NCBI RefSeq assembly: GCF_041107455.1
Contig: NZ_JBGBPY010000001.1
Span: 3,038,001-3,102,000, forward strand
Length of the DNA stretch: 64,000 bases
DNA from: Rhodanobacter humi
GTDB lineage: Bacteria > Pseudomonadota > Gammaproteobacteria > Xanthomonadales > Rhodanobacteraceae
Direction: 5' to 3'
The notes beneath the pieces are model-generated. The model had not been told where the DNA came from. It saw only the letters and a program-made list of their open reading frames with translations, and did not search any database. How positions within the stretch are numbered: position 1 is the stretch's first letter; every line of letters starts with the position of its first letter. Shown here piece by piece: positions 1 to 64,000 of the stretch. The translations under genes were made by a program, and so were the position numbers.

Positions 1-895
1 TGACGCGGAAAGTTTCAAGAACCTGATCGGTGTGGTGGATTTCGTGCTGGCCGGGCCGGGCACGTACAAGGCGCTGGGTCTGAAGCTGATCGAAGGGCGG
101 CTGCCTCAGCCCGATGACTACCGACCTGCCACCAGTTTCGCTCCCGAGGATGCGCAGGTACTGGTCACCCGCGCACTGGCGGAACACGCGTGGCCGGGCG
201 AAAGCCCGCTGGGCAAGGATTTTTGGTGCGACAAGATGCACTTCCGCGTCATGGGCGTGGTGGACCATTTCGCCCGCGCGCAGCCCAGCCAATACAACAT
301 GCAGCAGGGCGAGTGGACGGTGTTCACGCCGGTCGTGCCGGGCGGCTCGCTGGCCGGTACCTATCTGCTGCGGGCCACGCCGCAGGATGTGCAGCGCGCG
401 CTGCAGGCAGCGCGTGCCGCCGTGCCGAAGATCGCCCCCGACGTGGTGCTGGACCAAGACAACAGCAAGACCCTGGGTGACCTGCGCGCGAGCTACTTCA
501 AGACCGACCGCATCATGATCGGCCTGCTGCTCGGCGTGGTGGTCCTCATGCTCGGCGTCACCGCGCTGGGCATCGTCGGCCTTACCAGCTTCTGGGTGGC
601 GCAGCGGCGCAAGCAGATCGGCATCCGCCGTGCGATCGGCGCGACGCGGGGCGACATCCTGCGCTACTTCCAGACCGAGAACTTCCTGATTGTCACGTTC
701 GGCATCGCGCTCGGCATGCTGCTGGCCTTCGTGCTCAACGCGGTACTGATGAAGTTCTACGAGCTGCCGCATTTGCCTTTGTATTACCTGCCGCTGGGCG
801 CGCTGGCGCTGTGGGGGTTGGGCCAGCTCGCCGTGCTTGGCCCCGCGCTGCGCGCCGCGGCGGTACCGCCGGTGGTGGCGACGCGGAGCGTGTGA
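1..895 (+). CDS. ABC transporter permease, MacB/FtsX type (B0, 5'-truncated)
   Basis: The reading frame is open from base 2 at the left edge, so the N-terminus (first transmembrane helix and part of the periplasmic domain) is missing. The visible 297 residues hold the end of a MacB-like periplasmic core domain, then an FtsX-type membrane domain with three hydrophobic segments. The conserved stretch TALGIVGLTSFWV is followed by a basic loop (RRKQIGIRRAIGATRGDILR) and the ending PPVVATRSV, shared by all B-type paralogues here. Such permeases pair with a separate ATPase to drive export or mechanotransmission across the envelope. It is probably the second half of a pair whose A partner lies off the window. 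The substrate is unknown. Confidence 0.9.
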   Translation, partial: DAESFKNLIGVVDFVLAGPGTYKALGLKLIEGRLPQPDDYRPATSFAPEDAQVLVTRALAEHAWPGESPLGKDFWCDKMHFRVMGVVDHFARAQPSQYNMQQGEWTVFTPVVPGGSLAGTYLLRATPQDVQRALQAARAAVPKIAPDVVLDQDNSKTLGDLRASYFKTDRIMIGLLLGVVVLMLGVTALGIVGLTSFWVAQRRKQIGIRRAIGATRGDILRYFQTENFLIVTFGIALGMLLAFVLNAVLMKFYELPHLPLYYLPLGALALWGLGQLAVLGPALRAAAVPPVVATRSV

Positions 896-904
896 GGTGC
901 TTGC

Positions 905-1006
905 TCCCCTCTCCCTCCGGGAGAGGGGCCGGGGGAGAGGGTACGGGCTGGCCTCAGTGCCGAAAGCGCCCTCTCCCCCAACCCCTCTCCCGAAGGGAGA
1001 GGGGAG
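905..1006. repeat. CTCTCCC/GGGAGAG palindromic repeat between permease pairs
   Basis: Two inverted CTCCCTCTCC-type hairpins enclose a short core (GGTACGGGCTGGCCTCAGTG). The same design recurs at 3578 and 6265, in the equivalent spacers between the following permease pairs. It has no coding value and could fold into stable hairpins in the mRNA. Confidence 0.8.
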
Positions 1007-1026
1007 TGCAATCAGGGAGGCATGAC

Positions 1027-2334
1027 ATGTTCGGCTATTACCTCGATCTCGCCTTGCACAGCCTGAAGCGCAACAAGGCGCTCACCGCCCTGATGGTGCT
1101 GGCGATCGCGCTGGGCATCGGTGCGTCGATGACCACGCTCACCGTGCTGCACGTGCTGTCCGGCGACCCGCTGCCGGGGCGCAGCGGCACGCTGTATTAC
1201 CCGCAGATCGATCCGCGCGACAACGGCGGCTTGCTGCCGGGCAAGGAGCCGCCGGAGCAGCTCACTTACATCGACGGCCTCAACCTGCTGCATGCGAAGC
1301 GGGCGGATCGCCAGGCGCTGATGACCGGCGGTGCGGTGCCGATCCAGCCCGACTCGGCCGAGCTCGATCCGTTCTACGTGGAGGCGCGCTACACCACCGC
1401 CGACTTCTTCCCGATGTTCGGCACGCGCTTCCGCTACGGCCAGGGCTGGAACGCGGCGGACGACGAGGCGAAGGCGCGCGAAGTGGTGATCAACAGCGAG
1501 CTGAACGAACGCCTGTTCGGGGGCGCCAACAGCGTGGGTCGCACGCTGCGCATCGGGGACACCACGTTCCGCATCGCGGGCGTGCTCGACGACTGGGCGC
1601 CCAGTCCGCACTTCTACGATCTCAACACCGGTTCGTACGGCTACGCGGAACAAGTGTTCATGCCGCTGCTGACCGCGCTGGACCTGCACATGGATCACAA
1701 CGGTTCCACCGACTGCTGGGGCAACGGCGCTGGCGGCGCGGGCCATATCTATCCGGCGGCAAGTTGCGTGTGGATGCAGTTCTGGGTGCAGCTGGATACC
1801 CCGGCCAAGGCGGCTGAGTACCAGGAATTCCTGATCCATTACTCGGAGCAGCAGAAGGCGCTGGGGCGTTTCGTGAAGGCGCCGAACGTGCGCCTGCGCA
1901 ACGTGATGCAGTGGCTTTCCTACGAAATGGTGGTGCCCGACGACGTGCGCCTGCAGACCGGGCTGGCGTTCGGCTTCCTGCTGGTGTGCCTGGTCAACAC
2001 GGTGGGCCTGATGCTGGCGAAGTTCCTGCGTGGCGCGGGCGAGCTGGGCGTGCGCCGTGCGCTGGGCGCGTCGAAGCGGGCGCTGTTCGCGCAGTTGCTG
2101 GTCGAGTCCGGGGTGGTGGGCCTGGTGGGCGGCATCGGGGGGCTGCTGCTGGCCCTGCTGGGCCTGTGGGTGGTGCGGCACCGCCCTTCGGACTACGCCG
2201 CGCTGGCGCACCTGGACCCGACCATGTTGTTCACCACCTTCCTGCTGGCGGTGGGTGCGAGCCTGCTGGCCGGCCTGCTGCCAGCGTGGCGTGCCTGCCA
2301 GATCGCACCCGCCCTGCAATTGAAAAGTAATTGA
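1027..2334 (+). CDS. ABC transporter permease, MacB/FtsX type (A1)
   Basis: 435-residue permease. The start was chosen at the MFGYYLDLAL sequence shared by all A paralogues, behind an AGGGAGG ribosome site. Topology: one helix near residues 17-42, a large periplasmic domain to about 310, then three helices near 311-335, 360-382 and 400-421, as in MacB-type FtsX permeases but without a fused ATPase. The periplasmic domain has an insert beginning DCWGNG with a second Cys (AASC) just before WMQFWVQLDTP, possibly a disulfide loop, which is absent from A2 and A3. Ten bases separate it from B1, so the two are probably cotranslated and form a heterodimer. The function is inferred from family only. 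Confidence 0.92.
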   Translation: MFGYYLDLALHSLKRNKALTALMVLAIALGIGASMTTLTVLHVLSGDPLPGRSGTLYYPQIDPRDNGGLLPGKEPPEQLTYIDGLNLLHAKRADRQALMTGGAVPIQPDSAELDPFYVEARYTTADFFPMFGTRFRYGQGWNAADDEAKAREVVINSELNERLFGGANSVGRTLRIGDTTFRIAGVLDDWAPSPHFYDLNTGSYGYAEQVFMPLLTALDLHMDHNGSTDCWGNGAGGAGHIYPAASCVWMQFWVQLDTPAKAAEYQEFLIHYSEQQKALGRFVKAPNVRLRNVMQWLSYEMVVPDDVRLQTGLAFGFLLVCLVNTVGLMLAKFLRGAGELGVRRALGASKRALFAQLLVESGVVGLVGGIGGLLLALLGLWVVRHRPSDYAALAHLDPTMLFTTFLLAVGASLLAGLLPAWRACQIAPALQLKSN

Positions 2335-2344
2335 GGGGACAGCC

Positions 2345-3574
2345 ATGGAACTGCGACCGATACTTTCCACGCTGCGCCGGCACAAGACCACCGCCTGGCT
2401 GCTGATCCTGGAAATCGCGCTGACCTGCGCGATCGTCTGCAATGCGGTATTCATGATCGGCCACCGGCTGCAGCACATGCACATGTCCACCGGCATCGCC
2501 GAGCACGATCTGGTGCAGGTCCAACTGGCGGAGATCGTGCCCTCGCCCGACGTCTACGCGCGGGCCGAGGAGGATCTCGCCGTGCTGCGCCAGATACCGG
2601 GCGTGCAGGCGGTGGCGTTGACCAACCAGTTGCCGCTGCAGGGTTCCTCGTCGAACGCCGGGATCAAGCTGGATATCGCGCAACGCCAGCCCACGCTCAG
2701 CGCCGGCACCTATTTCGGCGAGAACCTGCCGCAGACCATGGGTGCGCGGCTGGTGGCGGGGCGTTACCTGCAACCCGACGAGTTCATGCATGCGGACATC
2801 GTGTTGAAGGCGCTGGCCACCGGCGACACGAAACGGCTGCCGGCGGTGACGGTGATCACGCAAGCCATGGGGCAGCGCCTGTGGCCAGGGCAGAATCCGC
2901 TGGGCAAGAGCTTCTATATCGGCCCGGTCCCGGTGCGGGTGGTCGGCGTGCTGGCGGATCTGGCGCGCGCCAATGCCTACGACGACGCCACCGCGCACTA
3001 CTCGATGATCCTGCCGCTGTTCTTCGGAGCGGACAAGGACCAGAGCTACGTCATCCGCACCCGCCCGCAGGATCGCGAAGCCGTGCTCAAGGCCGCGGTG
3101 GCCGCGCTGAAGAAGGCCGATCCGGAACGGGTGGTGACCAAGCAGCGCACCTACGACGAGCTGCGCGAGAAATTCTTCGAGAACGACCGCGCGATGGCCG
3201 GCATCCTGATCGGCGTGATCGTGGCGCTGCTCACGGTGACCGCGCTGGGCATCGTGGGCCTGGCCAGCTTCTGGGTGGGGCAACGCCGCCGCACCATTGG
3301 CGTTCGCCGCGCTCTGGGTGCCACCCGCGGCGACATCCTGCGCTACTTCCAGACCGAGAATTTTTTGCTCGCCACCTTCGGCATCGTGCTGGGCATGGTG
3401 CTGGCCTACGGCATCAACCTGTTTCTGATGCTGCATTACGAATTGCCAAGGTTGCCGGCGATCTATTTCCCGGTCGGCGCGCTGGCGCTGTGGGCGATCG
3501 GCCAGCTCGCCGTGCTGGGGCCCGCGCTGCGTGCATCCAGAGTGCCGCCGGTGGTGGCGACGAGGGCGGTTTGA
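2345..3574 (+). CDS. ABC transporter permease, MacB/FtsX type (B1)
   Basis: 409 residues starting MELRPILSTLRR, behind GGGGACA. It has an N-terminal helix (about 16-38), a periplasmic domain to about 285, and three C-terminal helices (about 287-310, 340-362, 374-395). The cytoplasmic loop IGVRRALGATRGDILRYFQT and the ending PPVVATRAV are nearly identical to those of B0, B2, B3 and B4, whereas the periplasmic part diverges. This pattern fits a shared ATPase contact surface with differing extracytoplasmic specificity. It is the partner of A1 by adjacency. Confidence 0.92.
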   Translation: MELRPILSTLRRHKTTAWLLILEIALTCAIVCNAVFMIGHRLQHMHMSTGIAEHDLVQVQLAEIVPSPDVYARAEEDLAVLRQIPGVQAVALTNQLPLQGSSSNAGIKLDIAQRQPTLSAGTYFGENLPQTMGARLVAGRYLQPDEFMHADIVLKALATGDTKRLPAVTVITQAMGQRLWPGQNPLGKSFYIGPVPVRVVGVLADLARANAYDDATAHYSMILPLFFGADKDQSYVIRTRPQDREAVLKAAVAALKKADPERVVTKQRTYDELREKFFENDRAMAGILIGVIVALLTVTALGIVGLASFWVGQRRRTIGVRRALGATRGDILRYFQTENFLLATFGIVLGMVLAYGINLFLMLHYELPRLPAIYFPVGALALWAIGQLAVLGPALRASRVPPVVATRAV

Positions 3575-3577
3575 TTT

Positions 3578-3719
3578 TCCCCTCCCCCATCGGGGGAGGG
3601 TGCCCGCAGGGCGGGAGAGGGTACGGGCTGGCCTCGGTGCCGGAAGTGCCCTCTCCCCCAACCCCTCTCCCGCAAGCGGGCGAGGGGAGTGATGAAAGGC
3701 CTCTCCCGCAGGGGGAGTC
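3578..3719. repeat. CTCTCCC/GGGAGAG palindromic repeat between permease pairs
   Basis: Several nested inverted copies of CTCTCCC and GGGAGAG surround the same GGTACGGGCTGGCCTCGGTG core as the element at 905, with an extra hairpin arm at the right. It lies between B1 and A2. Confidence 0.8.
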
Positions 3720-3737
3720 CAACCAAGGAGGCATGGA

Positions 3738-5045
3738 ATGTTCGCGTACTACCTCGACCTCGCCTTGCGCAGCCTGAAGCGCAACAAGGTGCTCACGCTG
3801 CTGATGGTGCTGGCGCTCGCGCTGGGCATCGGCGCCACGATCACCACGCTGGCCGTGTTGCGGTTGCTGTCCGGCGACCCGCTGCCGCAGAAGAGCGCGC
3901 AGCTGTTCTACCCGCAGCTGGATCCCTATCCCGCGAACCGCCCGTTCTCGCGCAGCGGCAAGCGGGTACCGTTCCTGTTGAGCTACGTCGACGCCATGAA
4001 CCTGCTGCATGCCGGCAAGGCGCCGCATCAGGCGGCGGTGGCGCTGTCGCAGGTCAAGCTGACGCCGCAGACGCAGCAGGGCAAACCGTTCTATGCGGAC
4101 GGCGTGATGACCACGGCGGACTTTTTTCCGATGTTCGACGCGCCGTTCCAGTACGGCGCGGGCTGGTCCGCGGCGGACGACGACAGCCGTGCGCAGGTGG
4201 TGGTGATCGCGAGCTACCTCAACGACAAGCTGTTCGGCGGCGCCAACAGTGTGGGCCGCATGATCCGCATCGAGGACCACGACTTCCGCATCATCGGCGT
4301 GCTCCGGCCCTGGGCGCCGCAGCCGCGCTTCTACGCGCTGCATCTGGGCGGGCGCGATTACGGCAAGGGCGAGGGGGTGTTCATGCCGCTGCAGGGTGCG
4401 CGTGCCGACGGCATTTCACCGAGCACCATGATGGGCTATGGGTCGTCGATCGATATGCAGCACCTGGAAAGCGCGCAGGCCATCTGGCTGGGCCTGTGGG
4501 TGCAACTGCCCACGGCGGCGGAGGCGGAGGCCTACCGCGAGTACCTGGGCCACTACGCGAAGCAGCAGGTGGCGCTGGGTCGCTTCCAGAAATCCGATAC
4601 GGCGCTGTCGGGCTTGATGGAGTGGCTGCGTAGCGAGCACGTGGTGCCGGACGACGCGCGTCTGCAGGCGGGGCTGGCGTTCGGCTTCCTGCTGATCTGC
4701 GTGGTGAACACGGTGGGCCTGCTGCTGGCCAAGTGCCTGCGCCGCTCGCGCGAGATTGGCGTGCGCCGCGCGCTGGGCGCCTCGCGCGGTGCGATCTTCG
4801 CCCAGTTCATGGTCGAGGCCGCCATCGTGGGCGTGGCAGGCGGCGTGTTGGGCCTCGTCTTCGCCGAGTTGGGGCTGTGGGGCATCCGCCATCAGCCGGC
4901 GCAGTACGCCAGCCTCGCGCACCTGGACCTGTCGATGTTCGCGTTCACCTTCGTGGTGGCGCTGGCAGCCAGCCTGGTCGCTGGCCTGCTGCCTGCATGG
5001 CGCGCCTGCGTGGTGGCGCCGGCTCCGCAGTTGAAAGCGAGTTGA
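3738..5045 (+). CDS. ABC transporter permease, MacB/FtsX type (A2)
   Basis: 435 residues beginning MFAYYLDLALRSLKRNK after an AAGGAGG site. The layout matches A1: one N-terminal helix, a large periplasmic MacB-like domain, and three C-terminal helices with the loop REIGVRRALGASRGAIFAQ. The periplasmic loop before LGLWVQLPT differs strongly from A1 and A4 and lacks their paired cysteines. Four bases separate the stop from the B2 ATG cluster. It probably forms a heterodimeric permease with B2. The substrate cannot be read from the sequence. Confidence 0.92.
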   Translation: MFAYYLDLALRSLKRNKVLTLLMVLALALGIGATITTLAVLRLLSGDPLPQKSAQLFYPQLDPYPANRPFSRSGKRVPFLLSYVDAMNLLHAGKAPHQAAVALSQVKLTPQTQQGKPFYADGVMTTADFFPMFDAPFQYGAGWSAADDDSRAQVVVIASYLNDKLFGGANSVGRMIRIEDHDFRIIGVLRPWAPQPRFYALHLGGRDYGKGEGVFMPLQGARADGISPSTMMGYGSSIDMQHLESAQAIWLGLWVQLPTAAEAEAYREYLGHYAKQQVALGRFQKSDTALSGLMEWLRSEHVVPDDARLQAGLAFGFLLICVVNTVGLLLAKCLRRSREIGVRRALGASRGAIFAQFMVEAAIVGVAGGVLGLVFAELGLWGIRHQPAQYASLAHLDLSMFAFTFVVALAASLVAGLLPAWRACVVAPAPQLKAS

Positions 5046-5055
5046 GGAGATGAGC

Positions 5056-6261
5056 ATGGAAATCCGACCGATACTCGCCAGCCTGCGCAAGCACCGCATC
5101 CCGGCCACCCTGATCGTGCTGGAGATCGCGCTGGCCTGCGCGGTGCTGTGCAACGCGGTGTTCATGATCGGCCAACGCATGGCCGACATCCACTGGCCGA
5201 ACGCGATCGACGAGCAGGGCATCTCGGTGATTACGGTGAACGGCACCGACCCCGGGCACGCCGCCAGCGACATTCCGCGCGACCTCACCGCCCTGCGCGG
5301 CATCGCCGGGGTCACGGCGGTGGCGGCGGGCACCAGCATGCCGCTCGACCAGAATCCGGCGCTGTCAGGCTTCACCACCACGCCGGACGGCAAGACCACG
5401 GTGAACAGCTCGATCTACTTCCTCGGCCGCGGCGGCCCGCAGGCGCTCGGCCTGCATCTGCTGGAAGGGCGCTTCTTCAACGACGACGAATATGCCGACA
5501 GCGGCTTCAAGGGCTTCAACTCCACCGGCCACGTGCTGCTGGTCACGCAAAGCGACTCGCAACGCCTGTGGCCGAACCAGAACGCATTGGGCAAGGTCCT
5601 GTACACCAATGGTCGCAGCTGGACGGTGGTTGGCGTGGTCGCCGACGTGCTGGCGCAGGATCCGAAGTTCAGCGGGCCGGGCGGGCGCTATTCCACCGTG
5701 TTCTTCCCGCTGCAACCGGATGGGGCGATGGGTGACTATGTGCTGCGCAGCGCGCCGCAGGATCGCGCGCGCGTTCTGCGCGAGGCGATGGACACGCTGA
5801 GCAAGCTGGAACCGGGCGCGGTGCTGCAGGGTGCGACTTATGCCGGCATGCGCGGCGACTATTTCGCCGACACCCGCAGCATGGTGTGGATGCTGATGCT
5901 GGTGTGCGTGGTGATGCTGGCGGTCACTGCGTTCGGCATCGTCGGCCTCACCAGTTTCTGGGTCGGCCAACGGCGGCAGCAGATCGGCATCCGCCGCGCG
6001 GTGGGCGCCACCCGCGGCCACATCATGCAGTACTTCCAGACCGAGAACTTCCTGCTAAGCACCGCCGGCGTGGTGCTCGGCATGCTGCTGGCGTTCGGCA
6101 TCAACCTGTACCTGATGAGCCGCTACGAGATGAGCCGCATGCCCTGGTACTACCTGCCGGTCAGCGCCGTCGCACTGTGGCTGCTCGGCCAACTCGCCGT
6201 GCTCGGCCCCGCTCGCCGCGCCGCGGCGGTGCCGCCCGTGGTGGCGACGCGGTCGGTTTGA
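5056..6261 (+). CDS. ABC transporter permease, MacB/FtsX type (B2)
   Basis: 401 residues from the second of two close ATGs. GAGGAG at 5044-5049 is six bases from the ATG at 5056 but abuts the ATG at 5050, and MEIRPILASLRK aligns with B1. The order is one N-terminal helix, a periplasmic domain, and an FtsX domain with three helices ending PPVVATRSV. The basic loop IGIRRAVGATRGHIMQYFQT is conserved with the other B paralogues. It is the partner of A2 and of the same export-type family. Confidence 0.92.
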   Translation: MEIRPILASLRKHRIPATLIVLEIALACAVLCNAVFMIGQRMADIHWPNAIDEQGISVITVNGTDPGHAASDIPRDLTALRGIAGVTAVAAGTSMPLDQNPALSGFTTTPDGKTTVNSSIYFLGRGGPQALGLHLLEGRFFNDDEYADSGFKGFNSTGHVLLVTQSDSQRLWPNQNALGKVLYTNGRSWTVVGVVADVLAQDPKFSGPGGRYSTVFFPLQPDGAMGDYVLRSAPQDRARVLREAMDTLSKLEPGAVLQGATYAGMRGDYFADTRSMVWMLMLVCVVMLAVTAFGIVGLTSFWVGQRRQQIGIRRAVGATRGHIMQYFQTENFLLSTAGVVLGMLLAFGINLYLMSRYEMSRMPWYYLPVSAVALWLLGQLAVLGPARRAAAVPPVVATRSV

Positions 6262-6264
6262 TTT

Positions 6265-6420
6265 TCCCCTCCCCCTCCGGGGGAGGGTGCCCGCAAGGGC
6301 GGGAGAGGGTACGGGCGGAGCGTGGCGTTGCGCGCTGGCCGAACCCTCTCCCCCAACCCCTCTCCCGCGGGCGGGAGGGGGGAGCAAGGCATGGCCTCTC
6401 CCGCGAGCGGGAGAGGGGAG
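6265..6420. repeat. CTCTCCC/GGGAGAG palindromic repeat between permease pairs
   Basis: An enlarged version of the elements at 905 and 3578 with at least three hairpin arms, in the spacer between B2 and A3. The core GGTACGGGCGGAGCG has drifted from the first two copies. Confidence 0.8.
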
Positions 6421-6440
6421 TTCAATCAAGGAGAGATGGG

Positions 6441-7754
6441 ATGTTCGGCTACTACCTCGACCTCGCGCTGCGCAGCCTCAAGCGCACGCCGATCCTCACC
6501 GGCCTGATGGTGCTGGCGATCGGCCTGGGCATCGGCGCGTCGATGACGATGCTGACCGTGCTGCATGTGATGACGGATGATCCGCTGCCGGGGCGCAGCG
6601 CGCAGCTGTACACGCCGCATCTCGATCCCTTGCCGCTCGACTACAAACAGGGCGGCGACGGCCCCGATGCCAGCGACAACCTCACTTGGCCCGATGCGAT
6701 GGCGCTGCTCAAGGCGCATCGCGCCGTGCGGCAGGCGGCGATGGCGGGCGGCTCGCTGCTGCTGCGCCCGGCAGGCGCAGGACTGCGACCGTTTAATGTG
6801 GATGGCCGCTATGCGACGGCGGATTTTTTCGCGCTGTTCGGCGTGCCGTTCGAACGCGGCAGCGGCTGGAGCGCGGCGGACGATGCGGCCAGTGCGCCGG
6901 TGGTGGTGCTGGCCGACACGCTGGCACGCAAGTTGTTCGGCGCAGCGAATGCGGTGGGGCGCATGGTGCGGCTGGGCGAGCACGACTACCGCGTGATCGG
7001 AGTGACGCAGGATTGGCAGCCATCGCCCATGTTTTACGCGGATGCCTCGGCCAAGCGCTACAGCGATGGCGACAAGTTCTTCCTGCCGCTGTCGACCGCC
7101 GTGGCCCAGAAGCTGGATGTCAACGGCAACTTCAGCGGCTGGGGCGAGGATCATGCCGAAACGCGCATGGTCAGCCCGACCACCAGCTGGCTGCAGTTCT
7201 GGGTGCAATTGGACACCCCTGCGCAGGTGGCGGCCTATCACCAATACCTGATCGACTATTCCGCGCAGCAGAAGGCGCTGGGCAGCTTCCAGCGCCCGCC
7301 GACGAGCGCGAAGCTGTATGGCCTGATGGGCTGGCTGGCGCACGAGAACCTGGTGCCGAACGATGTGCGCCTGCAACTGTGGCTGGCGCTGGGCTTCCTG
7401 TTCGTTTGCATGCTCAACATCGTGGCCTTGCTGCTGGCGAAGTTTCTGCGCCGCAGCGGCGAGATCAGCGTGCGCCGCGCGTTGGGGGCGAAGCGGCGCG
7501 ACATCTTCCTGCAGCTCGGCATCGAGTCCGCGCTGATCGGCGTGGCTGGTGGCGCCTTGGGACTTGCCATCGCCCAGCTGGGTCTGTGGAGCATCCGCCA
7601 GCGCCCGGACGACTACGCGAAGTTGGCGCAGATGGACGCATCAATGTTGCTTGGCACGCTGGTGCTGGCTGTGCTCGCCGGCGTGCTGGCCGGCCTGCTG
7701 CCAGCGTGGCGTGCCTGCAGGGTGCCGCCGGCGCTGCAGTTGAAAGCCATGTAG
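6441..7754 (+). CDS. ABC transporter permease, MacB/FtsX type (A3)
   Basis: 437 residues beginning MFGYYLDLALRSLKRTP after AAGGAGAG. It has the A-type arrangement of one N-terminal helix, a periplasmic core of about 270 residues and three C-terminal helices with the loop GEISVRRALGAKRRDIF. The periplasmic loop before WLQFWVQLDTP has no cysteines. The stop codon TAG is the first three bases of a TAGGAGCGCGCCCTG palindrome, so the gene ends exactly at a repeat. It is probably paired with B3. Confidence 0.92.
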   Translation: MFGYYLDLALRSLKRTPILTGLMVLAIGLGIGASMTMLTVLHVMTDDPLPGRSAQLYTPHLDPLPLDYKQGGDGPDASDNLTWPDAMALLKAHRAVRQAAMAGGSLLLRPAGAGLRPFNVDGRYATADFFALFGVPFERGSGWSAADDAASAPVVVLADTLARKLFGAANAVGRMVRLGEHDYRVIGVTQDWQPSPMFYADASAKRYSDGDKFFLPLSTAVAQKLDVNGNFSGWGEDHAETRMVSPTTSWLQFWVQLDTPAQVAAYHQYLIDYSAQQKALGSFQRPPTSAKLYGLMGWLAHENLVPNDVRLQLWLALGFLFVCMLNIVALLLAKFLRRSGEISVRRALGAKRRDIFLQLGIESALIGVAGGALGLAIAQLGLWSIRQRPDDYAKLAQMDASMLLGTLVLAVLAGVLAGLLPAWRACRVPPALQLKAM

Positions 7755-7794
7755 GAGCGCGCCCTGCGCGCGATGGAGCCGGCGTCGCCGGCTT
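7752..7794. repeat. TAGGAGCGC-type repeat with adjacent hairpin
   Basis: TAGGAGCGCGCCCTGCGCGC is followed by a second small hairpin (GAGCCGGCGTCGCCGGCTTC). It begins on the stop codon of A3 and fills most of the A3-B3 gap. It is related to the GTAGGAGCG family found elsewhere in the window. Confidence 0.6.
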
Positions 7795-7817
7795 CTGCTT
7801 TGGAGACAGGCACGATC

Positions 7818-9071
7818 ATGCAAATCGGACCGATTCTTTCCACCCTGCGTCACCACAAGCTCACTGCCAGCCTGCTGACGCTGCAGGTGGCCTTCACCTG
7901 CGCCATCGTCTGCAACGTGGCCTTCATGGTGGTGAATCGGGTGCGCCAGGTAAGCCTGCCGAGTGGACTCGCCGAGAGCGAGCTGTCGGTGTTGAAAGTT
8001 GCCGGGATCGACCAGGGGGAGAATCCGCAGGCGCGACATGCGATGGATCTGGCGGTCCTGCGTGCGATTCCCGGCGTGCAAACGGCGGTGGCGGTGGACA
8101 GCCTGCCGCTCGGCCGCGACGATTCCACCTATGGCACCTGTGGCAGCCAGCAGGCGTGGAACCACGCGATGGCGGTGCGCTCGCTCAATGGCGTGGACGG
8201 CTGCGTGAATCCAAGCGTCTACAGCGGCTCGCCGGGCGAGTTGAGTGCGTTGGGCCTGCGACTGGCCGCCGGGCGCGATTTCCTACCGGACGAATACGCA
8301 CAGGCAAAACCCGGCTACGTCGCAGCCAACGTACCCAGCGCCATCATCACCCGCAGTCTGGCGACGAAGTTGTACCCCGGACGGGACGCGCTGGGGCAGA
8401 GCCTCTACATGGGCGGGCGCTCGCCAATGCGCATCGTCGGTGTGGTGGAAAACTTGTTGCGCCCGCGCCTGCGCGAGCCCGGTGTCAATCAATACAGCGT
8501 GTTGCTGCCCTCGGTTCCCGGCGATCATGCGGTGGCCTACGTGCTGCGCAGCGCGCCGCAGGATCGCGAGCGCGTGCTCGCGTCGGCGGTTGAAACGTTG
8601 ACGCGGCTCGATCCCAATCGCTTGATACCGCCGGATGGCGTGCGCACCTACACCCAGATCCGCCACGACTACTTCCAGCGCGACACCACCATGATCGGCC
8701 TGCTGATCGCCTCCGCGCTGGGCCTGCTGTTCGTCACCGCGCTGGGCATCGCGGGGCTGGCGAATTTCTGGGTGCAGCAGCGCACGCGCAGCATCGGCAT
8801 CCGCCGTGCCATCGGCGCCACGCGCAGTGACATCCTGCGCTATTTCCAGACCGAGAACTTGCTGATCGTCACCGCCGGCATCGTGCTGGGCGTGTTGCTA
8901 GCGGTGCTGCTCAATCTGCTGCTGATGACGCACTACGAGTTGCCGCGCCTGCCGCTGTGGTACCTGCCGGTTGGTGCGCTGGTGCTGTGGGCGCTGGGGC
9001 AGCTCTCGGTGCTGTCGCCGGCGCTGCGCGCCGCGCAGGTGCCGCCGGTGGTGGCCACACGGTCAATATGA
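7818..9071 (+). CDS. ABC transporter permease, MacB/FtsX type (B3)
   Basis: 417 residues from MQIGPILSTLRHHK, the in-frame ATG that aligns with the other B starts; an earlier start at 7773 would run through repeat sequence. It has one N-terminal helix, a periplasmic domain with a Cys-containing insert (STYGTCGSQQ, then DGCVNPS) not seen in B1 or B2, and an FtsX domain of three helices ending PPVVATRSI. It is the partner of A3, but the 63-base gap is wider than in the other pairs because of the repeat. Confidence 0.9.
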   Translation: MQIGPILSTLRHHKLTASLLTLQVAFTCAIVCNVAFMVVNRVRQVSLPSGLAESELSVLKVAGIDQGENPQARHAMDLAVLRAIPGVQTAVAVDSLPLGRDDSTYGTCGSQQAWNHAMAVRSLNGVDGCVNPSVYSGSPGELSALGLRLAAGRDFLPDEYAQAKPGYVAANVPSAIITRSLATKLYPGRDALGQSLYMGGRSPMRIVGVVENLLRPRLREPGVNQYSVLLPSVPGDHAVAYVLRSAPQDRERVLASAVETLTRLDPNRLIPPDGVRTYTQIRHDYFQRDTTMIGLLIASALGLLFVTALGIAGLANFWVQQRTRSIGIRRAIGATRSDILRYFQTENLLIVTAGIVLGVLLAVLLNLLLMTHYELPRLPLWYLPVGALVLWALGQLSVLSPALRAAQVPPVVATRSI

Positions 9072-9084
9072 CGAACGGAGGCTC

Positions 9085-9166
9085 TGTAGGAGCGGCTTCA
9101 GCCGCGATGCTCTTGTACGGCACTGCGAAAAGGCAAGAAGCATCGCGGCTGAAGCCGCTCCTACAG
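9085..9166. repeat. REP-type palindrome pair (GTAGGAGCGGCTTCAGCCGCGA)
   Basis: Two inverted copies of TGTAGGAGCGGCTTCAGCCG separated by about 35 bases, the classic twin-REP arrangement. It lies in the spacer between B3 and A4, where the earlier spacers carry the CTCTCCC family instead. Confidence 0.9.
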
Positions 9167-9196
9167 GAATGAGGCATTGAATAAGGAGTACGTGGA

Positions 9197-10507
9197 ATGT
9201 TCGGCTATTACCTCGACCTCGCGCTGCGCAGCCTGAAGCGCACGCCCATCCTCGCCGGCCTGATGATGCTGGCGATCGCGCTGGGTATCGGTGCATCGGT
9301 CACCATGCTGGCGGTGTTGCACAACCTGTCGGGCAACCCGCTGCCGGGGCGCAGCGACGTGCTGTTCCACCCGCAGGTCGATCCGCGGCCGGCGGACCTG
9401 CCGGGTGCGACGGAGGAGCCGCTGGACGATCTCACCTATGTCGATGCGGTGAACCTCTACCAGCTCGGCATCGCGCCACGTCGCGCGGTGATGAGCAGCA
9501 ACTGGCTGCCGGTGCGCAAGGATGCGCCGGACAGCCCGCTGGCGATGTTCACCGATCGCGCCACCACCGCCGACTTCTTCGCGATGTTCGGCGTGCCCTT
9601 CCTTTACGGTTCGGCCTGGTCGGCGCAGGACGATGCGAACCACGCGCAGCTGGTGGTGCTGTCGCGGGCGATGAACCAGAAGCTGTTCGGCGGCGAGAAC
9701 AGCGTGGGCAAGATCCTGGTGATCGCCACCAAGACTTTCCGCGTGGCGGGCGTGATCGACGACTGGAACCCGCAGCCGCGCTTCTACGACATCAATGACG
9801 GTCCCTTCGCCGACGCCGAGCAGATGTATCTGCCGTTCTTTACCTGGCTCGATCTGCCGCAGGATTACGGCTACGGTCCCATGCGCTGCTGGGGCAACGA
9901 TCCGAACGCGGGCACGCACGACCCCAAGGCCAAGCAATGCACCTGGGCGCAGTTCTGGGTGCAACTGGACACGCCGGCGCAGGTGGCCGACTACCGCGCG
10001 GCGCTCACCCAGTACAGCGCGCAGCAGCACCAGCTGGGCCGCTACCAGCGCGAACCCAACGTGCGCCTGCACAGCCTGCTCGATTGGCTGGACGTCAAGC
10101 ACGTGATCCCGGTGACCGTGCGGATGCAGACCTGGATCGCCTTCGGCGTGCTGCTGATCTGCATGGTCAACACGGTGGGCCTGATGGTGGCGAAGTTCCT
10201 GCGCAAGTCGGGTGAGATCGGCGTGCGCCGCGCCTTGGGCGCCTCGCGTCGCGCGGTGTTCCTGCAGTGCCTGGTCGAGGCCGGCGTGGTGGGTGTGGCC
10301 GGCGGCTTGCTCGGTCTGCCGCTGGCTTGGCTGGGCCTGTGGATGGTGCGCCAGCAGCCGGTGAGCTTTGCCGCGTCCGCGCATTTCGATCCTTCCATGC
10401 TGGGCATTGCGCTGGCGCTGGCCGTGTTGTCGGCACTCGCCGCCGGCGTGTGGCCCGCCCTGCGCGCCTCGCGCGTGGCCCCCGCCCTGCAGGTGAAATC
10501 GCTATGA
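9197..10507 (+). CDS. ABC transporter permease, MacB/FtsX type (A4)
   Basis: 436 residues starting MFGYYLDLALRSLKRTP after AAGGAG. It has the same fold plan as A1-A3. Like A1 its periplasmic domain has a two-cysteine insert (RCWGNDPNAG, then AKQCTW) directly before AQFWVQLDTP. The last helices carry EIGVRRALGASRRAVF. The stop overlaps the B4 start by four bases (ATGA), the tightest coupling in the array. It is probably a heterodimer with B4. Confidence 0.92.
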   Translation: MFGYYLDLALRSLKRTPILAGLMMLAIALGIGASVTMLAVLHNLSGNPLPGRSDVLFHPQVDPRPADLPGATEEPLDDLTYVDAVNLYQLGIAPRRAVMSSNWLPVRKDAPDSPLAMFTDRATTADFFAMFGVPFLYGSAWSAQDDANHAQLVVLSRAMNQKLFGGENSVGKILVIATKTFRVAGVIDDWNPQPRFYDINDGPFADAEQMYLPFFTWLDLPQDYGYGPMRCWGNDPNAGTHDPKAKQCTWAQFWVQLDTPAQVADYRAALTQYSAQQHQLGRYQREPNVRLHSLLDWLDVKHVIPVTVRMQTWIAFGVLLICMVNTVGLMVAKFLRKSGEIGVRRALGASRRAVFLQCLVEAGVVGVAGGLLGLPLAWLGLWMVRQQPVSFAASAHFDPSMLGIALALAVLSALAAGVWPALRASRVAPALQVKSL

Positions 10508-11721
10508 GGATCCTCTTCCAGATCCGCCCCATTCTTGCCGCGCTGCGCAGCCACAAGACGGCGGTGCTGTTGCTGGTGCTGGAGATCGCGCTGACCATGG
10601 CGGTGCTCGGCAACCTGGTGTTCATCGTGTACGGCACCATGCAGCGCTCGCATACGCCGACGGGTGTGGCGGAAAGTCAGATCGGCGTCATCCAGAGCAT
10701 TGGCGTGATCGGCCAGGACAATCCCGGCACGGCCGCCGGCAATATAGCCGTGCTGCGTGCCGTTCCCGGCGTGATGGAGGCGGCCTATGGCGGACCACCG
10801 CTTTGGTACGCGGGCGCCAATCCGATTTTCCTCGACCCCGCGCGCAAGCAGGCGGCGGCGCAGGCCTACGAGTTCCAAGGTAGCCAGGGTTTGGTCAGCA
10901 CGCTGGGCCTGCGCGTAATCCGTGGGCAGTTGCTGCAGCAAGACCAATTGCCGGTAGCGGCCAAAATTACCGACAGCACGGAGTTTCCGGTGTTGGTGAC
11001 CCAAGCGCTGGCCGCGCATCTGTTTCCCTCTGGCGGCGCGCTCGGCCACTTGATCTACGACGGTGGCAGCAATCCCATGCGCATCGTTGGCATCGTGGAT
11101 CACCTGCGAGGCGGCATCACCGGGCGCACCAACGACGACTATTCCATCGTGGCCGAATACTTGGTGGGTGCGCAGAACCTTGGCGGAGGTTTCATGATAC
11201 GCGTCAAGGATCCCGCGCAGCTGCCGCGAGTGCTGCGTGCCGCCGCCGCCGCCCTGCAGAAGGCCAACCCCGGCCATGTGCAGAGCAAGCTGTTCACCAT
11301 GGCCGAGCTGCGTGCAAACTATTTCAAGAGCGACCTCGCCGCCGGCCGCATGCTGGTGGCGATCATCTTCATTCTGCTGGTGGTCACCGCATTGGGCGTG
11401 AGCGGGCTGGCCAGCTTCTGGGTGCAGCAGCGGAGAAGGCAGATCGGCATGCGCCGCGCGCTGGGCGCCACCCGCGGCGACATCCTGCACTACTTCCAGA
11501 TGGAAAACCTGCTCATCGTCAGCGGTGGCGTGCTGCTGGGTGCGCTGTTCGCCTATGCGCTGAACCTGTTCCTGATGCACCGCTTCGAGCTGGCGCATTT
11601 GCCGTCGCATTACCTCGTGGTCGGCGCACTGGCACTGTGGCTGCTCGGCCAGCTCGCCGTGCTCGGACCCGCGTTGCGCGCAGCGGCGGTGCCGCCGGTG
11701 GTGGCGACGCGCAGCGTGTGA
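10504..11721 (+). CDS. ABC transporter permease, MacB/FtsX type (B4)
   Basis: 405 residues, start ATG overlapping the A4 stop (MRILFQIRPILAAL). It has the B-type layout with an N-terminal helix, a periplasmic domain and a C-terminal FtsX domain with loop IGMRRALGATRGDILHYFQM and ending PPVVATRSV. It is the most diverged B periplasmic domain. It closes the permease array; 88 bases downstream the response regulator begins on the same strand. Confidence 0.92.
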   Translation: MRILFQIRPILAALRSHKTAVLLLVLEIALTMAVLGNLVFIVYGTMQRSHTPTGVAESQIGVIQSIGVIGQDNPGTAAGNIAVLRAVPGVMEAAYGGPPLWYAGANPIFLDPARKQAAAQAYEFQGSQGLVSTLGLRVIRGQLLQQDQLPVAAKITDSTEFPVLVTQALAAHLFPSGGALGHLIYDGGSNPMRIVGIVDHLRGGITGRTNDDYSIVAEYLVGAQNLGGGFMIRVKDPAQLPRVLRAAAAALQKANPGHVQSKLFTMAELRANYFKSDLAAGRMLVAIIFILLVVTALGVSGLASFWVQQRRRQIGMRRALGATRGDILHYFQMENLLIVSGGVLLGALFAYALNLFLMHRFELAHLPSHYLVVGALALWLLGQLAVLGPALRAAAVPPVVATRSV

Positions 11722-11809
11722 TGCGCGGAAATTTTCATGTACGTAGGCCAGTGGTCATGGCAACCTTTTCAACCGGAGCCGCATCCATGCGGACATGTGC
11801 AGGAAACCC

Positions 11810-13144
<1,335 letters not shown>

Positions 13145-13205
13145 TTACGGTATAACTGCGGGCGATCGGATGCGGGTCATTCGCAGGTCGCCACAAGGAA
13201 CAGAC

Positions 13206-13514
13206 ATGGATCATCGAACGTTGCCGGCGTTGCTCCTTTCCCTGTTTTGCGCGGGTGCATGCGCGCAATCGGCAGTTGCGCCGGTTGCGCAGCATCCGCG
13301 CCTGCCGGGAGCCACGGCGGGCGCGGTGGCCGACAAGGTCCAGTTCCACTTCAAGGACGGCGACAGCCCCGGCATGCGTTGGGCAAGGCAGATGGGGCAG
13401 GGCGCGGCGCGCGTCGTGGCGCAGGATCACAAGATGACGAACCACACGCTGGTGCAGTACGGACGCCCCGGCGTGGAGTGCAAGGTCTCGGCCATGAAGC
13501 CGGAGTGCCCGTAG
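13206..13514 (+). CDS. small exported protein with C-terminal C-X8-C
   Basis: 102 residues, start ATG behind AAGGAA. It has an N-terminal signal peptide (LPALLLSLFCAGACA, with a possible weak lipobox AGAC), then a charged soluble part, ending GVECKVSAMKPECP. The two terminal cysteines are spaced C-X8-C with Pro two before the second Cys, exactly as in the next gene. I recognise no family. It lies between the response regulator and the kinase on the same strand, so it may be a periplasmic modulator or target of that pathway; this is inference. Confidence 0.7.
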   Translation: MDHRTLPALLLSLFCAGACAQSAVAPVAQHPRLPGATAGAVADKVQFHFKDGDSPGMRWARQMGQGAARVVAQDHKMTNHTLVQYGRPGVECKVSAMKPECP

Positions 13515-13589
13515 GCGTCCGGCGGTACGCACCGTAACAGCGATAGCCATAGCGTCACTTTGACTCGAACCGGTCGCCCAGGAGCCCGC

Positions 13590-13898
13590 ATGCGAACTTC
13601 ACGCCTCGTTGCCCTGCCGCTGTGCCTGCTGGCCTTCGCAGCCGTGGCGCAGACGGCGCCCGACCAGTGGGCGCGCGTCGCGCCTTCCGCCAGTGCCGCC
13701 GCTCCGCACGACTATGCCGTGCACGCGGACAAGCCCTCGCCGTTCAAGTTCAAGGAATCGCGCAAGACCTGGGAGAAGGAGCCGCCGCCGCCGCGCGCGA
13801 ACGACCAGAACGCGGTGATGGGCACCGGGCGCGCCTGGCAGAACGGCCAGCCGCCGGTGAGCTGCGCGCAGACGCCGCACGATCCGGCATGCCGTTGA
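13590..13898 (+). CDS. small exported protein with C-terminal C-X8-C (second copy)
   Basis: 102 residues with a signal peptide (RLVALPLCLLAFAAVAQ). The mature part is rich in Pro, Lys and Ala and ends PPVSCAQTPHDPACR, repeating the C-X8-C spacing and the Pro-X-Cys ending of the preceding 102-residue protein. The rest of the sequence is hardly alike, so the two are either old duplicates or convergent. The start follows CAGGAG. It lies 31 bases before the kinase gene, and cotranscription is likely. Function unknown. Confidence 0.7.
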   Translation: MRTSRLVALPLCLLAFAAVAQTAPDQWARVAPSASAAAPHDYAVHADKPSPFKFKESRKTWEKEPPPPRANDQNAVMGTGRAWQNGQPPVSCAQTPHDPACR

Positions 13899-13929
13899 GC
13901 CTCGCCACGCCCAAGCAGGGTCGCCGCTG

Positions 13930-15315
13930 ATGTGGCGCCGCCTGAATTCGCTGCAGTTTCGGCTGACCCTGCTGCTGGCGGTGGCCGCGGTGGCCGGCGC
14001 GCTGGTCTACGTGGGCCTCACCCAGTGGCCGCTGCCGCAGTTGTTCGACTGGCTGCACAAGGATTTGTCGGTGTCGTTGCGCACGCCGGCGCAACTGGGC
14101 ATGTACGGTGGCCTCGTGGTCAGCGCGTTGGTACTGCTGCCGCTGGCCTGGTGGCTGGCATATCTGGTGATGTCGCCGCTGAGCCGCCTGCTGCGCGCGC
14201 TGGAAGGCGCGGTGGCGAGCTACCGCGACGGCGATTTCAGTTTCTCCATCGCGGCACGCCGCAGCGACGAGTTGGGCGAGCTGATCCGCATGCACAACGC
14301 GCTGGGCCAGACCTTGCGCGAGCAGCGTCAGCACCTGGTGCAGCGCGAGCTGCTGCTGGAGACGGTGGTGCAGAACACGCCGGTGGCGCTGGTGCTCACC
14401 GACGGCAACGGCCGCGTGGTCTATTCCAACATTGCCTCGCGCCACTTGTTCAACGAGGGCAAGAGCCTCAACGGGCTGGACTTCGCCGAGTTGCTGACCG
14501 AGGCGCCGGAGGCGTTGTCGCGCGCGGTGCAGGGCGGCGAGGACGCGCTGCTCAGCGTGGAGATGGACGGCAGCGAGGAAACCTTCCACCTGTCGCAGCG
14601 CGCGTTCCGCCTGCAGGGACGGCCGCACCGGCTGCACCTGTTCCGGCGCATGACGCGCGAGCTGTCGCGGCAGGAAGTGGCGACCTGGAAGCGGGTGATC
14701 CGGGTGATCAGCCATGAGCTCAACAACTCGCTGGCGCCGATCTCTTCGCTGGCGCATTCCGGCGCCGAGCTGGCGCGGCGCGGCAACCTGGAGCGCCTGC
14801 CCGGCGTGTTCGCCACCATCGGCGAGCGCGCCAAGCATCTGCACGGCTTCATCGCCGGCTACGCCAGCTTCGCCAAGCTGCCGGCACCGCAGCTGCAGAC
14901 GGTGGAGTGGGAACCGTTCCTTGCCTCACTGGCGTTGCATTGCCATTACCGGCTTGCCGCGCCGGCACCTGCGCATCCCGGCCGTTTCGACCCGGTGCAG
15001 ATCGAGCAGGTGCTGATCAACCTGATCAAGAACGCGCACGAATCCGGTGGCGCGGAGGACGAGGTAAGTCTGACCCTCCTCGATGCCGGCAGCGAGCTGC
15101 GCATCGAGGTGGCCGACCGCGGCCCCGGCATGAGCGAGACCGTGCTGGCACAGGCGCTGCTGCCGTTCTATTCCACCAAACGCTCCGGCACCGGCCTCGG
15201 CCTTGCGTTGGCGCGCGAGATCGCCGAGGCGCATGGCGGCCGCGTGCTGCTGGCCAACCGCGAAGGCGGCGGCCTGCGCGTGAGCCTGCGCCTGCCGCAG
15301 ATCGGTTCGCGCTAG
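13930..15315 (+). CDS. membrane sensor histidine kinase, NtrY-like
   Basis: 461 residues. Two membrane helices (about 10-30 and 60-85) enclose a short periplasmic loop of roughly 30 residues. Then follow a HAMP-like linker, a PAS domain (about 140-240), the phosphoacceptor region with His262 in VISHELNNSLAPI, and an HATPase domain (N box LINLIKNAHES, G boxes ADRGPGMS and GTGLGLALA). The HELNNSLAPI motif matches the NtrY-like kinases that pair with sigma-54 activators, so the regulator at 11810 is the obvious partner. The tiny sensor loop suggests it senses through another membrane or periplasmic protein, perhaps the permeases or the two small proteins. Confidence 0.93.
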   Translation: MWRRLNSLQFRLTLLLAVAAVAGALVYVGLTQWPLPQLFDWLHKDLSVSLRTPAQLGMYGGLVVSALVLLPLAWWLAYLVMSPLSRLLRALEGAVASYRDGDFSFSIAARRSDELGELIRMHNALGQTLREQRQHLVQRELLLETVVQNTPVALVLTDGNGRVVYSNIASRHLFNEGKSLNGLDFAELLTEAPEALSRAVQGGEDALLSVEMDGSEETFHLSQRAFRLQGRPHRLHLFRRMTRELSRQEVATWKRVIRVISHELNNSLAPISSLAHSGAELARRGNLERLPGVFATIGERAKHLHGFIAGYASFAKLPAPQLQTVEWEPFLASLALHCHYRLAAPAPAHPGRFDPVQIEQVLINLIKNAHESGGAEDEVSLTLLDAGSELRIEVADRGPGMSETVLAQALLPFYSTKRSGTGLGLALAREIAEAHGGRVLLANREGGGLRVSLRLPQIGSR

Positions 15316-15334
15316 ATGCGGTTGCCGGAGCGGC

Positions 15335-15443
15335 CGCAGGAGCGGCTGTAGGAGCGGCAGTAGGAGCGGCAGTAGGAGCGGCAGTAGGAGCGGCTTCAGC
15401 CGCGATCCTCACCACGCCGGTCGCGGCTGAAGCCGCTCCTACG
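15335..15443. repeat. REP-type palindrome with 12-bp tandem expansion
   Basis: Five head-to-tail 12-bp units (GTAGGAGCGGCA and variants) lead into a full inverted pair, GGCTTCAGCCGCGA ... TCGCGGCTGAAGCC. The expansion of the left arm is unique in this window. It fills the gap between the kinase and qmcA. Confidence 0.9.
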
Positions 15444-15496
15444 ACAACCGATGCGCTCGCCTATACTGAAGCTCTCACTGGGGAATGGAGCGGGTC

Positions 15497-16441
15497 ATGG
15501 GACAGTTTCTTGCATTGGTCATCGTGGTGCTGGTGGTGGTCACCCTGCTCAAGATGGTGCGCATCGTGCCGCAGGGCTACGAATGGACGGTGGAGACCTT
15601 CGGCAAGTACACCCGCACGCTCACGCCGGGCCTGCATCTGTTGATCCCGGTCTACCAGGGCGTCGGCCGCAAGATGAACATGATGGAGCAGGTGCTGGAC
15701 GTGCCCTCGCAGGACGTCATCACCAAGGACAACGCCGTGGTGCGCGTGGATGGCGTGGTGTTCTACCAGGTGCTGGATGCGGCGAAGGCGGCGTATGAAG
15801 TAGCCCAGCTGGAACAGGCCACGCTGGCGCTGATCATGACCAATATCCGCACCGTGCTCGGCTCGCTGGACCTGGATGAAAGCCTGAGCCAGCGCGACGC
15901 GATCAACGCCAAGCTGCTCCGCGTGGTGGACGAGGCCACCCACCCCTGGGGCGTCAAGGCCAACCGCATCGAGATCAAGGACATCGCCCCGCCGCGCGAC
16001 CTGATCGACGCGATGGCGCGGCAGATGAAGGCCGAGCGCGAGAAGCGCGCGAACATTCTCGACGCCGAGGGCTTCCGCCAGGCGGCGATCCTCAAGGCCG
16101 AGGGCGAGAAGCAGTCGGTGATCCTCGCCGCCGAGGGTGAGAAAGAGGCCGCGTTCCGCGCCGCCGAGGCGCGCGAGCGCACCGCAGAGGCCGAAGCCAA
16201 GGCCACCACCATGGTGTCCGACGCGATCGCCAGCGGCAACGTCAACGCGCTGAACTACTTCGTCGCCAACAACTACATCGATGCGCTGAAGGCGATGGCC
16301 GCCTCGCCGAACCAGAAGATGCTGCTGCTGCCGATCGAGGCCACCGGCGTGATCGGCGCGATGGCCGGCATCGCGGAGCTGGCCAAGGAGTCGCTGGGCC
16401 AGCAGCAGGCGTCAGTCAAGGCCGTGCCGCCGCCGCGCTGA
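15497..16441 (+). CDS. qmcA: SPFH/band-7 membrane protein QmcA
   Basis: 314 residues. One N-terminal membrane anchor (FLALVIVVLVVVTLL) is followed by an SPFH domain with the family blocks VPQGYEWTVETFGKYTRTL, NMMEQVLDVPSQDVITKDNA and MTNIRTVLGSLDLDE, then a long Ala/Glu coiled coil (MKAEREKRANILDAEG repeats). Close resemblance to E. coli QmcA, a stomatin-like protein that forms membrane assemblies and bears on protease control. GGAG at 15487-15490 fits the ATG at 15497 better than the one at 15485. In many bacteria the gene sits directly before an nfeD gene, as here. Confidence 0.93.
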   Translation: MGQFLALVIVVLVVVTLLKMVRIVPQGYEWTVETFGKYTRTLTPGLHLLIPVYQGVGRKMNMMEQVLDVPSQDVITKDNAVVRVDGVVFYQVLDAAKAAYEVAQLEQATLALIMTNIRTVLGSLDLDESLSQRDAINAKLLRVVDEATHPWGVKANRIEIKDIAPPRDLIDAMARQMKAEREKRANILDAEGFRQAAILKAEGEKQSVILAAEGEKEAAFRAAEARERTAEAEAKATTMVSDAIASGNVNALNYFVANNYIDALKAMAASPNQKMLLLPIEATGVIGAMAGIAELAKESLGQQQASVKAVPPPR

Positions 16442-16513
16442 CGCCTTGCTCGCCTCTTCAATGCTTTGAAAGGTGCAGAAGTGGGCGTTCGTGGAAGCCA
16501 TCTCGACATCCGT

Positions 16514-16622
16514 TCACCCTGAGCGTAGCGCCGAAGGCGCGAAGTCGAAGGGCAGGGAATCCGGCCAATGAACTGTTCCGACTTCGCGGAACTTCGTTCC
16601 GCTAGGCTCGACACGAACGGGT
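16514..16622. repeat. dispersed-type inverted repeat (GAGCGTAGCGC / CTTCGCGGAACTTCG)
   Basis: Two related segments, one with GAGCGTAGCGCCGAAGGCGC followed by GAAGTCGAAGG, and a second with CGACTTCGCGGAACTTCGTT, face each other in the 218-base gap between qmcA and the nfeD-type gene. This looks like a third family of intergenic palindromes. Confidence 0.6.
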
Positions 16623-16659
16623 TTCGATTTTGAGACAGGTACTGGACAAGGAATCTCCC

Positions 16660-17109
16660 ATGCTCGGACAGATCGCAACGCATTACCTGTGGTGGATTCT
16701 CGCCCTGCTGTTGATCGCGGGCGAGGTGATGATGCCTGGCTATTTCCTGCTGTGGATCGGTATCGCCGCGGCCGCGATGGGCGTGCTGCTGTGGCTGATT
16801 CCCGGCATGGGCCTGCTGGTGCAGGCGGTGTTGTTCGCGTTGCTGGCGCTGGCTGCCTGCTTCGCCTACGCGCGCTGGCTGCGGCCGCGGATCGAGCGGC
16901 GCGCGCCCGGCGACGAGCGCCTGAACCGTCGTGCCGAGCAGATGATCGGCCAGCGCTACGAGCTGATCGAGTCCATCGTCAATGGTCGCGGCAAGGTGCG
17001 CGTGGGCGACGGCCAGTGGCTGGTGAGCGGTCCGGACCTGCCGCTGGGCAGCACGGTGGAAGTGGTCGCGGTGGACGGCACCACGCTCAAGGTGCGCGCC
17101 GCCGCATGA
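16660..17109 (+). CDS. NfeD-family membrane protein
   Basis: 149 residues, start ATG behind AAGGAA. Three hydrophobic helices (about 5-75) are followed by a small C-terminal OB-fold domain (GQRYELIESIVNGRGKVRVGD ... GSTVEVVAVDGTTLKV) typical of short NfeD proteins such as E. coli YbbK. These work with SPFH proteins, so QmcA is the natural partner. It overlaps the next gene by four bases. Confidence 0.9.
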   Translation: MLGQIATHYLWWILALLLIAGEVMMPGYFLLWIGIAAAAMGVLLWLIPGMGLLVQAVLFALLALAACFAYARWLRPRIERRAPGDERLNRRAEQMIGQRYELIESIVNGRGKVRVGDGQWLVSGPDLPLGSTVEVVAVDGTTLKVRAAA

Positions 17110-18383
17110 GTGCACCCGCCGCGGGCAGCCAGCCTTCCGTCACCGCCGCGCTGAACACGCGCATCGCCTTCCTGCTGGAGCTGGCACGGCGGTTGCACCA
17201 GTACGGCACCTCGGCGCCGCGGCTGGAGATGGCGATCGATCTCTCGGCGCGGCGGCTGGGCCTGCAGGCCGACGTGTGGTCCAGCCCCACCGCGATCATC
17301 ATTTCCTTCGCCGACCTGGGGCAGGGCGACGAGGGCGTGGCACAGACTACCCAGGTGATGCGGCTGGCCCCCGGCGACGTGAACCTGGCACGCCTGTGCG
17401 AGGCGGACGCCATCGCCGACCGGGTGATCGCGGGCGAGCTGGGCCTGCGCGAGGGTTCTCGCCTGCTGCGTGCGCTGGGCGCGCCGGACACGCGCAAGGC
17501 GAAGATCAACACCGTCGCCAGTTACGGCCTGTCCGCCGCCAGCCTCGCGGCGCTGTTCCTGCACAGCTCCTGGGTCGATCTGGTGGTCGCCGGGGTGATC
17601 GGTTCGCTGATCGGCTGCATCACTCTCCTGTCCGCCACGCGGCCGCGGCTGGCGGTGGCCAGCGATGCGATCAGCGCGGTGGTGGCGACCGCGGTGGCGA
17701 TCCTGGTCAGCGCGTTCGTGGTGCCGCTGGCGATCAAGTCGGTGGTGCTGGCGGCGCTGATCATCCTGGTGCCGGGCATGTCGCTCACCACCGCGGTGCG
17801 TGAGGTGTCCAGCGGGCACCTGGTCTCCGGCATGGCGCGCCTGGGCGGCGCCATGGCGACCCTGCTCAAGCTGGTCTTCGGCACGGTGGCGGCCACTGAG
17901 GTCTGCGCCGCGTTCGGCATCCATGCGCGCGATTTCGCGCTGCCGCCGTTGCCGGGCTGGACCGACTGGCCGGCACTGCTGGTGGCGGCGATGGCGTTCG
18001 CGATGCTGTTCCGCGCCGCGCGGCGCGACTGGCCGGCAGTGGTCGTGGCGGTGATCGCCGGTTACCTCGCCACGCGCTGGGGCGGCGAGTTCTCCGGGCG
18101 CCTGCCCAGCGCGCCGTTTGGCGTGTTCGTGGGCGGCCTGCTGGTCAGCGCGTTGGCCAACCTCTACGCGCGCGTGGCAAAGCGGCCGGGCGCGGTGATC
18201 CGCGAGCCGGGCATCCTGCTGCTGGTGCCGGGCAGCGTGGGCTTCCGCAGCGTCTCCTTCCTGCTGGAGCGCGACACCAGCCTGGGCATGGATACCGCCC
18301 TGCTGCTGCTCACCCTGCTGGTGTCGCTGGTGGCCGGCCTGCTGTTCGGCGAACTGCTGGTATCCCCCCGCCGCTCCCTTTGA
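17106..18383 (+). CDS. threonine/serine exporter family protein (ThrE type)
   Basis: 425 residues, start ATG overlapping the previous stop (ATGA). The N-terminal cytoplasmic half (about 10-135) has the conserved LHQYGTSAPRLEMA block of the DUF1212/YjjP family. About ten hydrophobic helices follow, including LIILVPGMSLTTAVREVSSG and the second, YjjB-like half (LLLVPGSVGFRSVSFLLE). It is therefore a fused YjjP-YjjB exporter like Corynebacterium ThrE, exporting threonine, serine or small organic acids. The substrate here is inferred from the family. Confidence 0.9.
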   Translation: MSAPAAGSQPSVTAALNTRIAFLLELARRLHQYGTSAPRLEMAIDLSARRLGLQADVWSSPTAIIISFADLGQGDEGVAQTTQVMRLAPGDVNLARLCEADAIADRVIAGELGLREGSRLLRALGAPDTRKAKINTVASYGLSAASLAALFLHSSWVDLVVAGVIGSLIGCITLLSATRPRLAVASDAISAVVATAVAILVSAFVVPLAIKSVVLAALIILVPGMSLTTAVREVSSGHLVSGMARLGGAMATLLKLVFGTVAATEVCAAFGIHARDFALPPLPGWTDWPALLVAAMAFAMLFRAARRDWPAVVVAVIAGYLATRWGGEFSGRLPSAPFGVFVGGLLVSALANLYARVAKRPGAVIREPGILLLVPGSVGFRSVSFLLERDTSLGMDTALLLLTLLVSLVAGLLFGELLVSPRRSL

Positions 18384-18458
18384 AAAAGGTGATTGCCGAA
18401 GTCCCGGACTTCAGATCGCAGGGCCCTGGAAGATGGCGAGCCCGCTCGGCACGTTCGC

Positions 18459-18498
18459 CCCCTCTCCCGCTTGCGGGAGAGGGTTGGGGAGAGGGGGC
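18459..18498. repeat. CTCTCCC/GGGAGAG palindrome
   Basis: A short inverted repeat CCCTCTCCCGC / GCGGGAGAGGG with a second GGGGAGAGGGGG arm, between the ThrE-type gene and the convergent H-NS gene. Confidence 0.7.
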
Positions 18499-18530
18499 AC
18501 GCTCGCGAAACCCGCTTGTGAACCCCCCAC

Positions 18531-18561
18531 AAAAAAGCGCCGACCCGCAGGTCGGCGTTTT
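18531..18561. terminator. bidirectional rho-independent terminator
   Basis: An 8-bp stem CGCCGACC / GGTCGGCG with a four-base loop, flanked by AAAAAAG on the left and TTTT on the right. It can therefore end transcription both of the + strand exporter gene and of the - strand H-NS gene. Confidence 0.9.
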
Positions 18562-18584
18562 CATTCCAGGCGGATACCACCCAA

Positions 18585-18905
18585 TCAGATCAGCAAATCC
18601 TTTTCCTTCTTGCCGGCCTTCAGCGCCTCATTGAACCAGCGCGGGCGCTTGCCACGGCCGGACCAGGTCTGCTCGGCATTCGCAGGGTTGCGGTATTTCG
18701 GGGGCACGGTGCCGCCGCTGCGGCGCTTGCCGCGGGCGCCACCGAAGATGTCGTCGAAGCTGTAACCTTCGGCCTTGATCAAGGCGTGGACCTTTTCGCG
18801 CAGCTTGACCACCTTTTCCTTGCGCAATTCATGCTGGCGCGATTGCGCCTTGCTGATCAGGTCATTGAGCTGATTGTGGTTGAGATTCTTGATATCGACG
18901 GCCAT
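18585..18905 (-). CDS. H-NS family nucleoid-associated protein
   Basis: 106 residues from MAVDIKNLNHNQL, the ATG with GGGAG just upstream; longer starts run into unrelated sequence. The N-terminal half is a coiled-coil oligomerisation region rich in Lys, Glu and Leu. The C-terminal part has the H-NS DNA-binding core TWSGRGKRPRW preceded by VPPKYRNPANAEQ. The size and motif fit the short H-NS/HvrA-like proteins of Xanthomonadales and Burkholderiales, which bind AT-rich DNA and silence acquired genes. It is monocistronic, with its own terminator. Confidence 0.93.
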   Translation of the reverse strand: MAVDIKNLNHNQLNDLISKAQSRQHELRKEKVVKLREKVHALIKAEGYSFDDIFGGARGKRRSGGTVPPKYRNPANAEQTWSGRGKRPRWFNEALKAGKKEKDLLI

Positions 18906-19100
18906 CGGAGGCTCCCGGAACGATGAAATGGTGGTGGCTCGGATCAATGCAGGACAAATGGCATTGCCGGCGCGATGGCCATTCTTGCGCAAATAAACCG
19001 CCTTTGCAAAGCGAGCGGTTTCACAAAAAAACCATGGTGGCGTGGTGGTATTGCGCCTGGCCATTAACCGGGATAATCGCCCGGAGAAACGCCCCGGCCG
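18906..19100. promoter_or_regulatory. upstream region of the H-NS gene
   Basis: About 195 bases without a gene between the H-NS start and the proS terminator. It is noticeably more AT-rich than its surroundings, with A tracts (TTCACAAAAAAACC) that would suit H-NS autoregulation. No clear -35/-10 pair was identified. Confidence 0.4.
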
Positions 19101-19134
19101 TGAAAACAAACGGCCGCGCATGGCGGCCGTTTGT
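19101..19134 (-). terminator. rho-independent terminator of proS
   Basis: A perfect 12-bp stem ACAAACGGCCGC / GCGGCCGTTTGT with a five-base loop. Read on the - strand, it is followed by TTTT, 20 bases after the proS stop. Confidence 0.9.
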
Positions 19135-19154
19135 CGTGGCATTGGCGACCGGTT

Positions 19155-20852
19155 TTAATCGAGCAGACCGAGCAGTTCGTCGCGGGTCACGGCGCGGCTT
19201 TCCGCATCAACGCGGGCGCGGTATTCCAGCGTGCCGGCGGCGAGGCCGCGTTCGCTGACCACCACGCGGTGCGGAATGCCGATCAGTTCCATGTCGGCGA
19301 ACATCGCACCGGGGCGCAGGCCGCGGTTGTCCAGCACGGTCTCGATGCCGCGTGCGGCGAGTTCCTGGTAGAGCGATTCGGCGGCGGCGGCGACCTCCGG
19401 ATTGCCCTTCGGATTGATCATGCAGACCGACACGCGCCACGGCGCCATCGCCTCCGGCCAGACGATGCCGGCCTCGTCGTGGCGCTGCTCGATCGCGGCC
19501 GCCACGATGCGGCTGATGCCGATGCCGTAGCAGCCCATCAGCATCACCTGGGCCTTGCCCTGGTCGTCGAGCACGGTGGCGCCCAGCGCCTCGGCGTACT
19601 TGAGGCCGAGCTGGAATACATGGCCCACCTCGATGCCGCGGGCGAGGTGCAGCATCCCCTTGCCGTCGGGCGAGGGGTCGCCCTCGACCACCTGACGGAT
19701 GTCCTCGACGCGGGTGATGCGCGCATCGCGCTCCCAGTTGGCGCCGGTGTGGTGGGTGCCGTCACGGTTGCCGCCGCAGACGAAGTCGGCCAGCACGGCA
19801 GCGCTGCGGTCCACGATCACCGGGATGGTGTCGGGCAGGCCGGCCGGCCCGATGAAGCCGGGGCGCGTGCCGGTGGCGGCGAGGATTTCCGCCTCGTCGG
19901 CGAGTGCGAATTCATCGGGCAATTCCGCCAGCTTGCCGGCCTTCACCTCGTTGAGTTCGTGGTCGCCGCGCAGGCACAGCGCCACCAGTCCGTCGCGGCC
20001 TTTCACCAGCAGGGTCTTCACGCATTGCGTGGGTGAAACGCCAAGAAGCGCGCTGACTTCAGCTATGGTTTTCTGGGTGGGCGTATCCACACGCTGCAGG
20101 GCGGCGGCGGGAGCGGGGCGCGGCGTGATCGGCGCCAATGCCTCGGCCTTTTCCACATTCGCGGCGTAATCGGAGCCGTCGGAAAACACGATGGCATCCT
20201 CGCCCGAATCGGCGAGCACCTGGAATTCGTGGCTGGCATTGCCGCCGATCGCGCCGGTGTCGGCCTGCACTGCGCGGAATTTCAGGCCCAGCCGGGTGAA
20301 AATGCGCGCGTAGGCGTCGTACATCGCCTGGTAGGTTTCCGCCAGCGAATCCTGGCCGAGGTGGAAGGAATAAGCGTCCTTCATCAGGAATTCGCGCGCG
20401 CGCATCACGCCGAAACGCGGGCGGATCTCATCGCGGAACTTGGTCTGGATCTGGTAGAAATTCACCGGCAGCTGCTTGTAGCTGTTGAGCTCGTTGCGCG
20501 CGTAATCGGTGATCACTTCCTCGGCGGTGGGTGCATAGCAGAATTCCTGCTCCTTGCGGTCCTTGATCTTCAACAGCTGGGGGCCGAATTTCTGCCAGCG
20601 GCCGGTTTCCTCCCACAGTTCCCGCGGCTGGATCGTGGGCATCAGCATTTCGACGGCGCCGGCGCGATTCATTTCCTCGCGCACCACGTTTTCCACCTTG
20701 CGCAGCACGCGCAGGCCCAGCGGCGACCAGGTGTACAGGCCGGACGCGAGCTTGCGGATCATGCCGGCGCGCAGCATCAACTGGTGGCTGGCGATCTCGG
20801 CGTCGGCGGGCACTTCCTTGACGGTGGCCAGATGGAATTGGCTGAGGCGCAT
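19155..20852 (-). CDS. proS: proline--tRNA ligase
   Basis: 565 residues from [15 protein letters not shown]. Class II aminoacyl-tRNA synthetase of the bacterial long form: motif 2 region [26 protein letters not shown], an inserted editing domain of the YbaK type (about 225-390, with [20 protein letters not shown]) that clears Ala-tRNA(Pro), motif 3 ([16 protein letters not shown]), and a C-terminal anticodon-binding domain. Length and all blocks are normal for the family. It has its own terminator downstream. Confidence 0.97.
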
Positions 20853-21010
20853 GCAGGGCGATTCCGGACTGAAAGAATCCGGATTATAGCCGCGCGGAAC
20901 CGTCTCGACGGTTCCGCAAACAGGCATGGCTTGCTCTGGCTCTGGTCATCAAGCTAACGACAGAAGCTGTTCTTGCGGGAAACGAGCTACAGCCTCGAAA
21001 CGCCCCGTTA

Positions 21011-21439
21011 CTACCCCGCGCAGAACTGCTGGTATTGCGCATTGGCGCTTTCGACCTGCTGCTTGCGCTGGGCGTCGTCCAGCAGCGCGGGCTTGCCGTT
21101 CTCCTGCATCACCACCGGGCCGCTGCCCTGCAGGGTGGCGAGGTTGGATTTCAGCGTGGCGCACAGCTTGGCGCGGTTGTCCGGGGTGTCGGCCACCGGA
21201 CCCGCCGGGGTCGGTGCGGTGGCGGGCGCCGGCGCGGTTTCGGCGGCCGGTTGCGCGGCCGGGGTGGCGGGGGACTCCACGCCGCCGGCCAGCTTCACCT
21301 GCTGGAAACGGGTGCCCTCGGGCGGCGCCGATTGCGAGTAGTGCACCGTGCCCTTGGCGTCCGTCCACTTGTAGATTTGCTGGGCGACGGCCAGCGGGGC
21401 GACCAGCAGCAGCGCCACGACGATCAGCGAGCGGGACAT
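21011..21439 (-). CDS. DUF4124 domain-containing exported protein
   Basis: 142 residues from MSRSLIVVALLLVAPLAVAQQ, a clear signal peptide. Next comes the DUF4124 block IYKWTDAKGTVHYSQSAPPEG (about 21-45), then a low-complexity Pro/Ala linker, and a C-terminal helical segment with two cysteines (KLCATLKSN, YQQFCAG). DUF4124 proteins are small periplasmic proteins of unknown function common in this group. The gene stands alone. Confidence 0.88.
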   Translation of the reverse strand: MSRSLIVVALLLVAPLAVAQQIYKWTDAKGTVHYSQSAPPEGTRFQQVKLAGGVESPATPAAQPAAETAPAPATAPTPAGPVADTPDNRAKLCATLKSNLATLQGSGPVVMQENGKPALLDDAQRKQQVESANAQYQQFCAG

Positions 21440-21570
21440 GGAGTTCTCCAGGGCAACGCGGATGGGCCGGAGTTCCCCACCCCGGTGCACCGCATTAGTT
21501 AACCGCCCGCATCGTCCGGACACAAGCGGGTGATGGTTTACACTTCAGGCATCCTGTCACGGATTGATTC

Positions 21571-22356
21571 ATGAGCGACTCCCTGCCTGTACGCCCGCCC
21601 CGGCATCGCGGCATCTACCTGCTGCCGAACCTGTTCACCACTGGGGCGATGGCGGCCGGTTTCTACGCGATCGTCGCCAGCATCGGCGGCCGTTACGGCG
21701 ACGCGGCGGTGGCGGTGTTCATCGCCGCGCTGCTGGATGGCATGGACGGCCGGGTGGCGCGGCTCACCGGCACACAGAGCGAATTCGGCGTGCAGTACGA
21801 CTCGTTGTCCGACCTGGTCAGCTTCGGCCTGGCGCCGTCACTGGTGATGTACACGTGGTCGCTGTCCACGCTGCGCGACTTCGGCCCGCTGTGGGGCAAG
21901 CTGGGCTGGGCTGCGGCCTTCATCTACGCCGCTTGCGCCGCGCTGCGGCTGGCGCGCTTCAACACCCAGGTGGGCGTGGCGGACAAGCGCTATTTCCAGG
22001 GCCTGGCCAGTCCGGCCGCGGCGGCGGTGTGCATGTCCTTCGTGTGGAGCATGGACAAGTCGGATATCACCGGCGCCGAGCTGTGCTTCATCACGCCGTG
22101 GATCGCGGCGATCACCGGCCTGCTGATGGTCAGCCGCTTCCGCTATTTCAGCTTCAAGTCGCTGCCGCTGGGCGACCGCCAGCTCGTGCCCTTCGTGTGG
22201 ATCGTGGCGGCGCTGCTGATCCTCGTGCTGCTCTACCTCGATCCGCCGCGCGTGCTGCTGGCCGGGTTCACGGTCTACCTGCTGTCGGGCCCGGTGCTGA
22301 CCCTGTGGGGGCTGGCTGCGCACCGCCGCCGTGGACGGCGCGGGGGCGTGGCGTGA
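21571..22356 (+). CDS. pssA: CDP-diacylglycerol--serine O-phosphatidyltransferase
   Basis: 261 residues, start ATG. It carries the CDP-alcohol phosphatidyltransferase signature DGMDGRVARLTG with the two downstream Asp residues in QYDSLSD (about 50-76), and six to eight hydrophobic segments, as in the integral-membrane (Bacillus-type) PssA. It makes phosphatidylserine from CDP-diacylglycerol and serine, the route to phosphatidylethanolamine. The stop overlaps the next start (GTGA), so it is cotranslated with the downstream gene. Confidence 0.95.
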   Translation: MSDSLPVRPPRHRGIYLLPNLFTTGAMAAGFYAIVASIGGRYGDAAVAVFIAALLDGMDGRVARLTGTQSEFGVQYDSLSDLVSFGLAPSLVMYTWSLSTLRDFGPLWGKLGWAAAFIYAACAALRLARFNTQVGVADKRYFQGLASPAAAAVCMSFVWSMDKSDITGAELCFITPWIAAITGLLMVSRFRYFSFKSLPLGDRQLVPFVWIVAALLILVLLYLDPPRVLLAGFTVYLLSGPVLTLWGLAAHRRRGRRGGVA

Positions 22357-22844
22357 ACGCGCAGGCTGTCGCGCCCGGCGGTGCCTCGCACCGTGCCCGC
22401 GTGCTGCGTGCGCTGGGCCTGACGCCATGGCAGCGCCGGCAGGCGGCGGGGGACGGCGCGATGTCGCCGCTGGACGACGAGCCGTTGCCGGCCACCACCA
22501 ACGCCGATTGCGTGGTGCTGTTGCCGGCGACGTGCGGCACGCGCGAGCTGGATCTGCTGGGCCGTGCCCTGAACTCCGCCGGCGCCGCCCTGGCGCGTGC
22601 CGGACGCGTGCGGGTGCAGCCCGGCGAAGCGGAGATCGCCGTGCCGCAGGCGCGCGCCTACCTGGCCTGCGGCGAGGCGCAGGCGCACGCGCTGGGTCGC
22701 AGCCTGCCGATGCAGGCGACCGCGCAGGCGCAGATCGTGCTGGTGGACGAGCCAGGCCGCCTGCTGGGCGATGCGGCCGCCAAGCGGCGGTTGTGGATCG
22801 CCCTGCGCACTCTGCGCCGCAGCCTGGCCACGACGGGGCACTGA
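22353..22844 (+). CDS. probable DNA polymerase III psi subunit (divergent HolD)
   Basis: 163 residues from a GTG that overlaps the pssA stop by four bases. The N-terminal block RVLRALGLTPWQRRQA resembles the E. coli HolD start (LQQLGITQWSLRRP), a middle strand reads DCVVLLPAT, and the C-terminal helix AAKRRLWIALRTLRRSL resembles the HolD end. Position supports it: rimI follows five bases downstream, and holD-rimI adjacency is known from E. coli. Psi links the clamp loader to chi and SSB. The resemblance is weak and was judged by eye, so a hypothetical protein remains possible. Confidence 0.55.
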   Translation: MNAQAVAPGGASHRARVLRALGLTPWQRRQAAGDGAMSPLDDEPLPATTNADCVVLLPATCGTRELDLLGRALNSAGAALARAGRVRVQPGEAEIAVPQARAYLACGEAQAHALGRSLPMQATAQAQIVLVDEPGRLLGDAAAKRRLWIALRTLRRSLATTGH

Positions 22845-22849
22845 GCGCC

Positions 22850-23332
22850 ATGGTCGCGGTCGCCCGGCCGGCCAGCCACATGCGCCTGATGCGCATGGAC
22901 GACCTCGACGAGGTCGCGGCGGTGGAACAGGCCTCCTACGATTTCCCGTGGACGCGCGGCATCTTCGCCGACTGCCTCAAGGCCGGGCATCCGTGCTGGG
23001 TGCTGTGCGTCGACGAGGATGTCGCCGGCTACGGCGTGCTGTCGGTGGGCGCGGGCGAGGCGCACGTGCTCAACATCTGCATCGCTCCCGCGTACCGCGG
23101 CCAGGGCCTGGGCCGGCACCTGCTCGGCCGCCTGCTGGACGTGGCGCGCTGGAGCGGCGCGCAGCGCGTGTTCCTCGAAGTGCGGCCGTCGAACCCGCTG
23201 GCGAAGGCCTTGTACGAATCAGTGGGCTTCCGCGAGATCGGCCGCAGGCCGCGCTATTACCCGGCGAAGGACGGGCGCGAGGATGCGATCGTGATGGCCC
23301 TCAATATCGCTGGAAGCGATATTGAGAAATAG
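22850..23332 (+). CDS. rimI: ribosomal protein alanine N-acetyltransferase RimI
   Basis: 160 residues, GNAT family: MRLMRMDDLDEVAAVEQASYDFPW at the N-terminus, acetyl-CoA binding signature IAPAYRGQGLGRHLLG (about 83-98), and the RimI ending block NPLAKALYESVGF with RRPRYYP. It acetylates the N-terminus of ribosomal protein S18. The last seven residues (AGSDIEK) and the stop are encoded by a palindrome (CTCAATATCGC ... GCGATATTGAG) that recurs 246 bases downstream, part of a tandem duplication of this gene end with the valS end. Confidence 0.92.
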   Translation: MVAVARPASHMRLMRMDDLDEVAAVEQASYDFPWTRGIFADCLKAGHPCWVLCVDEDVAGYGVLSVGAGEAHVLNICIAPAYRGQGLGRHLLGRLLDVARWSGAQRVFLEVRPSNPLAKALYESVGFREIGRRPRYYPAKDGREDAIVMALNIAGSDIEK

Positions 23333-23790
23333 GCAAAGGACGCTCTGGCTCTTCCTGCCAAGCACCCTCTCCCCCAACCCCTCCCCCGCAAGCGGGGGAG
23401 GGGAGCAAGTTGCTCAGCCTCCCAGCTTCCCCGCCTGCTCGCGCATCGCCGCGAGCTGGGTATTCCAGTCCACGATGCGCTGCCGTTCCTGCGCCACCAC
23501 CTCGGCGGGGGCGTTGGCCACGAAGTTCGCGTTGCCAAGCTTGCCCTCGATATCGCCGCAGGCGATATCGAGAAATAGGTAAGGGGCGCTCTGCTCTTGT
23601 TGCGACGAGAGCCCCTCTTCCCCAGCCCCTCCCCCGCAAGCAGGAGAGGGGAACAGAAGCTCAGCCTTTCAGCTTTTCCGCCTGCTCCCGCAATGCCGCG
23701 AGCTGGGTATTCCAGTCCACGATGCGCTGCCGTTCCTGTGCCACCACTTCCGCGGGTGCATTGGCCACGAAGTTCGCGTTGCCGAGCTTG
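23297..23790. repeat. tandem duplication of the rimI/valS convergent junction
   Basis: Two diverged copies of about 247 bases, 23297-23543 and 23543-23790. Each holds, in order, GCCCTC, the palindrome around GATATCGC, GAAATAGG, a CTCTCCCC repeat, and about 125 bases of valS 3' coding sequence. The second copy ends inside the living valS gene; the first contains a dead valS tail. GCCCTC is present at all three boundaries, consistent with microhomology-driven duplication. Confidence 0.85.
23410..23543 (-). pseudogene. duplicated C-terminal fragment of valS
   Basis: On the - strand this segment matches the last roughly 40 codons of valS (the coiled-coil tail that includes [23 protein letters not shown]) with scattered, mostly synonymous-looking differences. 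It has no start and is cut off at GCCCTC. It is a relic of the tandem duplication and not a gene. Confidence 0.8.
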
Positions 23791-26546
23791 CCCTCGCACT
23801 TCCTGATCTCGCCTTCGACACGGGTGATTTCCTTGGCGAGGCGCGCCTGCTCGGCACCGAGGTCGATCAGCCCGGCCAGCGGAATCAACACGCGCAGCGA
23901 GCCGACCACGGCGGCCGCGGCGGCCGGTTCCGCGGTGCCGGGCTCGATCCATTGCGGCGCCTCGGTGCGGGCGAGGAAGGCGATCTGCGCGGCGAACTTC
24001 GCGGCGCGGGCGCGATCGGTGGCCTCGCCGCCGGCGAGCAGCAGCGGAATGGTCTTGCCCGGTGCGATGTTCATTTCCGAACGGATCCTGCGGATGCCGG
24101 AAAGCACGGCCTTGAACCATTCGATCTCGGCGGTGGCCGCATCGTCGGCCGGGAAGTCCGACGCCTGCGGATAGGGCCGCGCATATACGCTGGTTTCGGC
24201 GAGGCCGAGGCGCGGCGATACCTCCTGGTAGATATCTTCGGTGATGAACGGAATCACCGGGTGCAGCGCACGCAGCACCGCTTCCAGCACCACCAGCAGC
24301 GTGTGCCGCGTGGACGCCGCGGCGGCCGTGTCGCCGCCGTTGAGTGCTGGCTTCGACAGCTCCAGGAACCAGTCGCAATACTCGTTCCACACGAACTCGT
24401 ACAAGGCTTGTGCGAGATGGTCGAAGCGATACGAGACGAAGTGCTGCTCGACTTCAGCCAAGGTCTGCGTGAGGCGGGTGAGAATCCACCGTTCCGCCTC
24501 GGTCGCCGGTTTTGTAGGAGCGGCTTCAGCCGCGATTTCGAGCGCCGGTGTCGCGGCTGAAACCGCTCCTACAGGCGCATCCGCGGGCGGGTCTTCCACA
24601 TTCATCAGCACGAAGCGCGCCGCATTCCACAGCTTGTTGCAGAACGCCTTGTAGCCTTCGGCACGCTTGAGGTCGAAGTTGATGGTGCGGCTGTAGCTGG
24701 CCAGCGCGGCGAAGGTGAAGCGCAGCGCATCGGTGCCGATGGGCTTGATGCCGTCGGGGTATTCCTTGCGGATGCGCTTCTCCACCTTCTCGCGCACCTG
24801 CGGGATCAGCAGCGACCTGGTGGACTTCGCCACCAGCGGTTCCAGCTCGATGCCGTCGATCAGGTCCAGCGGGTCCAGCGTGTTGCCCTTGGACTTGGAC
24901 ATCTTCTGGCCTTCGGCGTCGCGCACGATGGCGTTGATGTACACCTCGCGGAATGGCACCTGGCCGGTGAAGTACTTGGTCGCCATCACCATGCGGGCGA
25001 CCCAGAAGAAGATGATGTCGAAGCCGGTGACCAGCACCGCGCTGGGCAGGTAGATGCGGTCGTGCGACCAGTCGGCGACGACATTGCCGTCCGCGTCCTT
25101 CACCGCACCGTCCAGCGGCCAGCCCAGGGTGGAGAACGGCCACAGCGCGGAGGAGAACCAGGTGTCGAGCACGTCCTCGTCCTGCTTCAACGCGCCCACC
25201 GGCGCGACGGCGGCATGCGCGCGCGCATCGGCTTCGTCCTCGCCCACGAAGATGCTGCCGGCCTCGTCGTACCACGCGGGGATGCGATGGCCCCACCAGA
25301 GCTGGCGGCTGATGCACCAGTCCTGGATGTTGTCCAGCCACTGCGTGTACGTGGTCGCCCAGTTCTCGGGCACGAACCTGATCTCGCCCGAGCGCACGGC
25401 GTCCAGCGCGGGTTCGGTGATCGCCTTGCGGCCGCCCGGACGACCATCCGTCTGGACGTCCGAAGTGAGGTCGACGAACCACTGGTCGGTGAGCATGGGC
25501 TCGATCACCGCATCGGAGCGCTGGCTCACCGGCACCTGCAGCTTGTGCGCCTTGGTTTCGACCAGCAGGCCGGCGGCTTCGAGGTCGGCCAGCACGCGCT
25601 TGCGGGCGTCGTAGCGGTCGAGGCCGCGATAGGTTTCCGGCGCGTTGTCGTTGACCTTCGCGTCCAGCGTGAAGATGGTGATCGGCGCCAGCTTGTGGCG
25701 CTGGCCGATCGCGTAGTCGTTGAAGTCGTGCGCCGGGGTGATTTTCACGCAGCCGGTGCCGAACTCGCGGTCGACGTAGTCGTCGGCGATCACCGGGATC
25801 TGCCGGCCGCTCAGCGGCAGGGTGAGCGTCTTGCCGACCAGGTGGGCATAGCGCTCGTCCTCCGGGTGCACGGCCACGGCGACGTCGCCCAGCATGGTTT
25901 CCGGGCGCGTGGTGGCGACCACCAGCGATTCGTCGCTGCCGGTCACGGGATAGCGGATCGACCACATGTGGCCGTCGCGCTCGACGTTGTTCACCTCGAG
26001 GTCCGACACTGCCGTGCCCAGCACCGGGTCCCAGTTCACCAGCCGGTTGCCGCGGTAGATCAGGCCGGCGCGGTACCACTCCACGAACACCTTGCGTACC
26101 GCGGCGGAGAGGCCCTCGTCCATGGTGAAGCGTTCGCGCGACCAGTCGGCGGCGGCGCCGATGCGGCGCATCTGGTTGGTGATGGTGGAGCCGGATTCCT
26201 CCTTCCACTGCCACACGCGTTCCACGAACGGCTCGCGGCCCAGGTCATGGCGGGTCTTGCCTTCGGCGGCGAGCTGGTTCTCCACGATCTTCTGGGTGGC
26301 GATGCCCGCGTGGTCGGTGCCCACCTGCCACAGCACGTTCATGCCGCGCATGCGCTGGTAGCGCACCAGCATGTCCATCACGGTCTGCTGGAACGCATGG
26401 CCCATGTGCAGCGTGCCGGTGACGTTCGGCGGCGGCAGCAGGATGCAGTAGGGCTCGCCCGAGCCCGTGGGCTTGAACGCGCCGCTGGCTTCCCAGCGGG
26501 CGTACCACGTCGACTCGATCTGGGCGGGTTCGAAACTCTTTTCCAT
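23661..26546 (-). CDS. valS: valine--tRNA ligase
   Basis: 961 residues from [14 protein letters not shown]. Class I synthetase with HMGH at about 47-50 ([13 protein letters not shown]), an editing CP1 domain (about 190-400), QKMSKSKGN near 548, an anticodon-binding domain, and the C-terminal coiled coil ([20 protein letters not shown]). It charges tRNA(Val) and edits Thr. Residues about 658-678 ([19 protein letters not shown]) are encoded by a REP-type palindrome inserted in frame, in the linker before the anticodon-binding domain, so the protein carries a repeat-derived segment yet remains open. Confidence 0.96.
24513..24574. repeat. REP-type palindrome inside valS coding sequence
   Basis: A full inverted pair TGTAGGAGCGGCTTCAGCCG ... 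CGGCTGAAACCGCTCCTACA lies within the valS reading frame without creating a stop or frameshift. One arm has a G to A change that breaks perfect symmetry. Confidence 0.92.
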
Positions 26547-26675
26547 GGGGGCTCGCGATGGCGCGCACCGGTCGGGTGCGGGATCTGGCGTCAAAGCTTG
26601 GAATTGTACGGCAGGGGCAGGGCTGACAAAACGCGGGCGCCTCGGCAGCCCTGCCGCCAGGCGGCCACGGGCGGC

Positions 26676-27092
26676 TCAGGGTTCGACCAGCTCGCCGCCC
26701 CAACTGGCGGGATCGGCGTCGGCGACGGTCTGCGTGAACGTCCACAGGTGGCCGCCGGGGTCCATCGCCGAATACTGGCGCTCGCCGTAGGGCCAACTGG
26801 TCGGCTCGCTGACGATGCGTGCTCTCGCGGCAACGGCTTGCGCATGGTGCGCGTCGGCATCGTCCACCCGCACCATCACGGACTGACGCGGCAAATGTTC
26901 GCCGTTTTCCGGGCCGGCATCGCTCACGACCACCGCGCCATCGCCATAGGCGAGCTGGATGCGGTGGTCGCCGATGCGCAGCCGTGGGCGGAACCCGAAC
27001 GCCCGGCACAGCCAGTCGGCCGCCGCGGGCACGTCGGCGTAGCCGAGCACGGGGATGATGGTGGCGTTCGGGATGGATCGATTGCTGCGCAT
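26676..27092 (-). CDS. VOC superfamily protein (glyoxalase/bleomycin-resistance fold)
   Basis: 138 residues from MRSNRSIPNA, ATG behind GGAG. The sequence IPVLGYADVPAAADWLCRAFGF and the ending YGERQYSAMDPGGHLWTF are typical of the PhnB/glyoxalase-like subgroup of VOC proteins, with paired beta-alpha-beta-beta-beta modules forming a small metal- or ligand-binding cavity. The enzymatic role is not predictable. It follows the SPOUT methyltransferase gene by 71 bases on the same strand. Confidence 0.85.
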   Translation of the reverse strand: MRSNRSIPNATIIPVLGYADVPAAADWLCRAFGFRPRLRIGDHRIQLAYGDGAVVVSDAGPENGEHLPRQSVMVRVDDADAHHAQAVAARARIVSEPTSWPYGERQYSAMDPGGHLWTFTQTVADADPASWGGELVEP

Positions 27093-27163
27093 GAGCGGAT
27101 CTCCATGCCACTGCCTGCCCGATGCAGGGTGCGGGCGGCGAGGCCTGATGCCCCGCCCGGGGA

Positions 27164-27676
27164 TCATCCCAACTTCTGCGTGATCACGTAAGTGGCGATG
27201 GCGCAGGCGCTGGCGACGTTCATCGACGAATTGTGGCCCCGCATCGGGATGTGCACGGTGGCGTCCGTGGCGTCGAGCAGGGCCTGGCAGATGCCGACGC
27301 TCTCGTTGCCGAGCACCAGGCAGATCCGGTCGCCCGGGGCAACCCGCAGTTGCCCCAATGCGATGCTGGCGGAGGTGAGTTCGAGGCCGACGATGCGGTA
27401 GCCGGCAGCCTTCAGCGCGACCACCACGGGCAGGGGATCGCTGGCGTACTCCCAGGGCACGTGCTGCTCGGTGTGGCGGGCGGCGGTGTGCAGCTTGGGA
27501 TGCGGCGGCGTGCAGGTCGTGCCGGCGAGGAGGAGCTTTTCCACGCCCAGCGCATCCGCAAGGCGGAACAGGCTGCCCACGTTCGCTGGTCGCCGCACGT
27601 TGTGCGCCAGCATGCAGAGCGGGTGCTTGCCTGTCGCGGGGCGGTGCGCGTGGTGGTCGAGCTGGGTATTCGACAT
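27164..27676 (-). CDS. SPOUT-family RNA methyltransferase (TrmH/SpoU type)
   Basis: 170 residues. SPOUT motifs are visible: NVRRPANVGSLFRLADALG (motif 1), LVLGNESVGI (motif 2) and VHIPMRGHNSSMNVASACAIA (motif 3, the trefoil knot that binds SAM). It probably methylates the 2'-O of a tRNA or rRNA ribose. The short form without an N-terminal substrate-binding domain leaves the target open. Its 5' leader carries an inverted REP pair 15 bases upstream. Confidence 0.88.
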   Translation of the reverse strand: MSNTQLDHHAHRPATGKHPLCMLAHNVRRPANVGSLFRLADALGVEKLLLAGTTCTPPHPKLHTAARHTEQHVPWEYASDPLPVVVALKAAGYRIVGLELTSASIALGQLRVAPGDRICLVLGNESVGICQALLDATDATVHIPMRGHNSSMNVASACAIATYVITQKLG

Positions 27677-27690
27677 ATGGGGAAATGTGG

Positions 27691-27748
27691 GTCGCGGCTG
27701 AAGCCGCTCCTACAACGACATACCTGTAGGAGCGGCTTCAGCCGCGAT
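27691..27748. repeat. REP-type palindrome pair
   Basis: TCGCGGCTGAAGCCGCTCCT and its inverse separated by 11 bases, with the arms in outward order compared with the copies at 9085 and 50079. It lies between pyrF and the SPOUT gene on the - strand. Confidence 0.9.
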
Positions 27749-27760
27749 GACACATGGCGA

Positions 27761-28576
27761 TCAGGAACGATAGTGGTTGATGCTGTCGCGCAGTTCCATC
27801 GCCGCGGCCCGCGCGGCCCGCGCGAAATCCTCGCCGCTGCCGGCGTAGAGGATGGCGCGCGACGAGCTGATCATCAGACCCGTGCCGTCCGCGGTCAGGC
27901 CGTGCTGCAGCACGGCGGCCACGTCGCCGCCCTGGGCGCCGATGCCGGGCACCAGCAGGGGCATGTCGCCCACCACGTCGCGCACCTGGCCCAGTTCCTC
28001 CGGCCAGGTGGCGCCGGTGACCAGGGCGCAGTTGCCGTGGGCGTTCCAGTCGCGCGCGATGGTCTCGGCCACGCGCAGGTAGAGCGGCACGCCGCCGCAG
28101 TCCAGCGCCTGGAAGTCCGCGCCGCCGGGGTTGGAGGTACGGCAGAGCAGGATCACGCCCTTGTCGGCGCGATCGAGGAAGGGTTGCGCCGAGTCGCGGC
28201 CGAGGTAGGGGTTCAGCGTCACTGCATCGGCGCGATAACGCTCGAAGGCCTCGCTGGCGTAGTGCTGCGCGGTGCTGCCGATGTCGCCGCGCTTGGCGTC
28301 GAGGATCACCGGCACGCCGGGATGTTTTTCGTGGATGTGCGCGATCAGCCGCTCCAGCGCCTCTTCCGCGCGCAGCGCCGCGAAGTGCGCGATCTGCGGC
28401 TTGAACGCGCAGGCGAGGTCGGCGGTGGCGTCGACGATGGCGGCGCAGAACGCGAACACCGCGTCGGGCAGGTCGCGCAGGTGCGCGGGAAACTTCGCCG
28501 GTTCCGGATCGAGGCCCACGCAGACCAGCGTGCCGTGCTCGTGCCAGCGCTGTCGCAGGGTGTCGTGGAAGCGCAT
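27761..28576 (-). CDS. pyrF: orotidine 5'-phosphate decarboxylase (long PyrF type)
   Basis: 271 residues from [11 protein letters not shown]. The active-site block [16 protein letters not shown] has the conserved D-x-K-x-x-D. [13 protein letters not shown] near the N-terminus and [11 protein letters not shown] (phosphate site) near the end fit the larger subfamily of OMP decarboxylases rather than the E. coli type. It catalyses the last step of UMP synthesis. Monocistronic, on the - strand. Confidence 0.95.
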
Positions 28577-28791
28577 GGCGCGTGCCTCGGGCAAGGAAGT
28601 GGCTGCACAGTTTAAGGGAAGCGCAGCGGGCACGCGGCATGGCGAACGGGTTGGCGGGATCGCACCGATGGGCGTGTTTGGCCTTCCATTTGTGCCTGAT
28701 CGGACCTAAGGTCCCAAGGGGTGTGCCGGATCCATCCGGACATTCCCCGCATCTGCCGCCGATCGCGACGCACCTGACCAAGGCCTTCCCC
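28577..28791. promoter_or_regulatory. divergent intergenic region pyrF / GtaA-like gene
   Basis: 215 bases holding the two divergent upstream regions. No gene, repeat or recognisable operator was seen. The ATG at 28792 lacks a strong ribosome site (AAGGCC is the nearest purine run). Confidence 0.4.
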
Positions 28792-31044
28792 ATGTCGAAA
28801 AAATGCACGCCTTCCGTCGATGCTTCCACGGACGTCGATCCCTCGCGCCGCAACGTCCTGCGGCTCTCTGGCATCGCCGGCCTGGCACTCGCCGGTTCGG
28901 CGTTGCTGCCAGCCGAAGCGAAGGCCCCACTGGGGGCGGCATCCGTCGAACCGGCGGCGGGCGGGGCCGGTCATGCTGCGCAGGCCGCTGCCTCGGTAAC
29001 GCCGATCCGTCCGCCTGCCGTGCCCCTGGCGGTGCGTCAGCCCTACCTGAGCACCTGGCTGCCGGCAACGCTGTTGCCCGGCAATGCGCCGCAGTTCTGG
29101 CAGGGCAGCACCACGGGGATGGTGGGCTTGGCCCGCATCGACGGCGCGGCCTGGCTGTTCATGGGCGACGGCAAGATCGTCCAGGCCATTCCCGATGGCA
29201 ACCACGGGCAGCAGGCGACGGTCGAGGACTTCCCGCGCGCCATGCGGCAGACCGCGTTGCGCGTCACGGCGACACGGTCGTGCTTCACCCTGCAAGGTGG
29301 TGGCGTCGAGCTGGCGGTGGATTTCCTTTCACCGGTGGAGCCGGGCGACAACCGCCGCCAGTCGATTCCGATGAGCTACGTGCGCGTGTCGGCGCGCAGC
29401 ATGGATGGCGCATCCCATGCCGTGCAGGTCTACATGGAGATCACTGGCGACTGGGCCGGCGACGATGTCGCGCAGGAGCTGGTGGTCGCGCGCGGCGATA
29501 CGCAAGCCGCCCGGACCTGGACCCTCGCGCGCGCCAGGTCGCAACCGCTGGCGGAGCAGCACGAGTTCGCGGCCTGGGGCCGGGTGCTGTGGTCGACGCC
29601 GGCGCGCGACGGCGTCAGCCTGCAGGCGGGCGAGCGGCTGAAGCTGCGGGCGCGCTTCGTCGAACACGGTTCGCTTGACGGCAGCAACGCGGCGGCGCGC
29701 AGCACGGTCAAGGCGTTGCCGGCGTTGGCGCTGGCGGTCGACCTTGGCCCTTGTGGTGCTGCTGCGAGTTCTGCGGATTTCGTGGTCGGCCAGGTGCGCG
29801 AGCAATGCATCAACTACCTGGGCCGGCCGTTGCGCGCGCTGTGGACGAAGCATTTCGCCGACTGGAAGGCGATGCTGGATTTCTTCCATGGCGACGCCGC
29901 TGCGGCGCGCCAGCGGGCCGATGCGCTCGATGCGCGCGTCAGCCGCGATGCGCGTGCCGTCGGCGGGGAACATTACGAGGGCTTGTGCGTGCTGTCGTTG
30001 CGGCAGGCCTACGGTGGTACCGAACTGGTGCTGGGACCGGACGGTACGCCGTGGGCGTTCCTGAAGGAGATTTCCAGCGACGGCAACGTGTCCACCGTGG
30101 ACGTGCTTTACCCGGCCTCGCCGGTGTGGATGTACCTCGATCCCGATTACCTGCGCATGCTGTTGTTGCCCCTGCTCGACTACGCCGGGCGCGGCGGATG
30201 GCCCAAGCCCTACGCCGAGCACGACCTCGGTTCCGCCTATCCGCAGGCGACCGGCCACAACGACGGCAAGGAAGAGGACATGCCGGTGGAGGAGAGCGGC
30301 GACATGCTGATCATGATCGCCGCCTGGCTGCGCCGCGCGCCGCGTGCCGAGGCGCAGGCCTTCGCCGTGCGCCATTACCCGCTGCTGGAAAAGTGGGCGC
30401 AATACCTGGAGCGGAACCTGCCCGATCCGGGCTTCCAGAACCAGACCGACGACTTCGCCGGCTCGATCGTGCACAGCGTCAACCTGGCCTTGAAAGGCAT
30501 CGTGGCGCTGGCCGCGATGGGGCAGGTGGCCGGGCTTGCCGGCCATGCCGGCGACGCCGCGCACTACCGCGAACGAGCGCGCAAGGACATCGCGTACTGG
30601 GCCGCGCATGCGCAGGATCCGCAGGCACCGCACCTGGACCTTACCTATCACGACGCCGGCGGGCAGGGTACGTGGGGAACGCTCTACAACGGCTTTGCGG
30701 ACAGCTTGCTGGGCACCGGGCTGATCCCTGCGGAAGTCCGCGCCATGCAGGCGGCCTGGTACCTGCGGCAGTGCAATGCCTTCGGGCTTCCGCTGCAGGT
30801 GCCGCACAGCTACGCCAAGTCCGACTGGGCGCTGTTCACGGCGGCCTGGCTGGCCGATCAGCCGGTGGCGCAGGAGCTGATCGATCGCGTCTACGCCTAT
30901 GCCGACGGCACGCCCGACCGGGTGCCGTTCTGCGATCTCTACAGCACCGTCACCGGGCGCCGCGTCGCGTTCCAGGCCCGCCCGGTGCAGGGCGGCATCT
31001 TCGCGCCCCTCGCCGTGCGGAGCATGCAGCAGCCTGCCCGTTAG
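28792..31044 (+). CDS. exported glutaminase A (GtaA)-like / six-hairpin glycosidase-fold protein
   Basis: 750 residues. The twin-Arg start (DPSRRNVLRLSGIAGLALAG) suggests Tat export. The body matches the fungal GtaA/DUF4965 family: an N-terminal beta-rich domain (to about 370), then an alpha/alpha barrel with FLKEISSDGNVSTVDVLYPASP, YAEHDLGSAYPQATGHNDG and EEDMPVEESGDMLIM. Characterised fungal members are annotated as glutaminases, but the barrel is glycosidase-like and bacterial relatives often lie in glycan-utilisation loci. Next to a TonB receptor and a GH92 enzyme, a role in glycan or glycopeptide breakdown is plausible; the substrate is not certain. Confidence 0.82.
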   Translation: MSKKCTPSVDASTDVDPSRRNVLRLSGIAGLALAGSALLPAEAKAPLGAASVEPAAGGAGHAAQAAASVTPIRPPAVPLAVRQPYLSTWLPATLLPGNAPQFWQGSTTGMVGLARIDGAAWLFMGDGKIVQAIPDGNHGQQATVEDFPRAMRQTALRVTATRSCFTLQGGGVELAVDFLSPVEPGDNRRQSIPMSYVRVSARSMDGASHAVQVYMEITGDWAGDDVAQELVVARGDTQAARTWTLARARSQPLAEQHEFAAWGRVLWSTPARDGVSLQAGERLKLRARFVEHGSLDGSNAAARSTVKALPALALAVDLGPCGAAASSADFVVGQVREQCINYLGRPLRALWTKHFADWKAMLDFFHGDAAAARQRADALDARVSRDARAVGGEHYEGLCVLSLRQAYGGTELVLGPDGTPWAFLKEISSDGNVSTVDVLYPASPVWMYLDPDYLRMLLLPLLDYAGRGGWPKPYAEHDLGSAYPQATGHNDGKEEDMPVEESGDMLIMIAAWLRRAPRAEAQAFAVRHYPLLEKWAQYLERNLPDPGFQNQTDDFAGSIVHSVNLALKGIVALAAMGQVAGLAGHAGDAAHYRERARKDIAYWAAHAQDPQAPHLDLTYHDAGGQGTWGTLYNGFADSLLGTGLIPAEVRAMQAAWYLRQCNAFGLPLQVPHSYAKSDWALFTAAWLADQPVAQELIDRVYAYADGTPDRVPFCDLYSTVTGRRVAFQARPVQGGIFAPLAVRSMQQPAR

Positions 31045-31684
31045 CCAGGCCCGACGAGACACGGAAGAAGACCAGAGGGCTCGCCTGCGCCCACTCCTGC
31101 GCTGCCACTGCGTCATGGAATGGCGGGCCGACGAGGCCCGCCGACCGTTCGCGGCGCCGTTTTTTGCGCCGCAGCGTGACTTATCGAGTTCGAGGTGTAG
31201 CTTGCGACTGAAGCGTTAAGATCGATCCAAGTCATTGTGATCCACATCACGCCAGTGACACGAGGGGTGAGTGCGGCTTCGGCCGCGTGACGATCGGGCA
31301 GGAGTGGGCTGCCCGGGATGTCACGGCTCCTGCCTGGCGGGTTGACGGGGTTTGAGAAATGCAACCACCGAAGCCATCGGTATTTCCACGGTGACGTGCC
31401 TGCATGCACCAGGCATGTGCGGGTGCGTGGGCGGAATTCCTGTCCCGGCAGGTTCCGCGGCAACCGGCCGCTTTCGCGGCCTTCGATCCGGGCAATCGCA
31501 GTAACGCGTTCGGGATTTTGAAGTGTCGGTCGACGACGGGCATGCGCCCGTTGGCCGATGAAAATTTGGATCGATTCAGTGTTGGAGGAAGCAAGAAAGC
31601 GGTGACCGCGCATCCGGTTCATGCGATCGAACGGAGTGCCTTGCGCCGATTCCACAAGAACGCACATCAACGGAGATACTGAAG
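31045..31684 (+). promoter_or_regulatory. 640-base region upstream of the TonB receptor
   Basis: No convincing gene. It holds a hairpin at 31122-31142 (GGCGGGCC / GGCCCGCC) and a second one at 31151-31172 (GCGGCGC / GCGCCGC with a T-rich loop) that may end transcription from the preceding gene. Beyond it is a long, less GC-rich stretch that presumably holds the receptor promoter and operator. The reading frames here lack coding character. Confidence 0.5.
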
Positions 31685-34600
31685 ATGACTTGTCTGCCTC
31701 ATGCCTTTGCCCGCAAACCGCTCTACGTCGCATTAGCCGCGGCGAGCCTGTCGCTAGCCGGTCTCGGAATCCCCGCGACCGCCTTGGCCGCCCAGACGAC
31801 GACGCCCGTCGCGACCGCGACGCCACCGCCGGCACAAACCTCCGACGGCACGCAGACCTCCGACGGCACGACGGCAAAGACGGCAGGCAAGAAAAAGAAC
31901 GACAAGAACGAAAAGCCGATCCTCCTGCCGGGCGTGGTCGTCACGAGCTACCGCCAGTCGATCGACCAGAACCTGCAGGACAAGCGCGATTCCAACGCCA
32001 TCGTCGAGGTCATCAACGCGCAGAACATCGCGCAGTTCCCCGCCAAGAACATCGCCGATGCGCTGGCGCACGTGCCCGGCGTGGTCATCACCCGCGAATC
32101 CGGCGAAGGCAAGACGGTCAGCATCCGCGGCCTCGCGCCCGAGCTGACGCTGACGGAATTGAACGGTAACTACGTGGCCTCGGCCGATACCTCGGCCGGC
32201 CTGACGCGCTCGTTCAACTACTCGATGATGCCGGCCAACATGTTCTCGGACATCAAGCTCTACAAGAGCCTGGAGGCGCGCCTGGACGAAGGCGGCATCG
32301 GCGGCAACGTGGACCTGCGCACGCGCCGCCCGCTGGAGATGAAGGCGAACGACGGCTTCGTGTCCGTCAACGGTGCGGGCTCCGACAACAGCGGCAAGAT
32401 CACCCCCCAGGTCTCGGCGCTGTGGTCGTGGAAGAACAAGGACCAGACCTTTGGCGTCCTGCTCGCGGGCACCTACCAGAAGCGCCGGGACATCGACTAC
32501 ACGGCCAATGCGTCGAGCTGGCACTGGTGGGCCGACAACTGCTCCGACGTCGCAACGTGCACCCAGCCGCCCACGGATGTGCATGGCAACCAGTACGACC
32601 CGGCCGTGGCCTCCAACATCGACCTGTGGGGCAACGGCGAGGTCGACCAGTCCGGCAAACAGTATTCGGGCTACTGGATGCCGCAGCAGTTCTCCACCAG
32701 CCGGAACCAGCTGGACCTGAAGACCAAGGGCGTCCAGGCCACCATGCAGCTCAAGCCCAGCGACCATTTCCTGCTGACGGGCAACTACTTCCGCTTCCAG
32801 CGGCAGCAGACCCAGATCACCAATACCCTGGAGGTTCCCGAGTGGGGCCTGCCCAGCAACAACAATTTTGACGACCAGCAGGGCCGGCTGCTCGCTCCCA
32901 ATGGCCTGACCTTCGATCCCTCGCACACCGTCGTCACTGGTGCGAACTACGTGCTGCCGCCCCCGGGCCAGGGCTGCAACGCGACGACGAACCCCAGCAC
33001 TGGCGCGCAACGGCAGCCGGTGGACGTCTGCTCCACGGAGATCCCCTGGCTCAACGGCAACTACTCCGTGGAGAAGGCCACCTCGCAGACCCTCAACCTC
33101 GAAGGCGAGTGGGACAACGGCGGCGACCTCAGCGGGACGTTCAACGTCGGCCGCACCTGGGCGACGGGCGGCCCGTCGATCGAGCTGGGCATGGCGGCCA
33201 AGCCGCGCAACTTCGTCAACGGCCAGTGGGTGGACGGCAGCAACGGGGCCGCGTGGACGCTGAACGGCAAGCCGACCATCACGGCGGCGCCCGACGTGCT
33301 GCAGAACATGCTGGCCGGCGAGGGTCAGGTGGATCTCGGTTCGACCGGCTCCAACATGGTCAATACCCGCACCTCGCAGAATTTCGCCCAGGCGGACTTC
33401 ACCTGGGCCTTCGACAACGGCTGGCTGCAATCGCTGCAGTTCGGCGCGAAGTACCGCGACAACCGCGCCGAGCAGCAGAACAACGAGCTGCGCTGGTACT
33501 GCAAGGGCACCACGCTGCAGTTCCAGACCTGCGACCCGAATGCCGGCCAGCTGCCGGCGGGCTTCCTCGAACCGGGCATGCTCGACGGCAACACCGAGGC
33601 CTACAACGACAGCATCTTCCCGGCGATCAACTTCCCGGCCTACTACAGTCACCTCAACTCCACCTACGACCGGGTGGTCTACAACCACCCCGAAGACAAA
33701 TCCACGGTCCGGGAAAAGATCTCGGCGGCCTACGTGCAGGCGAACTTCGACACGGGCACGCTGCGCGGCAACGTGGGCCTGCGCTTCGTCAGCACGCAGC
33801 AGGACCTCACCGTCGCCGACCAGATCACCACCAACAATGCGGTGTACTACCACGACGCGAGCGGCAACATCCTGATCTGCCCGGCCAGCGGCGTGAACGC
33901 CGGCGGCGGCCCGTGCGCACCGGGCGATTTCCAGTACCTGCCGCGCGAGCAGTCGGTGGTGCAGACGTACTCCAACGCCACCACCTCCAAGCGCTACAAC
34001 AAGCTCCTGCCCAGCTTCAACGTCGCGTGGACCGTTGCGGACGACTTCGTGCTGCGCGCCGCCGGCTCGCAGGCGATGGCCCGCGCGAACTACACCGACC
34101 TCGCCCAGCTGGGCAGCCTCACCAACAACACGCAGGCGTACTACAACGACCGCAAGCAGTTCGGCGCGCCGCCTCCGGGCTGGTACGGCAGCGGCGCCAA
34201 CGCCGATCTCAAGCCGTTCACGGCCACCCAGTTCGACCTGGCGGGCGAGTGGTACTACGCGCCCGAATCGGTCGTCGGCCTGGATCTGTTCGACAAGAAG
34301 GTGAAGAACTTCGTCGTGCCGGTCACCGTCAACAATATCAACGTGGATGTCGGCGGCACCCAGGAGAACTTCCTGCAATACAGCACCAACGCCAACGGCC
34401 GCTCGGGCACCTCCAAGGGCGTGGAGCTCTACACGCAGCACACCTTCCAGTCGGGCTTCGGCTACATCGCCAACTACACGCTCAACAAGACCAACGAAAC
34501 CGCGGTTTCGCTCGGCGACACCCAGGTGGGCAAGTCGGAACTGATCGGCAGCGCCAAGTACGCGGCGAACGTGTCGTTGTTCTACGAGAAGCATGGCCTG

Positions 34601-34873
34601 CTGCTGCGTGCCACCAGCAATTGGACGGGCCGCACCATGCAAGGGCTTGCCGCCGGCCTGCCGGTCTACACGGAGCCTTACCACCAGGTCGATCTGAACG
34701 GCGACTACCAGTTCAACAAGCACCTGATGGTGACCGCGTCGATCATCAACCTGACGCGTGCCAAGCCGCGTTCGTATCTTGGCAGCGACACGACGGCGCG
34801 GCTCAATCAGCTGGAATATGCGGGACGCCAGTACTACATGGGCGTCACGTACAAGTTCGGCTCCGGCGATTGA
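31685..34873 (+). CDS. TonB-dependent outer-membrane receptor
   Basis: 1062 residues. A signal peptide (LYVALAAASLSLAGLGIPATALA) is followed by a low-complexity linker. The plug domain (about 80-200) has GVVVTSYRQSIDQNLQDKR, NIADALAHVPGVVITRESGEGKTVSIRGL and a second half ending with IGGNVDLRTRRPLEM. A 22-stranded barrel follows, ending YYMGVTYKFGSGD. The family is the large carbohydrate-type TonB receptor common in Xanthomonadales, importing oligosaccharides with energy from TonB-ExbBD. The genes on both sides encode glycan-acting enzymes, so mannose-containing glycans are a reasonable substrate guess. The start is behind GGAGATACTGAAG. Confidence 0.95.
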   Translation: MTCLPHAFARKPLYVALAAASLSLAGLGIPATALAAQTTTPVATATPPPAQTSDGTQTSDGTTAKTAGKKKNDKNEKPILLPGVVVTSYRQSIDQNLQDKRDSNAIVEVINAQNIAQFPAKNIADALAHVPGVVITRESGEGKTVSIRGLAPELTLTELNGNYVASADTSAGLTRSFNYSMMPANMFSDIKLYKSLEARLDEGGIGGNVDLRTRRPLEMKANDGFVSVNGAGSDNSGKITPQVSALWSWKNKDQTFGVLLAGTYQKRRDIDYTANASSWHWWADNCSDVATCTQPPTDVHGNQYDPAVASNIDLWGNGEVDQSGKQYSGYWMPQQFSTSRNQLDLKTKGVQATMQLKPSDHFLLTGNYFRFQRQQTQITNTLEVPEWGLPSNNNFDDQQGRLLAPNGLTFDPSHTVVTGANYVLPPPGQGCNATTNPSTGAQRQPVDVCSTEIPWLNGNYSVEKATSQTLNLEGEWDNGGDLSGTFNVGRTWATGGPSIELGMAAKPRNFVNGQWVDGSNGAAWTLNGKPTITAAPDVLQNMLAGEGQVDLGSTGSNMVNTRTSQNFAQADFTWAFDNGWLQSLQFGAKYRDNRAEQQNNELRWYCKGTTLQFQTCDPNAGQLPAGFLEPGMLDGNTEAYNDSIFPAINFPAYYSHLNSTYDRVVYNHPEDKSTVREKISAAYVQANFDTGTLRGNVGLRFVSTQQDLTVADQITTNNAVYYHDASGNILICPASGVNAGGGPCAPGDFQYLPREQSVVQTYSNATTSKRYNKLLPSFNVAWTVADDFVLRAAGSQAMARANYTDLAQLGSLTNNTQAYYNDRKQFGAPPPGWYGSGANADLKPFTATQFDLAGEWYYAPESVVGLDLFDKKVKNFVVPVTVNNINVDVGGTQENFLQYSTNANGRSGTSKGVELYTQHTFQSGFGYIANYTLNKTNETAVSLGDTQVGKSELIGSAKYAANVSLFYEKHGLLLRATSNWTGRTMQGLAAGLPVYTEPYHQVDLNGDYQFNKHLMVTASIINLTRAKPRSYLGSDTTARLNQLEYAGRQYYMGVTYKFGSGD

Positions 34874-34911
34874 GCACGACGGGCGGGTTCAATCTTGGCC
34901 TGCCCATGAGC

Positions 34912-34947
34912 TTTGCTCCCTCTCCCCGTCGGGGAGAGGGAGCAAAG
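34912..34947. repeat. perfect hairpin between receptor and GH92 genes
   Basis: TTTGCTCCCTCTCCCC / GGGGAGAGGGAGCAAA with a three-base loop. It is a member of the CTCTCCC family and the most symmetrical one in the window. It could act as an mRNA stabiliser or partial terminator separating receptor and enzyme expression. Confidence 0.8.
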
Positions 34948-35002
34948 CGCCGCCGGCGTGACGGATGACGCGCCTTCATTCATGCACGCACCGGAACGGA
35001 CC

Positions 35003-37408
35003 ATGCATCCATTTTCCGCACTCTCTTGCCGCCGCGCTTCATCGACCCGCAGGCACCTTGCACAGGTCTTCGCGATGGCAGCCCTTGCACTTGGAACCAT
35101 GGGCGCAGTCCATGCCCAAGGCGACAACGCGTTGCAGCATGCGACGCAGGCCGTCGACGAGGCGAACCCGCTGGTCGGCACCGCGCCGCTGGACCGGCAG
35201 TCGCTGATCGGCAACGCGCCGCCGCCGGGCGAGCCGCTGTATTCGGGCATGACCTCGCCGGGTGCGAGCCTGCCGCAAAGCCCGACCGAGGCGACGCCGG
35301 TCAACCTCAATGTCGATCTCAGTTATCCCGCGGGCGTCGGCATGTCGTACTACTACCCGAATCCGACGATGATCGGATTCACCGGCGGCGGCTCGACCTA
35401 TGGCGGCCAGGCATCGCCGATGATCATGCCGGTAGTGGGCGACTGGACCATGCCGCCCGACTACGCGCAGTCGACTTACGACAAGGCGAGCGAGAAGGCG
35501 TCGCCGGGCTACTACACGGTGGACCTGGCCACCTTCCACACCAGGGTCGAGCTCACGGCGACACAGCGCACCAGCCTGATGCGCTTCACCTTCCCGGCGA
35601 GCCACCGTTCGAATGTCGTCATCAACCTGCGCCGCTCCGGCGGCAACGTGGAGGTGGTCGACGACCACACCATTCGCGGTGTCGCCACGGGCGGGCGCCC
35701 GGAACGCGACTCGGACGGCGCCTGGTTCGTCGCCGAGTTCTCGCGGCCGTTCGCCGGATTCGGCACCTTCCACGCGAACCACGATCACGAGGGCTACGGC
35801 ATCGGCGACGCGGACGTGCAACCGGACCGGCGTGCGGTGTCCGGCAGTTACGCGGGCGCCTACGTCAGCTTCGACACCCAGGCCGGCGAGCAGGTGCTGG
35901 TGAAGATCGCCCACGGCCACAGTGCCGACGAAGCCGAGCAGCGGTTGCGCGACGAAGATCCAGGCTGGGATTTCGAGCGCGTGCATGCCCAGGCGCGCGC
36001 GGCGTGGGCGCGATGGCTCGACCGCGTCGAAGTCAGCGGCGGCACGCCGAAGCAGCGCATGCTGTTCTACTCGACGCTGTACCACTCCTTCGCCAGCCCG
36101 CGATTGCTGGCGCACAAGGGCGAACGCTTCACCGGCGCGGACGGCAAGATCCACGTCGCCAGCTACGACCGCTACGGCCCGGTGCCGTTCTGGGATACCG
36201 GTCGCAACCAGATCGTGCTGCTGATGCTGCTCGAACCCAAGGTCGTGCAGGACATCATGCGCTCCGAGCTGGATCGCGCGCGCGAACGCGGCTACATGGA
36301 CACCTCGTTCCATGGCGACCACGCCGTGCTGCTCTACGACGGTGCGTGGCAGCGCGGCATCCCGTTCGATTACGCCGCTGCCTACGAATACCTGCGCAAG
36401 AACGCGACCGACCCCCACGGGCCGCGCGGCTATCTCGCCGAATACATGAAGAACGGCTGGATCTCCGACATCGTGCCGCCGGGGAATCCGAGCCCGCCGT
36501 ATGCGGGCGGCAAGGCGGGCGTGGCCACCACGCTGGAATACGCCTGGGACGATCACGCACTGGCCGACGTCGCGCGCCGGCTCGGCAAGACGGACGACGC
36601 GCAGATGTTCCTGCGCCGCGCCGCGAACTACCGCAACGTGTTCGACCCGTCGACCGGCTTCATGCGCGGCAGGACCGCGGACGGCAAGTGGATTTCGCCG
36701 TTCGATCCGGGCGAGCCGTACTACAACTTCATGATGAAGGAGGCCTCGGGCTGGTCCACGCTGTGGCTGGTGCCGCACGACGTGCAGGGCCTGATCGACC
36801 TGCTCGGCGGGCGCGCCGCGTTCAACGCCAAGCTCGACGCGTTCTTCTCCACGCCCTACACGGCCAAGGGCATCTGCCGCGACTGCACCGGCCTGATCGG
36901 GCAATACGTGCAGGGCAACCAGCCCGACCAGCAGGCGGCCTACTTGTATGCGTGGAGCGGCCAGCCGTGGAAGACGCAGGCGCTGGCGCGACGCATCCTC
37001 GCCGAGATGTACGGCAGCGACGCCAGCGGCTACGGCTTCCCCGGCATGGACGACCAGGGCTCGACCTCGTCCTGGTACGTGTTGAGCGCGATGGGCTTCT
37101 ACCCGGTCGATCCGTCCATGCCGGACTACATCCTCGGCAGCCCGATCTTCGACCGCGTCCGCCTGCACATGGGCAACGGCAAAATCCTCGAGATCGTCGC
37201 GCGCAACAACTCGGCGAAGAACCTCTACATTCAGTCCGCCACACTCAACGGCAAGCCGTGGAACAAACCCTGGTTCAGCCAGGCGGACATCGCGAACGGC
37301 GCCACTCTGGTGCTTACGATGGGGCCTGCGCCGAACAAGGCCTGGGGCACTGATCCGGCCGATGCGCCGCCGTCGATGTCGGCGGGTGGGGCCGGAAACG
37401 GGAAGTGA
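35003..37408 (+). CDS. GH92-family alpha-mannosidase-like exported glycosidase
   Basis: 801 residues from the ATG at 35003 (34982 is an alternative), with a signal-like N-terminus (FAMAALALGTMGAVHAQ). GH92 blocks: PVPFWDTGRNQIVLLMLLEP, RGYMDTSFHGDHAVLLYDGAWQRG, LVPHDVQGLIDLLGG, and near the end GMDDQGSTSSWYVLSAMGFYPVDP. GH92 enzymes are calcium-dependent exo-alpha-mannosidases. The usual EGNxWQY segment carrying the general acid reads KEASGWST here; the Glu is kept but its surroundings differ, so linkage specificity may be unusual. It lies 129 bases after the TonB receptor. Confidence 0.88.
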   Translation: MHPFSALSCRRASSTRRHLAQVFAMAALALGTMGAVHAQGDNALQHATQAVDEANPLVGTAPLDRQSLIGNAPPPGEPLYSGMTSPGASLPQSPTEATPVNLNVDLSYPAGVGMSYYYPNPTMIGFTGGGSTYGGQASPMIMPVVGDWTMPPDYAQSTYDKASEKASPGYYTVDLATFHTRVELTATQRTSLMRFTFPASHRSNVVINLRRSGGNVEVVDDHTIRGVATGGRPERDSDGAWFVAEFSRPFAGFGTFHANHDHEGYGIGDADVQPDRRAVSGSYAGAYVSFDTQAGEQVLVKIAHGHSADEAEQRLRDEDPGWDFERVHAQARAAWARWLDRVEVSGGTPKQRMLFYSTLYHSFASPRLLAHKGERFTGADGKIHVASYDRYGPVPFWDTGRNQIVLLMLLEPKVVQDIMRSELDRARERGYMDTSFHGDHAVLLYDGAWQRGIPFDYAAAYEYLRKNATDPHGPRGYLAEYMKNGWISDIVPPGNPSPPYAGGKAGVATTLEYAWDDHALADVARRLGKTDDAQMFLRRAANYRNVFDPSTGFMRGRTADGKWISPFDPGEPYYNFMMKEASGWSTLWLVPHDVQGLIDLLGGRAAFNAKLDAFFSTPYTAKGICRDCTGLIGQYVQGNQPDQQAAYLYAWSGQPWKTQALARRILAEMYGSDASGYGFPGMDDQGSTSSWYVLSAMGFYPVDPSMPDYILGSPIFDRVRLHMGNGKILEIVARNNSAKNLYIQSATLNGKPWNKPWFSQADIANGATLVLTMGPAPNKAWGTDPADAPPSMSAGGAGNGK

Positions 37409-37445
37409 GTGAATAGAGGGGGCCAGCGAGAGCTTGTCCCCGCTC

Positions 37446-37586
37446 GTCATTCCGGCGAAAGCCGGAATCTAGTGAAGTATGCGTGCGAAGCACACGAAAC
37501 AGGTTTTGCGTGCTTCGCACGAGTGTTCGACTGGATGACCAGCCTGCGGCTGTTGAAAAACACCTCCGGCTTTCGCCGGAATGACG
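37446..37586. repeat. GTCATTCC-type inverted repeat with nested palindrome
   Basis: GTCATTCCGGCGAAAGCCGG at the left and its inverse (TCCGGCTTTCGCCGGAATGA) at the right enclose a second palindrome, GTGCGAAGCAC ... GTGCTTCGCAC. It belongs to the same family as the element at 44673. It fills the 250-base gap between the convergent GH92 and ettA genes. Confidence 0.85.
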
Positions 37587-37658
37587 GCGAGGACGGTTTC
37601 AGATCCTCGCAATATTCGCGCAGTAAAAGTGGGCAAGCTTCACCCCACCTTCCTGCCC

Positions 37659-39320
<1,662 letters not shown>

Positions 39321-39493
39321 GCGTGCTCCCTGGCTGCGGTGCGCCGGCCACTGCTGGCGCGGTCCGGACGGGTAGGTGGGATAAAGACCGCCAATTATCG
39401 CCGATAGGCCGTTTTGCCGCCATGCCGGGCGCCGTTCGCGGCCCGATTCCCCTTGCAAGCTGCTGCCGGTGCGGCCGGGATCGGGATGGACGA

Positions 39494-40510
39494 ATGGATG
39501 GCGTGGCAGACGGAGCAAGGCGGGCGCTGCTCAGGCTGGATCGGCGGGTGGCGTATTGGGCACGTCCTGGCGGCCGGCTTGCCGTCTTTGCCCACGAATT
39601 CGTGGTGTTCGGCCTCAAGCAAGCCGCTGCCTGCCTGTTCGGCGGCCTGATGGTGGCCTTGCTGTTGGCCAGCTGGCGCTGGTATCCGCGTGACGCGTGG
39701 CTGGCGCGCTACGACTTCCTGACCGTGGCTGCCCTGGCGATCCAGGGCATCCTGCTGGCCGCGAAGCTGGAGAGTCGCGAGGAAGCGAGGGTGATCCTGC
39801 TGTTCCATGTCGTGGGCACGGCGATGGAACTGTTCAAGACGGCGGTGGGCTCGTGGAATTACCCGGAATCCTCGCTGCTGCGGCTGGGCGGGGTGCCGCT
39901 GTTCACCGGCTTCATGTACGCGGCGGTCGGCAGCTACATCGCCCGCGCGTGGCGGCTGTTCGACTTCCGCTTCACCCGGCATCCGCCGTTCGCCGCGACG
40001 GTGGCGCTGGCCGTGGCGATCTACCTCAACTTCTTCAGCCACCATTACCTGCCGGATGCGCGGCCGCTGTTGTTCGTGGCAGTGGCGTGGCTGTTCGGGC
40101 CGTGCCGGATCCACTTCCGCATCCGCCGCACGCACCGGCGCATGCCGCTGCTGCTGGGCTTCGTGCTGGTGGCGCTGTTCATCTGGCTGGCGGAGAACGT
40201 GGGCACTTTCAGCCATGCCTGGCTGTATCCCACACAGCGGCATGGCTGGCACTGGGTGCCGTTCGGCAAGCTGGGCGCGTGGCTGCTGCTGATGATCATC
40301 AGCTACGTGATGGTGTCCGCCTTGCACCGCCAGCGGCCGGGCAGTGGCCGCAACCTCCCGGCGGCGTTACAATTTCGCGATTCATCCCCGCCCCCTTGCC
40401 CGCAGAGGCCCGAATGTTCCCGAAGGACTGCACGATCGCCGGTTACGACTCCGAACTGGCCCAGGCCATCGCCGACGAAGGGCGGCGCCAGGAAGACCAC
40501 GTCGAGCTGA
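39494..40510 (+). CDS. DUF817 family integral membrane protein
   Basis: 338 residues from the ATG at 39494 (GGATGG just upstream). About eight membrane helices occur, with [32 protein letters not shown] and [15 protein letters not shown], typical of the DUF817 family. Function unknown. The family fold seems complete by about residue 281 ([12 protein letters not shown]); the frame then runs on 57 residues, of which the last 32 overlap the start of glyA by 97 bases. The tail has no membrane or family features, so either the normal stop was lost or the overlap is real. Confidence 0.82.
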
Positions 40511-41682
40511 TCGCCTCCGAGAACTACGCCAGCCCGCGGGTGATGGAAGCGCAGGGTTCCAAGCTCACCAACAAGTACGCCGAGGGTTATCCCGGCAAGC
40601 GCTACTACGGCGGCTGCGAGTACGTGGACGTGGCCGAGAAGCTGGCCATCGAGCGCCTCAAGCAGCTGTTCGACTGTGAGTACGCCAACGTGCAGCCGCA
40701 TTCCGGCTCGCAGGCCAACCAGGCGGTGTACTTCGCGCTGCTGCAGCCGGGCGACACCATCCTCGGCATGAGCCTGGCACACGGCGGCCACCTTACCCAC
40801 GGCGCCAAGGTCAACCTCAGCGGCAAGATCCTCCACGCCGTGCAGTACGGCGTGGACGCCAACGGCATCGTGGACATGGCCGAGGTCGAGCGCCTCGCCG
40901 TCGAGCACCAGCCGAAGATGATCGTGGCCGGCTTCAGCGCCTATTCGCAGGTGATGGACTGGGCGCGCTTCCGCGCCATCGCCGACAAGGTCGGCGCGTA
41001 CCTGTTCGTGGACATGGCCCACGTCGCCGGCCTGGTCGCCGCGGGCGTGTACCCCAGCCCGCTGCCGCACGCTCACGTGGTCACCTCCACCACGCACAAG
41101 ACGCTGCGCGGCCCGCGCGGCGGCCTGATCGTGGCGAGCAAGCAGGGCATGGGCGCGGCGGCCGAGGAGATCGAGAAGAAGCTGCAGTCCATCGTGTTCC
41201 CCGGCATCCAGGGCGGCCCGCTGATGCACGTGATCACCGCCAAGGCGGTGGCGTTCAAGGAAGCACTGGAGCCGGAGTTCAAGACCTACCAGGCGCAGGT
41301 GGTGAAGAACGCCAAGGCGATGGCCAAGACCATCATCGCGCGCGGCTACAAGATCGTCTCCGGCGGCACCGAGAACCACCTGATGCTGGTCGACATGATC
41401 GGCAAGCCGATCACCGGCAAGGACGCGGAAGCCGCGCTGGGCAAGGCCCACATCACGGTCAACAAGAACGCCGTGCCGAACGACCCGCAGAAACCCTTCG
41501 TCACCTCCGGCCTGCGCGTGGGCACCCCCGCCGTCACCACCCGCGGCTATCTCGAAGCCGACTGCGTGGAACTGGCGAACTGGATCTGCGACGTGCTGGA
41601 TGCGCCGAACGACGACAAGGTGATCGCCGCTGTGCGCGCCAAGGTCGAGGCGCAGTGCAGGAAGTACCCGGTCTACGGCTGA
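40414..41682 (+). CDS. glyA: serine hydroxymethyltransferase
   Basis: 422 residues, ATG behind GAGG. PLP enzyme of fold type [37 protein letters not shown] at the N-terminus and the PLP-binding Lys in [16 protein letters not shown] (near 230). It interconverts serine plus tetrahydrofolate and glycine plus methylene-tetrahydrofolate. Its start lies inside the DUF817 reading frame. nrdR and the riboflavin genes follow on the same strand, a common gammaproteobacterial order. Confidence 0.97.
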
Positions 41683-41684
41683 AA

Positions 41685-41770
41685 GCGAGAAGTGGGTGAA
41701 GAGGAGTGAGAAGTGAGAGAAAGCCGGTGCTGATGCTTTCCTCTCGCTCCTCACTTCTCTACTCTCACTC
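41685..41770. repeat. GA-rich/CT-rich imperfect inverted repeat
   Basis: A GA-rich strand (GAGGAGTGAGAAGTGAGAGA) faces a CT-rich strand (CTCTCGCTCCTCACTTCTCT), joined through GCCGGTGCTGATGC. Each arm has internal GAGAAGTG-like repeats. It fills the glyA-nrdR gap and may act as a terminator or processing hairpin. Confidence 0.7.
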
Positions 41771-41780
41771 CTAAGCCCCT

Positions 41781-42317
41781 ATGCATTGCCCCTTCTGCCA
41801 GCACGAAGACACCCGCGTGATCGACTCGCGGCTCACCGAGGACGGCGCCACCGTGCGCCGTCGTCGCGAGTGTCCGCAGTGCGGCGAACGCTTCAACACC
41901 TTCGAGACGGCGGAGCTGAAGCTGCCGGCGATCGTGAAGAGCGGCGAGCGGCGCGAAGCCTTCGACGAGCGCAAGCTGCGGGTGAGCTTCGAACGCGCGC
42001 TGCAGAAGCGGCCCGTGGCCAGCGACGCGGTGGATGCCGCGGTGCGCGAGATCATCAACGATCTGCGCCGCAGCGGCGAGCGCGAAGTGCCTTCGCGCCA
42101 GGTCGGCGAACTGGTGATGCGCGAGCTGAAGAAGCTCGACCAGGTGGCCTACGTGCGCTTCGCCTCGGTCTATCGCAAGTTCGAGGACGTGCAAGCCTTC
42201 CTCGAGGAAATCGCGAAGCTGGAGCACGACCTGCCGGAGCTGGAGAAACTGCAGCTGTCGCTGCTGGCCGGCGGCGAAGCCGCGGTTGCGGAGCCGCGTC
42301 GCCCGCGCAAGGGTTGA
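41781..42317 (+). CDS. nrdR: transcriptional repressor NrdR
   Basis: 178 residues. Zinc ribbon [15 protein letters not shown] ... CPQCGERF (residues 3-37), then an ATP-cone domain (about 48-140; [26 protein letters not shown]). It represses ribonucleotide reductase genes according to dATP/ATP. The length is slightly above the usual 150 or so because of a C-terminal tail. It is in the conserved glyA-nrdR-ribD order. Confidence 0.96.
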
Positions 42318-42321
42318 CGCT

Positions 42322-42390
42322 TTTCTCCCTCTCCCCGCCGGGGAGAGGGTCGGGGTCAAGGGACGGCCGCGCCCTCACCCTTCCTGGGAG
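42322..42390. repeat. CTCTCCC/GGGAGAG palindrome
   Basis: CCCTCTCCCCGCCGGGGAGA and a partial inverse further right fill the nrdR-ribD gap, ending with GGGAG, which may serve as the ribD ribosome site. Confidence 0.7.
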
Positions 42391-42402
42391 TGGATGACCC
42401 GC

Positions 42403-43617
42403 ATGAGCTTCACCTCCTCCGACCACACCCACATGGCGCACGCCCTGCGCCTCGCCAAGCGCGGCCTTTGCACCACCCAGCCCAACCCGCGCGTGGGCTG
42501 CGTGATCGTGCACGGCGATGAGGTGGTCGGTGCCGGTTGGCACCGGCGCGCTGGCGAGCCGCATGCCGAGGTGTTCGCGCTGCGCGAGGCCGGCGAGCGC
42601 GCCGGCGGCGCCACCGCCTATGTGACGCTGGAACCCTGCGCCCACCACGGCCGCACGCCGCCTTGCGCGGATGCGCTGGTCGCCGCCGGCGTGGCGCGGG
42701 TGGTGATCGCTGCGGAAGACCCGTTCCCGCAAGTGGCCGGGCGCGGCATCGAAAAACTGCGTGTTGCCGGCATTGCCGTGGACACCGGGCTGCTGCGCGA
42801 TGAGGCGCGTGAATTGAACTGCGGCTTCTTCAGCCGCATCGAACGCGGCCGCCCCTTCGTGCGCGTGAAGCTGGCGATGAGCCTGGACGGCCGCACCGCG
42901 CTCGCCAACGGCGAGTCGAAGTGGATCACCGGCGAGGCCGCCCGCGCCGACGTGCAGCGCTGGCGCGCACGCAGCAGCGCCATCCTCACCAGCAGCGGCA
43001 CCGTGCTGGCGGACAATCCCCGCCTCACCGTGCGGCTGGGCGGTGCAGCAGCCACTCTCACCCAACCCTCTCCCCAAAGTGCGGTTGGAGGAGAGGGCTC
43101 GGCCAGCCACGGCGCCGGGTTTGGCTCCCTCTCCCCCGGCCTCGCCGGGAGAGAGGGTTGGGGTGAGGGGGTGACCATCGCGCCGCTGCGCGTGGTGCTG
43201 GATCGCCAGCTGCGCAGCCCCGCCGGCAGCCACGTGCTGGACGGCAGCACGCCTACCCTGGTGCTGCATGGCGCGGATGCCGCGTGCCGCGACGACCGCT
43301 ACGCGCGGGTCGAACTCGCTACGGTGGCGGAACAGGGCGGCGCCTTCGAGCTACCCGCCGTGCTGTCCCTGCTCGCCGCGCGCGACATCAACGAACTGCA
43401 CGTGGAGGCCGGCCCGACCCTGTGCGGGGCGCTGTTCGCCGCCGGCCTGGTCGACGAACTGCTGCTCTACATCGCGCCGGTGCTGCTGGGCGACGCCGCG
43501 CGCCCCCTGCTGGCGCTGCCGCCGCTGGCGGACATGGCCTCGCGCTGGCGCCTGCGCCTGTGCGACCAGCGCATGCTGGGGCGGGACATGCGCCTGCGGC
43601 TGCATCCGGTGCTTTGA
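42403..43617 (+). CDS. ribD: bifunctional riboflavin deaminase/reductase RibD with in-frame repeat insert
   Basis: 404 residues from MSFTSSDHTHMAHALRLAKRG (the ATG at 42394 is an alternative). Deaminase domain: HAEVFAL, with zinc ligands in PCAHHGRTPPC. Reductase domain: VKLAMSLDGRTA, SGTVLADNPRLTVR, then VVLDRQLRSP and LHVEAGPTL. It catalyses two steps from the GTP cyclohydrolase product. Residues about 217-256 (TLTQPSPQSAVGGEG to GWGEGVTIAP) are encoded by a CTCTCCC-family palindrome inserted in frame between two conserved reductase strands. Whether the reductase half is active should be doubted. Confidence 0.93.
   Translation: MSFTSSDHTHMAHALRLAKRGLCTTQPNPRVGCVIVHGDEVVGAGWHRRAGEPHAEVFALREAGERAGGATAYVTLEPCAHHGRTPPCADALVAAGVARVVIAAEDPFPQVAGRGIEKLRVAGIAVDTGLLRDEARELNCGFFSRIERGRPFVRVKLAMSLDGRTALANGESKWITGEAARADVQRWRARSSAILTSSGTVLADNPRLTVRLGGAAATLTQPSPQSAVGGEGSASHGAGFGSLSPGLAGREGWGEGVTIAPLRVVLDRQLRSPAGSHVLDGSTPTLVLHGADAACRDDRYARVELATVAEQGGAFELPAVLSLLAARDINELHVEAGPTLCGALFAAGLVDELLLYIAPVLLGDAARPLLALPPLADMASRWRLRLCDQRMLGRDMRLRLHPVL
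43052..43170. repeat. CTCTCCC/GGGAGAG palindrome inside ribD coding sequence
   Basis: CTCACCCAACCCTCTCCCCA at the left and GAGAGAGGGTTGGGGTGAGG at the right are inverted, with a second inner pair (GGAGGAGAGGGC / CTCCCTCTCCC). The element sits within the open ribD frame, with no stop in that frame. Confidence 0.9.
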
Positions 43618-43710
43618 TTCGGCGTCGCCCTGGTTGAACGCCGTGTTCCGCCGACGGGTCGGGCCGGTGCCGGCGCAGGTGCTAGACTGCGCGCGCCGGT
43701 TCGCCGGCAA

Positions 43711-43882
43711 GCGTCTTCAGGGCGGGGCGAAATTCCCCACCGGCGGTAGGTGTCCCCAAGACACGAGCCCGCGAGCGCCTTCGCCGCAACGGGAAGGGTC
43801 AGCAGATCCGGTCGAATGCCGGAGCCGACGGTCAGGCCAACCCGCATGCGGGGCGGCTCACAGTCCGGATGAAAGAAGACGG
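43711..43882 (+). promoter_or_regulatory. FMN riboswitch (RFN element)
   Basis: The closing stem is CGTCTTC / GAAGACG. Conserved blocks follow in order: AGGGCGGGGCGAAATTCCCC, ACCGGCGGTAGGTG, CACGAGCCCGCGAGCG, GTCAGCAGATCCGGTCGAAT, GCCGGAGCCGACGGTCA and CAGTCCGGATGAAAGAAGAC. It lies downstream of ribD and upstream of ribE, so it controls ribE and ribBX but not ribD. Confidence 0.97.
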
Positions 43883-43986
43883 TTCGACGCGCGGTCCTGC
43901 CACGCGCCGACCTCATGCCTTGAGGCGTTCTCGCCCGTATCCGTGGAGAACGTTTCATGATCACGATGATTGCAAGCAAGACGGCT

Positions 43987-44003
43987 GCCTCCTGTCGGGA
44001 GGT
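43987..44003 (+). promoter_or_regulatory. ribosome-site sequestering hairpin of the FMN riboswitch
   Basis: CCTCC (43988-43992) can pair with GGAGG (43998-44002), which is the ribE Shine-Dalgarno sequence, through the loop TGTCG. This suggests that FMN binding represses translation of ribE rather than (or as well as) terminating transcription; no T-tract terminator was seen. Confidence 0.6.
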
Positions 44004-44009
44004 GCGTTG

Positions 44010-44651
44010 ATGTTCACCGGCATCATCCAGTCCGTGGGCCGCATCGCGCGGCTCGAACCGCGCGGCGGCGATCTGCGTCTGCACGTGGACACCGCCAATC
44101 TCGACCTTGCCGACGTGCAGCTGGGCGATTCCGTCGCCGTCTCCGGCGTTTGCCTGACCGCCGTGACGCTGGAAGCACGCGGCTTCAGCGCCGACGTCTC
44201 CAACGAAACGCTGTCGCTGACCACCTTGGGCGGACTCAAGGCCGGCGACCCGGTGAACCTGGAGAAGGCGCTGCGCCTCGCCGATCGGTTGGGCGGCCAT
44301 CTGGTCTCCGGCCATGTCGACGGCCTGGGCAAGGTGGTGTCGATCGCGCCCGACGGCCGTTCGCAGCGCTGGACCTTCGAGATGCCGGCGAACCTGGCCC
44401 GCTACATCGCCGCCAAGGGCTCGGTGTGCATCGACGGCACCAGCCTCACCGTCAACGAGGTGGCCGGCCACCGCTTCGGAGTCAACCTTATTCCCCACAC
44501 GGTGGAACACACGGCGTTCCATGCGAAGCGCGCGGGTGATGTGGTGAACATCGAGGTGGACGTGATCGCGCGCTACGTGGAGCGGCTGATCGGCGGCGGC
44601 GGTGCACCGAAGCTGGACGAGGCATTCCTGAAACAACACGGGTTCGCCTGA
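44010..44651 (+). CDS. ribE: riboflavin synthase (alpha subunit)
   Basis: 213 residues starting MFTGIIQSVGRI, behind GGGAGG. It has two lumazine-binding repeats: residues 1-97 (DSVAVSGVCLTAV, FSADVSNETL) and 98-200 (GHLVSGHVDG, GSVCIDGTSLTVNEV, FGVNLIPHTVEHT). It dismutates two 6,7-dimethyl-8-ribityllumazine molecules into riboflavin. It is under the FMN riboswitch. The usual third partner ribH is not in the window. Confidence 0.97.
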   Translation: MFTGIIQSVGRIARLEPRGGDLRLHVDTANLDLADVQLGDSVAVSGVCLTAVTLEARGFSADVSNETLSLTTLGGLKAGDPVNLEKALRLADRLGGHLVSGHVDGLGKVVSIAPDGRSQRWTFEMPANLARYIAAKGSVCIDGTSLTVNEVAGHRFGVNLIPHTVEHTAFHAKRAGDVVNIEVDVIARYVERLIGGGGAPKLDEAFLKQHGFA

Positions 44652-44672
44652 CCCGCTGCATCCACCACCCCG

Positions 44673-44752
44673 GCGTCATTCCCGCGAAAGCGGGAATCCA
44701 TGTCGATTCATACGTAGCGCAGGATGGATTCCCGCTTTCGCGGGAATGACGT
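44673..44752. repeat. GTCATTCC-type inverted repeat
   Basis: CGTCATTCCCGCGAAAGCGG and its exact inverse at the right enclose about 20 bases (TGTCGATTCATACGTAGCGC). It lies between ribE and ribBX, within the riboswitch-controlled transcript, and belongs to the same family as 37446. Confidence 0.9.
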
Positions 44753-44782
44753 CCGGCAAGAACGAAGCGAACCGGTGATCTC

Positions 44783-45874
44783 ATGCCTTTCAACACCATC
44801 CCCGAAATCCTCGACGACCTTCGCGCCGGCCGCATGGTCGTGATCCTCGACGACGAAGACCGCGAGAACGAGGGCGACCTCGTGATGGCCGCGCAGATGG
44901 TGCGGCCGGAGGACGTCAACTTCATGGTGCGCGAGGCGCGCGGCCTGCTCTGCCTCACGCTCACTGAGCAGCGCACGCGCCAGCTTGGCCTGCGCCCCAT
45001 GGTCAGCGACAACACCTCGCAGTACCACACCAACTTCACCGTCTCGATCGAGGCAGCCGAGGGCGTCACCACCGGCATCTCGGCGCACGACCGCGCGCGC
45101 ACCATCCAGGTGGCGGTGAAGTCGGATGCGAAGCCGCAGGACCTCTCCCAGCCGGGCCACATCTTCCCGCTCACCGCACAGCCCGGCGGCGTGCTCACCC
45201 GCGCCGGCCATACCGAGGCCGGTTGCGACCTTGCCGCGCTGGCGGGGCTGGAGCCGTCGGCGGTGCTGATCGAGATCCTGCACGAGGATGGCTCGATGGC
45301 GCGCCGTCCCGAGCTGGAGGTGTTCGCGCAGAAGCATGGTCTCAAGATCGGCAGCATCGCCGACCTGATCCGCTACCGGCTGGAAACCGAGAAGACCATC
45401 CAGCGCGTGCACGAGGAGGATGTCGAAACCGAATTCGGCCCGTTCCGGCTGGTGGCCTGGCGCGACGCGATCCGCCGTGGCCTGCACTACGCGCTGGTGC
45501 GCGGCACGGTGGACGACGGTGCGCCGGTGCTGAGCCGCGTGCACGTGCGCAACACCTTGTCCGACGTGCTGCACCTCAAGCGCGACGACCTCGGCCTCAC
45601 CGTCACCAGTGCACTGCGCCGCATCGCCGACGAAGACCGCGGCGTGCTGCTGGTGCTGTCCGGCGAGGACACCCCCGAGGCGCTGCTGGCCCGACTCAAG
45701 CGTCAGCCCGCGACCCTCGCGCCCGAGGACGCGCAGCAGCAGGAGTGGCGCCAACTCGGCCTGGGTGCACAGATGCTGGCCGACCTCGGCGTGCGCAAGC
45801 TGCGCGTGCTGGGCACGCCGCGCAAGCTGGTGGGCCTGGCTGGCTTCGGCCTGGAAGTCGTCGAACACGTGTGA
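44783..45874 (+). CDS. ribB: 3,4-dihydroxy-2-butanone 4-phosphate synthase with GTP cyclohydrolase II-like domain (RibBX)
   Basis: 363 residues. The N-terminal half (1-200) is a complete RibB with DDEDRENEGDLVMAAQ, TRAGHTEAGCDLA and the acidic metal site. The C-terminal half has the GTP cyclohydrolase II fold (IRRGLHYALVRG, VRKLRVLGTPRKLVGLAGFGLEVVE), but the zinc-binding block HSECLTGDxFGSxRCDCG of true RibA is replaced by RVHVRNTLSDVLHLKRDDLG with no Cys. So it makes DHBP but very likely not the GTP product. This RibBX form is known in Gammaproteobacteria, so a separate ribA must exist elsewhere. Confidence 0.93.
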   Translation: MPFNTIPEILDDLRAGRMVVILDDEDRENEGDLVMAAQMVRPEDVNFMVREARGLLCLTLTEQRTRQLGLRPMVSDNTSQYHTNFTVSIEAAEGVTTGISAHDRARTIQVAVKSDAKPQDLSQPGHIFPLTAQPGGVLTRAGHTEAGCDLAALAGLEPSAVLIEILHEDGSMARRPELEVFAQKHGLKIGSIADLIRYRLETEKTIQRVHEEDVETEFGPFRLVAWRDAIRRGLHYALVRGTVDDGAPVLSRVHVRNTLSDVLHLKRDDLGLTVTSALRRIADEDRGVLLVLSGEDTPEALLARLKRQPATLAPEDAQQQEWRQLGLGAQMLADLGVRKLRVLGTPRKLVGLAGFGLEVVEHV

Positions 45875-45893
45875 TGTGGTTCGTGGGAGCGGT

Positions 45894-45965
45894 TGTAGGA
45901 GCGGCTTCAGCCGCGATTTGTCCAGCTTGGACAGCGCGATGATCGCGGCTGAAGCCGCTCCTACG
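45894..45965. repeat. REP-type palindrome pair
   Basis: TGTAGGAGCGGCTTCAGCCG and its inverse, with an inner palindrome (GTCCAGCTTGGAC). It lies between ribBX and ldcA. Confidence 0.92.
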
Positions 45966-46045
45966 CCGCCCTGGCGAACATTTTCGCCATGCGCCGGCCA
46001 GATGCTTGCCCGCATAATCGGCTGTCCCAACCGTCGGCTGTTCCC

Positions 46046-46987
46046 ATGCCCACCACCCGCGTCCGCCTGATCGCCCCCTCCGGCTACCCGCACGACCGCG
46101 CCGCGATGAGCCGCGGTGTGGCCCGCCTGCGCGAGGCCGGTTGCGCGGTGGATGGCCTGGACGTGCTGGAGCGCACCGAACTGCGCTACGCCGGCAACGA
46201 TGCCGAGCGCGCGGCCGACCTCAACGCGCTCGCCACGCTGGACGCGCTGCCCGACATCGCGTTGGCGATCCGCGGCGGCTACGGTGCCACGCGCCTGCTG
46301 GAACACCTGCACTACGACGCGCTGCGCGAACGGCTGGATGGTTCCAGCATGGTGCTGGTAGGCCACAGCGACTTCACCGCGATCCAGCTGGCACTGCATG
46401 CGAAAAGCGGCCTGGTCACGTTTGGCGGCCCCATGCTCGGCCCCGATTTCGGCGCGGAGCTCCCGAGCGCGCTGACGGTGCCGCACTTCTGGCGCACCGT
46501 GCGCGCGGCGCAGGGTACGGCGGAGTGGACCAGCAGCGGTGAGCATGCGCTGGATCTCGAAGGTGCGCTGTGGGGCGGCAATCTCGCGATGCTGTGCAGC
46601 CTGCTTGGCACGCCGTTTTTCCCGCGCATCGACGGTGGCATCCTGTTCGTGGAGGACGTGGGCGAACCGCCATTCCGCATCGAACGGCTGCTGTACCAGC
46701 TGCACCTGTCCGGCGTGCTTGGGCGGCAGCGCGCGCTGATCCTCGGCGATTTCACCGACTGCCGACCCAGTGCCTACGACAACGGCTACGGACTGGGCGA
46801 AGGCTTCGCGCAAATCCGCCGCGTGGCCGGCATCCCGGTGCTGGACGGCCTGCCGTTCGGCCACGTGCCGGACAAGTTCACCCTGCCGTTCGGTGTGCCG
46901 GCACGCTTGCGTGTGGAGGGCGGCAAGGCGCGGCTGGATTTCACGGGCTACCCGCGTTTGCCGAATGCCTCCACCGGCGACGTGTAG
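46046..46987 (+). CDS. ldcA: muramoyltetrapeptide (LD-) carboxypeptidase, S66 family
   Basis: 313 residues from MPTTRVRLIAPSGYP. Nucleophile Ser in VLVGHSDFTAIQLAL, with IRGGYGATRLLEHLHYD before it and the C-terminal Glu/His region ILFVEDVGEPPFRIERLL ... GLPFGHVPDKFTLPFG. It removes the terminal D-Ala from recycled murein tetrapeptides in the cytoplasm. Its stop TAG is formed by the first bases of the following repeat (GTAGGAGCGC). Confidence 0.93.
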   Translation: MPTTRVRLIAPSGYPHDRAAMSRGVARLREAGCAVDGLDVLERTELRYAGNDAERAADLNALATLDALPDIALAIRGGYGATRLLEHLHYDALRERLDGSSMVLVGHSDFTAIQLALHAKSGLVTFGGPMLGPDFGAELPSALTVPHFWRTVRAAQGTAEWTSSGEHALDLEGALWGGNLAMLCSLLGTPFFPRIDGGILFVEDVGEPPFRIERLLYQLHLSGVLGRQRALILGDFTDCRPSAYDNGYGLGEGFAQIRRVAGIPVLDGLPFGHVPDKFTLPFGVPARLRVEGGKARLDFTGYPRLPNASTGDV

Positions 46988-47060
46988 GAGCGCACTCTGT
47001 GCGCGATTGTCTTGCGCCTTGATCGAGGTAGGAACTGTCGCACACAGGGTGCGCTCCTAC
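46983..47060. repeat. REP-variant palindrome joining two gene ends
   Basis: GTGTAGGAGCGCACTCTGTG at the left and CACAGGGTGCGCTCCTACCG at the right. The left arm contains the ldcA stop (46985-46987) and the right arm contains the coaE stop on the other strand (47057-47059). Confidence 0.88.
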
Positions 47061-47665
47061 CGATCAGCGGCCAGCGCCAGATAGCGTTGATGCAGCTTCG
47101 CGACAGCCGTATCCAGCGCTGCCTCGTCGCCGCTGTTGTCGATCACGTCGTGGGCCAGCGTCAATCGCTCCTCGCGCCGCGCCTGCTGTTCCAGCATGCG
47201 CCGGGCCAGCGCCTCGTCGACGCCGTCGCGGGCGATCAGGCGGGCCAGTTGCAGCTCCGCTGGCGCATCGACCAGCAGCACGCGGTCGACCCAGCGGTAG
47301 CGCACGATGTTCTCGGCCAGCAGCGGAATCGCCAGCAGGCAGTAAGGCGTGGTGTCGGCCAGCGCACGTTCGTGCAGCCAATGGCGCACGCGGGGATGGA
47401 TGATGCCTTCCAGCGTCCGCCGCGCCGCCGGATCGGCGAACACGCGGCGGCGCATGGCCGGACGATCCAGCCGGCCTTCGGCATCCAGCACCTCGTCGCC
47501 GAACGCGGCGACCACGGCGGCCAAACCTTCGCTGCCAGGCGCAACCACCTCACGCGCAGCGACGTCGGCGTCGTGCACCGGCACGCCCAGCGCGGCGAAG
47601 CGGCGCGTCACCGCGCTCTTGCCGGCGGCAATGCCGCCGGTGAGGGCGACGACGTAGCTGTTCAT
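47057..47665 (-). CDS. coaE: dephospho-CoA kinase
   Basis: 202 residues from MNSYVVALTGGIAAGKS (P-loop GGIAAGKS at 10-17), with DADVAAREVV (catalytic Asp) and HPRVRHWL typical of CoaE. It phosphorylates dephospho-CoA at the 3' position. The start overlaps the pilD stop by four bases, so it is the last gene of the pilB-pilC-pilD-coaE run. The stop codon is part of a repeat arm. Confidence 0.95.
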   Translation of the reverse strand: MNSYVVALTGGIAAGKSAVTRRFAALGVPVHDADVAAREVVAPGSEGLAAVVAAFGDEVLDAEGRLDRPAMRRRVFADPAARRTLEGIIHPRVRHWLHERALADTTPYCLLAIPLLAENIVRYRWVDRVLLVDAPAELQLARLIARDGVDEALARRMLEQQARREERLTLAHDVIDNSGDEAALDTAVAKLHQRYLALAADR

Positions 47666-48519
47666 CGCAGCCCGGTGAACTGCAGGTAGGCGTGCAGCAG
47701 GGCGTCGCCGGCGATGAACCACACCCAGCCGGCCATCGCGATGAACGGGCCGAACGGCATTGGCACGCCACGCTCATGGCGGGAGAGCGCGATCAGGCTG
47801 CCGCCCACGATGGCGCCGATCAACGAAGACAGCAGCACGATGGGCAGGATCGCCAGCGGCCCCATCCAGGCGCCCAGCGCGGCCAGCAGCTTGAAGTCGC
47901 CGTGCCCCATGCCTTCCTTGCCGGTGAGCAGCTTGAACAGCCAGTACACGCTCCACAGGCTGAGGTAGCCGATCGCGGCGCCGAGGATCGAGGTGGTGGG
48001 CTCCACGAACAGCGGCTTCAGCGCCAGCAGCAGGCCCAGCCACAGCAAGGGCAGGGTGAGCTGGTCGGGCAGCAGTTGGGTGCGGAAGTCGATGCCGGAC
48101 AGCGCGATCAGCGTCCAGGTCAGCACGAGCCCGGCCAGCGCCGGCCAGGTCGGGCCCAGCTTCCACACCACGACGGCGCTCAGCACGCCGCTCAGCAGCT
48201 CCACCAGCGGGTACTGGATCGAGATCCGCGCCTTGCAGTAACGGCAGCGTCCGCCCAGCAGCAGCCAGCCGAACAGCGGGATGTTGTCCGCGGCCGACAG
48301 GGGATGCTTGCAGTGCGTGCAGTGCGAAGGCTCGCGCACGATGCCCGGCGGCAGGGTCTCGTCGCCAGCTTCCAGCTCCAGCACGTCGCGTGCCTCGCGC
48401 CGCCATTCGGCAGCCATGCGCTCAGGCAGACGCAGGATCACCACGTTGAGGAAACTGCCCACCAGCAGGCCGAGCACGGCGGCGAGGGCGATCCAGGCGG
48501 TCAGGGGTAGATCGGGCAT
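47662..48519 (-). CDS. pilD: type IV prepilin peptidase/N-methyltransferase
   Basis: 285 residues, membrane protein with about seven helices. It has a cytoplasmic zinc region with two CxxC pairs (HCTHCKHPLS, GRCRYCKARIS) and two aspartates of the TFPP protease: SGIDFRTQLLPD and GMGHGDFKLLAALGAW. It cleaves and methylates type IV pilins and type II secretion pseudopilins. The gene follows pilC and overlaps coaE. Confidence 0.96.
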   Translation of the reverse strand: MPDLPLTAWIALAAVLGLLVGSFLNVVILRLPERMAAEWRREARDVLELEAGDETLPPGIVREPSHCTHCKHPLSAADNIPLFGWLLLGGRCRYCKARISIQYPLVELLSGVLSAVVVWKLGPTWPALAGLVLTWTLIALSGIDFRTQLLPDQLTLPLLWLGLLLALKPLFVEPTTSILGAAIGYLSLWSVYWLFKLLTGKEGMGHGDFKLLAALGAWMGPLAILPIVLLSSLIGAIVGGSLIALSRHERGVPMPFGPFIAMAGWVWFIAGDALLHAYLQFTGLR

Positions 48520-48565
48520 GCGGGTCGGATGGCGGTTACGGGGCGGCCAAGCTTACGGGCTTGTC

Positions 48566-48651
48566 CGTAGGAGCGCACCCTGTGGGCGATGGCTTTTAGC
48601 TCTAATCGAAACGCAAGCCAAATCCATCGCGCACAGCGTGCGCTCCTGCGA
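48566..48651. repeat. REP-variant palindrome between pilD and pilC
   Basis: GTAGGAGCGCACCCTGTGGG and an imperfect inverse GCGCACAGCGTGCGCTCCTG. It lies in the 140-base gap between pilD and pilC. Confidence 0.8.
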
Positions 48652-48659
48652 CGCGGCGA

Positions 48660-49931
48660 TCAGACGGTGCCGGCGAGCTTGAAGATCGGCAGATACAGCG
48701 AGATCACCATGCCACCCACCACCACGCCGAGGATCACCATGATCATGGGTTCGAGCAGGGTGGAGAGAGTATCGACCGCATTCTCCACCTCTTCCTCGTA
48801 GAACTCGGCCACCTTGAACAGCATGTTGTCCAGCGCACCGGATTCCTCGCCGATCGCGGTCATCTGTACCACCATGTTCGGGAACAGTCCGGTTTGCTTC
48901 ATCGCCAACTGCAGCTGGTGACCGACCGAGATGTCGTCACGCATCTGCTTCACGGCATCACCGTAAACCACGCTGCCGGTGGCGCCGGAGACTGAGTCCA
49001 GAGCCTCCACGAGCGGCACTCCGGCGTGGAAGGTCACACCCAAGGTACGGGCAAAGCGGGCGATCGCCGACTCGCGCATGATCTTGCCGAAGACCGGTAG
49101 TTTCAGCGTCACGCGGTCGAGGAAATGGGCGAACTTCACTGAACGGCGCTTGCCCGCGACTAAACCGACCACACTGCCGATGACGATGATGATGATCAGC
49201 CACCACCAGCTCTTCATGAACTCCGAGGCGCTGACTACGAACTGGGTCGGGGCTGGCAGAGCGGCGCCGGCGTCGTGGAAGGTCTGCGCGAATACCGGCA
49301 CCACGAACAGCAGCATGATCATGCTGACCAGGAAGGCCACCGCAATCACCATGATCGGGTAGAACAGCGCCTTCTTGATCTTCTTCTTCAGCGCTTCGGT
49401 GCGTTCCTTGTAGGTGGCCACGGTGTCCAGCACGGTGTCCAGCACACCAGAGGCCTCGCCGGCGCGCACCAAGTTACGGTACAGCTCGTCGAACTGCACC
49501 GGGTAGCGACCCAACGCCTCGTGCAGCGACTGGCCACCTTCCAAGCCCTGCTTCACGTCCATCAGCATGTTCTTGAAGCGGACGTTCTTCTGGCCATCTG
49601 CAATGATGTCGAAGGACTGCACCAAGGGCACGCCGGACTTCATCATGGTGGCGATCTGGCGGCTGAACACTGCCACGTCACGTGGGCTGACCGAGCTGCC
49701 AGCGGAGCCGAACAGCGGCTTGGCGCGCTCGCGCACGGTCTGCGGGTTCATGCCCTGGCGGCGCAGTTCGGCTTTCACCAGCGATGCGTTCTTCGCCGGC
49801 ATGTCGCCCTTCATGCGCTTGCCGCGCTTGTCCAGAGCCACCCATTCGTAGACGGTGAGCTTGCTGACCGCCGCGCGCTCGGCACCGAGCGCGCGCGTGT
49901 CCTTCTTGGCAGTTGCAGAAGCCGTGGCCAT
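48660..49931 (-). CDS. pilC: type IV pilus inner-membrane platform protein PilC
   Basis: 423 residues from MATASATAKKDTRAL. Two GspF-type domains: SVSPRDVAVFSRQIATMMKSGVPLVQSF and LPVFGKIMRESAIARFARTLGVTFHAGVPLVEAL. Three membrane segments include YPIMVIAVAFLVSMIMLLFVV and MIMVILGVVVGGMVISLYLP. It anchors the PilB ATPase below the pilus base. Confidence 0.96.
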   Translation of the reverse strand: MATASATAKKDTRALGAERAAVSKLTVYEWVALDKRGKRMKGDMPAKNASLVKAELRRQGMNPQTVRERAKPLFGSAGSSVSPRDVAVFSRQIATMMKSGVPLVQSFDIIADGQKNVRFKNMLMDVKQGLEGGQSLHEALGRYPVQFDELYRNLVRAGEASGVLDTVLDTVATYKERTEALKKKIKKALFYPIMVIAVAFLVSMIMLLFVVPVFAQTFHDAGAALPAPTQFVVSASEFMKSWWWLIIIIVIGSVVGLVAGKRRSVKFAHFLDRVTLKLPVFGKIMRESAIARFARTLGVTFHAGVPLVEALDSVSGATGSVVYGDAVKQMRDDISVGHQLQLAMKQTGLFPNMVVQMTAIGEESGALDNMLFKVAEFYEEEVENAVDTLSTLLEPMIMVILGVVVGGMVISLYLPIFKLAGTV

Positions 49932-50078
49932 GCGCTGTCCCCCCTGATGGTGCGTTCCGGCGGGCCGTTCGGGCCCTGGAACCGTTCTGATACCGAAGCT
50001 TACGTCATTTTCCTGCCGTGAAACCGTGGCGGCGGCCACAGCTGGCGCAGGAGGGGTAAAGGAACGGCGTAGGGGTGG

Positions 50079-50136
50079 TTGTAGGAGCGGCTTCAGCCGC
50101 GACTGGCAAGGGAATCGCGGCTGAAGCCGCTCCTAC
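50079..50136. repeat. REP-type palindrome pair between pilC and pilB
   Basis: TGTAGGAGCGGCTTCAGCCG and its inverse in the 223-base gap between pilC and pilB. That gap holds no open pilin-like frame. Confidence 0.9.
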
Positions 50137-50154
50137 GCCGCTCCTGCGGCTGCG

Positions 50155-51876
50155 TCAATCCTTGGTCACCCGGTCGATCTCGGTGAGGCTGGTCATCCCC
50201 TGCTTCACCTTGAGCAGGGCCGAGGCGCGTAGGTCGTTGATGCCGGCCGCCTTGGCGGCCTCGGCGATCTGCAGCGCATTGCCGCCCTGCAGGATGATCT
50301 TCTGGATCTCCTCCAGCATCGGCATGACCTGGTAGATGCCCACGCGGCCCTTGTAGCCCTCGTTGCACTCGTCGCAGCCCACCGCCTCGTAGATGGTGAG
50401 GCCCGCGTCGATATCGGCCTGGCTGAAGCCCGCGGCCAGCAGCACTTGCGGCGGCAGATTCTGCGGCTTCTTGCAGCCGTGCAGGCGGCGTGCCAAGCGC
50501 TGGGCGATGATCAGGGTGACCGAGGAGGTGATGTTGTACGGCGCGATGCCCATGTTCATCAGGCGCGCCACGGTCTGCGCCGCATCGTTGGTGTGCAGGG
50601 TGGACAGCACCATGTGGCCGGTCTGTGCGGCCTTGATCGCGATCTCGGCGGTCTCCAGGTCGCGGATCTCGCCCACCATGATCACGTCCGGGTCCTGGCG
50701 CAGGAACGAACGCAACGCGGCGGCGAAGGTCATGCCGCGCTTGACGTTCTGCTGCACCTGGTTGATGCCCTCGACGCGGATTTCCACCGGGTCTTCCACG
50801 GTGGAGATGTTGCGCTCGGCGGTGTTCAGCATGTTGAGGCCGGTATACAGCGACACCGTCTTGCCCGAGCCGGTGGGGCCGGTGACGAGCACCATGCCGT
50901 AGGGCTTGTGGATGGCGTCCACGTAGAGCTTCTGCTGGTTCGGCTCATAGCCCAGCTTCTCGATGCCGATCTTGGCCGCCGAGCCGTCCAGGATACGCAG
51001 CACGATCTTCTCGCCGAACAGCGTAGGCAGGCTGCTGACGCGGAAATCCACCGCGCGGGTCTTGCTGAGGTTGAGCTTGATGCGACCGTCCTGCGGCACG
51101 CGCTTCTCGGCGATGTCCAGTTGCGCCATCACCTTCAGGCGCGAGCTGATGCGGCTGGCCAGCTTCAGCGGCGGGCTGGCCACCGCACGCAGCATGCCAT
51201 CCATGCGCAGGCGTACGCGGTACTGGTTTTCGAACGGTTCGAAGTGGATGTCCGAGGCCCCGCGCTTGATCGCGTCCACCAGGATCTTGTTGACGAACTT
51301 CACCACCGGTGCATCGTCAGTACCTGTTGCGTCGATACCGCCCGGCGCCTCATCGACATCGCCGCCTTCGGTATCCAGCTCGCCTAGGTCGTCGCCACCC
51401 ATGTCGGGCATCACGTCGTGCATGTTGCTGAGTGCGACGTCGATGGTGCGGTTGAGCTGGCTGCGCTCGACCAGGATCGGTTCCACCATGCAGTTGGAGT
51501 GGAACTTGATCTCCTCCAGCGCATCCAGCTGCATCGGGTCGGCGATGCCCACGAACAGGCGCTTGCCACGCCGGAACAGCGGCAGCGCGCGGTGCTTCGT
51601 CAGCAAGGCTTCGCTCACCAAATTGACCGGGAGCTGTGTGGGGTTCAGTGCGGTCACGTCCAGCATCGGCATGCCGAACTCAAGCGAGGCTAGGCGCAGC
51701 AGGCGCAGGCCGTCCACCAGGTTCTGGTCCAGCAGCCACGAGGTCAGAGTGACGCGTTGCTGGTTGCTTTCCTGCACCGCGCGACGCGCGTCCGCCTCCG
51801 ACAACAGACCCTCGGCTACCAAGCGGCGCGCAAGCCCGGTCAGCCCCGCGAGCGGCGTTTGCATTGCAGATGACAT
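50155..51876 (-). CDS. pilB: type IV pilus assembly ATPase PilB
   Basis: 573 residues. An N-terminal GspE-N/MshEN-type region (about 10-170) is followed by the secretion ATPase core: Walker A GPTGSGKT, Asp box, Walker B in DPDVIMVGEIRDLETAE, His box (GHMVLSTLHTNDA), and a CxxC zinc element (VGCDECNEGYKGRVGIYQ). It powers pilus extension. The first ATG is used; a second at codon 5 is possible. Confidence 0.97.
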   Translation of the reverse strand: MSSAMQTPLAGLTGLARRLVAEGLLSEADARRAVQESNQQRVTLTSWLLDQNLVDGLRLLRLASLEFGMPMLDVTALNPTQLPVNLVSEALLTKHRALPLFRRGKRLFVGIADPMQLDALEEIKFHSNCMVEPILVERSQLNRTIDVALSNMHDVMPDMGGDDLGELDTEGGDVDEAPGGIDATGTDDAPVVKFVNKILVDAIKRGASDIHFEPFENQYRVRLRMDGMLRAVASPPLKLASRISSRLKVMAQLDIAEKRVPQDGRIKLNLSKTRAVDFRVSSLPTLFGEKIVLRILDGSAAKIGIEKLGYEPNQQKLYVDAIHKPYGMVLVTGPTGSGKTVSLYTGLNMLNTAERNISTVEDPVEIRVEGINQVQQNVKRGMTFAAALRSFLRQDPDVIMVGEIRDLETAEIAIKAAQTGHMVLSTLHTNDAAQTVARLMNMGIAPYNITSSVTLIIAQRLARRLHGCKKPQNLPPQVLLAAGFSQADIDAGLTIYEAVGCDECNEGYKGRVGIYQVMPMLEEIQKIILQGGNALQIAEAAKAAGINDLRASALLKVKQGMTSLTEIDRVTKD

Positions 51877-52011
51877 GAGTGGCAGCCCCGAGCCCTAATG
51901 GCACCGAATCTACCCCAGTCGGGGCTGCGGGTCATCCGTTCGGCGCGACCAGGTCGGCGGTCGTGACGCCTGCTTCACGTTATGATGCGTCGCAATCCGG
52001 GGAGCCAACCG

Positions 52012-52866
52012 TTGAACCGCCTCAGCATCATCCTGCCCGCCAAGAACGAAGCCCCTGCACTGGCCGAATTGCTGCCGCGATTGCATTCCGCCCACCCTGA
52101 GGCGGAGATCATCGTGGTGGACGATGGTTCCACCGACGACACGTGCCGAATCTGTGCCGAAGCCGGTGTGAACTGCCTCAGTTCACCGTATTCGATGGGC
52201 AATGGCGCTGCGATCAAGCGCGGCGCCCGTGCCGCCAGCGGCGAGGTGCTGGTGCTCATGGACGGCGACGGCCAGCATGATCCGGCCGACGTGGCGCGCC
52301 TGCTGGCCAAGCTCCACGAGGGCTACGACATGGTGGTCGGCGCCCGCGACTGGGGCAGCCAGGCCGGCGTGGGTCGCGGCTTGGCCAACACGCTGTACAA
52401 CTGGCTGGCCACCCGCATGACCGGCCACCCGGTGGCCGACCTCACCTCCGGCTTCCGCGCCGTACGCGCGGACAAGTTCCGCGAGTTCCTGCACCTGCTG
52501 CCGAACGGCTTCAGCTACCCCACCACCAGCACCATGGCGTTCTTCCGCAGCGCCTATCCGGTGGCCTATCTGCCGATCAAGGCCGCCCAGCGCGTGGGCA
52601 AGAGCCATATCAAACCGATCAAGGACGGCGTGCGCTTTCTGCTGATCATCTTCAAGATCGCCACGCTGTACTCGCCGCTCAAGCTGTTCGTGCCGACCGC
52701 GGTGGCGTTCTTCCTGCTCGGCTGCGCGAATTACGCTTGGACATTCGCGCAGGATGGCCGCCTTACGAACGGCAGCACCCTCATGTGGAGCGCCGCAGTG
52801 ATCGTGTTCCTGATTGGGCTGATTTCAGAACAGATCACGTCGTTGATCTATCGGCGCGATGCGTAA
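52012..52866 (+). CDS. GT2 family glycosyltransferase with C-terminal membrane helices
   Basis: 284 residues from a TTG at 52012 with GGGGAG exactly seven bases upstream; in-frame ATGs at 51982 and 51985 have no ribosome site. GT-A fold: LSIILPAKNEAPALAELLP, VVDDGSTDDT, the DGD metal site in LVLMDGDGQHDP, and the FSYPTTSTMAFFRS acceptor loop. Two C-terminal membrane segments follow (about 220-240 and 255-275). The layout resembles dolichyl- or undecaprenyl-phosphate sugar synthases. It probably makes a lipid-linked sugar for the surface polysaccharide encoded downstream. Confidence 0.9.
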   Translation: MNRLSIILPAKNEAPALAELLPRLHSAHPEAEIIVVDDGSTDDTCRICAEAGVNCLSSPYSMGNGAAIKRGARAASGEVLVLMDGDGQHDPADVARLLAKLHEGYDMVVGARDWGSQAGVGRGLANTLYNWLATRMTGHPVADLTSGFRAVRADKFREFLHLLPNGFSYPTTSTMAFFRSAYPVAYLPIKAAQRVGKSHIKPIKDGVRFLLIIFKIATLYSPLKLFVPTAVAFFLLGCANYAWTFAQDGRLTNGSTLMWSAAVIVFLIGLISEQITSLIYRRDA

Positions 52867-52896
52867 GCCGATTTGCGTGGTGTGGCCGTGAGAAAG

Positions 52897-54111
52897 ATGC
52901 GCCTGCTCGCATTGACGACGTCATATCCGCTGTACCCGGGTAGTTCCGCTGGCGTATTCGTCCAAAGTCTTTATCGACGCCTGTCAGTCAAATGCGCCAT
53001 AGACGTGGTCTGCCCCGCTGGTGCGAAGCCCATGAAGGCGACATTCGACGATAGCGCGGCAACGGGTATTCGCGTTCATGCGGTGCATTACGCACCTAGG
53101 GCGTGGCGCAGGTTGGCCCAGGAGTCTGGTGGAATCGTTACGGGTTTGCGGCGCGCGCCATGGTACGTATTGCTGCTGCCGGGATTGCTGTTTGGACTGT
53201 TTTGGCGCTGCTTGTTGCGCGCGGGTGATACGGATTTGATTCATGCCAACTGGGCTGTATGCGGGGCCATGGCGGGCATCGTCGGGCGTTTGCGGAGGAA
53301 GCCCGTGATAACAACGTTGCGCGGCAGCGACGTAACGCGCGCGACCCGTTCGTGGCTAGATCGAATGACCCTCGGCTTGGCCGTGCGCAACAGTCGAATC
53401 GTGATTTGCGTTTCGGAAGCGATGGCTGAGCAGCTGCGTACGCAATTCCCGCATCGTACTGCCGACATTCATGCATGCCTCAATGGTGCCGATGAGGCAT
53501 TCTTCCAGATCAACAGGACGGTCTCCGACGACACCGGCTTGCGGGTGCTGGCGGTGGGCAACCTGATTCCTCTGAAAGGCTTCGATGTGTTGATCGAGGC
53601 TGTCGCGCGTGCGCGTCATCGTGAGCAAATGCATGTATGCATCGTCGGCGGTGGACCCGAGCGGGAAGCACTGCTCGCTCTGGCGGCATCCCGCGGTGTG
53701 TCTTCCTGTTTCACGTTTGCCGGAACCGTGCCCGCAACCGACATGCCGAAACGAATTTCCGAAGCGGATGTGTTCGTCCTTTCCAGTCGTTCGGAGGGGC
53801 GACCCAATGTTGTCGTGGAAGCTTTGGCTGGCGGTTTGCCGGTTATTTCCACCGATCTGGAGGGTGTGCAGGGAATGGTCAGGAACGGTGACACCGGCTG
53901 GCTGATCGCAGTCGATGACCCAGATGCATTGGCCGCTGCGCTGGATCAGGCGGTCACCGATCGCGCAGAACTTTACCGCCGCGGTGAACGCGCACGTGCG
54001 GCCGCACGCACTCAGATCGGGACATGGATGGATACGGCGCGTTGTTACGAGGCGTTGTTCCAGACAGCCTTGACGCAAGACGGGAGGCAGCGCCCCTCAT
54101 GTGCGGAATAG
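52897..54111 (+). CDS. GT4 family glycosyltransferase
   Basis: 404 residues from MRLLALTTSYPLYPGS (GTG at 52888 and TTG at 52873 are alternatives). GT-B fold: an N-terminal acceptor domain with GVFVQSLYRRLS, and a C-terminal nucleotide-sugar domain with LAVGNLIPLKGFDVLIEA, VGGGPEREALLALA and the EX7E-type region SEADVFVLSSRSEGRPNVVVEALAGGLPV. It transfers a hexose to the growing polysaccharide. The 3' end overlaps asnB by 13 bases. Confidence 0.92.
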   Translation: MRLLALTTSYPLYPGSSAGVFVQSLYRRLSVKCAIDVVCPAGAKPMKATFDDSAATGIRVHAVHYAPRAWRRLAQESGGIVTGLRRAPWYVLLLPGLLFGLFWRCLLRAGDTDLIHANWAVCGAMAGIVGRLRRKPVITTLRGSDVTRATRSWLDRMTLGLAVRNSRIVICVSEAMAEQLRTQFPHRTADIHACLNGADEAFFQINRTVSDDTGLRVLAVGNLIPLKGFDVLIEAVARARHREQMHVCIVGGGPEREALLALAASRGVSSCFTFAGTVPATDMPKRISEADVFVLSSRSEGRPNVVVEALAGGLPVISTDLEGVQGMVRNGDTGWLIAVDDPDALAAALDQAVTDRAELYRRGERARAAARTQIGTWMDTARCYEALFQTALTQDGRQRPSCAE

Positions 54112-55940
54112 CCTTTCTCCGGGCCCCGGCGGTTTCATTCGGGGAGCGTCGCGAACGGATGGGAGCGGCCTTGCAACGGCTCAAGCACCGCGGCCCCGAC
54201 GAATCCGGGTGCTTCGACGGTGACGATTTCGTGGCGGGACACACGCGGCTGGCGATCATCGATCTCGATGGCGGCCACCAGCCCATGCGTGATCCCGCTG
54301 GGCGCTGGGTCCTGGTGTTCAATGGCGAGATCTACAACTACCGGGAATTGCGAGCCCAATTGGCGGGGCGCTGGGATTTTCGCGATGACAGCGACACCGA
54401 AGTGTTGCTGGCTGGGCTGGTCACGGAAGGTGCAAGGTTCGTCGAACGCCTAGATGGCATGTGGGCGTTCGTGTTGCTCGATGCCGCTTCCGGTGACGTG
54501 TTGCTTTCAAGGGACCGCTTCGGCAAGAAGCCCTTGTATTACCGCCGCCACGGTACGACGTTTGCCTGTGCCTCCGAATTGCCGGCACTGGAGGTGCTGA
54601 CTCCGGATGTGGCCAGCACGGAAGATGCCGCGGGCATCGCGGACTATTTCCGCTACGGCTACGCGTTGCCCGGAACGACTTGTGTGGCAGGCGTCAGCGA
54701 GGTTTTGCCAGCACACACGTTGTGGCTGCGCGCGGATGGTTCCATCGTCCAGGAGTGCTATTGGGCGCCATCGGTCGAACCCTGGACTGGCAGCTTCGAG
54801 GAAGCGGCCGAGCAGGTTCGCGAACTGCTGACGCAGGGTGTGCGTCGACGCCAGTTGGCATCCGACGTTGAAGTCGGGGCGTTCCTTTCCGGCGGCGTCG
54901 ATTCGACAACCGTGTGTGCGCTTGCGCAGGAATCGGGGTTCGGAAGGCTGCGAACATTTACCGCGGGTTTTGCCGAACCGACCTACGATGAGCGCGCGCC
55001 AGCGGCGCGGGCGGCAGCCGAGCTGGGTACGCTGCACACGGCTGAAGAGATCAAGCCGGATATTGCGGCAGCCCTTGCAACGGAACTTCCCCGCCGCATG
55101 GGCCAGCCGTTCGGCGATTCTTCTCTGGTTCCCAGCGCGTTGGTTGCTTCGGTCGCGGCGCGGCACGTCAAGGTGGTTCTGACAGGTGATGGCGCCGACG
55201 AGATCTTCGGGGGTTACGCCAGATACGCAGGCCGGTTGCTGCGCCAGCGCTATCACCGGCTGCCAGCCTCGCTGCGTTCGATCGTCGAGCGTGGCGTGCT
55301 GGCGACGCCCGAACCCTACGCGCATCACAGCGGCAGCTTCCTGAAACGTGCACATCTTTTCGTGCGGCTGGCGCGCGAGGACAAGGATGCCTACATAGGG
55401 CCGCCGGCCATCCGCAAGGAAACGCTCGCGCAACTGGTGCCCGGGCTGGGCGCGGGAAACTCGATGCCCGATCGGCCCTGGCCTGATGACCCGGACGAAC
55501 TGAGGCACATGCTGCTGATGGACTGTCTGGTCTATTTGCCCCAGGACATCCTGCAGAAAGTCGATCGCGCGACGATGATGCATTCGCTCGAAGCCCGCAG
55601 CCCTTTTCTTGACAAAGCGCTGTTTGAATTTGCGATTCGCTTGCCTTGGCAATGGCACTTCTCGGGATTGCGCGGAAAGCGCTTGTTGCAGGCGGCCATG
55701 CGCGGTCGCGTGCCTGACTTCATCTGGGATCGTCGCAAGCAGGGATTTGCCTCGCCGGTCAGTCACTGGCTGCGCCATTGGTTGGGGGATGACCTGCTGT
55801 CCATGACGGATTCGGGAGACACCGGTGTCGTGGATGCGGCGGGATTGCGCGCGCTGCTGCGTGAGCACCGCGCTGGGCGTGCCGATCATTCGCAGCCACT
55901 GTGGCTGGCCTATGCCTATCTGCGCTGGCGCGCCGGTTGA
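54099..55940 (+). CDS. asnB: asparagine synthetase B-type glutamine amidotransferase (first copy)
   Basis: 613 residues, ATG placing Cys2 at the mature N-terminus (MCGIAFLRAP). Glutaminase domain 1-200 (RLAIIDLDGGHQPM, FNGEIYNYRELR), then the ATP pyrophosphatase-type synthetase domain with FLSGGVDSTTVCAL, LTGDGADEIFGGYARY and DRATMMHSLEARSPFLD. In polysaccharide loci these enzymes more often amidate sugar acids or precursors than make asparagine. It overlaps the GT4 gene before it and ends 4 bases before the next. Confidence 0.92.
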   Translation: MCGIAFLRAPAVSFGERRERMGAALQRLKHRGPDESGCFDGDDFVAGHTRLAIIDLDGGHQPMRDPAGRWVLVFNGEIYNYRELRAQLAGRWDFRDDSDTEVLLAGLVTEGARFVERLDGMWAFVLLDAASGDVLLSRDRFGKKPLYYRRHGTTFACASELPALEVLTPDVASTEDAAGIADYFRYGYALPGTTCVAGVSEVLPAHTLWLRADGSIVQECYWAPSVEPWTGSFEEAAEQVRELLTQGVRRRQLASDVEVGAFLSGGVDSTTVCALAQESGFGRLRTFTAGFAEPTYDERAPAARAAAELGTLHTAEEIKPDIAAALATELPRRMGQPFGDSSLVPSALVASVAARHVKVVLTGDGADEIFGGYARYAGRLLRQRYHRLPASLRSIVERGVLATPEPYAHHSGSFLKRAHLFVRLAREDKDAYIGPPAIRKETLAQLVPGLGAGNSMPDRPWPDDPDELRHMLLMDCLVYLPQDILQKVDRATMMHSLEARSPFLDKALFEFAIRLPWQWHFSGLRGKRLLQAAMRGRVPDFIWDRRKQGFASPVSHWLRHWLGDDLLSMTDSGDTGVVDAAGLRALLREHRAGRADHSQPLWLAYAYLRWRAG

Positions 55941-55944
55941 CTGC

Positions 55945-57060
55945 ATGACTGCACGCGCTGACCGCATCTTGCTTGTCTTGCCGAGCCTCGAGCGAGGTGG
56001 CGGCGAGCGTGTATTGCTGCAACTGGCTGGATCGTTTCTGGCCGCAGGGCGGGAAGTGCACGTAGCTGTCCTGCTTGGCGGTGGCCCGCTACGTCCGCTT
56101 GTTCCAGACGCTGTGACGTTGCATGAGCTGATCGATGCCGGCGATGCGCCCAAGGGTCTTGCACTGGCATGGAAGGCACTCCCCAGGTTGGCATCGCTCA
56201 TCCGCACGATCAAACCGCACGCCGTGTTGAGCACGATGACAGGAACGAGTCTGTTGACTGTGCTGGCATGCATGCGGGCGCGCATCCGTGCACGTCTCGT
56301 CCTGCGGGAGGCATCCAGCCTCGTCAACACGAAAAGTGCCTTGAAACGACAAGCGATGCGTTGGCTCTACCGACGCGTTGGCGGGCTGGTCGCGGTGTCA
56401 GCGGGGGTTGCGCAGGATCTGCGTGGGCTGGGTCTTGCGGATGACCGCATCCATGTCATACGCAATCCGGTGGATGTCGAGCGGCTGCGGCAACTCGCGG
56501 CTGTCGGCTTGCCACCAGCGTTGCTGGACAACGCCCCGTACGTGGTTTCGCTGGGACGCTTGACCGAAGCGAAAGATTTCCCCACCTTGTTGCGGGCGTA
56601 TGCAACCAGCGCTTTGCGCGGCAGCCATCGCCTCATCATTGTCGGGGAAGGCGAGCAACGCACGAACCTGGAAAACCTGATGCGAGATCTCGGGCTGGCG
56701 GATCGTGTCCTGCTCACGGGGGCGATGGACAATCCGTATCGCGTGCTGGCCGATGCTTCGTTGCACGTTCTTTCTTCCCGCTGGGAAGGTTATCCGAATG
56801 TCCTGCTGGAAGCCCTCGCCTTGGGAGTTCCGATGGTATCCACCGATTGCCCGCATGGTCCGTGCGAAATACTCGATGGTGGACGCTACGGTCGCCTCGT
56901 GCCTGTCGGCGATGCAGCCGCCTTGGCGCATGCGATGGATGCGGAACTGGAGCAGCCGTCATATACGGGCGAGGCGGTTCTTGCCGTTCACCACCCCCAG
57001 ATCATTGCGTTGCGCTATCTGGCGTTACTGGATGGTGCATACGTAGAAGGATCGACATGA
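55945..57060 (+). CDS. GT4 family glycosyltransferase
   Basis: 371 residues from MTARADRILLVLPSLERGGGERV (the conserved GGGER glycine-rich start). C-terminal donor domain with VSLGRLTEAKDFPTLLRAYA, IVGEGEQRTNLENLM and SSRWEGYPNVLLEALALGVPMV. N-acetylgalactosamine or glucosamine transferases often have this form, but the sugar is not predictable. It directly follows asnB. Confidence 0.92.
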   Translation: MTARADRILLVLPSLERGGGERVLLQLAGSFLAAGREVHVAVLLGGGPLRPLVPDAVTLHELIDAGDAPKGLALAWKALPRLASLIRTIKPHAVLSTMTGTSLLTVLACMRARIRARLVLREASSLVNTKSALKRQAMRWLYRRVGGLVAVSAGVAQDLRGLGLADDRIHVIRNPVDVERLRQLAAVGLPPALLDNAPYVVSLGRLTEAKDFPTLLRAYATSALRGSHRLIIVGEGEQRTNLENLMRDLGLADRVLLTGAMDNPYRVLADASLHVLSSRWEGYPNVLLEALALGVPMVSTDCPHGPCEILDGGRYGRLVPVGDAAALAHAMDAELEQPSYTGEAVLAVHHPQIIALRYLALLDGAYVEGST

Positions 57061-57127
57061 TCCGAATCTCAGATATATCGTTTAGTGCGAACAACGGCCT
57101 TTGTGGCATGAAATCTGGATCGCCGCC

Positions 57128-58225
57128 GTGAAGGTCCTATTTGTTCTTCCCAATATCGCAATCGGTGGCGTCGAGCGTGTGCGCCTGACATTGATCGAAT
57201 ACCTTGCGTCGCATGGAATCGAGTGTCGGCTTGCATTGCGCAGGTATCAGGGCGAACTGCTTGAGCGCGGCCTCAAGCTAACGACGGTTGATGATCTTGC
57301 GCCGCGCGGGTTGCACCAATTTATTCCTTCACTGGTGAAAGTTATCCGACGTGAGCAGCCGACCCATGTGATCACCGCGTTTCCCGACATGGGCTTACTG
57401 ACTTGGCTTGCCCTGAAAATTTCAGGAAGCCGGGCGAAGTGGATACACAGCGTGCACGATACGCAAGCCAACTTGACATCGAGGTCTGATCGTTTGGGGC
57501 GATTCCGTTACATGATCAAGAGCCGTTCGGGGGATTTTTGCTATCGTCGCGCTGATGCGGTTGTTACGGTCTCGGAAGGTATACGCCGTGAAATTTTGGC
57601 CAAATATGTGTTGGCTCCGTCAAAAATCGTGACCCTGCACAATCCTGCGATTCCTGACGAATTGCTCTGTTGGAAACGGTTGCCTCTCGAGAGCGGGGCG
57701 AGTCCTTGTCGCATCGTCGCACTGGGGCGACTCGTACATCAAAAGGGTTTTGACGTCCTGATTCGCGCAATGGCAAACGTGCCGGGCCCTTGGCAATTGG
57801 ACATATGGGGTGATGGAATTGAGCGCTCGAAGCTCTTTGCGCTGGCCGGGGAGCTTGGCCTTCGGGATAAGATTCGCTTTTGCGGTAGCACTATGGAACC
57901 GTTCGCTGCAATGCGCGAAGCGGATATTTTTGTGCTGCCTTCACGTCACGAGGGACTTCCCGGTGTTTTGATCGAGGCGCTTGCGTGTCAGTGTCAAATT
58001 GTCGCCGCCGATTGTCCTCAGGGGCCACGTGAAATCCTGCAAGAAGGGAAGCTCGGTCAGTTGGTGCCGGTAGAAGACGCCAATGCGTTGGCTGTGGCTA
58101 TCACGCGCGTGATCGAAGGGAAGCATCGTGTCAATTCAAACTTGTTGCTGGAACGTGCATACGACTTCACGCGATCGGTTTGTTGTGCACGTTGGGAGTC
58201 TCTTTTGCGGGATTTGGCTGACTAA
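57128..58225 (+). CDS. GT4 family glycosyltransferase
   Basis: 365 residues from a GTG (VKVLFVLPNIAIGGVERVRL); GGATCG lies upstream. Donor domain: VALGRLVHQKGFDVLIRAM, LDIWGDGIERSKLFALAGE and LPSRHEGLPGVLIEALACQCQIV. The sequence is clearly more AT-rich than the genes to its left (many AAA, TTT and ATT codons), pointing to a different origin from the housekeeping part. Confidence 0.9.
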   Translation: MKVLFVLPNIAIGGVERVRLTLIEYLASHGIECRLALRRYQGELLERGLKLTTVDDLAPRGLHQFIPSLVKVIRREQPTHVITAFPDMGLLTWLALKISGSRAKWIHSVHDTQANLTSRSDRLGRFRYMIKSRSGDFCYRRADAVVTVSEGIRREILAKYVLAPSKIVTLHNPAIPDELLCWKRLPLESGASPCRIVALGRLVHQKGFDVLIRAMANVPGPWQLDIWGDGIERSKLFALAGELGLRDKIRFCGSTMEPFAAMREADIFVLPSRHEGLPGVLIEALACQCQIVAADCPQGPREILQEGKLGQLVPVEDANALAVAITRVIEGKHRVNSNLLLERAYDFTRSVCCARWESLLRDLAD

Positions 58226-58313
58226 TCGGCGCGACTTGATTCGAAGCTCCAATCTTTAAGCCGACTCCGCTATGCGAGAAACGCGAGGGACGGACTTGCC
58301 AAGTGCTTTTTCT

Positions 58314-60293
58314 TCATCGCGCGTTTTGGAAATGCTCTAGCCAAGCCTGAAACATCAGGACGTTCCATAGCCTGTAAGGTTCGCCGGTCTCTCCGCTGGC
58401 GTGGGTATTCCACGCTTGCCTGATCATCAGCGGGTCAAAAAAGCCTTCCTCGCGCAATCGCCTTTCGTCCAGTAGTGCTTCCGCCCATTCGTGCAATGGG
58501 CCGTGCAGCCAGTCTCCGATGGGTGCACCGAACCCAGCCTTGGGTCGGTCTACTAGGGTCCTTGGTACATAACGCTGAAGTACTTGCCGCAATATCCATT
58601 TGCCCTGCCCGGTGCGCACCTTTTGTCGCAACGGTGTGCGCCAGGCAAACTCTACGACTCGATGGTCCAGCAACGGCACGCGCGCCTCAAGACTGGCGGA
58701 CATGCTCGCCCGGTCGACTTTCGTGAGGCAATCATCAGGCAGGTAGCTCACCAGATCGGCATACATCATCCTTTCGAACGGTGTGAGCAGCGCCAAATTC
58801 CGCAGTTCATGCGTCAGGTTGGTCGGAACTTCACTGCTGTTCTTGACCACGCGCAGCGCATCATCCCAGTGAGTGATCAGGTGCAGATACCGATCACTGT
58901 CGTTCGCCGCGCCGAGCATGTTGCCCAATCTGGTCGCCATGGACAGCGGGTTTTTTGGGCGCAGCTGGGACGGTAGAAGTCGAGCTGCCCGGCCCATGAC
59001 GTAAGCCAAACTCCCTTGTGGTGCCTTCAGTGCCGCGGCAGCGGAGTTCAGGAGCATGCGTGGGAACATGGCTGTCAGACGCCGGTAGCGTTCGGCTTCG
59101 AAATAGCGGCTGTACCCGCCGAACAGTTCGTCACCGCCATCACCTGAAAGGCTGACGGTAACCGCGTTGCGCGCGAGTCTTGAGACGAAAAGAGTGGGTA
59201 TTTGAGAGGGATCCGCGAATGGCTCGTCAAAGATGGTTGGCAGTTCCGGAACGATATCCAGCGCATCGCGTGCGGTCAGGTACAGCTCTTGGTGGTCGGT
59301 GCCCAGATGGGCCGCAACGGCCTTTGCAAAAGGCGCTTCGTTGATATCCTGTGTACCGAAGCCGATTGAAAACGTCTTTACTGGACGTGAGGCTTGTACT
59401 TGCATCAGTGCTGCGATAGTCGAGGAGTCGATGCCGCCGGACAGAAATGCTCCAAGCGGAACATCGGCCTCCATGCGGATCTTCACGGCGTCGCGCAGAA
59501 GAGTATCGAGTTCGTCGACGGCTTCCTCGTCCGTATAGCCATTTCTGTGTGCAGCGCCGTCCTCTGCAACCCCTCGCGCGGACCAGTAGGTTCGCGTCAG
59601 GGGATGAATCGCCCCTATTTCGAGCGGTTGGCGGGCGGTGCGCTCTTCAACGGGCAACCATGTGCCAGGTAAAAGCTTGTAAATACCGCGAAAGATCGAA
59701 TAGGGAGCCGGGATGTATCCATGGCGCATAAACAACGCTATTGCGTCACGGTTAATTTCGTTGTTGAAGCCGGGTGGCGCCTGGATAGCTTTCAACTCGG
59801 ATGCGAATACAAACATCCGACCAACCCATCCGTAATAGAGCGGCTTGATCCCGACACGGTCGCGAACAAGCGACAGCGTGCGTTGCTCGCGATCCCAAAG
59901 TGCAAACGCAAACATGCCATTGAGACGCTGCAGGGTGCGCTCAAGCCCCCAGTGTTCGACGGCGGTTACGATAACCTCGGTATCCGAGTGGCCGCGGAAC
60001 GTGGCACCTTGGCTTACAAGCTCGCGGTGTAGCTGCTGATGGTTGAATGCTTCACCGTTGTAGGTGATGACGTATCGCCCATTCGCAGAGGCCATTGGTT
60101 GGTGCCCGTGCGCAGACAGGTCCACTACAGACAGCCGGCGATGTCCCAACGCGATGCCGGCACCGGGGTCTACGAACACGCCCGAATCGTCCGGACCGCG
60201 GTGCTTGAGCTGCTCCGACATCCTGCGCGCGCGAGCCACCAACTCCTCGCTGGGCAGCGTGGGTGAGTGCCAAAGACCGGATATGCCGCACAT
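58314..60293 (-). CDS. asnB: asparagine synthetase B-type glutamine amidotransferase (second copy)
   Basis: 659 residues, Cys2 in MCGISGLWHSP. Glutaminase domain (HRRLSVVDLSAHGHQPM, TYNGEAFNHQQLHREL) and synthetase domain (FLSGGIDSSTIAALM, LSGDGGDELFGGYSRYFE, VDRASMSASLEARVPLLDHR). It is clearly distinct from the first copy (different lengths and spacers), so it is not a recent duplicate. It is convergent with the GT4 gene at 57128 and begins the - strand half of the locus. Confidence 0.93.
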   Translation of the reverse strand: MCGISGLWHSPTLPSEELVARARRMSEQLKHRGPDDSGVFVDPGAGIALGHRRLSVVDLSAHGHQPMASANGRYVITYNGEAFNHQQLHRELVSQGATFRGHSDTEVIVTAVEHWGLERTLQRLNGMFAFALWDREQRTLSLVRDRVGIKPLYYGWVGRMFVFASELKAIQAPPGFNNEINRDAIALFMRHGYIPAPYSIFRGIYKLLPGTWLPVEERTARQPLEIGAIHPLTRTYWSARGVAEDGAAHRNGYTDEEAVDELDTLLRDAVKIRMEADVPLGAFLSGGIDSSTIAALMQVQASRPVKTFSIGFGTQDINEAPFAKAVAAHLGTDHQELYLTARDALDIVPELPTIFDEPFADPSQIPTLFVSRLARNAVTVSLSGDGGDELFGGYSRYFEAERYRRLTAMFPRMLLNSAAAALKAPQGSLAYVMGRAARLLPSQLRPKNPLSMATRLGNMLGAANDSDRYLHLITHWDDALRVVKNSSEVPTNLTHELRNLALLTPFERMMYADLVSYLPDDCLTKVDRASMSASLEARVPLLDHRVVEFAWRTPLRQKVRTGQGKWILRQVLQRYVPRTLVDRPKAGFGAPIGDWLHGPLHEWAEALLDERRLREEGFFDPLMIRQAWNTHASGETGEPYRLWNVLMFQAWLEHFQNAR

Positions 60294-60378
60294 TAGTGAT
60301 TACTCACTGGGTAATGTGTTAAGCCGGATGTGTAGACATTTCGCCGACGCATGTGTCGCCCAAATTCCTGAGGCATAG

Positions 60379-61137
60379 TCATTGGGTGGTGTCAGTGACC
60401 GTACTCGTCTGCTTGCGAAAAATTGCGAGGATGCGCGGTGGCTTTGATTTGATCAGGCCCACCGCACGCGCTGCCCATAGTAAAACGCGCATGCGCAGTG
60501 GCCTGAGCTCTGTACTGTTTGCCGATACAAGAGCAAAGCCATGTAGAGACATAAATTCGATCAGCGAGTTTCTTGACCAACTGCGTACGTGTTGCCATAT
60601 GTGGAAAGTGCGACCGCAATTTGGACAGCATGTGTGAAGTTGTTCTAAATCCTCATCGTTCGGCGTAGTGATAACTACATATCCTCCATTCTTGAGCAAA
60701 CGATGGATTTCAGTAAGCATTGCTTCAAGTGCGGGATTGGCGAGGTGCTCAACAACTTCTAACGAAAACACGGCGTCGAAACTTTCGCTAGCCCACGATG
60801 TGGGGACGCGATTGAGGGTCCGGAGATCGGGTAATGGTTCGATTGATGCGCATGTTTTCTGCGCAATGCGGATTGATTCGTGTGAGAAATCGGCGCCGTG
60901 CAACAGTATGTCGGGCCGTAGCTGCGAGATAAATTTGAGAAAGTTTCCAGTTCCGCAACCGAAGTCCAGGATGCGCGCCGATTTGTGCTTGGCGACGCAC
61001 GACAGAGTGCGCTTTGCGACAGGCATGCCATGGCTAACGCTAAAGTAGTTAGCCGTTGCGGATGGTCGATGCGATTGATAGTCCCAGAACCGCGCGACTT
61101 GCTCAGGCGTCCACTCGATGTCTTGAGGTATTGACAT
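60379..61137 (-). CDS. class I SAM-dependent methyltransferase with CPNC zinc-like knot
   Basis: 252 residues from the ATG behind AGGATAGG. SAM-binding motif ILDFGCGTGNFLKF (about 55-68), acidic loop VFSLEVVEHLANP and post-II strand YVVITTPNDEDLEQ. A CCPNCGRTFHIWQH element (about 170-183) is typical of a subgroup in polysaccharide loci that modifies sugars or lipid carriers. Base composition is low-GC relative to the window. It is probably cotranscribed with the flippase upstream (20-base gap). Confidence 0.88.
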   Translation of the reverse strand: MSIPQDIEWTPEQVARFWDYQSHRPSATANYFSVSHGMPVAKRTLSCVAKHKSARILDFGCGTGNFLKFISQLRPDILLHGADFSHESIRIAQKTCASIEPLPDLRTLNRVPTSWASESFDAVFSLEVVEHLANPALEAMLTEIHRLLKNGGYVVITTPNDEDLEQLHTCCPNCGRTFHIWQHVRSWSRNSLIEFMSLHGFALVSANSTELRPLRMRVLLWAARAVGLIKSKPPRILAIFRKQTSTVTDTTQ

Positions 61138-61157
61138 GTGCACCTATCCTATTGAAA

Positions 61158-62429
61158 TCAAAGTCGAGTGTGAATTGATTGATGGTGTCGCAAGTAGCCC
61201 CACCCTATTGCTGCCATTAGCCACTCCGAACACGCCAACCCTAATGGCAGGCCTTTCTCACCAAATAAAACTGTGAGTGTGGTGGCCATGATGATCAATA
61301 GCATCAGTCCAGTGACCTCGAGTGTCACGCGTATCCAGGGCCTGCCCAAGGCCATCAACACGTTGCCCACGGACATGCGTAGAGCCATGCCTGGCAGGGC
61401 CACGCACAGCCAGCGAAGCGTATGGTCAAGGCCATGAAATTTTGTGCCGAATACCCAGTCGAATATCGGTGCGGCCAGCCATAGCACGACCGCGGTAGCA
61501 AGGCTGTAGGCGAAGGCGGTGCTGAATATCCAGAAGAGCAATTGGACTGTACGTTTCGGTTGCTCGTTGCCTTCGCGAAACAATCTGGGCAACGCCGACT
61601 CCATCATAGCGCTGACTGGAAGTGTGGTGGCGGCGATGATACGCGTACCGACTGCGTAGAGACCGGCGACTGGCAGTGGTAGCAATTTGGTGGCAAGCGT
61701 CTTGTCGAGTTCACCGGGGCCGCTTGCACTGATGCTTAGCGCGGCGTACCCGGCATTGTCGCGCAGCTCGCCAATGTTCGGCAGACGCCACTGATGCGGA
61801 GCCGGCCAAGCGGACGGAAACGTTCGCACTGCCAGCACGAGCGCTAGCAGCGAGGCCACCGGATACACGTAGCCGTAAGCGAGTAAAGGATTGGAGGGGT
61901 GTACCAAGAACACGCCGGCGGCGGCAACGAGGCGCAGCACCATCGGCAGGGTTTTCAGTAGTTGCGAGCGTGCAATGCGTCCAAGTCCCTGATGCTCGGA
62001 AACGGCCAGGCGGAACAGTGCTTGCAGCCATATTTCGGTGATGCCGATGGCCAGCAGCACCGTCGCGGGCACTTGGGCCGCGCGCAGCATCAGCATGCAG
62101 ACAGTGAGATAAATGGCCAGCAGTGCGCTTCCGCAAAGCAGCGTGGTCGGGATCGCATAGGCCAGCACCTGGTTGCGGCGCGCCGGCTCCTTTGCCACTT
62201 CGCCAAGCAAGATGACGTTTGTGCCGAAAGGCGAAAGCGCTCCAAGGAGCACGGCCAGCGATGCGACGCCTGCAAACCCACCAAACTGGTACGGCCCCAA
62301 CATGCGCGCCACCAGCAGCAAGGTGCCTGCCTGCACCAGCGTATACAAACCCAATATGAAGGTTGTGCGGATGGTGCCGCGCGCTATGGGGCCTTTCATG
62401 GAGGTCGGGGTACCGGTTACGCGTGGCAT
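61158..62429 (-). CDS. polysaccharide flippase, Wzx/MOP superfamily
   Basis: 423 residues, highly hydrophobic with about twelve membrane helices (first GTIRTTFILGLYTLVQAGTL). MOP-type features include GPGELDKTLATKLLPLPVAGLYAVGTRI in the middle and paired helices at the end. It would move undecaprenyl-linked repeat units across the inner membrane for the glycan assembled here. It overlaps the next methyltransferase gene by 13 bases. Confidence 0.9.
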   Translation of the reverse strand: MPRVTGTPTSMKGPIARGTIRTTFILGLYTLVQAGTLLLVARMLGPYQFGGFAGVASLAVLLGALSPFGTNVILLGEVAKEPARRNQVLAYAIPTTLLCGSALLAIYLTVCMLMLRAAQVPATVLLAIGITEIWLQALFRLAVSEHQGLGRIARSQLLKTLPMVLRLVAAAGVFLVHPSNPLLAYGYVYPVASLLALVLAVRTFPSAWPAPHQWRLPNIGELRDNAGYAALSISASGPGELDKTLATKLLPLPVAGLYAVGTRIIAATTLPVSAMMESALPRLFREGNEQPKRTVQLLFWIFSTAFAYSLATAVVLWLAAPIFDWVFGTKFHGLDHTLRWLCVALPGMALRMSVGNVLMALGRPWIRVTLEVTGLMLLIIMATTLTVLFGEKGLPLGLACSEWLMAAIGWGYLRHHQSIHTRL

Positions 62430-63253
62430 CTAGTGAATACAAATTCGTTGCAACCCAACCCGCGTGTGAGAGTCTGGCGTCGCAACTCGAACCCATCGGC
62501 GGTCAATTTGCGCACAACCTCTTCGGGTTTTGCGACCTCGAACGGGTACCCACCCAGCCAATCCCGCCAGTCGTGAAAGATCGACATGCCCCGCTTTCTT
62601 GCGTACTCACGTGCGTGGGTGCCTGGCAGGTGGAAATGCCGCAGGTCCTGCCACATGGAGTACATGGAAAATAGAGGGTAGAACGTCGCCCCAACCAGCC
62701 AGCGTCCGGGAGCACTACTGCAGTAAAGGCGCTTTATGGCGTGCCAAATCTGTGAGCGCCAACCCTGATCGTTGTACAGCGCAATGAGCAAGGTACCGTG
62801 TTGCGCTACGCGTGACTGAGCCAGTTCAATGGCGGGCCACATGGCTCCCGTATGATGCAGGACGCCCCAGCTGTAAACCAGGTCGAATTGCCCCAGTCCA
62901 GCCATGAATGTGGGATCCAGCGCCGAGCCCTGCATGATTTGCCAATTCGTTGCACGGGGGGCGAAGCACCTGCGCAATTCTTCCGTACATGCCACAGAAT
63001 CGGCGTCATAGTCGAAGGCAACGACATCGGCTCCGAGCTGGTGCATCACCAGACTCGAAAGGCCGCTGCCGGAACCGATGTCCAGTGCACGAATACCGCG
63101 CAAGTCATCTCTCCCAAGAGACTCGCACAATCTGCGTCGTGCCTCGTCGATCCGATGCTCGTCGAGCGTCGTGAGAAAGGATTTCCAGTTGCGGCCGAAC
63201 GCGAACCGCAGGTCCGGGTCTTCGCGACGGGCAAGTTGTGTGGGCGAATTCAT
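62417..63253 (-). CDS. class I SAM-dependent methyltransferase
   Basis: 278 residues. SAM motif IRALDIGSGSGLSSLVMHQLG (about 54-73), acidic residue in VVAFDYDADSV and motif LVYSWGVLHHTGAMW. The C-terminal part has several aromatic residues (YPLFSMYSMWQDLRHFHLPG), suggesting a membrane-near substrate. Same strand and overlapping frames with the flippase, so coexpressed. Target unknown. Confidence 0.88.
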   Translation of the reverse strand: MNSPTQLARREDPDLRFAFGRNWKSFLTTLDEHRIDEARRRLCESLGRDDLRGIRALDIGSGSGLSSLVMHQLGADVVAFDYDADSVACTEELRRCFAPRATNWQIMQGSALDPTFMAGLGQFDLVYSWGVLHHTGAMWPAIELAQSRVAQHGTLLIALYNDQGWRSQIWHAIKRLYCSSAPGRWLVGATFYPLFSMYSMWQDLRHFHLPGTHAREYARKRGMSIFHDWRDWLGGYPFEVAKPEEVVRKLTADGFELRRQTLTRGLGCNEFVFTRCHA

Positions 63254-63310
63254 GTTGTGATCTTACCAGTGCGAAAACGCGACGCTCGAGCCGCGTCGAT
63301 GACGCGTGGG

Positions 63311-64000
63311 TCATTCATTGGACTTGGTAGTCGCGTCGATTTGCTGTCGGAGTTCATGGATATTGCTGTCCAGCCGTCCTCCGATATTGAGCTGCTGCAG
63401 CACCTGAATTTGTCGCTTGGCGGCATCCAGGTGCCCCGAGGCGAGCAGCATGCGCACCAGCGTGATGTGATAAGCCGGCTCACCCGGCAGATCCTTCACG
63501 GCGCCTTCGATCATGCGAAGGCCCAAGGCGTGGTCACTCAGCACGTTCCATGCGTAGTCGCCGTAGGTGGCTTGCAGTCGCGCGCTGGGCCCGGGGTGGT
63601 CCAGGGCAGCCTCGAAGGCTTGCATCATGCGATCAGTGGGCAGAGGACAGGCGCCATCCCTGGCACACTGCGCCAGCGCGGCCAGCGAGCTTTCGTCTTG
63701 CACGCCGGCCTTTCGCGCTTTGAGCTTGGCGATCATGCTGTCCCACCATTGCGGCTTGAGCGGCAGCCCCATGCGCGAGTTCATGAAGATCAACGCTTGC
63801 TGCGGCAGGATCGAGGATTCAGGGAAGCTGGCAGCTTTCTCCAGCGGAACGTAGGCCAATCGCGTGTAAGGCGAGGCAGGATCGTAGTGTGAATACATGA
63901 TGTAGGTGCGGCCCAGTTCGTACTGCGCACGCGGCGAATCGGGCGCACGCACGGCCAGATCCTGAGCCAGCCGCAGCGGGTCGCCCCAGGCGTAGGCAGT
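63311..64000 (-). CDS. TPR-type protein, C-terminal part (runs off the right edge)
   Basis: The frame is open to the last base, so the N-terminus is missing; 229 residues are visible. Helical repeat segments such as YAWGDPLRLAQDLAVRAPDS and RAQYELGRTYIMY fit tetratricopeptide repeats, followed by a ring of hydrophobic helices and CARDGACPLP with two cysteines. In polysaccharide loci such tails belong to large membrane proteins with TPR or O-antigen-ligase-like domains. The full identity needs the neighbouring sequence. Confidence 0.75.
   Translation of the reverse strand, partial: TAYAWGDPLRLAQDLAVRAPDSPRAQYELGRTYIMYSHYDPASPYTRLAYVPLEKAASFPESSILPQQALIFMNSRMGLPLKPQWWDSMIAKLKARKAGVQDESSLAALAQCARDGACPLPTDRMMQAFEAALDHPGPSARLQATYGDYAWNVLSDHALGLRMIEGAVKDLPGEPAYHITLVRMLLASGHLDAAKRQIQVLQQLNIGGRLDSNIHELRQQIDATTKSNE

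Follow-up and report, generated by a model that had tools for sequence, protein, structure and literature searches.

Why does one stretch of the Rhodanobacter humi genome carry so many MacB-type permease genes in a row, and what could drive them all? The window, that is, the whole stretch of 64,000 nucleotides that was analysed (contig NZ_JBGBPY010000001.1, positions 3,038,001 to 3,102,000), begins inside an array of permease genes that extends to the left beyond it. The full array (G000:C1:3030703-3049721) is formed by seven A-B pairs, in total 14 MacB-type permeases. The four whole A-B pairs and the 3′ end of a fifth B gene that the preliminary description had placed in positions 1-11721 were all confirmed (Table 1). 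The FtsX domain (PF02687) was found in the 14 permeases of this array and the MacB-like periplasmic core (PF12704) in 12 of them, being missing from B3 and B7. The termini had been taken as common to all A starts and all B ends. This holds inside the window, where MF(G/A)YYLDLAL is present in 4/4 A starts and PPVVATR(S/A)(V/I) in 5/5 B ends; outside it, A1 starts with MFAYYFQLGL, B1 ends in SPVEATRSV, and B2 ends in PPVTATRAA, and the two signatures are therefore not strictly invariant.

Table 1: Features of the permease array and its right flank, in window coordinates unless a contig position is given.
Feature	Position	Strand	Remarks
Permease B3, 3′ part	1..895	+	Gene start left of the window, G000:C1:3037678; FtsX match 3038536-3038868
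B3-A4 junction, CCTCTCCC/GGGAGAGG inverted-repeat element	896..1026	+	Same type at 3575-3737 and 6262-6440
Permease A4 (MacB_PCD + FtsX)	1027..2334	+	AF2 model, top PDB match MacB 5gko
Permease B4	2345..3574	+	AF2 model, top PDB match MacB 5gko
Permease A5	3738..5045	+	
Permease B5	5050..6261	+	
Permease A6	6441..7754	+	
Permease B6	7818..9071	+	
Permease A7	9197..10507	+	
Permease B7	10504..11721	+	4-nt overlap with A7
Sigma-54 response regulator (receiver, AAA+, Fis-type HTH)	11795..13144	+	After the last B in 51/52 loci, sometimes with other genes intervening
Secreted-looking small protein 1, 102 aa	13206..13514	+	Between regulator and kinase; no Pfam match
Secreted-looking small protein 2, 102 aa	13590..13898	+	Tail C-x8-C-R; no Pfam match
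Histidine kinase	13930..15315	+	Very short periplasmic loop by eye; present in 49/52 loci

The ATPase (L001 8417-9139) and the adaptor (L001 6873-8141), one of each, were located to the left of the array, as had been predicted, and in this genome one TolC-like gene was also found immediately left of it. The ATPase is a separate protein of 241 amino acids, not fused to a permease. The adaptor matched RND_mfp with 127 bits, above the cut-off of 94.9, and the MacA equivalog model with 56.9 bits, below the cut-off of 342, while the channel gene of the window genome was above the cut-off of type_I_sec_TolC (289 bits vs 225). The comparison set comprised the window genome and 51 relatives, 52 loci altogether, and the system was detected in the genera Rhodanobacter, Dyella, Luteibacter, and Frateuria. 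As read from the sequences, the gene order was adaptor, ATPase, (AB)n in 52/52 loci, with n ranging from 1 to 12, and the alternation of A and B was unbroken over 250 pairs. A single ATPase position and a single adaptor headed every array (in G069 the ATPase was matched in two pieces); the loci were selected via the adaptor gene, and its presence in 52/52 is by selection. The TolC-like gene lay between the ATPase and the first A in just 13 of the 52.

An ATPase beside each pair would have refuted a shared motor, and no ATPase match was found between the pairs of the 52 loci. It was also possible to see, in three genomes, detached A-B pairs with a promoter of the array type and without ATPase or adaptor within the 5 kb examined, which further favour the sharing of one motor in trans. 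One ATPase motor common to many A-B pairs is well supported; the use of it by all pairs, and the association of A with B as heterodimers, are inferred. As to how unusual the locus is, the expansion to five or more pairs had been called unusual; it is common within the family (26/52 loci), though A-like genes are scarce in the wider class, where they were present in 6/185 genomes. No description of such an array was found in the open-access literature, by a narrow search of titles and abstract openings that left subscription papers outside. Tandem permease arrays may also occur in Bacteroidota.

The conservation along the permeases was compared by domain. The preliminary description held the C-terminal FtsX domains and their basic loops to be nearly constant, which was too strong for the domains, whose mean identity between paralogs of the same genome was 57% (A) and 62% (B), and stood only for the A 321-350 loop, the B 301-340 loop, and the B tail. 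The identity per 10-residue block, averaged across paralogs of the same genome in the 52 loci, was 0.72-0.85 in A 321-350 and 0.73-0.76 in B 301-340. In the periplasmic domains the mean paralog identity fell to 42% (A) and 30% (B), clearly less than in the C domains; equal conservation would have refuted the divergence in specificity. The periplasmic deficit of B persisted after matching for C-domain identity, and the matched gap of A was small. The most constant parts are the loops that would be in contact with the ATPase, and the most variable are the periplasmic domains, those of B above all. In four genome pairs, dN/dS calculated from reciprocal-best pairs (tree distances over 0.8 left out) was 0.14-0.47 in the periplasmic domains vs 0.08-0.24 in the C domain; with values below 1 there was no average signal of positive selection on the periplasmic domains. 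Concerted evolution as the cause of the higher C-domain identity was mostly rejected, because the nearest C-domain neighbour was a paralog of the same genome in 0/237 A and 9/238 B. Pairs 4 and 5 of G054 are a local exception, with identities of 0.93 in the C domain and 0.29 in the periplasm. The idea of a shared motor with divergent specificities was supported, neither of the two refuting observations having been made, and the distinct specificities themselves are only inferred.

Cassette classes were common to several genera and, in the cases examined, A-B units were gained, lost, and swapped together; between two loci with a 99% identical core, one cassette was swapped and another gained or lost. 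In the 26 genomes that have five or more pairs, the between-pair distances of A and B correlated within genomes (permutation p ≤ 0.05 in 21/26 for the periplasmic domains and in 22/26 for the C domain). Codon identity was in excess over the final 15 residues of B, with a ratio of 1.44, the top of all bins. The A-B modules would be acquired, dropped, and replaced as units, and homologous recombination between the conserved A start and the conserved B end would be the probable route. The head-to-tail order in tandem is also that of redundant duplicates with a single function, kept for dosage, and neighbours of the same class are occasionally found (a-a, e-e, o-o, d-d); nevertheless, nearest neighbours came nearly always from other genomes (same genome in at most 9/238 for any domain) and the classes are shared across genera, so we regard this origin as very unlikely. 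Harder still to credit is an array driven by palindromic repeats between its genes or by an integron-like element. Inverted repeats are present at 6/6 B-A junctions of the window genome, and 5 of the 12 exact genome-wide copies of their core 23-mer fall within the array, but the CCTCTCCC/GGGAGAGG type, found at 5/6 of those junctions, was detected at 0/6 in the nearest relative and at 20/196 overall. Since the junctions of the nearest relative lack it, the repeat was considered decoration and was rejected as the engine of the expansion, and the repeat explanation is largely refuted.

The sigma-54 regulator beside the array is of the NtrC type and goes together with a -24/-12 promoter and an upstream palindrome, both recognised from sequence alone. 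A sigma-54-like promoter was identified 50-79 nt upstream of the adaptor in 51/52 loci with a score of at least 13 out of 15 points, while 16 of 1040 shuffles reached 13 anywhere in the stretch. The combination of palindrome and promoter was found in 89/114 genomes, and the reversed control gave 0 in 114/114. Among the 150 sites listed, 65 were before an array adaptor, 57 before a member of a family of small peptides, and at most 28 before something else; those away from the array precede detached A-B pairs, a TolC gene (G011), and small peptides. An M16 peptidase gene is divergent from a peptide gene, and two sites of the regulon type are followed by a frame of the beta-lactamase family (one scanned). 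The action of sigma-54 and of the array regulator at these sites, including the putative site TGTCCGCGGACA, is inferred. In the kinase, about 10-30 residues separate the two N-terminal hydrophobic stretches (10 sequences, by eye, without a predictor). Kinases of the BceS type, which sense through a transporter, have almost no extracytoplasmic loop, and signalling of this kind would be inferred here by analogy alone. A DUF885 peptidase-like gene was observed between the last B and the regulator (one scanned, others by eye), and three congeners have an S33-type hydrolase inside their array (one scanned). No cargo gene was recognised inside the arrays.

The small peptides are 45-72 residues long (19 aligned), with multiple copies in many genomes, and had no convincing family match in Pfam or NCBIfam. 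Their head, MK(F/Y)E..ML..LF.AC..VC.L.L..M, is better conserved than the tail and could be a membrane anchor, not a signal peptide; a tail with two cysteines, often C-x8-C-P-R by eye, was present in about 12 of the 19. Some weaker matches were interrupted by stops, and the genes that were located are distant from the array. The family was present in 33/37 multi-pair vs 2/12 single-pair genomes (relatedness uncorrected). No peptide matches were obtained in four multi-pair genomes (G006, G024, G042, and G084), and two single-pair genomes had two peptides each. In the multi-pair genomes the numbers of pairs and of peptides were uncorrelated (Spearman 0.07, p 0.67, n = 37), and one peptide per pair was not supported by these counts.

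Taking these data together, we consider that the locus encodes, somewhat more probably than not, a MacAB-TolC-like export machine with interchangeable permease cassettes, co-regulated with peptides and likely involved in peptide handling. The ATPase, the adaptor, and the TolC-type channel, each of them single, would be common to many A-B heterodimers, and each pair would be a specificity module whose cytoplasmic loops fit the common ATPase and whose periplasmic domains, mostly that of B, differ. The two-component system that follows the last pair would switch on the operon through a single sigma-54 promoter upstream of the adaptor, and would also activate distant genes, namely, extra A-B pairs, a TolC gene (one genome), and the small peptides, which share a hydrophobic head. 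The machine would most likely handle peptides at the periplasm, in the simplest case by exporting the co-regulated ones; peptide substrates and differences in substrate between pairs are inferred. Against this reading are the lack of correlation between peptide and pair counts, the position of the located peptide genes away from the array, the multi-pair genomes without peptides and the single-pair genomes with them, the low frequency of the TolC-like gene at the ATPase-A gap, and the absence of a periplasmic dN/dS above 1.

The shared-motor array could instead protect against peptide antibiotics or other envelope-active compounds of soil competitors, with a kinase that senses damage, pairs that clear different compounds from the periplasm, and small peptides as stress-induced helpers. 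Such a defence agrees with the MacB-type fold, with a kinase that by eye is almost devoid of periplasmic domain, with the DUF885, S33-type, and M16 genes, all peptidase-like and located within the system or next to it, and the beta-lactamase-family frame, and with the swapping of cassettes in arrays without recognised cargo; it is rather unlikely in our opinion, as there are no resistance data and the peptides behind 57 of the 150 listed sites would be needless for a pure efflux pump. Alternatively, the peptides might not be cargo at all and might dock on the permeases or the kinase, either as small subunits in the inner membrane or as regulators, which would account for their short length, the better conserved head, the several copies in many genomes, and the lack of a known family. 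We consider this unlikely too: the two-cysteine tail would be superfluous in a mere anchor, and the copy number of the peptides is independent of that of the pairs. The most specific form of the export machine, a system of cassettes that secretes families of small peptides and in which a changing library of permease pairs is exchanged as modules around one motor, one adaptor, and one channel, is advanced only tentatively. If it were true, the regulator would co-activate the array and the scattered peptide genes, so that both channels and peptides would be varied, and they would serve in signalling to neighbours or in competition with them. To our knowledge, the choice of substrate by MacB-type pumps is unresolved; with as many as twelve versions of the pair on one motor and swaps between near-identical loci, comparisons or exchanges of pairs could serve to map specificity. 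The results also indicate that these common soil bacteria have a small regulon that includes an unnamed family of peptides.

With regard to known systems, anti-phage defence was rejected: the PADLOC matches were limited to the ATPase (107 bits for mad3, the best of 8 families), the regulator (321 bits for an RtcR-type family, the best of 5), and one permease (19.6 bits), and were taken as generic ATPase/AAA+ matches. LolCDE also has two different FtsX-type permeases and one separate ATPase, but the array has in addition an adaptor and a channel, its pairs are multiplied, and the scores for the LolD and LolC/E models were far below the cut-offs (LolD 219.5 vs 307.75, LolC 45.6 vs 473). In ADOP (TIGR03434), A matches profile positions 7-401 and B 411-801; judged by these matches, the first half of a duplicated MacB-type permease has its homologue in A and the second half in B. 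Unlike ADOP, the array has the permease split in two genes and is accompanied by ATPase, adaptor, and channel, and the four proteins tested reached 110-186 bits vs the cut-off of 622. The best NCBIfam match of the ATPase was DarD, of the darobactin exporter DarBCD, and the adaptor also matched DarC; however, the DarB/C/D cut-offs were not met (DarD 256 vs 375 bits, DarC 78 vs 450) and the permease is split. The name of the DarD model denotes a peptide exporter. An ATPase common to several specificity parts is found in group II ECF transporters, which, like the MceG and MsmX systems, are importers of an architecture unrelated to the array. One ATPase for several specificity parts is described also for MceG and MsmX (PMC9947336, PMC5730181). 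The parts of these importers are not gathered in one tandem array with an adaptor and an outer-membrane channel. A separate ATPase and heterodimeric permeases are among the known permutations of the MacB superfamily (PMC5985334). The array resembles MacAB-TolC in its FtsX/MacB_PCD permeases, its HlyD-type adaptor, and its TolC-type channel, and MacB was the closest solved fold to the predicted models, which cover A4 and B4 only, as single chains; it differs from MacAB-TolC in the separate ATPase, the two distinct permeases per pair, the up to 12 pairs per ATPase, and the sigma-54-type promoter.

FtsX matches extended leftwards beyond the window in the 4.15 Mb genome of Rhodanobacter humi. When the left flank was fetched, the nine permeases of the preliminary description turned out to be the right-hand part of fourteen, A1 B1 to A7 B7, and the ATPase and adaptor it had predicted on that side were both there, in one copy each. 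The observation as a whole is confirmed and is larger than stated. Downstream of B7, a sigma-54 response regulator and a histidine kinase are encoded, with two small secreted-looking proteins between them.

Array locus in Rhodanobacter humi, NZ_JBGBPY010000001.1 (window, 3038001-3102000)
Feature	Position	Strand	Source
Adaptor	3026873-3028144	same as array	fetched left flank
ATPase	3028417-3029142	same as array	fetched left flank
TolC-like channel	about 3029111-3030538	same as array	fetched left flank
Permeases A1 B1 to A7 B7 (14 genes)	3030703-3049721	same as adaptor and ATPase	fetched flank and window

The same genome holds a second system (L094, a region at 1424001-1440000). In it an adaptor is accompanied by a long permease frame that overlaps the frame of an ATPase, by two frames for double permeases (of 824 and 1125 aa), and by a sigma-54 regulator and a kinase. 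Other FtsX-type permeases (regions L095 to L097: a pair at 1652504-1654907, a single one at 422802, and 981796-983481) have an ATPase-like frame nearby, in contrast to the array pairs.

Of 117 genomes of the family, 113 have an adaptor match with E no higher than 1e-60, and 52 loci were read, the own one and those of 51 relatives (41 over 27-40 kb, 11 over 20 kb). In each of them the order was adaptor, ATPase and then strict alternation of A and B, with none of the 250 pairs out of order. The comparison of pair numbers gave a range from 1 to 12: one pair in 12 loci, 2-4 in 14, 5-7 in 16 and 8-12 in 10. The regulator followed the last B in 51/52 loci, sometimes with other genes between, and the kinase was found in 49/52, the three without a match all being among those read over 20 kb only; a channel gene stood between ATPase and first A in 13/52. 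An A-like gene was detected at 1e-100 in 106 of 200 genomes of the order, those outside the family having mostly one and at most 6 (up to 8 were scored per genome), and at E up to 1e-60 in 6 of 185 genomes of the wider class, own genome included. We infer that a single pair is the ancestral state. An S33-type secreted hydrolase lies inside the array of three congeners (L004:12940-14097, G082 and G106; one scanned), and by eye a secreted DUF885 protein lies between last B and regulator in several loci, for example L050:4918-6717, the one scanned.

The pairs behave as units. The median gap was 10 nt from A to B (n=249) and 62 nt from B to A (n=196), and within the 26 genomes having at least 5 pairs the A and B distances were correlated across pairs (p ≤0.05) in 21 for the periplasmic domain and in 22 for the C-terminal FtsX domain (C domain). 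Cutting the tree of joined pairs yielded 28 clusters, or 18 when the cut was looser; the large clusters span genera, with order roughly kept but with gains, losses and shuffles. Dyella lutea (G029) and G045 share adaptor, ATPase, regulator and kinase at 99% identity and six cassettes at 92-100% per domain, while cassette 6 is a different allele (periplasmic identity 0.62 for the A protein and 0.48 for the B protein) and cassette 8 is present in D. lutea only, joined directly after the conserved end of a B gene. Their DNA identity falls from ~95% to ~62% about 150 nt inside A6, is 79-89% toward the end of B6 and 64% at the junction, and returns to 88-97% in A7. The excess of identical codons was highest, 1.44, at the last 15 residues of B. 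From this one genome pair and the codon signal we infer that cassettes are probably exchanged by recombination between conserved module ends.

Variation is concentrated in the periplasmic domain. Between own-genome paralogs, identity in the N segment, periplasmic domain and C domain was 0.67, 0.42 and 0.575 for A, and 0.53, 0.30 and 0.62 for B. At a matched C-domain identity of 0.70-0.75 the periplasmic domain of B reached 0.33 in paralogs versus 0.50 in reciprocal-best orthologs, a set biased upward by the way of its selection; for A the gap was small. The comparison among the 12 single-pair genomes, where no selection is needed, agreed in direction, with a periplasmic identity of 0.57 for A and 0.46 for B at C-domain identities of 0.64 and 0.67, respectively. 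With C-domain identity of at least 0.88, the periplasmic domain was at or below 0.55 in 90 of 290 B comparisons and 3 of 244 A comparisons; the opposite pattern (periplasmic ≥0.85, C ≤0.70) was not seen (0/41 and 0/65). Periplasmic dN/dS was below 1, yet higher than that of the C domain in 4/4 genome pairs. The most conserved blocks were A 321-350, B 301-340 and the B tail; by analogy with MacB, the first two would be expected to form the loop facing the ATPase.

A sigma-54-like promoter (at least 13 of 15 points) lies 50-79 nt upstream of the adaptor in 51/52 loci, the exception being G116, with its best score at -219; controls scored as high anywhere in 16/1040 shuffles and 25/1040 random windows. 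A palindrome, TGTCCGCGGACA, lies about 80 nt further upstream; of 14 aligned loci, 12 have it unchanged and two, G041 and G054, differ in its last base. It has four copies in the own genome, one of which, besides that of the array, has such a promoter at equal distance. The composite pattern occurred in 89/114 family genomes and its reversed control gave no match. Of 150 listed sites, 65 are followed by an array adaptor and 57 by a gene for a small peptide, which leaves at most 28 in front of anything else. Among 20 further site regions, fetched from 17 genomes, nine had peptide frames (L199, L201, L203, L207, L208, L209, L211, L212, L214) and in three the site was followed immediately by detached A-B genes (one pair each in L196 and L213, A-B-A as far as read in L195), with no ATPase or adaptor match within 5 kb. 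L210 had a TolC gene, which the array of that genome lacks; L202 and L205 had a beta-lactamase-family frame 100-211 nt beyond the site (only that of L205 scanned), preceded in L205 by a peptide match containing a stop; the rest had other genes or none clear. Without a paired promoter, the palindrome also occurs in several genomes near a TetR-type regulator and/or TolC gene, by eye, at 1580179 of the own contig (L180) and in regions L184, L186, L188, L190 and L191. A top-scoring sigma-54-like promoter without palindrome lies at about 17182 of the window, 47 nt upstream of a 384-aa frame.

The peptides behind these sites (MKFE family) have in common the head MK(F/Y)E..ML..LF.AC..VC.L.L..M; their tails differ and often end in C-x8-C-P-R. 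No convincing Pfam or NCBIfam model was found; the lowest E values, 0.3 and 0.0097, each came from a single member. They occur in 67/111 family genomes, with up to 7 matches per genome, some with internal stops. Considering only loci counted for both, they accompany 33/37 multi-pair versus 2/12 single-pair loci (Fisher p 7e-6, relatedness not corrected); pair and peptide numbers were not correlated. Two tandem members at 1776673-1777099 of the own contig (L178) lie behind an array-type promoter, and an M16 peptidase gene runs divergently from them. Another family of small proteins, encoded between regulator and kinase, starts with a signal-like head and carries two cysteines in the tail; its pattern, which misses some look-alikes, matched 24/40 multi-pair and 0/12 single-pair loci, and of 8 matching genomes among 21 searched one had a further copy outside the array locus.

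With one ATPase and one adaptor, the idea of a shared motor for many pairs is well supported; the specificity of the pairs and their substrate are inferred. It is likely that a signal acts through kinase and regulator on the sigma-54 promoters, so that motor, adaptor, channel, permease pairs and small peptides would be produced together, the pairs sharing the motor by competing or alternating and each acting on a ligand of its own in the periplasm. The peptides encoded behind sites of this kind are most simply tied to the array by export, for which there is a precedent: MacAB-TolC of E. coli moves a small disulfide peptide out of the periplasm. The main rival is defence against foreign peptides; the nearby peptidase-like genes and the kinase with its short loop speak for it.

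FtsX was found in 14/14 permeases and MacB_PCD in 12/14 (not in B3 and B7). AlphaFold models of A4 and B4 (pLDDT 84 and 94), built on 77-member alignments, had MacB of Acinetobacter (5gko) as best PDB match, and MacB also ranked first in profile searches. The two A and two B proteins tested against NCBIfam aligned, far under cut-off, with the first and second half, respectively, of the duplicated ADOP permease. Considering these matches, the A-B pair looks like a single MacB-type dimer of two different chains, whose pairing is inferred. The regulon and peptide family were not found described in the open-access literature, in a search narrow in part and mostly of titles and abstract openings. 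As a MacB-type exporter the array represents, in our view, a new variant, and it comes with a regulon and a peptide family; whereas ADOP carries both permease halves in one duplicated protein, here A resembles the first half and B the second.
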